A program made the translations under genes and the position numbers. Of a DNA stretch of 48,718 nt, positions 1 through 48,718 are shown piece by piece. Position 1 is the stretch's first letter. Each line of letters opens with the position of its first letter. Below the pieces are notes generated by a model, which was not told where the DNA came from, made no database searches, and worked only from the letters and a program-made list of their open reading frames with translations. Origin of the DNA: an uncultured Kiloniellales bacterium (GTDB taxonomy: Bacteria; Pseudomonadota; Alphaproteobacteria; Kiloniellales; JAKSDN01); NCBI GenBank assembly GCA_947258885.1, contig CAMYKD010000020.1, forward strand, positions 5,970 to 54,687, given 5' to 3'.

Positions 1-524
1 ACCAGGCGGAACCCGTGGCCGCTCAGGTCCGGCGCCTCGAGCGGCACGCCGACCCGCTTGGAGAGCCAGGCGATCAGGTGCGCCTCCTCGGCGCGCACCT
101 CGACCGGATGGCGCACCTCGACGCTGTAGACCCGGTGCGCGGCCGCGGCCTGTCGGACCAGAACGGCGCCGTCGCCGCGGGCCAGGCCGCTCGTCTCCGG
201 CCCGCCGCGCAGCCCCCAGCCGGCGCCGAAGCCGACGGCCACGAGCGCGAGCGCGGCGGCGGCGCGGGCGAGCCAGGCAAGCGGCCGGCCGGGGCTTCGC
301 CGGCGCGCCGCCACGAGCAGCCGCTCGGGAACGGCCTCGCTTCCGGGCTCGGCGAAGGCGGCGCGCAGCGCCTCGTTCTGCCGGCGATAGGCCGCCAGCC
401 TGGCGGCCTCGTCCGGGTGTTCGGCGAGGTAGGCCTCGACCGCCGAGAGGCGCGCCGGGTCCAGCCAGCCGTCCACGTAGGCCTGAAGGTCCTGCTCGGA
501 GATCTCTTGCGGTCCGGCGGTCAT
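1..524 (-). CDS. anti-sigma factor, membrane-anchored (partial, runs off left edge)
   Basis: Reading leftward from the ATG at 522-524 gives an open frame of about 174 codons with no stop before the window edge. The start overlaps the sigma-factor stop as ATGA, so the two are translationally coupled. The N-terminus (motif ISEQDLQAYVDG, then EAYLAEHPDEAARLAAY) resembles the cytosolic sigma-binding part of short anti-sigma factors. One hydrophobic segment at about residues 83-105 (rich in A, L, V, G) would anchor it in the inner membrane, with the remainder periplasmic. No HxxxCxxC zinc motif is visible. By position it should hold the neighbouring ECF sigma factor inactive until an envelope signal arrives; the signal is unknown. 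Confidence 0.8.
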   Translation of the reverse strand, partial: MTAGPQEISEQDLQAYVDGWLDPARLSAVEAYLAEHPDEAARLAAYRRQNEALRAAFAEPGSEAVPERLLVAARRRSPGRPLAWLARAAAALALVAVGFGAGWGLRGGPETSGLARGDGAVLVRQAAAAHRVYSVEVRHPVEVRAEEAHLIAWLSKRVGVPLEAPDLSGHGFRL

Positions 525-1036
525 TTCACCCTCCGAAGCGACGCCTTTGGCTCGGGCGCGTCGCCGTTCATGGCCTGACGCAGGCGTTCGCGGGCGCGGC
601 CCAGGCGCGACATGACGGTGCCCAGCGGCAGGTCCAGGACCGCCGCGACCTCCCGGTAGCGCAGCTGTTCGACGGCGACGAGCACCAGGACCTCGCGCTG
701 GGTCTCGTCGAGCTGCTCGAGGGCGGCCAGCACCTCGTTCGCCGCCACGCTCTCGACCTGCCGGGCGGACGTCGACGGCTCGGGGGCCTGATCGAGCGAC
801 AGGCTGGCCGGCTGCCTGGAAAGGCTGCGCATCTGGTTGGCGTGGAGGTTGTGCATGATGGTGAACAGCCAGGCCCGCAGGTTCCCCGGCCGACGCCAAG
901 TGCCGCGCTTGGCGATCGCGCGCTCGAGGCAGTCCTGAACCAGGTCGTCGGCCCGGTCCGGGTCGCGCAGGAGCGCCCGGGCATAGCGCCTGAGCGCGGG
1001 AATCTCGGCTTCCAGCCGGGACGCGAAGTCGGGCAT
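521..1036 (-). CDS. ECF-type RNA polymerase sigma factor
   Basis: A 171-residue sigma-70 family protein of normal ECF length. Region 2 spans about residues 8-75 (RYARALLRDPDRADDLVQD, then AWLFTIMHNLHANQ), the core-binding and -10-recognition part. Region 4 spans about 108-155 and carries the helix-turn-helix LDLPLGTVMSRLGRARERLR that reads the -35 element. The stop codon overlaps the start of the anti-sigma gene, the usual arrangement of an ECF sigma/anti-sigma pair. It should direct transcription of an envelope- or stress-response regulon, probably including its own operon. The small exported protein upstream (1122-1373) is co-oriented and may belong to the same unit; this is inference from position. 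Confidence 0.92.
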   Translation of the reverse strand: MPDFASRLEAEIPALRRYARALLRDPDRADDLVQDCLERAIAKRGTWRRPGNLRAWLFTIMHNLHANQMRSLSRQPASLSLDQAPEPSTSARQVESVAANEVLAALEQLDETQREVLVLVAVEQLRYREVAAVLDLPLGTVMSRLGRARERLRQAMNGDAPEPKASLRRVK

Positions 1037-1121
1037 TGCGGCGAGTCCCTGGCCTGCGGACCGGAAGGGCGGGACGGTGGCCCGGAACCGGGTGGGCCGC
1101 CGTCCCGCCGCCGTCCGGAGC

Positions 1122-1373
1122 CTAGTCGATGCCCAGAATCGCCTTCGCCTTGTGCAGCGTTTCGACCGACTGTTTGTGCTGGCCGCTCTTGTGCTGGTCC
1201 GCGCCGGTCTTGCGCAGGGTCTCGACCTCGTCCAGCTGTGCCGCCGAGAGCTGCGGGCCCGCGGCGAGCGCGGCGTCGATCTTTTTCATATCGAGCGGGC
1301 ACCGGCCGGCCGAAGCGGCCGCGACCTGAAGCGCAAGGGCCACGGCGGCGAGGGAAATCGTGCGAACGAACAT
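1122..1373 (-). CDS. small exported protein of unknown function
   Basis: An 83-residue protein with a clear Sec signal peptide (positively charged start, hydrophobic stretch through about residue 20, AASAG cleavage region), leaving about 60 mature residues. The mature part is charged and helical, with one Cys shortly after the cleavage site and a Lys/His/Gln-rich middle (KTGADQHKSGQHKQSVETL). The ending HKAKAILG recalls small periplasmic helical-bundle proteins, but no family is certain. A GGGAGG ribosome-binding sequence lies 7-8 bases before the ATG. It sits just upstream of, and in the same direction as, the sigma/anti-sigma pair, so it may be a target or modulator of that pathway. Confidence 0.75.
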   Translation of the reverse strand: MFVRTISLAAVALALQVAAASAGRCPLDMKKIDAALAAGPQLSAAQLDEVETLRKTGADQHKSGQHKQSVETLHKAKAILGID

Positions 1374-1524
1374 GCTTGGAGCCTCCCTAGTAGATGGATG
1401 TCAACGATGGTTGTCAGCGGCCGGCCCGCGTCAGCCGGCCGCCCGGAAAGATCAACACCATCCGGACCGGTCTTAATCCGGGCTTTTTTCCAAACGATAC
1501 TCTCCCCGGGGTCCGGCGCCGCGC

Positions 1525-2394
1525 TCAGGCTCTCTTTCGCCGCCCGGCGCCGTGCCGCCAAAGGACCGGCGCGGGGGTTAGCGGGCGGCCGCGGGTGCGG
1601 CGGTCCGCCTCCGGCATGACGTCGTCGGCGGGCCACAGGCCGGTCTCGAGCGATTCGGCATAGGCCCCCGGCAGGCCGCGGTCGCGCATCGCCGCCGCGG
1701 CCTTCTCGTGGTCGTAGGCGAGCGCGTGGTGCGCGATCGCGATGCCGTCGTCCGCGGGGGCGAGCGTCGAGTACCAGACCCGCGGGGTGCCGTCGTTGGC
1801 CGGCAGGCCGATGGCGCCGGCGTTGTGCCACAGCCGGCCGTCGACGATCTCGGTGAACGGCAGGCCTGAGTGCCCGCCGAGCACGCCCTCGGCCTCGGCC
1901 TGGGCGATCTCGGCAACCTTGTCCGCCGCCGGGGTGGCCGGAAAGACATAGCGGTTGATCTGATCGACGCCGCCGTGGATGGCGGCGATCCGGCGGCCCG
2001 CCAGGGTGAAGGCGATGCGCCGGGGCAGGCCGCGCATCCAGGCCTTGGCGCTTTCGTCCAGCGCGCGGCCGGCGTAGGCGAACCACTGGGCCGACAGGAG
2101 GTCGCAGCTCGACCCCGCCGCGAAGCCGCAGCCGCAGTCCTCGGTCCCGCCGCCCAGGGACTCCTCGCAGTTGCCCATGACCACGGCGACGCCGGCCTCG
2201 CGGATCAGGTCGACCGTCGCCCGCGGGTCGGCGCAATACGCGACCACGTCGCCGGTGCAGAGCATGCGCGACGGCGGAATGCGGCACCGTTCGGCCTCGG
2301 CCAAGAGCGCCCGGGTTGCCTGCAGGTTGCTGTACGGGCCGCCGAACACCAGGATCGGCTCATCGATATCGCCGAGGTCGAGAACATCCGCCAT
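1525..2394 (-). CDS. metallophosphoesterase-like protein with degenerate first metal motif
   Basis: A 289-residue calcineurin-like phosphoesterase fold. Recognisable motifs in order are GDVVAYCADP (metal motif II), GNCEE (motif III, normally GNHD/E), IHGG and GHSGLPF (normally GHTH). The first motif, usually DxH, reads GGPYSNLQA, so two metal ligands are absent. A Cys-containing segment CGCGF follows motif III. The start at the ATG giving MADVLDLG is preferred because it begins just after the CrcB stop and the fold starts immediately; a longer upstream open frame would overlap crcB. Substrate is unknown. The motif losses suggest a specialised subfamily with altered metal use or a non-catalytic role. 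Confidence 0.8.
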   Translation of the reverse strand: MADVLDLGDIDEPILVFGGPYSNLQATRALLAEAERCRIPPSRMLCTGDVVAYCADPRATVDLIREAGVAVVMGNCEESLGGGTEDCGCGFAAGSSCDLLSAQWFAYAGRALDESAKAWMRGLPRRIAFTLAGRRIAAIHGGVDQINRYVFPATPAADKVAEIAQAEAEGVLGGHSGLPFTEIVDGRLWHNAGAIGLPANDGTPRVWYSTLAPADDGIAIAHHALAYDHEKAAAAMRDRGLPGAYAESLETGLWPADDVMPEADRRTRGRPLTPAPVLWRHGAGRRKRA

Positions 2395-2422
2395 AGCATG
2401 CCACCGTGCCAGATTCGGAGAG

Positions 2423-2812
2423 CTAGGGTGCAGGCACCAGGACTTGGCGCACGACATAGAGGCCCGCGAAGAGTGCGCCCACCGAACAAACCACAGAAGT
2501 GAGGATATAGAAAGCCGCCAGGTCCAATCTGCCGCGCTCGTACAAGACCGCGACATCGAGCGAAAACGTGGAGAACGTGGTGAACGCCCCCAGAATGCCG
2601 ACGGTCAGGAACATGCGCGCCTGCTCGGGAATCGTCCAGGCCAGCGCCATGCCCTCGACCAGGACGCCCATGACGAAAGAGCCGACGATGTTGACGATCA
2701 GCGTCCCGTAAGGAAAGCCCGTCCCCAACAGCAGTCCGGCGAGGACATAGACCACATAGCGGCTGACCGCGCCGAGCGCGCCGCCGACGGCCACCACCAC
2801 GAGTTCTTTCAT
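2423..2812 (-). CDS. crcB: fluoride channel CrcB/Fluc
   Basis: A 129-residue protein of typical Fluc length with four hydrophobic segments. Family motifs are present: GGALGAVSRYV near the N-terminus, GTLIVNIVGSF in TM2 and GAFTTFSTF in TM3 with the pore-lining Phe and Thr/Ser residues. Fluc channels work as antiparallel dual-topology dimers that let fluoride leave the cytoplasm. The gene lies 46 bases downstream of the FmdB-like gene and 28 bases upstream of the metallophosphoesterase, all on the minus strand, so it may be transcribed with the amide cluster. No fluoride riboswitch is visible ahead of it. Confidence 0.93.
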   Translation of the reverse strand: MKELVVVAVGGALGAVSRYVVYVLAGLLLGTGFPYGTLIVNIVGSFVMGVLVEGMALAWTIPEQARMFLTVGILGAFTTFSTFSLDVAVLYERGRLDLAAFYILTSVVCSVGALFAGLYVVRQVLVPAP

Positions 2813-2858
2813 ACGCCCTTGCCCAGGACCGTGACGCCCCGCGCCCCGGGTCCTCCCG

Positions 2859-3170
2859 CTAGTGCCCGATCATCCAAGGACGCCCGTGACCATGAGCATG
2901 ACCGTGCGCGTGGCCGCCATGCCGATGCGGATGAGCATCCGCATGGTGATCCTGGGCCTTCCGAACGACCTGGGGCTCGTGCGCGCTCTTCTCGTTGCGC
3001 TGGTGGGCGATGCGGTTGTGCGGGTTCATGTTGGCGACGAAGGGCGTGGCAACCGCCCGGCGCGCGCGCCGCCGGCACGTCGGGCATGGCGAAGGCCGGG
3101 CGGACTCGCTCATGTTTCGCCAGGCATCGAACACCCCGTGCGTCTCGCAGACGTAACTATAGAGCGGCAT
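2859..3170 (-). CDS. fmdB: FmdB-like zinc-ribbon protein with His-rich tail
   Basis: A 103-residue protein whose N-terminus (MPLYSYVCETHG, later PCPTC) matches the FmdB zinc-ribbon family found beside formamidase genes. The first metal pair is C-x2-H instead of C-x2-C; the second is C-x2-C. After about residue 45 the sequence becomes basic (RIAHQRNEKSAHEP) and ends in an exceptional His/Gly tail (HPHRHGGHAHGHAHGHG). FmdB was proposed to regulate amide and urea use in methylotrophs, but its mechanism is unproven. The tail could bind Ni, Zn or Cu and suggests metal delivery or sensing. It is the third gene of the fmdA-channel-fmdB run. Confidence 0.82.
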   Translation of the reverse strand: MPLYSYVCETHGVFDAWRNMSESARPSPCPTCRRRARRAVATPFVANMNPHNRIAHQRNEKSAHEPQVVRKAQDHHADAHPHRHGGHAHGHAHGHGRPWMIGH

Positions 3171-3238
3171 GACTTTGTTCCCTATCCAGTCTCTCTATCC
3201 CGAGCCCGCGGCTGCCGGGCTCGGGATTGCCGTCGTCC

Positions 3239-3754
3239 TCAGCCAATGGCTCCGGTCAGCAGCAGGTATCCCGGCAGCCATCCGGTGTAGACGCCTTGCG
3301 CGGCGCAGACCGCCCCGGTCATCTTGGCGATCGGCCGTTTCAGGGCGAGCAGCGCCCAGAACATGAGCCACAGAACGGCCCAGGAGGCCCAGCAGACACC
3401 GAACCAAACGTCCCACCCGGTCACCGCAGCGCCGAAGGTCTCGAAGGTGATCGGTATGACGGTGATGCCGACGAAGAAGCAGAACCAGCCGAGCCCCCGG
3501 CCATCGGCTCCGTTCCATCTGTTCCAGGCAACCCAGTAGTAGGTGAAGGTGAAGAGAAGCGTGAAGGCCGCAGCCTTGATGGACGCGGCGTCCGCGGCCG
3601 GGCCGAAGGCCAGATACAGCGAGATCAGCAAGGTCAGAGAGCCGACGAAGACGTTGATGACCGAGATCTCGCGATCCTCGATATAGCCCATGACCCAGAT
3701 GCCGTTCAGAAACAGCACGGCGCCAACGTAAAGGAGAGCTAAACCCAACAACAT
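3239..3754 (-). CDS. AmiS/UreI-family amide or urea channel
   Basis: A 171-residue protein with six predicted membrane segments, beginning MLLGLALLYVGAVLFLNG, which is characteristic of the AmiS/UreI family. These are hexameric inner-membrane channels passing urea or short-chain amides. The conserved tryptophan-rich region (YYWVAWNRWNG, then WFGVCWASWAVLW) is present. Its position between formamidase and the FmdB-like gene indicates that it admits formamide or similar amides for hydrolysis. Length is typical of the family. The separation from fmdA is 132 bases, which is long for an operon but contains no obvious terminator. Confidence 0.88.
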   Translation of the reverse strand: MLLGLALLYVGAVLFLNGIWVMGYIEDREISVINVFVGSLTLLISLYLAFGPAADAASIKAAAFTLLFTFTYYWVAWNRWNGADGRGLGWFCFFVGITVIPITFETFGAAVTGWDVWFGVCWASWAVLWLMFWALLALKRPIAKMTGAVCAAQGVYTGWLPGYLLLTGAIG

Positions 3755-3886
3755 GATCCCAATCCTCCGAACATCGGCGATTCCCGCGGACCGTCCCGGA
3801 GTCTTGCGCCGGTCCGGCCGTGGCGGGGTCGCCTCGCATTGCGGCAGGAGGGAGTGCGGCGAACCCGCACCCCCTCTCGGCTTTCC

Positions 3887-5125
3887 TCAGCTGCAGGATG
3901 CCGCGTCGGCCCCGGAGACCATCTTGGTCGGTCCGTTTGCGTTCGGCCGGATGTCGAAATCGAAGATGCCTGTCGGGATGGCGACCGTGCAGCAGGCGTT
4001 CGGAATATCGACGATTCCGCTGATGCGCCCCTCGACGGGTGCCGTTCCCAGGATCATGTAGGCTTGCTCGCCGGTGTAGCCGAACTTCTTGAGGTATTCG
4101 ACCGCGTTCAGGCACGCCCGGCGATAGGCGACGGTGGCGTCCAGATATTTCTGCTCGCCGGTGTGCTCGTCCACGCTGACCCCCTCGAAGATCAAGTAGT
4201 CCGAGTAGTTCGGCTCGACCGGGCTCGGCCTGAAGACCGGGTTCGTGATGCCGTACTTCGCCACGCCGCCCTTGATCAGGTCGACCCCGATGTCGATCCA
4301 GCCGGCCATCTCGATGGCGCCGCAGAAGGTGATCTCGCCGTCGCCCTGCGACCAGTGGATATCGCCCATCGAAAGCCCGCCGCCGTTCACGTAGACCGGG
4401 AAATAGACCTTCGACCCGCGCGACAGGTTCTTGATGTCGCAGTTGCCGCCGTGCTCACGCCCGGGCACGGTTCGTGCGGCTTCCGCACCTGCCTTTTCCT
4501 TGGCGGCGCCGGTCATCTGCCCCATCAGGGCCGTGGTGGTTCCGGCCATGCCGTCCGGCAGGGTGCAAAGCGGCGGCACCCGGTCCGGGTCGGTCTCGAA
4601 CAGGGTCGCCTCGCGATTGTTCCACGTGGCCAGCAACTCCGCCGAGGGCAGGGTTCCGATCAGACCCGGATGGATCAGCCCGGGAAAGCGCACGCCGGGA
4701 ATGTGGCGCGACGTGGTGTAGACGCCGCTGAAATCCCAGCAGGCTTTGCGCGCTTCGGGGAAGTGCCTGTCGAGGAAGCCGCCGCCGTTCTCCAAAGCGA
4801 AGATGCCGGTGAAGCCCCACTGCGAGTCCTCGAGCCAGCCGATGTCGTTGATATCGACCACCAGAAGGTCGCCCGGCTCGGCGCCTTCGACGCCGAAAGG
4901 CCCGCTCAGATAGTGCACCTTGGAAAGATCGACATCCCTGATGTCGTTCGCGGAGTCGTCGTTCTTGATCTGCCCGCCGGTCCAGTCGTAGCACTCGACC
5001 CGGAACTCGTCGCCGGGCTTGAAGGTTTCCACGATGGGAATGTCCGGATGCCAGCGGTTGTGCGTCTTGATCTCCTGATCTTCGGGCCACTTGCTCATCT
5101 CGGCCTTGAAAACTGTTTTTGCCAC
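3887..5125 (-). CDS. fmdA: formamidase (acetamidase/formamidase family)
   Basis: A 412-residue enzyme hydrolysing formamide, and usually other short amides, to ammonia and the acid in the cytoplasm. It carries family hallmarks: HNRWHPDIP near the start, DWTGGQIKNDDSANDI, GREHGGNCDIKNL, and LSMGDIHWSQGDGEI. The start is assigned to the GTG at 5123-5125 because a perfect AGGAGG (complement of 5133-5138) sits 7 bases upstream and the protein then begins MAKTVFKAEMSKWPE, as FmdA homologues do. A longer frame from an ATG at 5170 would overlap this ribosome-binding site. It is the first gene of the amide cluster and probably controlled by the LuxR-type protein at 5727-6866 through the palindrome at 5278-5293. 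Confidence 0.93.
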   Translation of the reverse strand: MAKTVFKAEMSKWPEDQEIKTHNRWHPDIPIVETFKPGDEFRVECYDWTGGQIKNDDSANDIRDVDLSKVHYLSGPFGVEGAEPGDLLVVDINDIGWLEDSQWGFTGIFALENGGGFLDRHFPEARKACWDFSGVYTTSRHIPGVRFPGLIHPGLIGTLPSAELLATWNNREATLFETDPDRVPPLCTLPDGMAGTTTALMGQMTGAAKEKAGAEAARTVPGREHGGNCDIKNLSRGSKVYFPVYVNGGGLSMGDIHWSQGDGEITFCGAIEMAGWIDIGVDLIKGGVAKYGITNPVFRPSPVEPNYSDYLIFEGVSVDEHTGEQKYLDATVAYRRACLNAVEYLKKFGYTGEQAYMILGTAPVEGRISGIVDIPNACCTVAIPTGIFDFDIRPNANGPTKMVSGADAASCS

Positions 5126-5277
5126 TTCCGAACCTCCTTGTTGCTTCTTGGGGTCGGATTTGGAAGGCACCGCGCCCTGAAAATCAGCGACCCTGCGTGA
5201 CGGCCGGGCCGGACGCCGACGACGGCGCAGGCCTACGACCTTGCCGCAAGTCTACGAAGGGACTCGTGGAGCTGGCG

Positions 5278-5293
5278 TCACCCCTAGGGGTGA
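5278..5293. promoter_or_regulatory. perfect 16-bp palindrome upstream of fmdA (candidate operator)
   Basis: TCACCCCTAGGGGTGA is a perfect palindrome centred on CTAG. It has the 7-2-7 inverted geometry expected for a dimer of NarL/FixJ/LuxR-type helix-turn-helix proteins. It lies about 150 bases upstream of the fmdA start, within the 372-base stretch 5126-5497 that has no other clear content. The nearby LuxR-type regulator is the obvious candidate binder; that link is inference. Confidence 0.5.
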
Positions 5294-5497
5294 TACGGCC
5301 GGGCACTTTCTTGCGCGGTGGCGAAAGCCAATGTCATACCCGGCCTCGCCAATCGGCATTCGGCCGGGCCGCACCTTAAAGAATTCTTCACGGCATTCGG
5401 CTAGCACCTGCACACCGGCGCGCCGTCGAACGGTGATCGGAGCGATGGCTTGCGGCGAGCCGGCCCGGATTCAAGGCACTTCGGTGGTTGACGCGCT

Positions 5498-5620
5498 ATG
5501 CGAGAACTGGACCTACCCCCCATTCCCAAGATGATGGCAACGAAAACCTGGAAGTATGTCTACGTTGGCGGCGCTTCTTTCGCTTGGGGGCTGCTGGTCT
5601 ACGCGCTGTATTTTCTATGA
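5498..5620 (+). CDS. possible 40-residue single-pass membrane protein
   Basis: A short open frame runs from ATG 5498 to TGA 5620. It begins with a proline-rich polar segment (MRELDLPPIPK), then a basic stretch KTWK, then one hydrophobic helix (VYVGGASFAWGLLVYALYFL) that ends the protein. This charge distribution fits a small inner-membrane protein with its N-terminus in the cytoplasm. An internal ATG at 5531 could give a 29-residue form. The ribosome-binding site is weak (GGTGG about 10 bases upstream). It lies between the amide cluster and its regulator, on the opposite strand to both. No family is recognised, and it may be a chance frame. Confidence 0.35.
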   Translation: MRELDLPPIPKMMATKTWKYVYVGGASFAWGLLVYALYFL

Positions 5621-5726
5621 GAGCCCGCACCGCACTCGCAGACGGCTGGACCTGCGACTGCCCTTGCCGCCACGAGTGATTGATACCGACCCTTGAGATC
5701 GTGCCTCCCGGCGTCGCCCGGGCGCC

Positions 5727-6866
5727 TCAAGACATGCCGAGCTTGGCGAGCAGACGGATGATGTCGGTTTGCCGGTGAATGCCGATCTTGGAATAGATGT
5801 GCCTCATATGGGTGCGCGCGGTGTTTTTCGTGACACCGAGTTCGCTCGCCGCCTCGAACAGTCCGCGACCGTGGGCCAGAAGGCCGATCAGCCGGCTTTC
5901 TGCCTGCGTCAGATGATAGGCCGCGGAGAAGCTGTCCAGCGACGCCAGATTCTCTCCCTCGGGGTCCTTTGCGAGCAGCGCAACAAGTCCGCCGGCTCTG
6001 CCGGGGCGACCGGCTTCCCTGGGACGAATGCAAAGTCCGGTCAGCAAGATCGGCGGCCGCTCGGAAGGCCGCGAAACGATGACAATTTCGCCGAGGTCCG
6101 GGGGCGCGGCACCTGCGCCCACGGCGAGCCTGGCGATCATCCTGCGCAGCCGGACGGACTCGTGGCTGGTGGCGGCCGTAACGCAGTTTGCTCCGGCCAT
6201 CAGACCGTCGCGCCGTGCCAGCAGACGTTCCGCCGGTTGGTTCACGAATCGGATCCGTGCGCCGGAGTCGACCAGGATACAGGCGGTCGGGATGCGGTCG
6301 AGGATAGCGAGCAGGGCCTCGCGCTCGCTCCGATCTGCATTCAGCGCCTTGCGCAGGTCCCAGGCTTGGCGCAAATGCGGCAATAGGCGCTCTAACGTCT
6401 TCTTGTCCTGCTCGGTGAAGGGTCTCATTTCCTTGGCGCGCAGCACCGCGACGAGTTCTACGTCGAGGCCGTCGCGGGCCACCACACCGCAAAGCCGGTG
6501 CAAGAACCCCAAGGGACGCAAGAAGTCTTCATAGAATTCGGTTTTCATTAGGTCAGAATTGGGCAGGATTTCAGTACCCAGGAGGACGGATTCGGGCCGG
6601 TAGGGCAGATCGGAATGCAGCCAGGGATTCCGCCCGCACAACTTGTCGTCGTAGGCTTCATTGGCGCTGGCGTCAACGTGCTTGCATTTGTATCGGATGA
6701 AGCCTTTGCGGTTTCCAAAGTTGTGCTCGAACCGGGTCACAGCGGCTCCACCGAAGGTGTCGCACATCTGGTCCAGCACCCGGGGCCATAGACCCTTTTG
6801 ACCCAGGGTCGCGTAGATCACCTTGATCACGTCGTCGACGCGGTCCTCACCCTGCGCGACCGGCAT
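5727..6866 (-). CDS. LuxR-family transcriptional regulator with PAS-like sensor region
   Basis: A 379-residue regulator. The C-terminal LuxR/GerE helix-turn-helix lies at about residues 312-375 (LTQAESRLIGLLAHG, ASELGVTKNTARTHMRHIYSKIG). Ahead of it, at about 185-235, is a PAS-like stretch (LDRIPTACILVDSGARIRFV). The N-terminal 150 residues resemble the ligand-sensing part of LuxR-type regulators of alcohol and amide catabolism. There is no phospho-receiver aspartate pattern, so control is probably by a small molecule. It lies upstream of and co-oriented with the formamidase cluster, suggesting it activates those genes in response to an amide; ligand and target are inferred. A GGAG sequence 8 bases before the ATG supports the start. 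Confidence 0.88.
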   Translation of the reverse strand: MPVAQGEDRVDDVIKVIYATLGQKGLWPRVLDQMCDTFGGAAVTRFEHNFGNRKGFIRYKCKHVDASANEAYDDKLCGRNPWLHSDLPYRPESVLLGTEILPNSDLMKTEFYEDFLRPLGFLHRLCGVVARDGLDVELVAVLRAKEMRPFTEQDKKTLERLLPHLRQAWDLRKALNADRSEREALLAILDRIPTACILVDSGARIRFVNQPAERLLARRDGLMAGANCVTAATSHESVRLRRMIARLAVGAGAAPPDLGEIVIVSRPSERPPILLTGLCIRPREAGRPGRAGGLVALLAKDPEGENLASLDSFSAAYHLTQAESRLIGLLAHGRGLFEAASELGVTKNTARTHMRHIYSKIGIHRQTDIIRLLAKLGMS

Positions 6867-7256
6867 GCCCGCAACTCCGCTCTCGATTCCCGATGCGCAT
6901 ACCGTTTGCCGCCTCGATCATTGATCGGGCCGCAGCACCGGACCTCGCCGTTTCGGATCCGACAACCTTTGCCGGCACGGGGCTTCGCCCCGCAGCCGGA
7001 AGGGAACTTTCTCTTGAGGCGTCCGCGTTACTCTTGGGGTTGTTCCCCCTGGGCTCAATACATTCGTGCTGCCGCGGAGACCCTTAAGATCGATCCAAAT
7101 TCGCACTGCCCGAAACTACCACTAGTAGTCTGGAAGTTTTCCGAAGGCCTGTCAACGCGCCGCGGGTAACATCCTCGTGAGCCACACGGACCCCTGTGAG
7201 CGAGGGTTCGATCACCGCCCTGATGAGCGGCCGGTCGAAATCGAGCCGCGTCTGAC
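6867..7256. other. intergenic region with a second CTAG-centred site
   Basis: No convincing gene lies in these 390 bases. At 7118-7129 the sequence ACCACTAGTAGT matches 9 of 12 positions of the core ACCCCTAGGGGT of the palindrome before fmdA, and is flanked by an imperfect inverted repeat (ACTAC at 7115-7119, GTAGT at 7125-7129). It is about 250 bases upstream of the LuxR-type gene and could be an autoregulatory site. A GGGG-TTGTT-CCCC inverted repeat near 7036-7048 has no following T-run. Confidence 0.35.
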
Positions 7257-8741
7257 TTATGGTTCTGCCTGGAAGTTGCGAAAGACCCAGTCGAGCTTGC
7301 GCCGAAGCTCCTTGTTGTAGGTCTTGTTGATCCGGATTTCCGGCCGCAGGCGCCAGTCCTCGCTCTGTCTGGCGAGCGCCTCGGCCAGCGCCCAGCGGTG
7401 CGTGTAGCGCCGGCCGGCGAGGCGCGCCAGGGCCTCGATCTGCGCCTTGCCCAGCCAGAGCGGATCGATCCCGGCAAAGCCCGCCGGGTCGAGGAACAGG
7501 TCCGCGCGCTCGGCGTAGATCATGACCTGGGCGCGCGCGTCCGCGTCCAACCCGCTCAGCTTGTCGAGCGCGCCGCGGAACTGCCGGGCCGAGGCGAAGG
7601 TCCGGCCCGACAGATCGCCGAGGGCCGCCACCGAAACGCCCTCGCGCGCGACACGGTCCAACACCTGGTCGGACACGACGTAGGGGACCGGGCGGTAGAC
7701 CTGCTGGTTGAACACGTTCTGCAGGAAGAACAGTCCGACGAAGCAGATCAGGCCGGCGATCAGCGGCGTCAGCACCCAGCCCGCGCCGATGCCGCCGAGC
7801 ACGTGCCAGCGGATCGCCCGGCCGCCCCGTACGAGCCCGATGCCGAGCACCGCGCCGACCACGGCCTGGGAGCTCGAAACCGGGACCAGGGGTATCGTGG
7901 GCAGCCCGTTCTCCGCCAGCAGCCGTTCCAGTCCCTCGGAGGCGAAGAGGAAGAGGACCAGCGAATGGGCCACGACCGCGACCCAGGCTGCGACCGGCGA
8001 GAGCGGCATCAGGCTCCTGCCGACGGTCACCATCACCGCCCGGGAGTAGGTCACGACGCCGACGCCGATGGCGAGCGCGCCAATCAGGAAGAGCTGCTGG
8101 GTCGAGGAGAAGGTCACCAGGCCCAGGACCTTGAAGTCCGTGAAGGGCGACGCGGGCACGAACACGCCCATGACATTGGCGATGTTGTTGGCACCCAGAC
8201 TGTAGGCGCCGAAGGCGCCGGCCAGGATCAACCCGAGGCGGGTGTAAGCGTCGGCGCGCAGAAGATGGGGCTTGGTCACGCGCAGCAGATAGACCGTCGC
8301 CTTGAACAGCAGCGCGGCGATCGCCGCGGCCAGCAGCGGGCAGACGATCCAGGTGCCGAGAATCGTGACCAGCGTTCCGGTGTCGGTGCGGGTCTCGCTG
8401 AACAGGTTCCAGCCGATGATGCCGCCGACGATCGCCTGGGTGGTCGAGACCGGGAGGCCGACCTTGGTCATGAAATAGACCGCGAAGGCCGCCGCGAAGG
8501 CCGCCATGAAGGACCCGCCCATCGCGTTGACCGCGCCCAGCTTGCCCAGGGTATGGGCGGCGCCGCCGCCGCTGATCACCGCGCCCAGCACGACGAACAC
8601 GCTACAGATCGCCGCGGCCGTGGCGAAGCGGACCATCCGGGTGCCGACCGCGGTGCCAAACACGTTGGCGGCATCGTTGGCGCCGAGGGACCAGCCCAGG
8701 AACAGGCCGCTGGACAGAAAGAACAGGACGGCGGCATCCAT
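7257..8741 (-). CDS. inorganic phosphate transporter, PiT family
   Basis: A 494-residue membrane protein with the PiT signature GANDAANVFGTAVGT near the N-terminus and its repeat SLGANNIANVMG in the second half, plus GLPVSTTQAIVGG and VSSSQAVVGAVLG. These duplicated motifs are diagnostic of low-affinity metal-phosphate:proton (or sodium) symporters of the inner membrane. A soluble segment of about 130 residues follows the last clear helices (from VVSDQVLDRVARE onward to a basic C-terminus) and is longer than in minimal PiT proteins. It ends shortly after the DUF47 gene, 15 bases apart, the usual pairing of PiT and its regulator. Confidence 0.93.
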   Translation of the reverse strand: MDAAVLFFLSSGLFLGWSLGANDAANVFGTAVGTRMVRFATAAAICSVFVVLGAVISGGGAAHTLGKLGAVNAMGGSFMAAFAAAFAVYFMTKVGLPVSTTQAIVGGIIGWNLFSETRTDTGTLVTILGTWIVCPLLAAAIAALLFKATVYLLRVTKPHLLRADAYTRLGLILAGAFGAYSLGANNIANVMGVFVPASPFTDFKVLGLVTFSSTQQLFLIGALAIGVGVVTYSRAVMVTVGRSLMPLSPVAAWVAVVAHSLVLFLFASEGLERLLAENGLPTIPLVPVSSSQAVVGAVLGIGLVRGGRAIRWHVLGGIGAGWVLTPLIAGLICFVGLFFLQNVFNQQVYRPVPYVVSDQVLDRVAREGVSVAALGDLSGRTFASARQFRGALDKLSGLDADARAQVMIYAERADLFLDPAGFAGIDPLWLGKAQIEALARLAGRRYTHRWALAEALARQSEDWRLRPEIRINKTYNKELRRKLDWVFRNFQAEP

Positions 8742-8756
8742 GGCGGGCGGGCCGCC

Positions 8757-9434
8757 TCAGACGGTGCGCTTGATCGTGTAGATGGCCAGGCGGTCGGCCA
8801 CGTCCTCGGCCCGGTCGGCCACGTTGTCGATGTCCTCGACGAAGCTGCGCAGATGGGCCTTGTGGGCGAGCGGCAGCTCGGAGGCGAAGATCGCGCGCTT
8901 GAGCTTGGTGCTCACCTTGTCGGCTTCCTTCTCGTAGAACATCACCTTGTGCATGTGATCGGCGACCGCCTCGATGTTGCGGAAGAAGGCCCGCGAGGCG
9001 AGCACGATAGACTCGACCCCGTTGACGGCCTGGTCCGCCAGGACGGCGAAATCGCCCCGGAATTGCTCCGGGATGTCGGGAGTCTCGATCGAGAAGCCCC
9101 AGAGCGCCCCTTCGAAGAGATTGAGCACGGAATCCAGGTTTTCGAGCAGGCCCAGCACGTCGCCCCGCGACTCGGGGATCAGGGTCTGCGTATAGAGCTG
9201 GGTCTCGATGCCGCGGCGCAGGTGGTCGGCGCTGCTCTCCAGGGTATTCACGTCGCTCAGCTTTTCCTCGAACTCGGCGGTCGCGCCCTCGGCCAGATAG
9301 ATCTGCACGGCCCGGCGGAACGACAGCCCCGCCTGGGAGAGCTTGTCCAGGAAGGCGTCGATCTCGTTCTCCAACGCCTTGGTCCGGCGAAACAGCGGCA
9401 CGTTCTTGGCGTGGCCCAGGGTCTTTGGCAGCAT
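8757..9434 (-). CDS. DUF47 (TIGR00153) PhoU-like phosphate transport accessory protein
   Basis: A 225-residue all-helical PhoU-like protein. Characteristic stretches are RRTKALENEIDAFLDKLSQ, SSADHLRRGIETQLY, and near the end DIDNVADRAEDVADRLAIY, giving Asp/Glu clusters that bind metals in this family. It precedes the PiT transporter by 15 bases on the same strand, so the two are co-transcribed and the protein probably controls or couples transporter activity. A GGAG ribosome-binding site lies 8 bases before the ATG. Full family length. Confidence 0.92.
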   Translation of the reverse strand: MLPKTLGHAKNVPLFRRTKALENEIDAFLDKLSQAGLSFRRAVQIYLAEGATAEFEEKLSDVNTLESSADHLRRGIETQLYTQTLIPESRGDVLGLLENLDSVLNLFEGALWGFSIETPDIPEQFRGDFAVLADQAVNGVESIVLASRAFFRNIEAVADHMHKVMFYEKEADKVSTKLKRAIFASELPLAHKAHLRSFVEDIDNVADRAEDVADRLAIYTIKRTV

Positions 9435-9669
9435 GTCGTCACTCCACCCCCGGCGTCCGCCCCTCGCGCCCCCGGCCTACATTCCAGGGCAGCTTTGCGG
9501 CTGTTTCCGGGAGGTTCCTGGAAAAGCTCGGTGTCTTGATTCGCTCCTATGCCATCTTGGCGCAACAGGCCGGTCCACGGCAAGACCGCGAAACGGCCGG
9601 GCCCGGGCTGGCCAAGCGGGCCGCCGCCAGGGCATGATGGCGCGGCGTCAGGCGGAGCGGGGCCGGGAC

Positions 9670-10464
9670 ATGACGGAGATCAACAACAGGCTGTTGACGC
9701 CGGACGATCCGCACCCGGTCTCGGTCGAGCGTCCCGACGGCGTCTCGCCGGTCTTCCTCACCTGCGACCATGCGGGCAACCGCATCCCCGGCCGGCTCGG
9801 CTCGCTCGGCGTCGCCGATGCCGAGCTGCGGCGTCACATCGCCTGGGACCCGGGTGCGGCCGAGGTCGCCCGCGGCCTCTCGGCGCGGCTCGACGCCACA
9901 CTCGTGCTGCAGGCCTATTCGCGGCTGGTGATCGATTGCAACCGTGCCACGCACCGGCCGGATTCGATCGCGTCGATCAGCGAGCATACGGCGATTCCCG
10001 GCAACTCGAACCTGCACCCGGACCACGCGGCGGCCCGGGCCCGCGAGATCTTCCATCCCTATCACGACACCATCGTGGCCGCGCTCGACGCGCGCCGCGC
10101 GAACGGCAGGCAGAGCATATTGTTCTGCATGCACAGCTTCACCCCGGTCTACAAGGGCGAGCCGCGGCCCTGGCACGTCGGGCTGCTGTACAACCGCGAT
10201 GATCGACTTGCCCGGGCCATGATGACGCTTATGGCCGAGGTGCCGGGGCTATGCGTCGGCGACAACCAGCCCTATGCGATCAGCGACGAGAGCGACTACA
10301 CGATCCCGGTGCACGGCGAGCAGCGCGGCATTCCGCACGTCGAGGTCGAGATCCGCCACGACCTGATCGAGACGCCCGAGGGTCAGCGGTACTGGGCCGG
10401 GCGTCTCGAGGCCTGGCTGACCGCGGCCTTGGCGCGCCTTGCCGGATCCAGCGCGGGGTTCTGA
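9670..10464 (+). CDS. N-formylglutamate amidohydrolase family protein
   Basis: A 264-residue protein of the N-formylglutamate deformylase (HutG-like) family. Typical motifs are VFLTCDHAGNRIP near residues 26-40, DPGAAEVARGLS, LVIDCNRATHRPDS, HPYHDTI and FCMHSFTPV; the His, Asp and Glu residues in these motifs form the zinc site. The family removes the formyl group of N-formylglutamate in histidine breakdown, but no hut genes are visible here, so the true substrate may be another N-acyl amino acid. The start at ATG 9670 is chosen from the conserved N-terminus and an upstream GGAG; ATGs at 9634 and 9637 in the same frame are possible. Confidence 0.85.
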   Translation: MTEINNRLLTPDDPHPVSVERPDGVSPVFLTCDHAGNRIPGRLGSLGVADAELRRHIAWDPGAAEVARGLSARLDATLVLQAYSRLVIDCNRATHRPDSIASISEHTAIPGNSNLHPDHAAARAREIFHPYHDTIVAALDARRANGRQSILFCMHSFTPVYKGEPRPWHVGLLYNRDDRLARAMMTLMAEVPGLCVGDNQPYAISDESDYTIPVHGEQRGIPHVEVEIRHDLIETPEGQRYWAGRLEAWLTAALARLAGSSAGF

Positions 10465-10650
10465 TACCAGGGAGCCGATGACGGCATTCATCGGCTCGCC
10501 GGCAAGCGCGACCGCGCGCCCGCCACCTCACCTTGAGACACTGCCACCTCAAGCAAGGCACGACCAGGCATACAAGGGGCAACAGGCGAGTCCAGTCATG
10601 GGCTCGTCGGTATGAGACGAGCGGACCGGGACCGCCGCCGGGGCTCGATG

Positions 10651-11265
10651 CTACATCATGGCCTGCTCGTACTCGCTCATCTTGTCGAGTAGGCCCTTGA
10701 TCTCCGCCGCCGTGATCCGGGTTTGGAAGTCCCGGCCCGAAAGGGGAACGAATTTCAGGCTCCATGAGGGCGCCTTGCCCTTGCCGCGGTCATAGGACGA
10801 GGCGATCTCGCTCAGCAATCTCCCGCTCACCCGGAACCCGATGTGCTCCTCGTAATTGCATCCCTCGCCGGATGTCAGGAGGCATTCGGCATCCGAGCGC
10901 AGCCGCGTCAGGCCGGCCGATTTCGGGCCCCGCGCCGTTTGATACTCGACGGTCTCGTAGTTGCGCCGTTTCTTGTCGGTGTAGTTGATCAGCTGATGGA
11001 CCTCGAAGATCCGAGCCCGCGTCCTCTTGTTGATGTATCCACGCAGAAAGGTATCCACCTTCACACGTGCCAACGGGCCTTGCTTCTGCTCGAAGCCCGG
11101 TCTCGTCGTGAAGGCGACGAACGCGTCCTGCTCGTCGGTTCGGACGGTCGTCGCGACCTTGAAATGCTCATCGGAGAGGGAATGCTGCTGCGGCGACCGG
11201 TAATTCTGTACACCGGCGCAGGCGGAAAACGACAAGACGATAATAAATACCAGTAATACTCTCAT
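10651..11265 (-). CDS. predicted lipoprotein of unknown function
   Basis: A 204-residue protein starting MRVLLVFIIVLSFSACAG, a type II signal peptide with the lipobox Cys at residue 16. The ATG at 11263-11265 is preferred over the one at 11274 because GGGAG lies 9 bases before it, whereas it abuts the other. The mature protein is mixed alpha/beta, with two Cys residues (AECLLTSGEGCNY) that could form a disulfide. No known family is recognised; stretches such as YETVEYQTARGPK and LKFVPLSGRDFQTRI suggest a beta-rich periplasmic domain. The gene's 5' end sits in lower-GC DNA than its surroundings, which hints at acquisition by transfer. Confidence 0.72.
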   Translation of the reverse strand: MRVLLVFIIVLSFSACAGVQNYRSPQQHSLSDEHFKVATTVRTDEQDAFVAFTTRPGFEQKQGPLARVKVDTFLRGYINKRTRARIFEVHQLINYTDKKRRNYETVEYQTARGPKSAGLTRLRSDAECLLTSGEGCNYEEHIGFRVSGRLLSEIASSYDRGKGKAPSWSLKFVPLSGRDFQTRITAAEIKGLLDKMSEYEQAMM

Positions 11266-11645
11266 GACAGGCATCTCCCATAAATCCGATACTCGTCGCG
11301 AACCAGATCTCCTATTTATATGAACGACGGTTTATTATTTGTTAGCGTTCAAGTTTCACGAGATTTTCACGTTCGAATGTTTGTGCAACAATAGTCGGTT
11401 CGGGAGCAAGTTCCCGAGAAAAGCCTCCGGCTGGCGGTTCGTTGCCACTAATACAAAGGTCATTATCAGTGACCTTTGGTATAACCGGATCACACCTCCG
11501 GGAGAGCCCGTCCCCGCCCCGTTTCGAGCGGTCCGGTCGGGCAGGAAGCTTGATCTAATTCATCGATTCCGGCCTTTGTTATTGTGCTAATGTGGGTGGG
11601 TAGCAGATCTGCGACCGGTGATGGTGGGTTTCGGGGAGGGGTGGG
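11266..11645. other. low-GC intergenic region between divergent genes
   Basis: These 380 bases separate the divergent lipoprotein and PagL-like genes and are clearly AT-richer than the rest of the window (for example 11310-11400). No coding potential is seen. It must hold both promoters. It contains the inverted repeat described at 11454-11478 and a shorter one near 11399-11416 (TCGGGA/TCCCGA). Confidence 0.6.
11454..11478. repeat. 9-bp perfect inverted repeat (candidate operator or hairpin)
   Basis: CAAAGGTCA (11454-11462), a 7-base spacer TTATCAG, then TGACCTTTG (11470-11478). No T-run follows on either strand, so it is unlikely to be a terminator. Its place between divergent genes favours an operator for a dimeric regulator. 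It lies about 170 bases upstream of the PagL-like start. Confidence 0.45.
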
Positions 11646-12215
11646 ATGTTTCGCGCGCGCTTTGTCGTGTTCTTGGTGGCTGCGTTTTTGTTCTTCATTC
11701 CATCCGCGCCGGCTTCGGCCCAGGAGTTTTCGTTCTTCGAGAGCGGCATGGCCCCGGGCATCGCGAGCCTGAGCGTCGGCGGGTACAACCTCCGCAAGAC
11801 CACCGGCACCGGCAACAAAGCCGCCATATTCCAGCTCGACCTGGTGCCCGACTTCACCTTGATGAGGGTCGACGACTGGCTTTACGTGCACCCATACGTG
11901 GGCGGCTGGGTCACGACCGATGAGAGCCGCATGGCCTATGGCGGCCTGCAAGCTCTGTTGGTGCTTGCCGAGACGCTGGAGTTTCGCGCCTTCGTCGCCG
12001 TCGGGCCGTTCGGCAAGGGCGACGGCGAGGACCTGAAAAGCGACGCGCTGTTCCACTCGGGCGGAACGGTGTTCTATGTCTTGGAAAGCGGCTGGCGTTT
12101 CGGCGCAACGTTGACCCATCAGTCGCACGGCCACCTGTTCTCCTCGTCCCACTCCAACCCCGGTGCCGAAAGCCTCATGTTCAGCGTCGCGGTTCCTTTC
12201 GGAGAGTTGTTTTGA
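11646..12215 (+). CDS. PagL-like outer-membrane protein (acyloxyacyl hydrolase / lipid A 3-O-deacylase family)
   Basis: A 189-residue protein with a Sec signal peptide ending ASAQ at about residue 26, followed by a mature part of about 160 residues that fits an eight-stranded barrel (alternating strands such as LDLVPDFTLM, LYVHPYVGG, VFYVLESGWRFGATL). Near the C-terminus THQSHGHL followed by NPGAESLMFSVAVPF matches the PagL pattern HxSN...NPGxE, giving candidate catalytic residues H158, S160 and E175. The Asn after the Ser is His here. PagL enzymes remove a 3-O-linked acyl chain from lipid A in the outer membrane. GGGGAGGGG precedes the ATG. Family membership is probable; activity is unproven because of the variant motif. 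Confidence 0.7.
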   Translation: MFRARFVVFLVAAFLFFIPSAPASAQEFSFFESGMAPGIASLSVGGYNLRKTTGTGNKAAIFQLDLVPDFTLMRVDDWLYVHPYVGGWVTTDESRMAYGGLQALLVLAETLEFRAFVAVGPFGKGDGEDLKSDALFHSGGTVFYVLESGWRFGATLTHQSHGHLFSSSHSNPGAESLMFSVAVPFGELF

Positions 12216-12341
12216 GGCGCCAAGCGAACCGGACCGCGCGCGGGCCCGCAGTCCGCGCGCGGGGGCGCCGACAGCGCCGAAAAGGGCCGTGACCCCGGCG
12301 AGGGGATCGTGCACTCTGTCCGCGCACCGGGGGAGAATCCG

Positions 12342-13286
12342 ATGTTTCCACTCGAAGACAAGCTCAAGGCCGGCGAAATCGTCGTGCTCGACGGCGCGAC
12401 CGGGACCGAACTGCAGCGCCGCGGCGCGGCGATGGACCGCGTGGCCTGGTGCGCCAGGGCGACCATGACCCACGGCGACCTGCTGCGCCAGGTGCACGAG
12501 GACTACATCCGCGCCGGTGCGGACGTGGTCACCGCGAATACCTTCGCGACCTCGCGCCGGATGCTGGCGCCCGCCGGGCTGGGCGACTCGGTCGCCGAGA
12601 TCAACACCCGGGCGGTGCGGCTCGCCCGCGAGGCGCGCGACACGGCGGCGCCCGACCGTCCCGTCGCTGTCGCGGGCTCGCTTTCGGCCATGCAGCCGAT
12701 CGTGCCGGGAACCGGCGAAGCGGACCCGGCCTTCCTGGCCAGCGCGGCGGAGGCCAAGGCCAACTATGGCGAGCTTGCCGGGCTACTGGCCGAGGCCGGC
12801 GCCGACCTGATCCTGATGGAGATGATGTGCGACATCGAACAGGCGACCTATGCGGTCGAGGCGGCGGTGGCGACCGGCCTGCCGGTCTGGGTGGGCTTCA
12901 GCGTCGGCGCGGCCGAGGGCGGCCGGGTTCCCATGCATCGCCGCGACGACCTCGATTTCGCCGAGGTGATCGAGCCGGTCATGCGCGTCGGCGGCTCGGT
13001 CGCCGGGATCATGCACAGCTACGCCCAGGACACGACGGCGGGGCTCGAGGTGCTTTTCGAGCGCTGGCCCGGGCCGGTCTCGGCCTACCCGGAATCCGGC
13101 TTCTTCAAGATGCCCGACTGGCAGTTCGTCGACATCATGCCGCCCGGGGACTTCGCAGAGCTGGCCTGTGCCTGGGTCGAGGGCGGCGTTCAGATCGTCG
13201 GCGGCTGCTGCGGCATCGGCCCCGAGCATATCGAGGCCATGACGGCGCGGCTGCCGCGCCACGCGGGGCCTCGGCCGTTATCGTGA
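12342..13286 (+). CDS. homocysteine S-methyltransferase family protein (betaine-homocysteine methyltransferase-like)
   Basis: A 314-residue TIM-barrel methyltransferase. It begins with the family motif VVLDGATGTELQRRG, has AGADVVTANTFATSRRML, and ends with IVGGCCGIGPEHI, whose two Cys residues plus a third upstream (MMCDIEQ) bind the catalytic zinc that activates the homocysteine thiol. The methyl donor may be betaine, S-methylmethionine or another compound. The ATG at 12342 is chosen because GGGGGAGA lies 6-7 bases before it and the conserved N-terminus follows at once. It precedes the non-coding region 13287-13933. Confidence 0.88.
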   Translation: MFPLEDKLKAGEIVVLDGATGTELQRRGAAMDRVAWCARATMTHGDLLRQVHEDYIRAGADVVTANTFATSRRMLAPAGLGDSVAEINTRAVRLAREARDTAAPDRPVAVAGSLSAMQPIVPGTGEADPAFLASAAEAKANYGELAGLLAEAGADLILMEMMCDIEQATYAVEAAVATGLPVWVGFSVGAAEGGRVPMHRRDDLDFAEVIEPVMRVGGSVAGIMHSYAQDTTAGLEVLFERWPGPVSAYPESGFFKMPDWQFVDIMPPGDFAELACAWVEGGVQIVGGCCGIGPEHIEAMTARLPRHAGPRPLS

Positions 13287-13298
13287 TACCCTGACATG

Positions 13299-13314
13299 TT
13301 AACTATTTGTTAAC
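13299..13314. promoter_or_regulatory. perfect CtrA-type binding site (TTAA-N7-TTAAC)
   Basis: TTAACTATTTGTTAAC fits the full alphaproteobacterial CtrA consensus exactly: TTAA, seven bases, TTAAC. It lies just after the homocysteine methyltransferase stop and about 40 bases upstream of a TTGACA promoter element. CtrA is the essential cell-cycle response regulator that both activates promoters and represses replication origins in Caulobacter. Function here is inferred from the match. Confidence 0.55.
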
Positions 13315-13354
13315 TATATGTGGGGGGATTTGCGTACTAGACCACAAAATTTAG

Positions 13355-13384
13355 TTGACAAGAGCGACTCGGGTTGGTTACTAG
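13355..13384 (+). promoter_or_regulatory. putative sigma-70 promoter with GANTC in the spacer
   Basis: A perfect -35 TTGACA (13355-13360) is followed after 17-18 bases by a weak -10 (TTACTA or TACTAG, ending 13383/13384). The spacer carries GACTC at 13366-13370, a GANTC target of the CcrM methylase. Promoters with GANTC here are GcrA-controlled in Caulobacter. It would drive the short RNA ending at the terminator near 13486. Confidence 0.45.
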
Positions 13385-13389
13385 GGGCA

Positions 13390-13486
13390 CGCCAATGCAT
13401 GGACGCGGGTCCTAAGTTTGTATCCTGACAGAAGGGCCCGGCGCGGTTCGAAGGCTCCTGGAGCCGAGATCGCGCCGGGCCTTTTT
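13390..13486 (+). ncRNA. candidate small RNA of about 95 nt
   Basis: Between the promoter above and the strong terminator lies a stretch without coding potential. It contains a small hairpin GGAC-GCGG-GTCC (13401-13412), a single-stranded linker (TAAGTTTGTATCCTGACAGAA), and the terminator stem. The 5' end is estimated from the promoter. The same hairpin with its flank TGCAT recurs, inverted, inside the convergent minus-strand RNA. An alternative is that this is only the 3' untranslated end of the upstream methyltransferase transcript. Confidence 0.42.
13435..13486 (+). terminator. strong intrinsic terminator
   Basis: A perfect 11-bp GC stem (GGCCCGGCGCG at 13435-13445 with CGCGCCGGGCC at 13471-13481) encloses a second hairpin (GGCTCC...GGAGCC, 13453-13465) and is followed directly by TTTTT (13482-13486). 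No T-run follows on the minus strand, so it is directional. Confidence 0.85.
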
Positions 13487-13532
13487 GTCGCCCGGAGCGC
13501 GTGCTGCCGCAGAAATAGGATGTCGGGAGGGC

Positions 13533-13760
13533 AAAAAAAGGGGAGGCGCCAAGTGCGCGGACGCGGGGTCCATGCAACGTACTCCGAAGAGTACTCCTGA
13601 CGCCTCCTGAACCGATCCACCTAGAAACTTCGTGACCCGATGGGTCTGCTACCCGAAGGTGGCGGCCCCGCCGGACCCTTCCGCCTAAAGGCTTCCCGGT
13701 CCGTGCGATCCCCGATCCGAAGATCGAAAACCGCACCACCATGATCCTTCGGATGGCGTT
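13533..13760 (-). ncRNA. candidate highly structured non-coding RNA of about 220 nt
   Basis: On the minus strand this stretch folds into consecutive perfect helices. In plus coordinates they are: 13703-13707 with 13732-13736 enclosing 13713-13726; 13673-13677 with 13698-13702; 13661-13672; 13651-13660; 13634-13646; then a three-way junction closed by 13542-13548 with 13601-13607 and containing 13559-13571 and 13579-13594. Three of these hairpins (13713-13726, 13651-13660, 13579-13594) have the very stable C(UUCG)G loop when read on the minus strand, and seven T residues (complement of 13533-13539) follow the last helix. Both facts fix the strand. A weak promoter (TTGCGG at 13789-13794, 17 bases, TATTGC at 13766-13771) would start it near 13759. 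It shows no 6S, SRP, RNase P or tmRNA signature that I recognise. Confidence 0.55.
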
Positions 13761-13799
13761 TCGCCGCAATACGAAAAACCGCGGCACCCCGCAATTTTC

Positions 13800-13848
13800 T
13801 GTGCATAACAATGCATGTGATGCACAATTCATCCACAGGTTCCCCACA
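13800..13848. promoter_or_regulatory. cluster of four DnaA-box-like sequences
   Basis: TTATGCACA on the minus strand (13800-13808) fits the consensus TTWTNCACA exactly. On the plus strand TGATGCACA (13818-13826) and TCATCCACA (13829-13837) each differ at one position, and TTCCCCACA (13840-13848) differs at two and contains TCCCCA. The three plus-strand boxes start exactly 11 bases apart. The G-second-base and TCCCCA variants resemble the weak DnaA boxes of the Caulobacter origin. Confidence 0.45.
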
Positions 13849-13933
13849 GGCGCGGCGCTCCCTGCGGATTCCCTCGAGGGAGGACAGATCCTCCGAACCG
13901 GAACCGTGAACCGGGCTGCGAAAAGGCGAAGGC

Positions 13934-14761
13934 ATGCCGATCGACCAGAAGGTGATGGCGCATTACACGCACGGCGACCTCGCCGGGACGATCCTCACGG
14001 GGCTGGCGCAGTCGGGCAAGGACCCGGGCAACCTCGCGCTGGCCGATCTCGCGCCGGTCGACGAGCTGCATGTCGGTGGGCGCCCGGCGACGGTCGAGTT
14101 CTCCGCCCGCCTCGGGGTCGCGCCCGGGATGCATCTGCTCGACATCGGCTGCGGCATCGGCGGTCCCGCGCGCCATTTCGCCGGGGAGCACGGCTGCCGC
14201 GTGACCGGCATCGATCTGACCGAGGAGTTCTGCCAGGTCGCGGCCATGTTGACCGCGCGAACGGGACTTGCCGGGCGCGCGGCCTACCGTCAGGCCAGCG
14301 CGCTTGCGATGCCCTTCGACGCGGCCGCCTTCGACGGGGCCTATACCATCCATGCCGCGATGAACATCGCCGACAAGGCGGCGCTCTATGCCGAGGCCCG
14401 ACGCGTGGTGAAGCCGGGCGGGGTGTTCGGCCTCTACGACGTGCTGCAGGGACCGGGCGGCGCTCCGCACTATCCGGTGCCCTGGGCCGAGGATCCCACG
14501 ACCAGCTTCCTGGTCACTCCCGAAGACCTCCGTACGCTGCTGGGGGCGGCCGGCTTCGAGATCCTGGACCTGCGCGACCGGACCGCCTTCGGCATCGCAT
14601 TCTTTCACGAGACGCGCGGCCGCTTCGCCAAGGGCGCGCCGCCGCCCCTGGGGCCGCAGATCATCATGGGCGAGAGCTACCGCGAGAAAATCGCAAATAC
14701 CTTGCGGAACATGGAAGAAGCCCGCGCCGCGCCCTGGGAAGTGGTCTGCAGAAGAGTCTGA
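13934..14761 (+). CDS. class I SAM-dependent methyltransferase
   Basis: A 275-residue Rossmann-fold methyltransferase. Motif I is LLDIGCGIGGPARHFA (about residues 63-78), motif II region VTGIDLTEEF, and post-motif VVKPGGVFGLYDVL. The N-terminus (MPIDQKVMAHYTHGDL) and layout are like small-molecule methyltransferases acting on amines or quinones, such as the sarcosine/dimethylglycine group, but the substrate cannot be fixed from sequence. An AAGGCGAAGG sequence precedes the ATG. It lies downstream of the non-coding region and ends 15 bases before the convergent fetB-like gene. A link to the homocysteine methyltransferase through SAM metabolism is possible but speculative. Confidence 0.85.
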   Translation: MPIDQKVMAHYTHGDLAGTILTGLAQSGKDPGNLALADLAPVDELHVGGRPATVEFSARLGVAPGMHLLDIGCGIGGPARHFAGEHGCRVTGIDLTEEFCQVAAMLTARTGLAGRAAYRQASALAMPFDAAAFDGAYTIHAAMNIADKAALYAEARRVVKPGGVFGLYDVLQGPGGAPHYPVPWAEDPTTSFLVTPEDLRTLLGAAGFEILDLRDRTAFGIAFFHETRGRFAKGAPPPLGPQIIMGESYREKIANTLRNMEEARAAPWEVVCRRV

Positions 14762-14776
14762 TGGGCGGCGCCCGGG

Positions 14777-15580
14777 TCACTCCCTGGCGGGGGCCAGGCG
14801 GTCGAGGCGCAGGCGGTGGCGCCGGTCGCTGAGGCGCAGGCCACAGGCCAACACCGCCGCGGTTGCGCCCAGGCCGGTGCCGCCGGCGATCAGGAACATG
14901 ATGAGGATCTGGTACTTGACCGCCTCGCCCGGAGCGACGCCGGCCAGGATCTGGCCGGTCATCATGCCGGGCAGCGCGACCAGCCCGGTCGCGGCCATGG
15001 CGTTGACGATCGGCATGAGCGCGCTCTTGAGGGCCGCGCGTGTGACCGGCAGCATGGCGACGCGGCGCGTGGCGCCAAGGGTCAGCTGCGCCTCGACCGC
15101 CACCCGGTCGCGCACCAGGCCGGTGGTGAGCGTGTGCAGCCCGAGGCTGATTCCGGTCATGGTGTTGCCCAGGATCATGCCGAGCAGGGGCAGGGCGTAG
15201 CGCGGGTGGTACCAGGGCTCGGGCTGCACCGGCGTGGTCAGCGCGAAGACCGTGACCAGGCAGGCGGCGACCAGCATGCAGCCGGTGCCGAGGCCATAGG
15301 ACCAGAGCCCGGCGAGGGGCCGGTCCTGGCGCGCCATGATCTCGCGGCCGGCGAAGAGCACCATGGCGAGCGCCGCCAGTCCGGTCCAGCCGGGCGAGAC
15401 CAGGGTGAAGAGCGTGGTGAGCACCAGGCCGACCAGAAAGAGCTGGACGATCATGCGCAGCGTGGCGATGAAGAGCTGCCGCTCGAGCCGAAGCTGCAGG
15501 GCGATGGACAGCGCTCCGTTCAGGACCACCAGGAGCGCCGCCAGGGCCAGGTCGAAAACGTCCAGCTGGATGTAGCTCAC
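14777..15580 (-). CDS. fetB: FetB/UPF0014-type ABC transporter permease
   Basis: A 267-residue membrane protein of the UPF0014 family with about seven hydrophobic segments. Typical motifs are MIVQLFLVGLVLTTLF, LGMILGNTMTGISLGL and ATRRVAMLPVTRAALKSALMP followed by GLVALPGMMTGQILAG. In E. coli FetAB exports iron and protects against oxidative stress. The start is GTG at 15578-15580, overlapping the upstream ATPase stop as GTGA; a longer frame would run backwards through the ATPase gene. Strong operon coupling to fetA. Confidence 0.88.
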   Translation of the reverse strand: MSYIQLDVFDLALAALLVVLNGALSIALQLRLERQLFIATLRMIVQLFLVGLVLTTLFTLVSPGWTGLAALAMVLFAGREIMARQDRPLAGLWSYGLGTGCMLVAACLVTVFALTTPVQPEPWYHPRYALPLLGMILGNTMTGISLGLHTLTTGLVRDRVAVEAQLTLGATRRVAMLPVTRAALKSALMPIVNAMAATGLVALPGMMTGQILAGVAPGEAVKYQILIMFLIAGGTGLGATAAVLACGLRLSDRRHRLRLDRLAPARE

Positions 15581-16239
15581 GGTGCGTCCTCCGTGACCCG
15601 GCCGCCCTCGACCCTCAGGCAGCGGCGCGCCAGGCGGCGGGCCTGCCCGGCGTCGTGGGTCACCCAGAGCGCCGCCGCGCCCTCGGCCAGGCGCGTGGCG
15701 ATCAGCGTCTCGACGGCATCGCGCGCCGTTTCGTCGAGACCTGCGGTCGGCTCGTCGAGCAGCAGCACCCGCGGGCGCTGGACCAGGGCGCGGACCAGGG
15801 CCAGGCGCTGGCGCTCGCCGGTCGACAGCCGCGACACCGGCCAGTCCCGGCTGGCCGCCGGCAGGCCGAGCGCCTCCACCAGGGGTTCCGCGGCGGCCCA
15901 GTCGGCGAAGTGCGCCCCCACGGTCTCGGCCCACCAGCCGGGCTCGGCCGGCAGGTAGGTGACGCGCCGGCGCCAGTGGGGCGCGGGCATGGCCTCGCGC
16001 CGTTCGCCGTCCAGGCTCAGCTCGCCGTCGTTCGGGTCGAGGTCGGCCAGGGCGCGCAGCAGAAGCGACTTGCCCGCGCCCGAGGGGCCGCGCACCGCCA
16101 GACATTCGCCTTCGGCAAGGTCGAAGGCGAGCGGCTGCAGGCCGGGCCGCGCGAGCCCGCGGACCGAGAGCAGTGCCGGATCCGCCGCATTTTGTCTCCC
16201 CGGAATAGTCGCTCTCCTATACCTTTCTGGCGTCGACAA
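15577..16239 (-). CDS. fetA: FetA-like ABC transporter ATP-binding protein
   Basis: A 220-residue ABC ATPase. Walker A is GPSGAGKS (about 51-58), the signature motif is LSTGERQR (a variant of LSGGQ), Walker B is VLLLDEPTAGLD and the switch histidine is in WVTHDAG. It begins about 28 residues before the first beta strand (ALLSVRGLARPG). It pairs with the overlapping UPF0014 permease to form a metal exporter, probably for iron. It is divergent from the adenylate cyclase gene with only 84 bases between them. Confidence 0.88.
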   Translation of the reverse strand: MSTPERYRRATIPGRQNAADPALLSVRGLARPGLQPLAFDLAEGECLAVRGPSGAGKSLLLRALADLDPNDGELSLDGERREAMPAPHWRRRVTYLPAEPGWWAETVGAHFADWAAAEPLVEALGLPAASRDWPVSRLSTGERQRLALVRALVQRPRVLLLDEPTAGLDETARDAVETLIATRLAEGAAALWVTHDAGQARRLARRCLRVEGGRVTEDAP

Positions 16240-16323
16240 CGATTACGGGTTCTAACCGATCTGCCATGGGTATTGCCAATCGGACCTCGTTCGAGCGCCT
16301 GTGCAGGGGGAAAGCCTGACGCC

Positions 16324-18537
16324 ATGAGACGCCTGCTATCCGGCTCCGTACCGTTATGGGTCCTCTTGGCGGTCCTGCTTCTGCGGGTCTTCGATCCGGC
16401 GCCCGTCGAGCAAATCCGGAAGCTGGTGTTCGACACCTATCAATCGATCGAGGAGCGGCCCTACGATCCACGCCTGCCGGTCAGGATCGTCGCCATCGAC
16501 GACGAGTCCCTGGCGCGCCTGGGCCAGTGGCCCTGGCCGCGGACCCTGGTGGCCGGCCTGGTCGATCGGCTGGCCGCGGCGGGCGCGGCGGTGATCGCTT
16601 TCGATGTCGTGTTCGCCGAGCCGGACCGCTCTTCGCCGGAGCGGGTCCTGCCGAGCTGGCCGGCGACCCCCGAGGTGCGGGCGCTGCGCGACAGCCTTGC
16701 CGCGCTGCCGTCGCACGACGGCGTCCTCGCCGAGGCCATGGGCCGCGCGCGGGTCGTGACCGGCTTCGTGCTCACCGACGGCGCCCCGGCGGGCACGCCC
16801 GCGGTCAAGGCCGGCTTCGCCCTGGCCGGCGACGATCCGAAACCCTTCGTCCCGGCGTTCACCTCGGCCGACACCAGTCTGGGCGCTCTGGAAGCCGCGG
16901 CGCTCGGCAATGGCGCGTTCAACCCGACGCCCGATCGCGACCAGGTGATGCGCCGCATACCTTTGGTCCTGCGCCTCGGCGAGACGCTCTATCCCACCCT
17001 CGCGGCCGAGGCCCTCAGGGTGGCCCAAGGCGCCACCACCAACCTCATCAAGTCCTCGGGCGCCAGCGGCGTCCTGGCGTTCGGCGCGCAGACCGGGATC
17101 AGCGCCATCCGGATCGGCCAGAGTGTCGTCCCGACGGATCGCCACGGCCGCCTCCTGGCGCATTTCACGAGGTCCGCGCCGGGCCGCTACATCCCGGCCT
17201 GGCGGGTGCTCGACCCGGGGTTCGACGCGGAGCGCGTGGCCGGGCGGATCGTGTTCGTCGGGACCAGCGCTCCCGGGCTGTTCGATATGCGGGCGACTTC
17301 GCTCGATCCCGCCGTGCCCGGGGTCGAGATCCACGCCCAGGTCGTCGAGCAGATCCTGTCCGGGGCCTTTCTGCACCGGCCGGACTTCGCGACGGCGGCG
17401 GAGTTGGCCTACATGCTCGCGCTCGGGCTGGCGCTGGTCTTTCTGCTGCCGCGCTACGGGGCTGTCCCCGGCTTGCTGCTCGGCCTCGCCGCGACGGCCC
17501 TGGTCGTCGGCGGCTCCTGGCTCGCCTTCGATCGCCGGGGCTGGCTGCTCGACCCGGTGTTCCCGTCCTTCGTCGTGGTCTTCGTCTTCCTGTCGTCGAC
17601 GGTGATCTCCTTCCTGCGCTCCGAGGCGCAGCGCCGCCAGGTGCGCGGCGCGTTCAGCCGCTACATGTCGCCGGCCCTCGTCGAGCAGCTCTGCGCCCAT
17701 CCGGAGCGGCTCAAGCTGGGCGGCGAGATGCGCGAGATGACCTTGCTGTTCTGCGACATCCGCGGCTTCACCACCATATCCGAGCAGTTCGACGCCGAGG
17801 GACTGACCCGCTTCATCAACCGTTTCCTGACGCCCATGACGGCGATCATCCTGGACGCGCGCGGCACCATCGACAAATACATGGGCGACTGCATCATGGC
17901 GTTCTGGAACGCGCCGCTGGACGATCCGGAACACGCGCGCCACGCCTGCCGCGCGGCGCTCGACATGATGGCGCGGCTGGCCGAGCTCAACGAGCAATGG
18001 CGCATTGAGGCCGAGCGCGACGGCAAGCGCTACTTCCCCGTCGAGGTCGGCGTCGGCCTGAACACCGGGGCCTGCTGCGTCGGCAACATGGGCTCCGAGC
18101 AACGTTTCGACTATTCCGTGCTGGGCGACGACGTGAATCTGGCCTCCCGCCTGGAGGGCCAGACCAAGGCCTACGGCCTCGACATCATCCTGGGCGAAAA
18201 CACCCGAGCGGCGGCCCCCGACTTCGCCGCGCTCGAAGTCGATCTGATCCGGGTCAAGGGCAAGACCCGGCCGATCCGGATCTACGCGCTGCTCGGCGAC
18301 GGGACGGTCGGTAACAGCGAGGCCTTCCAAGCGCTCGCCGTCCGGCACCAGGATTTCCTGGACGCCTATCGCGCGGGTCGATGGCAGGCGGCCGGGACGC
18401 TGCTGGCGGAGTGCCGGGCCTTGGCCGAGGCGCCGCTGGAGGCGCTCTACGCGCTCTATGCCGAACGCCTGGCCGCCTATGCGAAGACACCGCCGCCGGC
18501 GGACTGGGACGGCGTCTATGTCGCGACGACCAAGTAA
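16324..18537 (+). CDS. CHASE2-domain class III adenylate/guanylate cyclase
   Basis: A 737-residue membrane cyclase. An N-terminal helix (residues 7-22) leads to a periplasmic CHASE2 sensor of about 330 residues (VRIVAIDDESLARLGQWPWPR, AAVIAFDVVF, then GRIVFVGTSAPGLFD). Three helices at about 361-430 follow, then the catalytic domain at about 468-645. This has both metal-binding Asp motifs (LLFCDIRGFT and IDKYMGDCIMAFW) and the transition-state Asn/Arg in NLASRLEG, so it should be active. A helical tail of about 75 residues ends the protein. CHASE2 domains sense unknown extracellular cues; the product is probably cAMP. The start is the ATG at 16324, giving the signal helix directly. Confidence 0.92.
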   Translation: MRRLLSGSVPLWVLLAVLLLRVFDPAPVEQIRKLVFDTYQSIEERPYDPRLPVRIVAIDDESLARLGQWPWPRTLVAGLVDRLAAAGAAVIAFDVVFAEPDRSSPERVLPSWPATPEVRALRDSLAALPSHDGVLAEAMGRARVVTGFVLTDGAPAGTPAVKAGFALAGDDPKPFVPAFTSADTSLGALEAAALGNGAFNPTPDRDQVMRRIPLVLRLGETLYPTLAAEALRVAQGATTNLIKSSGASGVLAFGAQTGISAIRIGQSVVPTDRHGRLLAHFTRSAPGRYIPAWRVLDPGFDAERVAGRIVFVGTSAPGLFDMRATSLDPAVPGVEIHAQVVEQILSGAFLHRPDFATAAELAYMLALGLALVFLLPRYGAVPGLLLGLAATALVVGGSWLAFDRRGWLLDPVFPSFVVVFVFLSSTVISFLRSEAQRRQVRGAFSRYMSPALVEQLCAHPERLKLGGEMREMTLLFCDIRGFTTISEQFDAEGLTRFINRFLTPMTAIILDARGTIDKYMGDCIMAFWNAPLDDPEHARHACRAALDMMARLAELNEQWRIEAERDGKRYFPVEVGVGLNTGACCVGNMGSEQRFDYSVLGDDVNLASRLEGQTKAYGLDIILGENTRAAAPDFAALEVDLIRVKGKTRPIRIYALLGDGTVGNSEAFQALAVRHQDFLDAYRAGRWQAAGTLLAECRALAEAPLEALYALYAERLAAYAKTPPPADWDGVYVATTK

Positions 18538-18588
18538 GGCCGGCCACGGCCGAGGTCCACTCGGCCGTGCCGCCGCGCGAGTCCGCCG

Positions 18589-19089
18589 TTACAGGATCTC
18601 GACGCTTTCGGCCATGGGACCCTTGGGGCCCATGCGCGTGGCCAAGCGCACGCGCTGCTCGGCCTCCAAGTTGGCGATGCCGATGCGCTCCAAGGTCCTG
18701 GCCGATACGAAGACGTCCTTGCCCCCGTCGTCCGGGGTGACGAAGCCGAAGCCCTTTTCCATGTTGAAGAACTTCACCGTGCCCTCGACCGTGGACCCGG
18801 GCGCCCCGCCGCCGGGCGGTGGCGGCGCCTCGGGCATTTCGTCGATCCGAATGATCGCCGCGACCTGGGGGCCTTTGCGGCCCTCGGCGATGTCGCAGAC
18901 GATCTTCGCGCCTTCCGGAAGACTGCGGTGGCCGATCTGTTCGACAACCGAAATGTGCAGGAATGCATCAGGCGACCCGTCGCCCGGTTGGACGAACCCG
19001 AAACCCTTGACAGGGTTGAACCACTTGACCACGGCGGAAATGCTCTCTTGCGTCACCACCGGCTGGTCGGAATCACGACCTCTCATCAT
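18589..19089 (-). CDS. double cold-shock-domain protein
   Basis: A 166-residue protein with two cold-shock domains. The first, at about residues 17-80, has VVKWFNPVKGFGFVQPGDG and AFLHIS; the second, at about 100-165, has TVKFFNMEKGFGFVTPDDG and VFVSA. These are the RNP1 and RNP2 nucleic-acid-binding motifs. A proline/glycine linker (APPPPGGGAPG) joins them. Two-domain CSPs are typical of alphaproteobacteria and bind single-stranded RNA or DNA to melt structure. The 298 bases upstream (19090-19387), shared with the divergent dehydrogenase, may hold a long leader as in many csp genes, but no clear element was found. Confidence 0.93.
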   Translation of the reverse strand: MMRGRDSDQPVVTQESISAVVKWFNPVKGFGFVQPGDGSPDAFLHISVVEQIGHRSLPEGAKIVCDIAEGRKGPQVAAIIRIDEMPEAPPPPGGGAPGSTVEGTVKFFNMEKGFGFVTPDDGGKDVFVSARTLERIGIANLEAEQRVRLATRMGPKGPMAESVEIL

Positions 19090-19387
19090 CGATACTCAAC
19101 TCCAGAGCAACCAAACCCGCCCCCGGCGTCGCCTCTCTGCCGCAGGGAGATCGAACCGGATCGCCGCTGCGGGCCTCCGGCACGAGCACAGGGTCGTCGT
19201 CGGAGACGGGCATTCCAAGCATGCATCTTTGCACGTTGCGACTGTTCGTGTACATGGTCTTCCGGTAGGGGACTAGTATGGCGTGTAGCCGGCGCGCCGT
19301 GTCGTGGATGTCCGTCACCCATATCCGAGGGCGGCGGAAACGGCCGACAGCAAGCATGTTTCGGGCGCTTGATCCGGGAAAAGACTC

Positions 19388-20341
19388 GTGAACCTGCTGG
19401 TCCACTACAATCATCCGGAGATTTTCCTGGATATCGTCGAATCGCGATTCCCGGATCTCGAGATCCACTGCTGCCGTAGCTACGCGGCCCTAGGCTCCGA
19501 CATGGCAGCCTTCGGCCCCGAGGTCGTTTACTGCATCAAGTTCGAGGACCGGACCTATCCGCGTGAAGCCCTGATCGGCGATCCGGCCCTGAAGTGGATC
19601 TCCGTGGGCGGCGCGGGGGTCGACCATCTGGCGCCCTGGGATCCGACACGGCTGCGGGTGACCAACTCGGCCGGGGTGGCGAGCGACGTCATGGCGCAAT
19701 ACGTGCTCGCCGCCATCCTGACGCTCACCCTGCGTCTGCCGGCGTTCGCACGCGCCCAGGCCGAACGGCGCTGGGCCCCGCAGGAAGTCGGATCGATCGC
19801 GGGCAGGACCGTTGCGGTCGTCGGGCTCGGCCACACGGGCCGGGACGTGGCGCGGCGCGCCGGGGCGGCCGGCCTCAGGGTGCTCGGCCTGCGCGCCCGG
19901 CCGCGGCCCATGGAGGGCGTGGAGCGGGTCTACGGTTCCGAGGCGCTCGACGAGGTGCTCGCCGAGGCGGATTACGTGGTCCTGTCGCTGCCCCTCACCG
20001 AACGGACCCGCCACCTGATCGGCCGGCGGGCGATCGCGGCGATGAAACCGGGCGCCTTTCTGATCGACGTCTCGCGCGGCGGCGTCGTGGACGGCGCGGC
20101 CCTCAGCGAGGCGCTTGCCGAGGGACGGCTCGGCGGCGCCGCGCTCGACGTCTTCGAGCGCGAGCCGCTGCCGCCGGACTCGCCGTTCTGGGACCTGGAG
20201 AACGTGATCGTCACGCCGCACAGCTCGAGCGTCTACGAAGGCTGGGAGCGCGCCTCGGCGGCAATGTTCTGCGACAATCTGGTGCGCTGGCGGGCCGGGC
20301 AAGCGCTCGACAACGTCGTCGACCCCGCGCGCGGCTATTGA
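19388..20341 (+). CDS. D-2-hydroxyacid dehydrogenase (NAD(P)-dependent)
   Basis: A 317-residue D-isomer-specific 2-hydroxyacid dehydrogenase. The dinucleotide motif is VVGLGHTGRDVA (about residues 141-152). The catalytic residues lie in SRGGVVDG (Arg), FEREPLP (Glu) and TPHSSS (His). The N-terminal catalytic half is short, as in the GhrA-like glyoxylate/hydroxypyruvate reductase subgroup. The substrate may be glyoxylate, hydroxypyruvate or another 2-keto acid. It is convergent with the glp operon and is followed by the hairpin at 20372-20398. Confidence 0.9.
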   Translation: MNLLVHYNHPEIFLDIVESRFPDLEIHCCRSYAALGSDMAAFGPEVVYCIKFEDRTYPREALIGDPALKWISVGGAGVDHLAPWDPTRLRVTNSAGVASDVMAQYVLAAILTLTLRLPAFARAQAERRWAPQEVGSIAGRTVAVVGLGHTGRDVARRAGAAGLRVLGLRARPRPMEGVERVYGSEALDEVLAEADYVVLSLPLTERTRHLIGRRAIAAMKPGAFLIDVSRGGVVDGAALSEALAEGRLGGAALDVFEREPLPPDSPFWDLENVIVTPHSSSVYEGWERASAAMFCDNLVRWRAGQALDNVVDPARGY

Positions 20342-20360
20342 ACGGGGGCCCCGGCCGGAC

Positions 20361-20398
20361 CCGAAAAGAAGCGGGGCGGGGGATGGCCCCCCGCCCCG
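20361..20398 (-). terminator. intrinsic terminator of the glp operon
   Basis: An 11-bp GC stem (20372-20382 with 20388-20398, loop ATGGC) is followed on the minus strand by CTTCTTTT. It lies 26 bases past the glpV stop. On the plus strand no T-run follows, so it mainly ends the glp transcript. Confidence 0.75.
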
Positions 20399-20423
20399 AC
20401 CATCCGGCCTGCCGAGGCCGGGA

Positions 20424-22178
<1,755 letters not shown>

Positions 22179-22223
22179 TTGGTCCTCCCTCGGTTGGAAA
22201 AACTGCCAGCGGCCCCGGAGTAC

Positions 22224-22292
22224 AGGTCCGGCTCTGGAGCCGGGCGGAGCCGGGACCGGTCTCCGCGCGCGTTCGGGCCTAAACCGGCCCGA
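22224..22292 (-). promoter_or_regulatory. intergenic mRNA hairpins between glpU and glpV
   Basis: Two inverted repeats lie between the genes: 22273-22279 with 22286-22292 (TCGGGCC/GGCCCGA), and 22225-22234 with 22247-22257 (10 bp with one bulge). Neither is followed by a T-run. Such hairpins often stabilise transcripts upstream of abundant binding-protein genes; this role is inferred. Confidence 0.45.
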
Positions 22293-22318
22293 GCATTCAT
22301 CAACGTTTCGGCCATGCC

Positions 22319-22597
22319 TCACCCCCAGCGCATCAGCGCGATCATGTAGACGGCGGAGATGACCAGCGCCCACCAGAGGCTCAGGTCGAAGAGGCCGATC
22401 CAGGCCAGGTGGATGTAGGCGCTGCCCAGCAGGCCGAGGAACAGGCGGTCGCCAGGAGTCGTCGCGATCGGCAATAGGCCCCGCCGTTCGATCGAGGGCG
22501 CGCTCGCCTGCCACACCGTCATGGCGATGAGCAGGGCGGCGATCGTCGCGAAGAAGATCGCCGTCGGCAGCGTCCAGGCCATCCATTCCAGGCTCAT
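22319..22597 (-). CDS. glpU: DUF2160 small membrane protein GlpU
   Basis: A 92-residue protein with three hydrophobic segments. MSLEWMAWTLPTAIFF at the N-terminus, a conserved central GDRLFLGLLGSAYIHLAW and the ending YMIALMRWG are typical of DUF2160. In Rhizobium leguminosarum glpU is part of the glycerol ABC operon, with unproven function, perhaps stabilising the permeases. It lies 21 bases after glpQ. Confidence 0.9.
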   Translation of the reverse strand: MSLEWMAWTLPTAIFFATIAALLIAMTVWQASAPSIERRGLLPIATTPGDRLFLGLLGSAYIHLAWIGLFDLSLWWALVISAVYMIALMRWG

Positions 22598-22618
22598 GGG
22601 CCGGTTCCCCCCGTTCCC

Positions 22619-23418
<800 letters not shown>

Positions 23419-23422
<4 letters not shown>

Positions 23423-24288
23423 TGGCGGTCTCCGGTCCCGACGTTCTGGAGCGCCTGGTAGAACAGCCAGCTGAACAGCAGGATAATCAGGAAGTAGATG
23501 ATCGAAAACGCGGCCGCCGGCCCCACGTCCATCGCGGTGGACAACTTGACCAGGTAGATCGACAGGAAGGTGGTCGAGTTGCCGGGGCCGCCGCCCGTCA
23601 GAACGAAGGGCTCGGCATAGATCAGGAAGCTGTCCATGAAGCGCAGCAGAACGGCGATGGTCAGCACGCCGCGCATCTTGGGCAGCTGTATGTAGCGGAA
23701 CACCGCCCAGGGCGAGGCGCCGTCGATGCGCGCCGCCTGGAAATAGGCTTCGGGTATGGCCCGCAGGCCGGCATAGGCCAGCAGGGCGACCAGCGGCGTC
23801 CAGTGCCAGACTTCCATGAGCATCACGGTAATCCAAGCGTCCAGCGGCGCCGCGGTGTGGTCGAATTCGACGCCCAGGCCGTTGATCGCCACGCCCAGCA
23901 GTCCGATATCGGGCCGGGTGAAGATGATCCAGATCGTGCCAATCACGTTCCAGGGAATGAGCAGCGGCAGGGCAAGCAAGACCAGGCTGACGGAGACGCC
24001 CCAGCCGCGCTTCGGCATCGCCAGCGCGATCAGCACGCCGAGCGGTATCTCGATCAGCAGAACCAGGCCGGAGAACAGGAACTGACGCCACAGGGCGTCG
24101 TGCAGGCGCTTGTTCGCCAGCATCTCCTCGAACCATTCGATGCCGACGAAGTATCGCTCGCCGGGTCCGAAGATATCCTGAACCGAATAGTTCACGACCG
24201 TCATCAAGGGGATGATCGCCGAGATCGCGACGAGCACGAAAACCGGCAGTACCAGGAACCAGGCCTTGTTGTCTTCCCACTTGCCCAT
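23419..24288 (-). CDS. glpP: glycerol ABC transporter permease GlpP
   Basis: A 289-residue permease with six predicted helices. The EAA loop is YFQAARIDGASPWAVFRYIQLPKM. The N-terminus MGKWEDNKAWFLVLPVFVLV matches GlpP-type permeases of alphaproteobacteria. It is translationally coupled to glpQ through a 4-base overlap and follows the ATPase gene by 15 bases. Confidence 0.92.
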
Positions 24289-24303
24289 CGCTTGCCCCGC
24301 GCC

Positions 24304-25389
24304 TCAGGCGACCAGCCGGCCGTCCGCATAGAGCTTGGTGCGCTCAGGCGGAAAGGTCAGGAAGGCCTGCTCGCCGGGAACGTCCTGGTCCTCCGGCAGC
24401 TTGGCCTTGATGGTGTGCGCGCCCAAAGACAGGGTCGCGATCTTGTAATTGCCGAGATCCTCGACCCGCTTCACGGCAACCGGCACCGCGCCGTTTGCGC
24501 CGCTTTCGGCCAGGCTGAGATACTCGGGGCGGACGCCCAGTTCGAGCGCGCCTTGGACCGTCCCGGCCTTGTCGCTCAGGCGGCCGTCGAGCGGAATGCG
24601 CTGGCCGTCCACGACGGCGGCGCCCGGCTCGACCGCGCAGGGCAGGATGTTCATGCCCGGGCTGCCGATGAAGTAGCCGACGAAGGTGTGCTGCGGATCC
24701 TCGAACAGGTCCTGCGGCGTGCCCACCTGGACGATCTCGCCCTCGACCATGACCGCGACCTGATCGGCCAGGGTCAGCGCCTCGTTCTGGTCGTGGGTGA
24801 CGTAGATCAGGGTCAGGTGGTAGCGCTCGTGAATCTGTTTCAGCTTGCGGCGCAGCTGCCACTTCAGGTGCGGATCGATGACCGTCAGCGGTTCGTCGAA
24901 GAGGATCGCGGCCACGTCGCTGCGCACCAGGCCGCGGCCCAGCGAGATCTTCTGCTTGGCGTCGGCACCCAGCGCCATGGCGCGCCTGCGCAGGTAGGGG
25001 GTCAGCTCCAGCATCTCGGCCACCTCGCCGACCCGGGCCTCGATCCGGGCCGCGTCGATCCCGCGGTTCTTCAGCGGGAAGGCCAGGTTCTCGTACACGG
25101 TCATCGTGTCGTAGATGACCGGGAACTGGAACACCTGTGCGATATTGCGGCGCTGCGGCGGCAGGTCGGTCACGTCCTCGCCGTCGTAGAGTACGCGCCC
25201 CTCCGTCGGCTGGATCAGTCCGGAGATCACGTTGAGCAGCGTGGTCTTGCCGCAGCCCGAAGGCCCGAGCAGCGCATAGGCGCCGCCGTCCCGCCAGACG
25301 TGGTCGTGGCGGCGCAGGGCATAGTCCGACTCCGCCTCGGGCTTCGGCAGGTAGGAGTGTGCGATCTGCTTCAACTCGATCCGTGCCAC
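24304..25389 (-). CDS. glpT: glycerol ABC transporter ATPase GlpT (degenerate signature motif)
   Basis: A 361-residue ABC ATPase with a C-terminal regulatory (TOBE/MalK-like) domain after about residue 235. Walker A GPSGCGKT (42-49), Walker B ILFDEP (162-167) and the switch His (TLIYVTHD, H199) are intact. The signature LSGGQ is replaced by LGADAKQK (140-147). With GlpS it forms an ATPase pair: GlpT supplies the catalytic Walker motifs and GlpS the signature. This is distinct from the unrelated E. coli glycerol-3-phosphate antiporter GlpT. It follows glpS by 9 bases. Confidence 0.9.
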   Translation of the reverse strand: MARIELKQIAHSYLPKPEAESDYALRRHDHVWRDGGAYALLGPSGCGKTTLLNVISGLIQPTEGRVLYDGEDVTDLPPQRRNIAQVFQFPVIYDTMTVYENLAFPLKNRGIDAARIEARVGEVAEMLELTPYLRRRAMALGADAKQKISLGRGLVRSDVAAILFDEPLTVIDPHLKWQLRRKLKQIHERYHLTLIYVTHDQNEALTLADQVAVMVEGEIVQVGTPQDLFEDPQHTFVGYFIGSPGMNILPCAVEPGAAVVDGQRIPLDGRLSDKAGTVQGALELGVRPEYLSLAESGANGAVPVAVKRVEDLGNYKIATLSLGAHTIKAKLPEDQDVPGEQAFLTFPPERTKLYADGRLVA

Positions 25390-25398
25390 GGCCGCCTC

Positions 25399-26499
25399 CT
25401 ACTGCGCCGCCAGGCTGGGGGTCGCGCCTTCCGGCGCCTCGACCAGCCCGCCGTCCCGGTCGAACACGAAGATGTGGCGCGGTTCGACAAAGACCCGGAT
25501 CTCCTCGCCGAGGCCGAGGCTGTGCACGCCCTCCTCCTGGACGACCCAGGACGTGCCGCTGTGGGCGGCGTGGATGAAGGTCTCCGAGCCGCTGATTTCG
25601 GCCAGCTCCGCCGTGGCCTCGATCTCGATCTGATCGGGATTGCGGCGCGCGACGAAGAGGTGATTGGCCCGCACGCCGAAGCGGTAGCGCCCCGGGGCGA
25701 GCCGGCCCAGGTGGCCGCTCAGCGGAACGTGGATCACCGGGCCCAGGCGGGCTTCTCGGTCGACGACCTCACCCTCGATCATGTTCATCGGCGGGTCGCT
25801 GAACACCTGGCCAACACGCTCGCTGGTGGGGCGATGGTAGACCTCGATCGTCGGCCCGTTCTGCAGCACCCGGCCCTGGTCGAGCACCGCCGTGCTGCCG
25901 CCCAGCATCAGCGCCTCGAGCGGCTCGGTGGTGGCGTAGACGACGATCGAGCGCCCCTTCCGGAAGATCTCCTGAAGTTCGGTGCGCAGCTCCTCGCGCA
26001 GCTTGTAGTCCAGGTTGACCAGCGGCTCGTCGAGCAGCAGCAGCTCGGCCTCCTTGACCAGTGCCCGGGCCAGCGCCGTGCGCTGCTGCTGGCCGCCGGA
26101 CAGCTCGTCCGGGAGGCGGTCGAGCAGCGGCTCGATCTTGAGCGACTCGGCCGCCGCCCTGACCTTGCGGTCGATCTCCGCACGGTCCTGCCCGCTTCGG
26201 CGCAACGGCGAGGCGATGTTGTCGTAGACGGTGAAGGAGGGGTAGTTGATGAACTGCTGATAGACCATGGCGACGCTGCGCTTGCGCACCGACAGGCCAG
26301 TGACGTCGCGGCCGTCGAGCAGCAGGCGCCCGGTGCTTGGCCGGTCGAGCCCGGCCATGAGGCGCATGAGCGAGGTCTTGCCCGAGAGCGTCGGGCCGAG
26401 CAGCAGGTTGAGCGAGCCCGGCCGCAGCTCCAGGCTGACGTCCGCCATATGAGTCTCGCCGCCCACGACCTTGCCGATCTGTTCAAGCACCAGCGTCAT
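25399..26499 (-). CDS. glpS: glycerol ABC transporter ATPase GlpS (no switch histidine)
   Basis: A 366-residue ABC ATPase. Walker A is GPTLSGKT (35-42), the signature LSGGQQQR (133-140) is canonical, and Walker B is LLLLDEP (153-159). The switch region reads VVYATTEPLEAL, so the normal His (YVTHD) is Thr at about residue 191. A C-terminal TOBE-like domain follows residue 235. The ATG overlaps the glpD stop, coupling dehydrogenase and transporter. It partners with GlpT, whose motif losses are complementary. Confidence 0.9.
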   Translation of the reverse strand: MTLVLEQIGKVVGGETHMADVSLELRPGSLNLLLGPTLSGKTSLMRLMAGLDRPSTGRLLLDGRDVTGLSVRKRSVAMVYQQFINYPSFTVYDNIASPLRRSGQDRAEIDRKVRAAAESLKIEPLLDRLPDELSGGQQQRTALARALVKEAELLLLDEPLVNLDYKLREELRTELQEIFRKGRSIVVYATTEPLEALMLGGSTAVLDQGRVLQNGPTIEVYHRPTSERVGQVFSDPPMNMIEGEVVDREARLGPVIHVPLSGHLGRLAPGRYRFGVRANHLFVARRNPDQIEIEATAELAEISGSETFIHAAHSGTSWVVQEEGVHSLGLGEEIRVFVEPRHIFVFDRDGGLVEAPEGATPSLAAQ

Positions 26500-28043
26500 C
26501 GCACCGCCACCCGCGCCCCGTCGCCGGCGGTCCGGTCCTCGAGCCAGCCGGAAAGCCGTTCGCGGGTCTCCTTCGATATGTGCAGGCCGAGCTTGGAGCG
26601 GCGCCACAGAACGTCCTCGATGGACACCGCCCACTCCGCCTCCTTGAGATAGGCCAGCTCCGCCTCGTAGACGCCGTCGCCCAGGTGCTCTCCCAGCCCG
26701 CCGAGGTCGCGGGCGCCGTCCAGGATCCGCTCGACCCGGGTTCCATAGGCGCGCGCGTAGCGCCGGGCGAGCGCGTCCGGCAGCCAGGGCCGGGCGGCCC
26801 GGAGCTCGGCCAGGAAGCGCTCGAAATCGGCCCCCGGCAGGTCGCCGCCGGGCAGCACGGCTCGCTCCGTCCAGACCTGCCGCGAAAACCCCAGGAACGG
26901 CTGCAGCTTCGCGAGCGCGTGCTCGGCCAGTTTCCGGTAGGTCGTGATCTTGCCGCCGAAGATCGACATCAACGGCGCCCGTCCCTCGCCGGCGTCGATG
27001 TCGATCACGTAGTCGCGGGTCACGGCGGAGGCGTTCTCGCTGGCGTCCTCGTAGAGCGGCCGGACGCCCGAAAAGGTCCAGACCGAGTCCTCGGCCCGCA
27101 CCGGTCTCGCCAGGTAGCGGTTCACGGCGTCGCAGAGGTAGGCGGTCTCGGTCTCGGTGATCCGCGCGGCGGCGGGATCCCCCTGGTAGGGGACCTCCGT
27201 CGTGCCGATCAGCGAGAAGTCCTGTTCGTAAGGGATGACGAAGACCACGCGCCGGTCGCTGTGCTGCAGGATATAGGCCTGCTCGCCCTCGAACAGCCGC
27301 GGCACCACGATATGACTGCCCTTGACCAGGCGCAGACCGCTGCGGCGGCGCACGTCGGCGACGTGGTCCGAGACCCCGGTGACCCAGGGGCCGGCCGCGT
27401 TGATCAGCGCACGGGCCCGCACCCGGCTCTCCGCTCCGCCCTCGGCCGGCGTCAGCGTGGCCTCCCACAGGCCGTCTCTGCGCCGCGCGCCGGTAAAGCG
27501 GGTGCGGACGCGCAGCTCGGCGCCGCGCGCGGCGGCATCCACGGCGTTCAGCACAACCAGGCGGGCATCGTCGACCCAGCAATCCGAATAGCTGAAGGCC
27601 TTGGTGAAGCTGTCGGCGAGCGGCCGGCCGACCGGGTCGTGCCGCAGGTCGATGGCGTGCGAGCCCGGCAGCTTCTCCCGCCCGCCCAGGTGATCGTAGA
27701 GGAACAGCCCCAAACGCAGCATCCAGGCCGGCCTCAGCTCCCGGCTGTGCGGCAGCACGAAGGTCATCGGCCGGATGATGTGCGGCGCGGCCCCGAGCAA
27801 CACCTCGCGTTCGATCAGGGCCTCGCGCACCAAGCGGAATTCGTAGTATTCAAGGTAGCGCAGTCCTCCGTGGATCAGCTTGGTGCTGGCCGAGGAGGTG
27901 GCGCCGGCCAAGTCGTCCTGCTCGCAGAGCAGCACCTTGAGGCCGCGCCCGGCGGCATCGCGCGCAATGCCGGCACCGTTGATGCCGCCGCCCACGATCA
28001 GCAGATCATAAGGCCCGTCTTCGGCCGAAACTGGGCCGGTCAA
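26496..28043 (-). CDS. glpD: glycerol-3-phosphate dehydrogenase GlpD (FAD-dependent)
   Basis: A 515-residue FAD enzyme oxidising glycerol-3-phosphate to dihydroxyacetone phosphate at the inner membrane, passing electrons to quinone. The FAD motif is DLLIVGGGINGAGIARDAAG (about 13-32); TSSASTKLIHGGLRYLE and SIFGGKITTYRKLAE are further hallmarks. The start is assigned to TTG at 28041-28043 because GGGGGAGG (complement of 28051-28058) lies 7 bases upstream and the FAD motif follows; an ATG frame from 28124 would bury this site and add residues with no family match. Its end overlaps glpS. Confidence 0.92.
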   Translation of the reverse strand: MTGPVSAEDGPYDLLIVGGGINGAGIARDAAGRGLKVLLCEQDDLAGATSSASTKLIHGGLRYLEYYEFRLVREALIEREVLLGAAPHIIRPMTFVLPHSRELRPAWMLRLGLFLYDHLGGREKLPGSHAIDLRHDPVGRPLADSFTKAFSYSDCWVDDARLVVLNAVDAAARGAELRVRTRFTGARRRDGLWEATLTPAEGGAESRVRARALINAAGPWVTGVSDHVADVRRRSGLRLVKGSHIVVPRLFEGEQAYILQHSDRRVVFVIPYEQDFSLIGTTEVPYQGDPAAARITETETAYLCDAVNRYLARPVRAEDSVWTFSGVRPLYEDASENASAVTRDYVIDIDAGEGRAPLMSIFGGKITTYRKLAEHALAKLQPFLGFSRQVWTERAVLPGGDLPGADFERFLAELRAARPWLPDALARRYARAYGTRVERILDGARDLGGLGEHLGDGVYEAELAYLKEAEWAVSIEDVLWRRSKLGLHISKETRERLSGWLEDRTAGDGARVAVR

Positions 28044-28160
28044 CTGGCGTCCTCCCCCACGCGGTCCGGTGCGAGCGTTACTTGCCGCCGTGCTACCGCC
28101 TGCCTCGGCGAGCGCTACCTGCACCCTCGGTTTCGAACCTTAGACCCGGGGCTGGCACTT

Positions 28161-28220
28161 CACAAACGAAAGTTAGCGTCCCGAGAATGTCAGAAAGTGA
28201 AAAGCGCGGGTTTCCGTTTC
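28161..28220. promoter_or_regulatory. GlpR operator-like repeats in the glpR-glpD gap
   Basis: In the 195 bases between glpR and glpD are several GAAA/TTTC elements: AAACGAAAG near 28164-28172, GAAAGTGAAAAG at 28193-28204 and GTTTCCGTTTC at 28210-28220. DeoR-family repressors such as GlpR bind repeated elements of this kind (for example TTTCGTTT). Binding here is inferred from pattern and position upstream of glpD. Confidence 0.4.
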
Positions 28221-28238
28221 AGGGGCCGGTCCGCAGCT

Positions 28239-29024
28239 TCATTCGGCCGCCGCCGCGTCCGGCGCGGCGGCCTGGACCGAGACGCCGGCGGCGTCCAGCA
28301 TGTCCCGCATGGCGGCCGGCGGCGGGCGGTCGGTGAACAGGACGTCGATCTGGGACAGGTTGCCGAGCCGCACCATGGCGCTGCGGCCGAACTTGCTGTG
28401 GTCGGCGGCGAGGAAGACCTGGCGCGAGTGCTCGATGATGGTCTGGGCGACCCGCACCTCGCGGTAGTCGAAATCGAGCAGCTCGCCCTCGTCGTCGATC
28501 CCGCTGATGCCGATGATGCCGATGTCCACCTTGAACTGGCGGATCAGGTCGATCGTGGCCTCGCCGACGATGCCGCGGTCGCGCGAGCGCACGACGCCGC
28601 CGGCGACGATCACCTCGAAATCCGCCTTGCCGCTCATGATGCCGGCGACGTTGAGGTTGTTGGTGATGACGCGCAGGCCCGAATGGTCCAGGAGCGCCTT
28701 GGCGACCTCCTCCGTCGTCGTGCCGATGTTGATGAACAGCGAGGCGTGGTCCGGAATGTGCCGGGCGACCTCGCGGGCGATGCGCTTCTTCTCCTCGAGG
28801 CACAGCACCTGGCGGGTCGAATAGGACAGGTTCTCCACGCTCGACGGCAGGCCGGCGCCGCCGTGGTAGCGCTGCAGCCTGGCGTCCTCGCAGAGCTCGT
28901 TGATGTCGCGCCGGATGGTCTGCGGCGTGACCTCGAGCTGCTGGGCCAGGGCCTCGATGGAAACGAAGCCGTGGCGCCGCACGAGGCTCAGGATGTGGTT
29001 CTGGCGCCGGCTGCGCGCGCTCAT
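28239..29024 (-). CDS. glpR: DeoR-family repressor GlpR
   Basis: A 261-residue DeoR-family regulator. The N-terminal winged helix is RRQNHILSLVRRHGFVSIEALA followed by VTPQTIRRDINEL. The C-terminal sugar-phosphate sensor has FINIGTTTEEVAKALL, VAGGVVRSRDRGIVG and FLAADHSKFGR. It should repress the glp operon until glycerol-3-phosphate accumulates. The start at 29024 (MSARSRRQ) is preferred over an upstream ATG because the family begins here and AAAGG precedes it. A short Ala-rich C-terminal tail is unusual but minor. It is the first gene of the R-D-S-T-P-Q-U-V order. Confidence 0.9.
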   Translation of the reverse strand: MSARSRRQNHILSLVRRHGFVSIEALAQQLEVTPQTIRRDINELCEDARLQRYHGGAGLPSSVENLSYSTRQVLCLEEKKRIAREVARHIPDHASLFINIGTTTEEVAKALLDHSGLRVITNNLNVAGIMSGKADFEVIVAGGVVRSRDRGIVGEATIDLIRQFKVDIGIIGISGIDDEGELLDFDYREVRVAQTIIEHSRQVFLAADHSKFGRSAMVRLGNLSQIDVLFTDRPPPAAMRDMLDAAGVSVQAAAPDAAAAE

Positions 29025-29204
29025 GACACGACCTTTCGGTAGGGGGCCAGGATACTGCATAACGGCGCGGGATGCGAAGCTCCACTTCGAGGGCGGGCCT
29101 TCGGACCTGTTTTGGGCCGCCGGATTAAGGACATTTTAACCTCCCCTGTGCTCACTGGTTCCAGCACCCCTGGGCCGGCCGTTTTGCGCATGCGAAGAAG
29201 CGTC

Positions 29205-29233
29205 TTGCCCGACTCCAAGGGCTTGGCTAGAGT
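29205..29233 (+). promoter_or_regulatory. putative promoter for the MaoC-family gene
   Basis: TTGCCC (29205-29210), a 17-base spacer, then TAGAGT (29228-29233) lies about 60 bases before the coding start. The match to sigma-70 consensus is moderate. Confidence 0.35.
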
Positions 29234-29290
29234 GCGCTTCCGATAATTGCCGCGTTGCAGCATGGACTATCGGAACTTGGCGGAGCCAAC

Positions 29291-29758
29291 ATGGCGGAGA
29301 TGACCAGGATGGACCCACGGCACGGTTATTATCTCGAAGACCTCTCCGTCGGCATGTCCGAGGCGTTTGCCAAGACCGTGACGGACGCCGACATCGCTGG
29401 CTTCGCCGACATCACTGGCGACACCAACCCGGTCCATCTCGACCACGATTTCGCCGCGGACACCATGTTCAAGGAGCGTATCGCCCACGGCATGCTGTCG
29501 GCCGGCTTCATCTCGGCGGTGCTGGGCACGCGCCTGCCGGGGCCGGGCTGCATCTACCTGAGCCAGTCGCTCAGGTTCCGCGCGCCGGTCATGATCGGCG
29601 ATTACGTGGAGGCCAGCGCCACCGTCAAGGAAGTGAACCGCGAGAAGCAGCGCATCGTCCTCGAGACCGTCTGCAAGGTGGGCGACAAGGTGGTGCTCGA
29701 CGGCGAGGCCCTGCTCATGGTTTCGCGCCGGGCGGACCTGATCAACGCGGCCGAGTGA
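29291..29758 (+). CDS. MaoC-family (R)-specific enoyl-CoA hydratase-like protein
   Basis: A 155-residue single hot-dog domain. The hydratase motif is ITGDTNPVHLDHDFAADTMF followed by RIAHGMLSAGFISAVLG, with the catalytic Asp and His as in PhaJ. It hydrates trans-2-enoyl-CoA to (R)-3-hydroxyacyl-CoA, often feeding polyhydroxyalkanoate synthesis; no pha genes are in this window, so the pathway is open. The ATG at 29291 is chosen for the GGCGGAG sequence just upstream and the conserved YYLEDLSVGM that follows. Confidence 0.88.
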   Translation: MAEMTRMDPRHGYYLEDLSVGMSEAFAKTVTDADIAGFADITGDTNPVHLDHDFAADTMFKERIAHGMLSAGFISAVLGTRLPGPGCIYLSQSLRFRAPVMIGDYVEASATVKEVNREKQRIVLETVCKVGDKVVLDGEALLMVSRRADLINAAE

Positions 29759-29868
29759 ACGGCCGCCCGCGCACTTCCGGCTTTACCCCCCTATCCAGGA
29801 ACCCGCTGCCGGGCTAGTTTGCTGCCCGGCCAGGAGCTTGCAGAAAGGCGCGGGAAGGCACTCGAGGC

Positions 29869-30807
29869 ATGGCGATTTTCCGGCACACAGACGGTCTACC
29901 GCCCGAGGCCCGCGGCGCCGTGGTGGCGATCGGCAACTTCGACGGCGTGCACCTGGGCCACCGGGCCCTGCTCGCCGAGGGGCTGCGGCTGGCGGAGGGC
30001 CTGGACGCGCCGCTCGGCATCCTGACCTTCGAGCCCCATCCCCGCTCTGTGTTCCGGCCGCAGGACCCGCCGTTCCGCCTGACGCCCCTGCGTGCCAAGA
30101 CACATGCCCTGGAGGCCTTGGGAGTCGCGCATCTCTATGTCCTGCATTTCGATACCGCCTTCGCGGCCGAGACCGCCGAGGCCTTCGTGCGCAAGATCCT
30201 GGTCGAGGGTTTGGCCGCCCGCCATGTCGTGGTCGGCCAGGATTTCCGCTTCGGACACAAGCGCCTCGGCGACGCGGCGCTGCTGGAGGCCCTGGGGCGG
30301 GATTTCGGCTTCGGAGTCAGCGCCCTGGCGCCGATCGCCGCCGAGGACGGCGTGATCTTTTCCTCCTCCACGATCCGGCGTTGCCTGCGCGACGGCCAGC
30401 CCGCCGAGGCGGCCCGCCTGCTCGGCCGGCCCTGGCAGATCGAAGGCCGGGTCGAGCAGGGCGACGAGCGCGGCCGCGCGCTGGGCTTTCCGACGGCGAA
30501 CCTCGGCATCGACGACTATCTGGTGCCGGCGCTGGGCGTCTATGCGGTGCGGGTGATGATCGACGAGGCCGAGGACGGCGCCTGGCAGACCGGCGTGGCC
30601 AATCTGGGCCGCCGTCCGACGGTGGACGGTAGCCGTATCCTTCTGGAAGTCCATCTGTTCGATTTCGCGGGCGATCTCTATGGCCGCCACCTGCGCGTCC
30701 AGTTGATCGATTTCCTGCGCCGGGAAAAGAAGTTTGACGGCCTGGAGGGTTTGCGGGCACAAATCGCCGAGGATTGCCGCCAGGCCCGGGCGATTCTGGC
30801 TCGCTAG
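29869..30807 (+). CDS. ribF: bifunctional riboflavin kinase / FAD synthetase
   Basis: A 312-residue cytosolic enzyme making FMN and FAD from riboflavin and ATP. The N-terminal adenylyltransferase half has AIGNFDGVHLGHRALL (about 22-37) and VGQDFRFGHKRLGD; the C-terminal kinase half has GRALGFPTANLGID (about 202-215). Full length. It stands 62 bases upstream of ileS, the widespread ribF-ileS-lspA order, so co-transcription is likely. Confidence 0.95.
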   Translation: MAIFRHTDGLPPEARGAVVAIGNFDGVHLGHRALLAEGLRLAEGLDAPLGILTFEPHPRSVFRPQDPPFRLTPLRAKTHALEALGVAHLYVLHFDTAFAAETAEAFVRKILVEGLAARHVVVGQDFRFGHKRLGDAALLEALGRDFGFGVSALAPIAAEDGVIFSSSTIRRCLRDGQPAEAARLLGRPWQIEGRVEQGDERGRALGFPTANLGIDDYLVPALGVYAVRVMIDEAEDGAWQTGVANLGRRPTVDGSRILLEVHLFDFAGDLYGRHLRVQLIDFLRREKKFDGLEGLRAQIAEDCRQARAILAR

Positions 30808-30869
30808 CATGCCCGCGGCCGGCCGTGGGCGCGTAGCCACATTGAGAGATGGAGCGAGAGAGTCTCGCC

Positions 30870-33707
30870 ATGAGCGTCGACTACAAAGACACCGTGTTTC
30901 TGCCGAAGAGCGAGTTTCCGATGCGCGCGGGCCTGCCCAAGCGCGAGCCGGAGATCCTGGCGCGCTGGCAGGAGATGAGGCTTTTCGACCGCCTGCGCGA
31001 GACCGCCCGGGGCCGCGAGAAATTCATCCTGCACGACGGCCCGCCCTACGCCAACGGCCACCTGCACATGGGCCACGCGCTCAACAAGATCCTCAAGGAC
31101 GTGATCAATCGTTCCCAGCAGATGCTGGGCAAGGACGCCCACTACGTGCCGGGCTGGGACTGCCACGGCCTGCCGATCGAGTGGAAGATCGAGGAGGGCT
31201 ACCGCGAGCGCGGTCAGGACAAGGACTCGGTGCCGGTAGTCGAGTTCCGGCGCGAATGCCGCGAGTTCGCCAAGAAGTGGGTCGGCATCCAGACCGAGGA
31301 GTTCCGGCGCCTCGGCGTCGAGGGCGACTTCCGCCGGCCCTACACCACCATGTCCTTCGATGCCGAGGCGCAGATCGCGCGCGAGATCGGCAAGTTCCTG
31401 ATGAACGGCGGTCTCTATCGCGGCTCCAGGCCGGTGCTGTGGTCGGTGGTCGAGAAGACCGCGCTCGCCGACGCCGAAGTCGAGTACCACATGCACACCT
31501 CGACCATGATCTGGGTGCGCTTCCCGGTGATCGCGGCGTCCCGGCCCCAGCTCGAGGGCGCCTCGGTCGTCATCTGGACCACGACGCCCTGGACCATCCC
31601 GGGCAACCGGGCGGTCGCCTTCGACCGGGCCTCGGCCTATGGGGTCTGGCAGGTCGAGACGGTGACGGAAACGAGCGCGGCCGCGGCCGGCGAGAAGCTG
31701 GTGGTCGCCGACGAGCTGGCCGAGTCGCTGCGCCAGGCCGTCGGTATCGAGACATGGCAACGCCTCGGCGGGGCCGAGGGTTTGGCCGATACGGTGCTCG
31801 CCCATCCCCTGCGCGGCCGGGGTTACGAATTTCCCGTGCCGATCCTGCCGGCCGGCTTCGTCACAATGGACCAGGGCACCGGCTTCGTGCACATCGCGCC
31901 GGGCCACGGCGCCGACGACTTCGAGCTCGGTCTCGAACACGGTCTGCCCATGCCCATGACCGTCGACGGCGACGGCCGATTTACCGCCGAGGCGCCGGGC
32001 TTCACCGGCAAGACGGTCTATACCGCCGAGGGCAAGCACGGCGACGCCAACCCCGCCGTGCTCGAAGCGCTGGAGGCCGACGGCGCGCTGCTCGCCAGCG
32101 GCCGCCTTAAGCACGAGTATCCTCATTCCTGGCGCTCCAAGGCGCCGCTCATCTTCCGCAACACGGCGCAGTGGTTCATCTCCATGGAGACCAACGACCT
32201 GCGGAAGAAGGCGCTCGAGGCGATCGAGGCGACCCGCTTCGTGCCCGCCGCGGGCAAGGTGCGGCTGCGCTCCATGATCGCGCAGCGGCCCGACTGGTGC
32301 GTGTCGCGCCAGCGTGCCTGGGGCGTGCCGATCCCGATCTTCGTACACAAACAGAGCGGCGAGCCGCTACGCGACCAGAAGGTCATCGACCGCGTCGCCG
32401 AGATCTTCGAGGCCGAGGGCGCCGATGCCTGGTACCTGAGCGACCCGCAACGCTTCCTGGGCAACGACTGCAGCGCCGACGACTACGAGCAGGTCACCGA
32501 CATCATCGAGGTCTGGTTCGAGTCCGGTTCGACCCACGCCTTCGTGCTCGAGGCGCGGCCCGAGCTCGCCTGGCCGGCCTCGCTCTACCTCGAAGGCTCG
32601 GACCAGCACCGCGGCTGGTTCCACTCCTCGCTACTGGAGGCTTGCGGCACCCGCGGGCGCGCGCCCTACGAGGCGGTGCTCACCCACGGCTTCACGCTCG
32701 ACGAGGAGGGCCGCACCATGTCCAAGTCCCAGGGCATAGGCATGTCGCCCCAGGACATCGTCTCGGAGAGCGGCGCCGACATCATCCGGCTCTGGGTGGT
32801 CGCCTCGGATTACACGACTGACCTGCGCGTCGGTCCCGCGATCCTGCGCCATCAGACCGACGCCTACCGCCGCCTGCGCAACACCCTGCGCTACCTGATC
32901 GGCAACCTGGCCGGCTTCGATGAGTCGGAGCGCCTGCCGGTCGAGGAGATGCCGGAGCTCGAACGCTGGGTGCTGCACCGGCTCTCGGAGCTGGACGAGA
33001 TCGTGCGCAGAGACTGCGGCGAGTTCGATTTTCACGACGTCTATCAGGCGCTGCATACCTTCTGCGCCGTCGACCTCTCGGCCTTCTACTTCGACATCCG
33101 CAAGGACTCGCTCTACTGCGACCGCCCCGACTCGGCCGGGCGCAGGGCCTGCCGCACGGTGCTCGACCACGTGTTCTCCTGCCTGACCGCCTGGCTGGCG
33201 CCGATCCTCTGCTTCACCGCCGAGGAGGCCTGGTGGGCGCGCGGCGGCGGGCCGGAGGAGAGCGTGCACTTGCGGCTCTTCCCCGAGGTGCCGGCCGCGT
33301 GGCGCGATGACGCGCTGGCCGAAAGGTGGGCCAGAGTCCGCGAGGTGCGCCGCGTGGTGACCGGCGCACTGGAGATCGAGCGCGCCGAGAAGCGCATCGG
33401 CTCCTCGCTCCAGGCCCACCCGCTGGTCCACGTCGGGGTGCCGGAGCTGCGCGAGGCGATCGACGGCCTGGACCTGGCCGACATCGCGATCACATCGGAC
33501 CTGACCCTGTCGGACGATGCCGCGCCGGCGGAGGCCTTCACCGTGGAGGAGGTGCCGGGCGTGGCGGTTGTGGTCGGGCCGGCCGGCGGCGAGAAATGCC
33601 AGCGCTGCTGGAAGGTGCTGCCCGAGGTCGGCGGCCATGACGACGTTCCGGGTACCTGCGATCGCTGCGCCGACGCGGTGCGGCATCTGGGCGGGCCGGG
33701 GCACTAG
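30870..33707 (+). CDS. ileS: isoleucyl-tRNA synthetase
   Basis: A 945-residue class I aminoacyl-tRNA synthetase charging tRNA-Ile. The HIGH motif is PYANGHLHMGHALNK (about 56-70), the editing domain (CP1) includes VIWTTTPWTIPGN, and the KMSKS motif is TMSKSQG. A C-terminal zinc finger CQRCWKVL...CDRC ends the protein. The ATG at 30870 is chosen because GGAGCGAGAGAG lies just upstream and MSVDYKDTVFLP is the usual beginning; an ATG 21 bases earlier is in frame. lspA starts 12 bases after its stop. Confidence 0.97.
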   Translation: MSVDYKDTVFLPKSEFPMRAGLPKREPEILARWQEMRLFDRLRETARGREKFILHDGPPYANGHLHMGHALNKILKDVINRSQQMLGKDAHYVPGWDCHGLPIEWKIEEGYRERGQDKDSVPVVEFRRECREFAKKWVGIQTEEFRRLGVEGDFRRPYTTMSFDAEAQIAREIGKFLMNGGLYRGSRPVLWSVVEKTALADAEVEYHMHTSTMIWVRFPVIAASRPQLEGASVVIWTTTPWTIPGNRAVAFDRASAYGVWQVETVTETSAAAAGEKLVVADELAESLRQAVGIETWQRLGGAEGLADTVLAHPLRGRGYEFPVPILPAGFVTMDQGTGFVHIAPGHGADDFELGLEHGLPMPMTVDGDGRFTAEAPGFTGKTVYTAEGKHGDANPAVLEALEADGALLASGRLKHEYPHSWRSKAPLIFRNTAQWFISMETNDLRKKALEAIEATRFVPAAGKVRLRSMIAQRPDWCVSRQRAWGVPIPIFVHKQSGEPLRDQKVIDRVAEIFEAEGADAWYLSDPQRFLGNDCSADDYEQVTDIIEVWFESGSTHAFVLEARPELAWPASLYLEGSDQHRGWFHSSLLEACGTRGRAPYEAVLTHGFTLDEEGRTMSKSQGIGMSPQDIVSESGADIIRLWVVASDYTTDLRVGPAILRHQTDAYRRLRNTLRYLIGNLAGFDESERLPVEEMPELERWVLHRLSELDEIVRRDCGEFDFHDVYQALHTFCAVDLSAFYFDIRKDSLYCDRPDSAGRRACRTVLDHVFSCLTAWLAPILCFTAEEAWWARGGGPEESVHLRLFPEVPAAWRDDALAERWARVREVRRVVTGALEIERAEKRIGSSLQAHPLVHVGVPELREAIDGLDLADIAITSDLTLSDDAAPAEAFTVEEVPGVAVVVGPAGGEKCQRCWKVLPEVGGHDDVPGTCDRCADAVRHLGGPGH

Positions 33708-33718
33708 GGCCGGGCGCC

Positions 33719-34201
33719 GTGGAGCGGATCCGGACACAGCTCGCCCTGGGCCTGGCGGCCGTGGTCCTGCTGTTCGACCAGATCACCAAGTGGCTGATCG
33801 TCGCCGTGGTCATGCAGCCGCCGCGGGTGGTCGAGGTCACTGGCTTCTTCAATCTCGTGCTGACCCACAACACGGGCATCAGCCTGGGCATGTGGTCGGG
33901 GGCGTCGCCCTGGAAGCCCTGGGTGCTGAGCGGCCTGGCGCTGGCCATCGTGGCCGGCCTGCTGGTCTGGCTGCGGCGCCAGGTCCGGACGCTGCCGGCC
34001 CTGGCCATCGGGCTGGTCGTCGGCGGGGCGGTCGGCAACGTGATCGACCGGTGGCATGCTCCCGGCGTGATCGACTTTCTCGACTTCCACGCCTTCGGCT
34101 GGCACTGGTGGGCCTTCAATGTGGCGGACAGCGCGATTTCGGTGGGCGTCGTCTTGCTGGTATTCGATGGCTTGTTCCTGGACCGCGAGGAGAGTACATA
34201 A
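33719..34201 (+). CDS. lspA: lipoprotein signal peptidase II
   Basis: A 160-residue inner-membrane aspartyl protease that removes the signal peptide of prolipoproteins after lipid attachment. Four membrane segments are visible; the catalytic Asp residues are in GNVIDRW and FNVADSAIS. The start is GTG at 33719, since the first conserved helix follows directly and no ATG is suitably placed. It acts on lipoproteins such as the BamF-like protein encoded next. Confidence 0.95.
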   Translation: MERIRTQLALGLAAVVLLFDQITKWLIVAVVMQPPRVVEVTGFFNLVLTHNTGISLGMWSGASPWKPWVLSGLALAIVAGLLVWLRRQVRTLPALAIGLVVGGAVGNVIDRWHAPGVIDFLDFHAFGWHWWAFNVADSAISVGVVLLVFDGLFLDREEST

Positions 34202-34240
34202 AGTAACAAAATGTATGAGCCGGAGAGAACGAGGCGCGTA

Positions 34241-34816
34241 ATGAAAGCCAATCGGCCACTGGGGATGGCGGCGGTAGGCTTGCTTGTGGCGCTTACCGCC
34301 TGCGAAGGCGTAAAGGAGCAATTCGGGCTGGGCAAGCAGGCGCCGGACGAGTTTCGGGTCGAGGCGCGCGCGCCCTTGAGCATGCCGCCGGACTTCAACC
34401 TCCGTCCACCGGAGCAGGGCACCGCGCGGCCCCAGGAAGGCACCACCCAGGAGCAGGCGCGCCGCACCGTCTTCAGGGCCGGCGAACCTTCGGACAAGCC
34501 GGCCAACGGCACGTTCGTGGGGGCTGCACGCTCGCCGAGCGAACGGGCGCTCCTGGCGGCCGCCGGAGCAGGGCAGGCCGATCCCAACATCCGCGCGATC
34601 GTCGATAGCGAAACCGGACTTCTGAACGATCAGGACAAGGGGTTCCTGGACTTCCTCGTGTTCTGGCGGGACCCCGAACCGTCCGGCACGGTGGTCGATG
34701 CCGAGAAGGAAACCCGGCGGCTGCGCGAGAACGCCGCGCTCGGCAAGGGCGTCACCGAGGGCGAGACGCCAACCATCGAGCGCCGGAAGAAGGCCCTGTT
34801 CGAAGACCTGTTCTGA
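34241..34816 (+). CDS. bamF: BamF-like lipoprotein (DUF3035)
   Basis: A 191-residue lipoprotein with lipobox ALTACEG (Cys near residue 22). The stretch APDEFRVEARAPLSMPPDFNLRPP is the hallmark of DUF3035, found in the outer-membrane protein assembly (Bam) complex of alphaproteobacteria as BamF. The rest is Ala/Gly-rich and probably extended, ending in a helix with ERRKKALFEDLF. The ATG at 34241 is chosen for GAGG 6-7 bases upstream and the signal peptide that follows. The genetic neighbourhood (lspA before, M16 peptidases after) is typical. Confidence 0.85.
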   Translation: MKANRPLGMAAVGLLVALTACEGVKEQFGLGKQAPDEFRVEARAPLSMPPDFNLRPPEQGTARPQEGTTQEQARRTVFRAGEPSDKPANGTFVGAARSPSERALLAAAGAGQADPNIRAIVDSETGLLNDQDKGFLDFLVFWRDPEPSGTVVDAEKETRRLRENAALGKGVTEGETPTIERRKKALFEDLF

Positions 34817-34938
34817 GCGACCGGACACCCGGCGGGCATCCCGCGGTTGTTCGCGGGGCCATCAGCGCCATATAGACACGGGAAGACGCGCGCCCCGGCG
34901 CGCGGCACCTATCGTGATTCATGTGAGCTGGAGGCCCA

Positions 34939-36194
34939 ATGCGTGCTGCCGCCCCGATGCACCGCCGTGCCCTGACGATCCGGGCAGGCGTCTTGGCCCT
35001 CGCCGTGGTGACCCTGTTCGCGGGCAGGCCGCAGGCGAAGGTCTTCGAGCCCGAAACCTTTACCCTGGACAACGGCCTGCGGGTGGTGGTGATCACCAAC
35101 CGGCGGGCACCGATCGTCACCCACATGGTCTATTACAGGGTCGGGGCCGCCGACGAGACGCCCGGCGAGTCGGGCCTCGCCCATTTTCTCGAACATCTCA
35201 TGTTCAAGGGTACCGAGACACTGGGGCCCGGCGAGTTCTCCGAGATCATCGCGGCCAACGGCGGCACCGAAAACGCGTTCACCAGCTCGGACTACACCGG
35301 GTATTACCAGAGCGTGGCGCGCGACCGGCTCGAGATCGTCATGAAGCACGAGGCCGACCGCATGACCAATCTGCGGCTGAGCGACGAGCTGGTCGATCCC
35401 GAGCGCGAGGTGGTCCTGGAGGAACGGCGCAGCCGCATCGGCAACGAGCCGGGCAGCCAGCTCTGGGAGATGATCGGCGCGACGATGTTCCTGAACCATC
35501 CCTACCGCCGGCCGGTCATCGGCTGGGAGCACGAGATCCGCCAGCTGAGCACCGAGGGCGCGCTGGCCTTCTACCGGCGCTGGTACGCCCCCAACAACGC
35601 GATCCTGAGCATGCGGCGCGCAGCGTCACCCTGGAAAGCGAGCAGGTCCGCCAGCCGTCGTTCTCGATCAGCTATCTGGCGCCGAGCTACAACAAGGACG
35701 CCAACCGGCACGCCTATGCCCTGCAGGTGCTCGACGACATCATGGGCGGCGGCGCGACCAGCCGGCTGTACCGCGCCCTGGTCGTCGAACGGGGTCTGGC
35801 CGCCAGCGCCGGCACCCACTACGACGCCAGCAGCCTGGACCTGACCACCTTCGTGTTCCGCGCCTCGCCGCGCATCGGCATCGAGGTCGACGCGCTCGAG
35901 GCCGCGCTGCGCGCCGAGATCGCCCGGGTCCTGGCCGAGGGGGTGAGCGAGGCGGAGGTCGCCGCCTCCAAGCGCCGGCTCAAGGCCCTGGCGGTCTACG
36001 CCCGCGACAGCCTGAGCACCGGCGCGCGCGTCATCGGCGCGGCGCTGACGACCGGGCAGAGCGTGGAGGACGTCGAGGCCTGGCCCGAGCGCATCGACGC
36101 CGTCACCGCCGCCCAGGTGAACGAGGCCGCCAAGGCGCTCGTGCGCGACACCCACTCGGTGACGGCCTACCTGCTGCCGAAGCCGACTACCTGA
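34939..36194 (+). pseudogene. M16 zinc protease, catalytic subunit, broken by internal deletion and frameshift
   Basis: The 5' part (34939 to about 35610) encodes a signal peptide and an intact M16 N-terminal half with the zinc motif HFLEH and EREVVLEERRSR, then RWYAPNNAIL. Normal family members continue with about 45-50 residues (VVAGDVDP... region) before the next strand; here that stretch is missing and the frame changes within about 35606-35618. The 3' part continues in another frame with ARSVTLESEQVRQPSFSISY, MGGGATSRLYRALV and on to a normal stop at 36194. As read, the first frame runs 301 residues to a stop at 35844 with an aberrant tail. The deleted length is not a multiple of three. 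This could be real decay or an assembly error. GGAGG precedes the start. Confidence 0.8.
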
Positions 36195-36208
36195 ACGGAC
36201 TGCATGCC

Positions 36209-37549
36209 ATGCCCCTGCGCGCCTTCTTGACCGCCGTCGTCCTGATTCTGCTCGCGAGCCTGCCGGCCCGCGCCGTCGAGGTCCAGCGGGTGATCAGCCC
36301 GGGCGGCGTCGAGGCCTGGCTGGTCGAGGATCACAGCAACCCGATCATCTCGCTCGAACTGGCGTTCCGCGGCGGCGCCGCGCTCGACCCCGCGGGCCGC
36401 GAGGGCCTCGCCAACCTGGTCTCCGGCCTGCTCGACGAGGGCGCCGGCGCGCTCGACTCCCAGGCCTTCCAGGCGCGCCTGGCGGATCTCTCGATCGGGC
36501 TCTCGTTCGATGCCGGCCGCGACACCTTCGGCGGCAACCTGCGCACCCTCACCGAAAACCGCGACACGGCTTTCGGCCTGCTGCGCCTGGCGCTCGGCCA
36601 GCCGCGCTTCGACGCCGAGCCGGTGGAGCGCATCCGCGGCCAGATCCTGGCCCGCGTGCGCCGCAACGCCGAGGACCCGGACCGGATCGCCGGCCGCACC
36701 CTCAGGCGGCTGTTCTTTCCCGGCCATCCCTACGGCCGCCCGGTCGACGGTACGCCCCAGAGCATCGCCGCGATCACCGCGGACGACCTCCGGCGCTTCG
36801 TCGCCGAGCGTCTGGGCCGCGACGCCCTGAAGGTCTCGGTGGTCGGTGATATCACGGCGGCGCAGCTGGCGCCGCTGCTCGACAAGACCTTTCTCGCCTT
36901 GCCCGCAGCCGCCGCGCCGGCCAGGGTCGCCGAGACCGAGCCGCAAGGCAGCGGCGAGGTGGTGGTGATCCGCAAGGACATCCCGCAGAGCGTCGTGGCG
37001 CTCGGCCACGCCGGCCTCAAGCGCGACCACCCGGACTTCTACGCGGCCTATGTCGTGAACTACATCCTGGGCGGCGGCGGCTTCGCCTCGCGGCTCTACG
37101 AGGAGGTCCGCGAGAAGCGCGGCCTGGCCTACTCGGTGCACGCCTACCTCTACCCGCAAGACCACGCGGCCATGCTGATCGGCGGTGTGGCCACGGCGAA
37201 CGCCCGGGTCGGCCAGTCGCTCGCGCTGATCCGCCAGGAATGGGCGCGCATGGCCGAGAGCGGTCCCACCGCCGAGGAGCTGGCGGCCGCCAAGACCTTC
37301 CTGACCGGCTCCTACCCGCTGCGCCAGAGCAGCTCGGGGCGGATCGCCGGCATGCTGCTCGGCATCCAGCTCGAGGACCTGGGCATCGACTACATCAACC
37401 GGCGCAACGACTACATCGAGGCGGTGACCCTCGAGGACGCCAAGCGCGTCGCCCGCCGGCTCTACCGCGCGGACCAGCTGACCGTCGTCGTGGTCGGCCA
37501 GCCCGACGGCATCGAGCCGACCCGGGAGGCGCCCGACGGCGGCAGCTGA
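36209..37549 (+). CDS. M16 family peptidase-like protein, non-catalytic partner
   Basis: A 446-residue M16B protein with a signal peptide (ends about residue 22, PARAVE). The zinc motif position reads GLANLVSGLLDEG in place of HxxEH, so it cannot bind the metal; the substrate-positioning Arg/Tyr region GGGGFASRLYEEVREKRGLAYSV is intact. Such proteins form heterodimers with a catalytic M16B subunit, here the broken gene 15 bases upstream. Periplasmic location is expected. Function is processing or turnover of envelope peptides, by analogy with other bacterial M16 pairs. Confidence 0.9.
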   Translation: MPLRAFLTAVVLILLASLPARAVEVQRVISPGGVEAWLVEDHSNPIISLELAFRGGAALDPAGREGLANLVSGLLDEGAGALDSQAFQARLADLSIGLSFDAGRDTFGGNLRTLTENRDTAFGLLRLALGQPRFDAEPVERIRGQILARVRRNAEDPDRIAGRTLRRLFFPGHPYGRPVDGTPQSIAAITADDLRRFVAERLGRDALKVSVVGDITAAQLAPLLDKTFLALPAAAAPARVAETEPQGSGEVVVIRKDIPQSVVALGHAGLKRDHPDFYAAYVVNYILGGGGFASRLYEEVREKRGLAYSVHAYLYPQDHAAMLIGGVATANARVGQSLALIRQEWARMAESGPTAEELAAAKTFLTGSYPLRQSSSGRIAGMLLGIQLEDLGIDYINRRNDYIEAVTLEDAKRVARRLYRADQLTVVVVGQPDGIEPTREAPDGGS

Positions 37550-37734
37550 GAGCCCGTCCTTTCCAGTGGGGCCGCGGCGAGATCTTCGGTGCGGCCCGCC
37601 GGGCTCCGATCTCGAGCCGGCACGAGCCGTCCCGAACGGCTATTGGAGATGCCGTGAGGGACCGGAGTCGTCACGAAGGTTGAGCGTCTCGATGAAGCAC
37701 TCGGACGACTGTATCCAGGCAGCGGAGGTTATCG

Positions 37735-37769
37735 GAAAAATGCCTCCGTTCTAAGGAGTTGCGGAGGCA
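37735..37769 (-). terminator. intrinsic terminator reading leftward
   Basis: On the minus strand an 8-bp stem TGCCTCCG/CGGAGGCA (37762-37769 with 37741-37748) is followed by five T residues (complement of 37736-37740). It would end leftward transcription, for example from the IS3 remnant. A competing 6-bp stem (37723-37728 with 37743-37748) overlaps it. Confidence 0.6.
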
Positions 37770-38039
37770 ATCCGGGCCCGCTCGGCGCGCCGTTCTTGTT
37801 TCTCGTCCTACGCTATCGGCATGGAAGCCGACCGCGACGCCCTGTTTTTCGATCGGACGTTCGTGCTCCGCTACCTGCGCATTCCTGTCCCCAATCATCA
37901 TCAAATCTCTGTGTTGTGACTTTTCCCACATTGTCGGTTGGCGGTAAGTGTTCGTATGCGCGTAAGCGTAGAAAAAAACGATAAGCACTGGATTTGACCC
38001 GGTTTCGTGGCGGGTTGCGGATTTGGGCAAACGTGGGGG

Positions 38040-38290
38040 TGGGTGGTTTCTTTCGTAGTTGATGGGTGACAGGCGTCCGATGGACGAATGCCGCCGGTGC
38101 GGATTGTATCATCCCTCGATGAACTCGAAGACGGCCATGCGGGCCTCGCTGTGGCTGGCAAACCGTCGGCGATCGATGATCTCGCTTTCGAGGGTGGTGA
38201 AAAAGCTCTCACACAGCGCATTGTCGAAGCGATCGCCGACCGAGCCCCGACCGAGCCCATGGACGGGCGTACGCCGGCAATTCGTGGGGA
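38040..38290 (-). pseudogene. remnant of an IS3-family transposase (OrfB C-terminus)
   Basis: Read on the minus strand, AGVRPSMGSVG, then DNALCESFFTTLESEII, then EARMAVFEFIEG, then YNPHRRHSSIGRLSPINYER are the C-terminal integrase-core signatures of IS3-family OrfB. The catalytic Glu lies in the FFTTLE segment. The gene is dead: an 11-bp tandem duplication (38236-38257) shifts the frame after GSVG, and a TGA (38109-38111) replaces the conserved Trp of the GWYNP motif. The N-terminal two-thirds and OrfA are missing. It marks a past insertion beside the catalase/cytochrome pair. Confidence 0.82.
38236..38257. repeat. 11-bp tandem duplication inside the IS3 remnant
   Basis: CCGACCGAGCC occurs twice without spacing (38236-38246 and 38247-38257). 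A single copy would restore the transposase reading frame between MGSVG and DRFDNAL, so the duplication is the frameshifting lesion. Confidence 0.85.
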
Positions 38291-38401
38291 TCTTGTCCAG
38301 CTCGGGAGGGCCAAGCTTCCAAACGACTGGTACGCCGTAGCGACCCCGACGGATGAAGCGGCGTAGGTGAAACAGCAGCGAGTCGAAAGGACGAGGTTCT
38401 C

Positions 38402-39475
38402 ATGGCAAATTCGGACGCAGCAGACAATCCCTTCGAGGATATCCCGAGGCCGCCGGAAGAGGCCGGCCAGATCGATGAAATCGCCGATCTCACGGCGCAG
38501 CTGCAGGACATGCGCTATCCGGCCCCGGCGCGGGTTCTGCGGGGCGTTCATCCCAAGTCCCACGGCTGCGTCAGGGCCTCTTTCGAGGTTCGCCGGGATA
38601 TCGCCGAGGATCTCCAGGTCGGGCTCTTCGCCAAACCCGGCAAACGCTACCGCGCCTGGATCCGCTTTTCCAACGCGGCGGTCCGCGTCGAGCACGACCT
38701 CAAGGACGGCAAGCACGGCAGTCGGGGCATGGCCGTCAAGGTCCTGGACGTCAAGGGCGAGGTCCTGCTCGAAGACGGCGGCGAACGCAATCAGGATTTC
38801 CTGATGATCAACCAGCCGGCCTTCGCTTTCGCCAACGCGGAGGACTACCTGCGGCTGACCAAAACCATCCGGGAGAACAACGACGACGCGACGCGGTTCT
38901 TCGCGCCTCTCCAGGTCGAGGTTCCCGGTGTCTCCGACGAACAGAAGGCGCGGATCTTGCGAACGTTCAAGCTGGTCCAGCAGCTCCAGTCCGTGCCTGT
39001 CGCCAATCCGCTCGAGGTCCGCTACTTCGGCGCGGCGCCGTTCCTGTTCGGCGCCAACCGGGTGATGAGATTCTCCGCGGAACCCTGCGATGGCGAAAAG
39101 CCGCAGGTGCTCCCCGAGACCCCTTCGGAAGACTATCTGCGCGAAGCGCTGATAAAGACCCTGCAGCAGAAGCAGGACATCTGTTTCGACTTCAAGGTCC
39201 AGGTACGCGGCAAGGGCGAGGAGCTCGATATCGAGGACGCCTCGACGGTTTGGGACGAGACGGAGACACCCTATGTCGATGTCGCCAAGATCACGATCCC
39301 GGCGCCGCAAAAAAATATCGACGGCTCAAAGCAGGTCGAACGCTGCGAGGCCCTGGTCTTCACGCCCTGGCATTCCTTGGCGGATCACCAGCCCCTGGGC
39401 AGCATCAACCGCCTGCGCAAGGCGGTCTATCTCGCCTCGGAGGCCCATCGCGCCGTCGGTGGGAAAGACCGGTAG
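38402..39475 (+). CDS. catalase-fold heme protein (y4iL-like / catalase family)
   Basis: A 357-residue protein without a signal peptide, shorter than true catalases (about 480 or more). It keeps the heme-pocket motif around the distal His (ARVLRGVHPKSHGCVRASFEV, His at residue 50), FSNAAVRVEHDLKDGK, and GSRGMAVKVLDV. Near the C-terminus HQPLGSINRLRKAVYLASEAHR offers an R-x3-Y (Arg339, Tyr343) like the proximal heme-ligand motif of catalases. Members of this group are often linked to lipid hydroperoxide chemistry instead of peroxide removal, but function is unproven. AAGGACGAGG precedes the ATG. It is 36 bases upstream of the diheme cytochrome gene, so the two form an operon. Confidence 0.8.
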   Translation: MANSDAADNPFEDIPRPPEEAGQIDEIADLTAQLQDMRYPAPARVLRGVHPKSHGCVRASFEVRRDIAEDLQVGLFAKPGKRYRAWIRFSNAAVRVEHDLKDGKHGSRGMAVKVLDVKGEVLLEDGGERNQDFLMINQPAFAFANAEDYLRLTKTIRENNDDATRFFAPLQVEVPGVSDEQKARILRTFKLVQQLQSVPVANPLEVRYFGAAPFLFGANRVMRFSAEPCDGEKPQVLPETPSEDYLREALIKTLQQKQDICFDFKVQVRGKGEELDIEDASTVWDETETPYVDVAKITIPAPQKNIDGSKQVERCEALVFTPWHSLADHQPLGSINRLRKAVYLASEAHRAVGGKDR

Positions 39476-39511
39476 TGGATGCGGGTTATGAGTTTTCGCA
39501 AGGAGGGAACG

Positions 39512-41443
39512 ATGCTTGGGAAACGGATTCTCGTCTGTGCCTCGCTCGGCGCGGCCCTGACCGCCTGCGCGCCGCAATTGCCGGAGAACACGCCCTTTAC
39601 CGAGGCCCGGTGGCTTGAACAGAACTGGACCCCCGACGCGCGGTACTGGTTCCACCATACCACGCAGGGGACTTCGACCCTGCCGGTCCCCTATGAGTGG
39701 TTCGTCGCCCTGGAACAGCCGCGCCTCTGGCTGTTCGGCGATCCGCCGATGTTGAAGGACAGCGCCTACTTGAGGCGCTTCGGCTTCATCCCCAGCCCCA
39801 GATCCTTCGACCTGGATGCCGCGGCGCTCGGGACCTACGGTTACGGCCCGGAGGACAAGGCGGCCTATGCTCGCCGGGCCTTCGCTTACGACGAGGCGAA
39901 GTTCCCCGGCAATCCGGACGGTCTGCCGGTCGGTTTCGCGCGTCTGAAGGATGCCAGGGACCCGATCACCGACGAGAAACTGCCGGATCAGATCGGTTTC
40001 ACCTGCGCCGCCTGTCATACCGGCCACCTGGAGTACCGCGGCGTCAGCCTGCGGATCGACGGCGCACCGGCGCTCACCGATCTCGAAAAGTTCCGCGAGT
40101 CGCTCAAGCTTGCCCTCGCCTACACCAAATTCGTCCCCTTCCGGTTCGGCCGCTTCGCCGACCGGGTGCTCGGCCCGGGCCACACCCCGCAGCAGGAGGC
40201 GGCCCTCAAGAGTCGACTCGACGCGCTCATCGAGTTTGGGAAGTCCCGCAATGAGATCACCGATCCCGTGTTCGAGCGGAACGTGGAGGAAGGATTCGCC
40301 CGTCTCGATGCCTTGAACAGGATCGGCAACCAGGTGTTCTTCGATAACTTCCTTGCACCGGGGGGCGACAAGCAGCTCGCGATCGCCAACCTCGCGCCGA
40401 TATCGGCTCCGGTCAACTATCCGCATATCTGGGACACCTCCTGGTTCCTGTGGGTGCAGTACGACGCCTCGATCATGCAGCCCATGGTCCGCAATGCCGG
40501 CGAAGCCCTCGGCGTCAGGGCCAAGGTCAACCTGGTGGACGCCGGCGACACCCTCTACCGCTCCGCGGTCGAGGTGAGCGAGATCTTCGACCTGGAACAG
40601 CTCCTGGCCGGCGACGATCCCTTCAAGGGTGGCGGCAAGCCCGGGTTCAAGGGCCTTCGGGCGCCGAAATGGCCCGAGGACCTGTTGGGGCCGATCGATG
40701 CCGGGAAGAGGGATCGAGGCCGCGAACTCTACGTCGAGCATTGCCAGGAATGCCACCTGCCGGCGGTCAACGACCCCGACGGGGCGTTCTGGAGGGGCAA
40801 GCACTGGACGCCACCGGACCGGGCGGGGCAGAGGTATCTCAAGCTGACCGAAAAGCGGGTCGATCATATCGGCACCGATCCGGCCCAGGCGGCGGTCATG
40901 GTGGAGCGCCGGGTCAAGGTCCCGGCCCACCTCGAGATCAATCCGAACGAGCTCTGCGGTGAGGAGGGCGGCAAGGTCGTCACCGAAACACTCTTCGCCT
41001 TGGCTTTGGGCGCGGTGGTCGAGAAGACCGCGGAGAAATGGTATGACGAACACGAGGTCCCGCGGCGCGCGCGGGACCGCATGAACGGTTATCGGCCCAA
41101 CTGCCTCCGGGCGAAGATGATCTACAAGGCCCGCCCCCTGGACGGGATCTGGGCGACCGCGCCTTATCTGCACAACGGCTCGGTGCCGAACCTCTACGAG
41201 ATGCTGTCGCCGGCCGACGAACGGCCCGAGACGTTCTGCCTAGGCAGCCGCCTCTTCGATCCGCAGAAGGTGGGCTACAGCACCGAATGCGTGTCGGGCG
41301 CCTTCGAGCTCGACACAACGAAGGACGGCAATCGCAATACGGGTCACGAGTTCAAGGACGGCCCGCTGGACAAGGGGGTATTCGGCCCCGCCCTGGACCA
41401 CGAAGAGCGCATGGCCTTGATCGAGTATCTGAAGAGCCTTTGA
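39512..41443 (+). CDS. diheme c-type cytochrome lipoprotein, RoxA/cytochrome-c-peroxidase-like
   Basis: A 643-residue exported protein. The signal peptide ends in the lipobox ALTACAP, so it is probably an outer- or inner-membrane lipoprotein facing the periplasm. Two c-type heme sites are present: C165-A-A-C-H169 and C411-Q-E-C-H415. The motif YLHNGSVPNLYEML near the C-terminus is shared with MauG/CcpA and RoxA-type enzymes. Length and spacing are closest to RoxA-like oxygenases, which cleave isoprenoid or unsaturated chains with O2. GGAGG lies 6-7 bases before the ATG at 39512. It is paired with the catalase-like gene; electron donor and substrate are unknown. Confidence 0.82.
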   Translation: MLGKRILVCASLGAALTACAPQLPENTPFTEARWLEQNWTPDARYWFHHTTQGTSTLPVPYEWFVALEQPRLWLFGDPPMLKDSAYLRRFGFIPSPRSFDLDAAALGTYGYGPEDKAAYARRAFAYDEAKFPGNPDGLPVGFARLKDARDPITDEKLPDQIGFTCAACHTGHLEYRGVSLRIDGAPALTDLEKFRESLKLALAYTKFVPFRFGRFADRVLGPGHTPQQEAALKSRLDALIEFGKSRNEITDPVFERNVEEGFARLDALNRIGNQVFFDNFLAPGGDKQLAIANLAPISAPVNYPHIWDTSWFLWVQYDASIMQPMVRNAGEALGVRAKVNLVDAGDTLYRSAVEVSEIFDLEQLLAGDDPFKGGGKPGFKGLRAPKWPEDLLGPIDAGKRDRGRELYVEHCQECHLPAVNDPDGAFWRGKHWTPPDRAGQRYLKLTEKRVDHIGTDPAQAAVMVERRVKVPAHLEINPNELCGEEGGKVVTETLFALALGAVVEKTAEKWYDEHEVPRRARDRMNGYRPNCLRAKMIYKARPLDGIWATAPYLHNGSVPNLYEMLSPADERPETFCLGSRLFDPQKVGYSTECVSGAFELDTTKDGNRNTGHEFKDGPLDKGVFGPALDHEERMALIEYLKSL

Positions 41444-41812
41444 GGCCGGGAAACTCGTAACGTCTTGCCCGCCTGGGGCGATGTCTCGGGCCGAATGCGC
41501 CCGGCTGGTTTCGATTTCGCGGGTATCATGGCATTGCCGGTTGGCACCAGGGCCGCGCCCGCCGCGGCCGGACGGGTCAATTGAGAGTCGAAGTGATCCT
41601 GAAGATCGGATAAGGCCTGAGTATAGCCAGGGAACCAAACCGTCGTTCATGTCCAGCGTACGGATCGGGGTCAATGCCGCCGCTGGCGAACTTGGTTGCG
41701 TGTCGAAGACCGGATCGCCTCGTACCGAAGGGCGCGCCGAATGTCGCCCCGGCTTCCGGCCGCGGCGCGACTCTGCTAGGGTGCTTGGCGAGCCCCTGGA
41801 GCCCGTTCCCCG
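41444..41812. other. intergenic region before pgi
   Basis: No gene, terminator or repeat is convincing in these 369 bases. The promoter of pgi-mutL is expected here; a weak candidate is TTCCGG, 17 bases, TAGGGT, ending about 30 bases before the pgi start. This is the right-hand junction of the accessory insert. Confidence 0.5.
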
Positions 41813-43123
41813 ATGCTCTACGAGCACCTGAGCGAAACCTGTCTGGCCGCCCGGATCGGCGAAGGCGGGCTGTCCGACGAGGCGCTCGCCCGCGCGCTCG
41901 AGGCGGCCGGCCCGTCGCTCGCGGGCCTGCGGGCGGCCCGGGAGGACGGCAGCCTGCCGCTGCTCGGTTTGCCCGGGCGCTCGGACGACCTCGCGGCCTG
42001 CCGCCCTGTGGCCGCGGCCTACCGCGAGCGCTTTGCCGACGTCGTTGTGCTCGGCACCGGCGGCTCCTCGCTCGGCGGGCAGGCGCTCGCGGCGCTGGCC
42101 GGCGGCGGCGCGGCGGCCGGGCGGCCGCGTCTGCATTTCGTCGACAACGTCGATCCCGAGACCTTCGGGACGCTCCTGGCCGGGCTGGACCTGACGCGGA
42201 CCGGCCTGCTCGCCGTCTCGAAGTCGGGCGGCACGGCGGAGACCCTGGCCCAACTTTTCGCGATCCTGCCCGCGCTCGAGGCGGCCGCGGGGGCCGGGGA
42301 CCTGGCCGGGCGGGTCACGGTGATCACCGAGCCCGGGCCCTCCCCGCTGCGCGCTCTGGCCGAGCGCAGAGGCGTCCCCTGCCTGGACCACGACCCTGGG
42401 ATCGGCGGCCGCTTCTCGGTGCTGTCCAACGTCGGGGCCCTGCCGGCCATGATCGCCGGCCTGGACGCGGCGGCCCTGCGCGCCGGCGCCGCCGCCGTGC
42501 TGGACCAGGCCCTGGCCGCGGCCGATCCGGCTGACGCGCCGCCGGCCCTGGGCGCGGCGCTTTCGGTCGGGCTGCTGGGCGAGCGCCGGATCAGCCAGAC
42601 CGTGCTCATGCCCTATGTCGACCGCCTGGCTGCCTTCGCCCTCTGGTACCGGCAGCTCTGGGCCGAGAGCCTGGGCAAGGACGGCGCCGGCACGACGCCG
42701 ATCGACGCCCGGGGCGCGGTCGACCAGCACAGCCAGCTTCAGCTCTACCTGGCCGGCCCGCGCGACAAGATGTTCACCCTGGTCCGGCTCGATACCGCCG
42801 GTGCGGGCCCGTCGATCGATCCGGGACCCGCCGGGGACGAGGCGCTGTCCTATCTGAAGGGCCGCACCCTGGGCGACCTGATGGACGCCATGGCGCGTGC
42901 CACGGCGGAGACCCTGGCGCGGAACGGCCATCCGATCCGCGTGATCCGTCTCGCGCGCCTCGACGAGGAGGTTCTGGGCGCGCTCCTCATGCACTTCATG
43001 CTGGAGACCATCATCGCCGCCGACCTGCTGGGCGTGAACGCCTACGACCAGCCGGCGGTCGAGGAAAGCAAGGTGCTGGCCCGGCGCTACTTGGCAGGGG
43101 AAATCCAGGGGCGCGCGCCATGA
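41813..43123 (+). CDS. pgi: glucose-6-phosphate isomerase
   Basis: A 436-residue SIS-fold isomerase interconverting glucose-6-phosphate and fructose-6-phosphate. Motifs are [16 protein letters not shown] (about 78-93), [12 protein letters not shown] (phosphate binding) and [29 protein letters not shown] (catalytic region with Glu and His). It is the short form found in several alphaproteobacteria, not the 550-residue enterobacterial type. It overlaps mutL by 4 bases (ATGA). Confidence 0.93.
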
Positions 43124-44919
43124 CGCTGCGCCGCCTGCCCGAGACCCTGGTCAACCGGATCGCCGCCGGCGAGGTGGTCGAGCGCCCGGCCGCCGCGGTC
43201 AAGGAGCTGGTCGAGAACGCGCTGGACGCGGGCGCCCGGCAGGTCGACGTGGTGCTGCGCGACGGCGGCCGGGGCTTCATCTCGGTGAGCGACGACGGCT
43301 GCGGCATGACGCCCGAGGAGCTGGCCCTGGCGGTCGAGCGCCACGCCACCTCGAAGCTGCCCGACGACGACCTGGTCAACATCGCGACCCTCGGCTTCCG
43401 CGGCGAGGCGCTGCCCTCGATCGCGGCGGTCAGCCGCCTCACGGTGGCGAGCCGCGCGGCCGGCGCCGCCGAGGCCTGGAGCCTGAGCGTCGAGGCTGGG
43501 CGCAAGGGCAGGCCGCAGCCCGCCGCCCAGCCGCCGGGCACCCGGGTCGAGGTGCGCGACCTGTTCTTCGCCACGCCGGCGCGGCTCAAGTTCCTGAAGG
43601 CGGCGCGCACCGAGCTGGGCCACGCCCAGGACGCGGTCCGGCGCCTCGCCATGGCCCATCCCGAGGTCGGCTTCACCCTGGCCGACGAGGCGCGGTCCGT
43701 GCTGCGCCTGGCGCCCTGCGACGGCGAGCTTTTCGAGGCGCGGCTCGCGCGCCTGGCCGCCGTCATGGGCCGCGACTTCGCCCAGAACGCGCTCTCCGTC
43801 GAGGCCCTGCGCGAGGACCTGCGGCTGACCGGCTACATTGGCCTGCCGACGCTCAACCGCGGCAACGCGCAGCATCAGTACCTCTTCGTCAACGGCCGCC
43901 CGGTCCGCGACCGGCTGCTGCACGGCGCGGTGCGCGGCGCCTACCAGGATTTCCTGGCCCGCGACCGCCACCCCCTGGTCGCCCTCTTCCTCGAACTGCC
44001 GGCCGAGGCGGTCGACGTCAACGTCCACCCGGCCAAGACCGAGGTGCGCTTCCGCGAGCCGGGCCTGGTGCGCGGCCTGATCGTCGGCGCCTGCCGGCAC
44101 GCCCTGGCCGAAGCCGGCCACCGGGCCGCGACCACCGTGGCCGGCGCGGCGCTGGGCGCGCTCAGGCCGCACGCGGGACCGGGCCTGCCCTACGCGCAGG
44201 CGGCGAGCGGCGGTGGCTTGGCCGAGGCGGCGGCCGCCTACCACGCGCCGCTGCCGGGATTGGCCGATACGCCCGCCGCGCGCCCGGCCGAGGTCCCGCC
44301 CTCCGCCACGGACGAGGCGGACAGCGAGACGGCCGAGGCCTATCCCCTGGGCGCGGCCCGGGGCCAGCTACACGCCACCTATATCGTCGCCCAGACCGGC
44401 GACGGCATCGTCATCGTCGACCAGCACGCGGCCCACGAGCGCCTGGTCTACGAGCGCATGAAGCAGCAGCTGAGCGAGCGGGGCGTAGCCGCCCAGATGC
44501 TGCTGATCCCCGAGGTGGTCGAGCTCGACGAGGGCGCGGCCGCGCGCCTGACCTCGCGCGCCGGCGAGCTGGCCGAGCTCGGCCTCGGCCTCGAGCCCTT
44601 CGGCCCGGGCGCGGTGGTGGTGCGCGAGGTGCCGGCCTTGCTGGGCGAGGTCGACGCCCAGGGCCTGCTGCGCGACCTGGCCGACGAGCTGGCCGAGTTG
44701 GGCGAGGCGCTGACCGTCAAGGAGCGGCTCGAGGAGGTCTGCGGCACCCTGGCTTGCCACGGCTCGGTGCGCGCCGGGCGCCGGCTCAACGCGGCGGAGA
44801 TGAACGCGCTGCTGCGCCAGATGGAGGCGACGCCGCACTCCGGCCAGTGCAACCACGGCCGGCCGACCTACGTCGAGCTCAAACTCGCCGACATCGAGAA
44901 ACTTTTCGGCCGGCGCTAG
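43120..44919 (+). CDS. mutL: DNA mismatch repair protein MutL (endonuclease type)
   Basis: A 599-residue mismatch-repair protein. The GHKL ATPase half has [16 protein letters not shown] and [15 protein letters not shown]. The C-terminal half carries the nuclease motif [12 protein letters not shown], which fits DQHA-x2-E-x4-E, along with ACHGSVRAG and CNHGRP metal-site elements. It therefore nicks DNA itself, as in bacteria without MutH. The linker at about 345-410 is Ala/Pro-rich. It is coupled to pgi by overlapping start and stop. Confidence 0.96.
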
Positions 44920-45100
44920 TACGACCTTTCGAAATCGGACGGTTCGTGACAGTTTGCCGCGGGCCTCGGCACGGACTGGTTCTCGGACCGCGACCCGAGG
45001 ACCTTTTCTTGACCAGGACGCCCGAAATCGGGACCGGGCATCACTCCGACGGCGAAGCGGGACCAGGGGGCGGCATGATCGATCATCGGGGGCGGGGCTG

Positions 45101-46276
45101 ATGCGGCTGCTGCTGTCTTGTCTCTTCATCGAGCTGTTGGGCATGGGGATCATGATTCCCCTGCTGCCCTTCATGGCGCTCAGGTTCGGCGCCGGCCCGC
45201 AGGAGGTCACCCTCCTGGTGGCGACGAACTCGCTGGCGGTGCTGCTCATGGCGCCGATCTGGGGGCGGCTGAGCGACCGCTGGGGCCGCAAGCCGGTGCT
45301 GCTGACCGCCTTCCTCGGCGCATCCGCCGCCTTCCTGGTCCTGGCCTTCGCCGACAGCCTGTGGATGCTCTTCGCGGCGCGGGCGCTGGCCGGGTCGCTG
45401 AGCGGCGACATCGCCGCCGGGCCGGCCTACGTGTCCGACGTCAGCACGCCCGAGCGCCGCGCGAAGTCGATGGGGCTGCTCGGCGCGGCCTTCGCGCTCA
45501 GCTTCACCATCGGACCGGGCCTGGGCGCCACCCTGGCGGGCGCCGATCCGGCGACGGCCGACTTCCGCACGCCGGCGCTGCTATCCGCGGGGCTGGCCGC
45601 CACGGCCTTGGTCCTGGGTTTGATCTTCCTGCCCGAGTCGCGCCGACCGGGCGCCCAGCCGAAGCCCGAGGCCGGGCGCAACCTGCGCCGCATTCTCGCC
45701 GAGCTTCACTATCCGAACCTGCCGCTGATCACCGCGATCCTGTTCCTGATCGGCTTCGTGTTCGTCAGCATGGAATCGACCATCGCGCTGTGGTCGGCCG
45801 AGGCGCTCGCCTGGGGGCCGCGCCAGGTCGGCTACCTCTTCACCTTCGCCGGCCTGGTCGCGATCGTCTTCCAGGGCGGCCTGATCGGTCCCCTGAGCCG
45901 GCGCTTCGGCGAGGCGCGGCTGGTGCTCGGCGCAGCGGTGCTGCTCGGCTTCGGCATGGCCCTGGTGCCGCTCTCCGAGGGGCTGCCGCTGCTGCTGGCC
46001 GCCATCGCCTGCCTGGCCGCGGGCTTCGGCCTGGGCAACCCCTCGCTGCAGAGCCTGATCTCGCGGCTCAGCCACGCCGACCACACCGGCGGGGCGCTCG
46101 GCCTCGGCCAGGCGGCCACCAGCCTGGCGCGGGTCGCGTCGCCGCCCTGCGCCGGCTTCCTCTTCGAGGCCCTGGGCCGCGGCGCGCCCTATGTGGTGGG
46201 CGCGGCGATCATGCTGCTGGTCGTGGCCCTGGCCGAAGGGCTGCGCCGCCGGGTCGGCCTGGCGGTCACCTCCTAG
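45101..46276 (+). CDS. MFS transporter, tetracycline/multidrug exporter-like
   Basis: A 391-residue major-facilitator protein with 12 predicted helices. Motif A is GRLSDRWGRKPVLL (loop 2-3) and the antiporter motif C in helix 5 is AFALSFTIGPGLGATL, typical of 12-helix drug:proton antiporters such as TetA. The ATG at 45101 gives the first helix directly; a tiny frame at 45075 ends on this ATG. Substrate unknown. It is co-oriented with mutL after a 181-base gap. Confidence 0.87.
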   Translation: MRLLLSCLFIELLGMGIMIPLLPFMALRFGAGPQEVTLLVATNSLAVLLMAPIWGRLSDRWGRKPVLLTAFLGASAAFLVLAFADSLWMLFAARALAGSLSGDIAAGPAYVSDVSTPERRAKSMGLLGAAFALSFTIGPGLGATLAGADPATADFRTPALLSAGLAATALVLGLIFLPESRRPGAQPKPEAGRNLRRILAELHYPNLPLITAILFLIGFVFVSMESTIALWSAEALAWGPRQVGYLFTFAGLVAIVFQGGLIGPLSRRFGEARLVLGAAVLLGFGMALVPLSEGLPLLLAAIACLAAGFGLGNPSLQSLISRLSHADHTGGALGLGQAATSLARVASPPCAGFLFEALGRGAPYVVGAAIMLLVVALAEGLRRRVGLAVTS

Positions 46277-46293
46277 GGCGCCGAATAGGGAGG

Positions 46294-46848
46294 CTAGTCC
46301 CGCGCGACGAAGACCAAGCGGGCCTTGCCGTACTTGCGCTCGTCCGTGATCCTGAAGCCGGGCGGCGCCTCGAAGGGCTCCTTGGCCATGAGCTCGACGA
46401 CGACGTTGGTTTCCGCCGCGATCCAGCCGGCCTCGGCGAGCGCGATGAGCGCCGGCTCGGCGAGGCCCTGGTTGTAGGGCGGGTCCATCAGGACGATGTC
46501 GGCCGGCGGCTCGGCCCGGGGCGGGCGCAGCACGTCGGCGCGCAGCACCCGGGTGTGCTCCTGCTCGCCCAGCGCCTGGATGTTGCGCTCCAACGCGGCC
46601 AGCGCGCTCGACTGGCTTTCCATGAAGGCGACGCTGCCGGCACCGCGCGACAGCGCCTCGAGGCCGAGCGCGCCGGTGCCGGCGAAGGCGTCGAGCACCC
46701 GCGCGCCCTCGAGCGGCGCCGGCCCCTCGCGCCCCTGGCCGAGGATGCTGAACAGCGCCTCGCGCGTGCGGTCGGCGGTCGGCCGCACGGCCAGGCCCTC
46801 GGGCGCGACCAAGCGCCTTCCCCTATGCTTGCCGGCGACGATGCGCAT
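46294..46848 (-). CDS. rsmD: 16S rRNA (guanine-966-N2)-methyltransferase RsmD
   Basis: A 184-residue methyltransferase. It starts MRIVAGKHRGRRL and has RPTADRTREALFSIL, motif I LDAFAGTGALGLEAL and the catalytic DPPYNQG, all typical of RsmD, which modifies G966 of 16S rRNA in the small subunit. It begins inside the end of the pseudouridine synthase gene (26-base overlap), the common rluB-rsmD arrangement. Confidence 0.95.
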   Translation of the reverse strand: MRIVAGKHRGRRLVAPEGLAVRPTADRTREALFSILGQGREGPAPLEGARVLDAFAGTGALGLEALSRGAGSVAFMESQSSALAALERNIQALGEQEHTRVLRADVLRPPRAEPPADIVLMDPPYNQGLAEPALIALAEAGWIAAETNVVVELMAKEPFEAPPGFRITDERKYGKARLVFVARD

Positions 46849-47668
46849 GGTCGGTCTTCCTCTGGCCGGCTTTCCTGTGGCCCGGCTTGCGCGGTTTCGG
46901 CTTGGCCTTGGCGAAACCGGTCCGGGGCTTGCGCAGCTTGCCGCCGAGCTGCTCGCCGAGGACCTTGGCGGGCACCTCCTCGACCGCGCCGGCGGCGAGC
47001 TGGCCGAGCTGGAAGGGGCCGTAGGCGACGCGGATCAGGCGGCTCACCTTCAAGCCCAGGTGCTCGCAGACCTTCCGCACCTCGCGGTTCCTGCCCTCGG
47101 CCAGCGCCATGGTCAGCCAGGCGTTGGCGCCGCGCCGCGAATCGAGGCGCGCGCGGATCGGCCCGTAGTCGATGCCGTCGACCCGCACCCCCTTGGCGAG
47201 CGCCGCCAGTCGCTCGTCCTCGACCGTGCCGTAGACTCGCACCCGGTAGCGCCGGGTCCAGCCGGTCGCCGGCAGCTCGAGCCTGCGCTTCAGCCCGCCG
47301 TCGTTGGTCAGGAGCAGGAGGCCCTCGGAATTGAGGTCGAGGCGCCCGACCGGCATGGCCCGCGGCAGCGTGCGGGGCAGATGGTCGTAGATGGTCGGCC
47401 GGCCCTGCGGGTCCCTGGCCGAGGTGATCAGGCCCGCCGGCTTGTGATAGCGCCAGAGCCGCGCCGCCGCCGCCGCGGGCAGGGCCGTGCCGTCGACCGC
47501 GATCTTCTCGCCGGGCCGCACGGTCACGCCCGGGCTGTCCAGCACCTTGCCGGCCACGGTGACCCGGCCCTCGGCGATCAGGCGCTCGGCGTCGCGGCGC
47601 GAGCAGAGCCCGGCGCGGGCGATCACCTTGGCGACCCGCTCGCCGCTGTCCGTACCGTCATCCGCCAT
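46823..47668 (-). CDS. rluB: rRNA pseudouridine synthase, RluB/RsuA family
   Basis: A 281-residue enzyme with an N-terminal S4 RNA-binding domain (RVAKVIARAGLCSRRDAERLI, residues 11-31) and the catalytic motif MPVGRLDLNSEGLLLLTNDG with Asp111. NREVRKVCEHLGLKVSRLIR is also characteristic. A basic tail of about 40 residues (KPKPRKPGHRK) ends the protein and may bind RNA. It probably makes the 23S rRNA pseudouridine near position 2605 as RluB does. It overlaps both neighbours. Confidence 0.92.
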   Translation of the reverse strand: MADDGTDSGERVAKVIARAGLCSRRDAERLIAEGRVTVAGKVLDSPGVTVRPGEKIAVDGTALPAAAAARLWRYHKPAGLITSARDPQGRPTIYDHLPRTLPRAMPVGRLDLNSEGLLLLTNDGGLKRRLELPATGWTRRYRVRVYGTVEDERLAALAKGVRVDGIDYGPIRARLDSRRGANAWLTMALAEGRNREVRKVCEHLGLKVSRLIRVAYGPFQLGQLAAGAVEEVPAKVLGEQLGGKLRKPRTGFAKAKPKPRKPGHRKAGQRKTDHAHRRRQA

Positions 47669-48380
47669 CGGCCGCCGCCTCCACGAAGGCCCCGAAGATC
47701 GCCTCGTCGCCGGCGCTGAGGGCGTACTCCGGGTGCCACTGCACGCCCAGGCAGAAGCGCCGGGCCGCGAACTCGATGCCCTCGATCACGCCGTCGGGGG
47801 CGAGCGCGTTGACCGTGACGCCGGGCCCCAGGTCCTTGGCCGCCTGGTGGTGCGCGGAGTTGACCTGTAGGGCCTCGGTGCCGCAGATGCGGTGCAGCAT
47901 GGTACCCGGCATGACCGCGACGCCGTGGCCCGGCTCGTCGCGTGGGTTCGGCTGCTCGTGGGCGAGCGCACCCGGCACCTCGTCCGGGATGTGCTGGATC
48001 AGGGTCCCGCCGAGGACCACGTTCAAGAGCTGCTGCCCGCCGCAGATGCCCAAGATCGGCAGGTCGCGGGCGAGCGCGGCGCGGGTCAGGGCGATCTCGA
48101 AGGCGGTGCGCCGGTCCTTGGTCGTGACCGTGGCGTGGCGCTCCTCGGCGCCGAAGTGGACCGGGTCGACGTCGAAGGCGCCGCCGGTCACCACCAGGCC
48201 GTCGAGGCCGTCGAGGTAGACCTCGGCCGCCTCCGGCTCGTGCGGGAGGAGCACCGGCAGGCCGCCGGCCTGTAGCACCGCCGCGCAGTAGTTCTCGCGC
48301 AGCGCGTACCATGGGTATTTGGAATAGCCGCCCGGCGCCTCGGAATCGAGGGTCAGGCCGATCACGGGACGTCGCGTCAT
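47658..48380 (-). CDS. class I glutamine amidotransferase-like peptidase C26 (PuuD-like)
   Basis: A 240-residue gamma-glutamyl-gamma-aminobutyrate hydrolase family protein. The nucleophile elbow is LGICGGQQLLN (Cys113), and the His/Glu pair is in GVQWHPEY. The N-terminus MTRRPVIGLTLDSE and DGLVVTGGAFDVDP match PuuD-type hydrolases, which release GABA or glutamate from gamma-glutamyl compounds. The ATG at 48380 fits the family start. It overlaps rluB by 11 bases. No putrescine genes are nearby, so the substrate is uncertain. Confidence 0.88.
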   Translation of the reverse strand: MTRRPVIGLTLDSEAPGGYSKYPWYALRENYCAAVLQAGGLPVLLPHEPEAAEVYLDGLDGLVVTGGAFDVDPVHFGAEERHATVTTKDRRTAFEIALTRAALARDLPILGICGGQQLLNVVLGGTLIQHIPDEVPGALAHEQPNPRDEPGHGVAVMPGTMLHRICGTEALQVNSAHHQAAKDLGPGVTVNALAPDGVIEGIEFAARRFCLGVQWHPEYALSAGDEAIFGAFVEAAADGG

Positions 48381-48470
48381 GGCGCGCACTCTAGTGCCGC
48401 GTCCCTGTCTCGGCAACGATAGGTTGGTCCCCGCTTGACCGCCTCATCCGCGGGCGGCAGGGTGCCGGGT

Positions 48471-48718
48471 ATGACTGGGAAGCGCCCCTCCCCAATGGAC
48501 CTTGCCCTGGCCGAGGCCGAGGCCGCCGCAGTGGCCGGCGAGGTGCCGGTGGGGGCCGTGCTGGTCGACGGGGGGAGCGGCGAGGTGCTGGCCCGGGCGC
48601 ACAACCGGATCGAGGAACTGCACGATCCCACGGCGCACGCCGAACTGCTGGCGATCCAGGAGGCGGCGCGGCGTCTCGGCCTGAAACGCCTCACCGGGGC
48701 CGACCTCTACGTGACGCT
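48471..48718 (+). CDS. tadA: tRNA-adenosine deaminase TadA (partial, runs off right edge)
   Basis: The first 82 codons of a cytidine-deaminase-fold protein. AVAGEVPVGAVLVDG and the zinc motif TAHAELLAIQ (HAE with the catalytic Glu) are present; the PCxxC half lies beyond the window. TadA converts the wobble adenosine of tRNA-Arg(ACG) to inosine. An ATG at 48495 is an alternative start. It is divergent from the C26-rluB-rsmD group, the usual alphaproteobacterial neighbourhood. Confidence 0.9.
   Translation, partial: MTGKRPSPMDLALAEAEAAAVAGEVPVGAVLVDGGSGEVLARAHNRIEELHDPTAHAELLAIQEAARRLGLKRLTGADLYVT

Follow-up and report, generated by a model that had tools for sequence, protein, structure and literature searches.

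A structured RNA behind a DnaA-box promoter, faced by a predicted convergent RNA, in Alphaproteobacteria

Does the densely paired segment at 13533-13760 of the window, i.e., of the whole 48,718-nt stretch of DNA from an uncultured Kiloniellales bacterium that was analysed here, encode an RNA, and if so, what might switch it on and off? The initial annotation had described the segment as an unassigned, highly structured minus-strand RNA whose density of helices was unlikely to be due to chance. On the minus strand it folds to -109.1 kcal/mol, compared with -89.5 ± 4.7 kcal/mol for dinucleotide shuffles (z = -4.16, reached by 0 of 200), and for the plus strand z = -2.7. Chance is indeed a poor explanation, since the folding beats the shuffles and the homologous loci covary strongly. 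We conclude that the segment holds a real and previously uncatalogued bacterial RNA gene that is present in many Alphaproteobacteria; its product is called RNA-1 below.

The 3' end is as first described: a run of seven U lies immediately 3' of a three-way junction closed by 12 bp. The three proposed C(UUCG)G sites are likewise all present on the minus strand, and the 5' and 3' ones form the loops of stable hairpins, but the middle hairpin is not a perfect helix because it carries a C/A mismatch, at a place where a relative (L002) has a U-A pair. The 5' end is a different matter. Position 13760, where the RNA had been taken to begin, lies within a promoter at 13741-13769, and because this is the promoter of RNA-1 we place the start near 13734 instead. 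A long-range helix between about 13755-13747 and the middle hairpin is for the same reason probably absent from the transcript. The predicted transcript (13734-13537) still folds better than its shuffles when refolded alone (Table 1).

Table 1. Features of the locus, in window coordinates.
Feature	Position	Strand	Basis or remark
RNA-1, predicted transcript of ~200 nt	13533..13734	-	start about 13734 ± 3; promoter position, fold z = -3.8, homologs
RNA-1 promoter	13741..13769	-	-35 TTGCGG 13769-13764, 17-nt spacer, -10 GATCAT 13746-13741; TTG 29/30 nt from box in 59/66 loci
DnaA-box array	13800..13848	-	43/52 loci vs 2/1158 control windows; 66/69 under looser limit
DnaA box 1 TGTGGGGAA	13848-13840	-	
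DnaA box 2 TGTGGATGA	13837-13829	-	
DnaA box 3 TGTGCATCA	13826-13818	-	
Opposite DnaA box TTATGCACA	13808-13800	opposite orientation	begins 40 nt after first box
5' hairpin H1, UUCG loop	13703..13736	-	compensatory changes in alignment A6
H2, hairpin module with stems of 6 and 3 bp on either side of a GGAA/GGAA internal loop	13673..13702	-	compensatory changes; repeated in L060 and L061
Middle UUCG hairpin	13648..13663	-	perfect in relatives L002/L003, one mismatch in window
Conserved 3' domain, three-way junction doubling as terminator stem	13541..13613	-	covariation in alignments A2, A4, A5
Closing helix of 3' domain	13607-13596/13553-13542	-	covariation in A2, A4, A5
Hairpin A (UUCG) of 3' domain	13594-13579	-	covariation in A2, A4, A5
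Hairpin B (GGAC-CCCGC-GUCC) of 3' domain	13576-13554	-	covariation in A2, A4, A5
U7 tract, intrinsic terminator	13533..13539	-	sequence
Convergent promoter	13342..13383	+	CCACAAAATTTAGTTGA 13342-13358, -35 TTGACA 13355-13360, -10 TTACTA 13378-13383; 29 loci vs 0/207 controls
RNA-2, predicted convergent RNA of ~99 nt	13389..13487	+	complementary to RNA-1 3' domain in its 5' part, ending in a terminator made of a long GC-rich hairpin and T5

The 3' domain covaries strongly, whereas an absence of covariation in the homologous gaps had been named as one outcome that would refute the initial annotation. In 67 distinct sequences, 92% of paired cells hold standard pairs and 24 of the 28 pairs have changed on both sides; the number of double-change cells is 295, compared with 81 in shuffles and at most 49 when the partners are slid. 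Across the whole family the stem letters of this domain are nearly fixed, while its unpaired positions are little conserved. Compensatory changes also support H1 and H2, the GGAA/GGAA module, of the window in an alignment with family f7, and in whole-RNA alignments of f4g22, f66, f94 and f7 paired and covarying columns are more numerous than in column-shuffled versions. The sequences of the f4g13, f2 and f72 sets are too alike for such counts to be informative.

How widely is the RNA distributed? A DNA search of 58 relatives recovered the whole element from two genomes of the same genus, at 97-98% identity, and its last ~85 nt from seven genomes that belong to a different family within the order; most of these carry it at another site, between gpt and an OmpA-like gene. 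Genome searches with two covariance models, R1 for the 3' domain and the broader R2, detected the domain in at least 43 of the 385 alphaproteobacterial genomes that were sampled, and in at least 28 of 59 genomes of the order. Both counts are lower bounds, as few candidates were scored per genome, and the E-values of these home-made models are rough. A phylum-wide search added one further family, f30, and no match outside Alphaproteobacteria was found in the 299 Pseudomonadota genomes searched, nor was there any match in plasmid records. The family spans some twenty family-level groups of the class, with predicted lengths from ~0.1 to ~1.2 kb. The window's own genome carries a second copy of ~0.87 kb (L131 6919-7918, on G000:C10), which is flanked by a divergent sdhC on one side and MaoC/HpcH genes on the other and has both DnaA boxes and an antisense promoter. 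The sdhC-side site recurs among the loci and is probably the ancestral location, although this is an inference. Because the neighbours vary between loci (sdhC, gpt-OmpA or homocysteine methyltransferase), the RNA is best regarded as an independent gene. Note that the loci share ancestry, so that counts of loci are not counts of independent events.

No Rfam family accounts for RNA-1. The absence of a recognisable 6S, SRP, RNase P or tmRNA signature had been remarked on from the letters alone, and in a search of Rfam 15 no family reached the gathering threshold for the window; scores in the region were at chance level, and the 6S covariance model (RF00013) was not matched. A separate 6S gene is encoded elsewhere in 12 of the 12 genomes tested, so RNA-1 is not 6S RNA. 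At the relatives' loci Rfam yielded chance matches to microRNA families only, and we found no description of the RNA family in Rfam or in the literature searched. An 80-nt stretch past the convergent promoter of one locus (L010 1777-1861) gives sub-threshold matches to plant microRNA families and is probably an unrelated inverted repeat.

Upstream of the RNA-1 promoter lies an array of DnaA boxes. The general layout is a series of TGTGGATAA-like boxes at steps of about 12 nt; then, 40 or 52 nt beyond the first of them, comes a single TTWTNCACA box in the opposite orientation. At base 5 the box is free to vary, which is also the case in the known DnaA consensus. This composite precedes the RNA in 43 of 52 loci but occurs in only 2 of 1158 control windows and in 0 of 49 downstream flanks, and under a looser limit a phased array is present in 66 of 69 loci. 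The minus-strand promoter is conserved too, and its position was scored independently of the box search: among 66 loci the TTG of the -35 element begins 29 nt past the end of the last box in 50 and 30 nt past it in 9, where the mean is 2.5 loci per position. Between the last box and the 3' end of the RNA there are 151 to 1279 nt. In f30, a box followed by TTG after a 29- or 30-nt gap is seen at 9 of 15 loci, compared with 15 of 1076 control windows. If a DnaA-controlled promoter is defined by TTWTNCACA boxes at a fixed place relative to the -35 element, the definition is satisfied. Given the constant spacing between the phased array and the promoter downstream of it, DnaA most likely sets when RNA-1 is made, although its binding and activation are inferred.

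Among the f30 relatives (L163, L164, L168-L178) the RNA is shorter, about 0.3-0.4 kb, and several same-strand boxes (TTATCCACA/TTATCCCCA) precede the promoter, replacing the convergent pair.

Beyond the 3' end of RNA-1, on the opposite strand, is a second conserved promoter with the consensus CCACAAAATTTAGTTGA-N-TANNNT. Allowing up to 4 mismatches, CCACAAAATTTAGTTGA followed by the -10 element was found at 29 loci and in none of 207 control windows. In many of the long, sdhC-linked copies this promoter sits exactly 18 nt past the end of RNA-1, where it would give a cis-antisense RNA over the 3' domain. The short copies have a gap of 149-400 nt here, and in these, the window's among them, the promoter would, judging from the letters, drive an RNA of ~100 nt with complementarity to both hairpin B and the helix that closes the 3' domain. 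Specifically, the first 30 nt of this RNA-2 in most short copies contain CAGGUGC..GGACGCGG, which is complementary to CCGCGUCC..GCACCUG in these two elements, and in different families up to about 19 of the 21 positions are complementary. The lineage of the window has GCACUUGG in RNA-1 and CCAAUGC in RNA-2, a parallel change that suggests pairing in trans, but it is a single event and weak evidence alone; in the window the closing-helix complementarity is weaker (GCACUUG against CAAUGC). Taking a conserved convergent promoter together with complementarity to the folded domain as the mark of an antisense pair, the locus qualifies, though not in all lineages: no clear convergent promoter was recognised in lineages f4 g13, f66 and f109. 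Nor can the contact seen in short copies be class-wide in the same letters, since family-wide there is little conservation of the bases that the 3' domain leaves unpaired. The RNA-2 terminator hairpin could also terminate the upstream homocysteine methyltransferase gene. The initial annotation was right about a structured RNA but incomplete: it recorded neither the DnaA-box promoter nor the second, convergent RNA, overlooked the long paralog and set the 5' end too far upstream.

These features can be read in other ways. One is that the segment is a lone terminator or a dispersed hairpin repeat with no function as RNA, and the 3' domain does act as a terminator, just as the modules do stand in tandem in some species (L060 has nine copies of H2 and L061 seven). 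However, the inner hairpins covary as well, a conserved promoter precedes the RNA, and the H2 module is restricted to the RNA locus in the genomes that carry it rather than scattered through them, so that a dispersed repeat of the REP/RAYT type is rejected. A match to a mundane repeat family would have refuted the initial description, and there is none; we can scarcely credit this reading. The same tandem modules bear GGAA internal loops, so that the RNA might be a sponge of the CsrB/RsmZ kind, in which repeated GGA-containing hairpins titrate the translational regulator CsrA. With CsrA in 10 of the 12 genomes first tested this looked promising, but it failed in the class-wide comparison, where lists of genomes with RNA matches and with CsrA matches were compared: CsrA occurs in only 18 of 43 RNA-positive genomes and in 59 of 342 others. 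GGA is moreover merely 1.23 times as frequent as the first-order expectation, and the apical loops are UUCG, not GGA. Already weakened, a CsrA sponge is now very improbable. (Next to the copy with nine tandem hairpins, in G363, is a gene, L194 1720-2670 on the minus strand, that combines an IS200-like transposase domain with a DnaA-type helix-turn-helix, Y1_Tnp + Bac_DnaA_C.)

Alternatively, the boxes themselves could be what matters, as an origin or as a datA-like reservoir of DnaA, with the RNA a by-product. The array does resemble oriC and datA clusters, but at the locus the GC skew stays monotonic in G355 and does not invert in G024, and in G358, a complete genome, its minimum falls near 0.5-0.65 Mb, about 1 Mb from the RNA at 3.98 Mb; oriC can be rejected, as no inversion accompanies the locus in three lineages. 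The fixed gap of 29-30 nt to the -35 element and the covariation of the RNA also point to transcription, and we regard a mere by-product as improbable. The reading that is hardest to dismiss keeps the pair but reverses its direction, making RNA-2 a trans-acting regulator of mRNAs and RNA-1 its DnaA-controlled sponge. RNA-2 is compact and sRNA-like, with an accessible 5' part and a strong terminator, and its CAGGUGC..GGACGCGG motif is conserved in most short copies. Against this, RNA-1 homologs also occur where no convergent promoter is recognised, and a sponge would not need anything like the length of RNA-1, so we think the reversal unlikely, though not to be set aside.

We therefore prefer to see the locus as a structured RNA under the control of DnaA with an antisense RNA acting against it, and consider this probably correct, bearing in mind that transcription, DnaA binding and activation are all inferred and that there are no expression data. 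There would be two convergent RNA genes. RNA-1 would be a structured non-coding RNA that stands alone, transcribed from a sigma-70-type promoter of its own and ended by an intrinsic terminator, the timing of its synthesis being controlled by DnaA at the array; here the sequence architecture is observed, while binding and activation are deduced from it. RNA-2, from the second, highly conserved promoter, would use its first ~30 nt to pair with hairpin B as well as with one of the two strands of the closing helix, and would thereby bind and inactivate RNA-1 (or be titrated by it), leaving active RNA-1 only once DnaA-driven synthesis exceeds the antisense RNA. Active RNA-1 would owe its effect to its rigid body of many hairpins, which would probably hold a protein, but this step is a guess. 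A crude duplex test that ignored accessibility showed no preference for pairing with the dnaA mRNA or leader. More tentatively, the locus could represent a chromosomal circuit shared by the whole class: DnaA would fire a large structured RNA, a dedicated antisense RNA would antagonise it, and the two would form an RNA-based timer for replication initiation, reporting it or feeding back on it; this is a possibility that we would rather doubt than assert. An RNA family that sits behind an almost invariant DnaA-box promoter and faces a conserved convergent promoter may link chromosome replication with RNA-based regulation.

A close parallel to the preferred arrangement is found in ColE1 RNA I/RNA II and other antisense-controlled RNAs, where a convergent or antisense RNA opposes a structured RNA by pairing with its folded domain. 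RNA-1 likewise faces a convergent or antisense RNA complementary to its folded domain, but the pair is chromosomal and conserved in the class, RNA-1 stands behind DnaA boxes, RNA-2 is a separate gene in the short copies, and there is no replication origin at the loci tested. Like CsrB, CsrC and RsmX-Z, RNA-1 has many hairpins with repeated modules, but CsrA is inconsistently present, GGA is not in the apical loops and the promoter has DnaA boxes. OLE, GOLLD and ROOL (PMC12286853) are, like the longer members here, large ornate bacterial RNAs whose function is unclear, but there is no covariance-model match, and length in the RNA-1 family varies from about 0.1 to 1.2 kb. EcpR1 of Sinorhizobium meliloti is an sRNA tied to replication and cell-cycle control that acts on cell-cycle genes (PMC4414408): it resembles RNA-1 in being alphaproteobacterial and, as is proposed for RNA-1, linked to replication, and differs in that RNA-1 has DnaA boxes in its promoter, no detected preference for the dnaA mRNA and no match in Rfam. 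DnaA also serves as a transcription factor in Alphaproteobacteria for protein genes, such as gcrA, ftsZ and podJ of Caulobacter, covered in a review that does not contain the terms small RNA, sRNA or non-coding (PMC8203912). Unlike those genes RNA-1 is non-coding, and if its control by DnaA holds true, it would be a non-coding member of the regulon of the replication initiator, and what DnaA signals beyond the firing of the origin would become a directly testable question.
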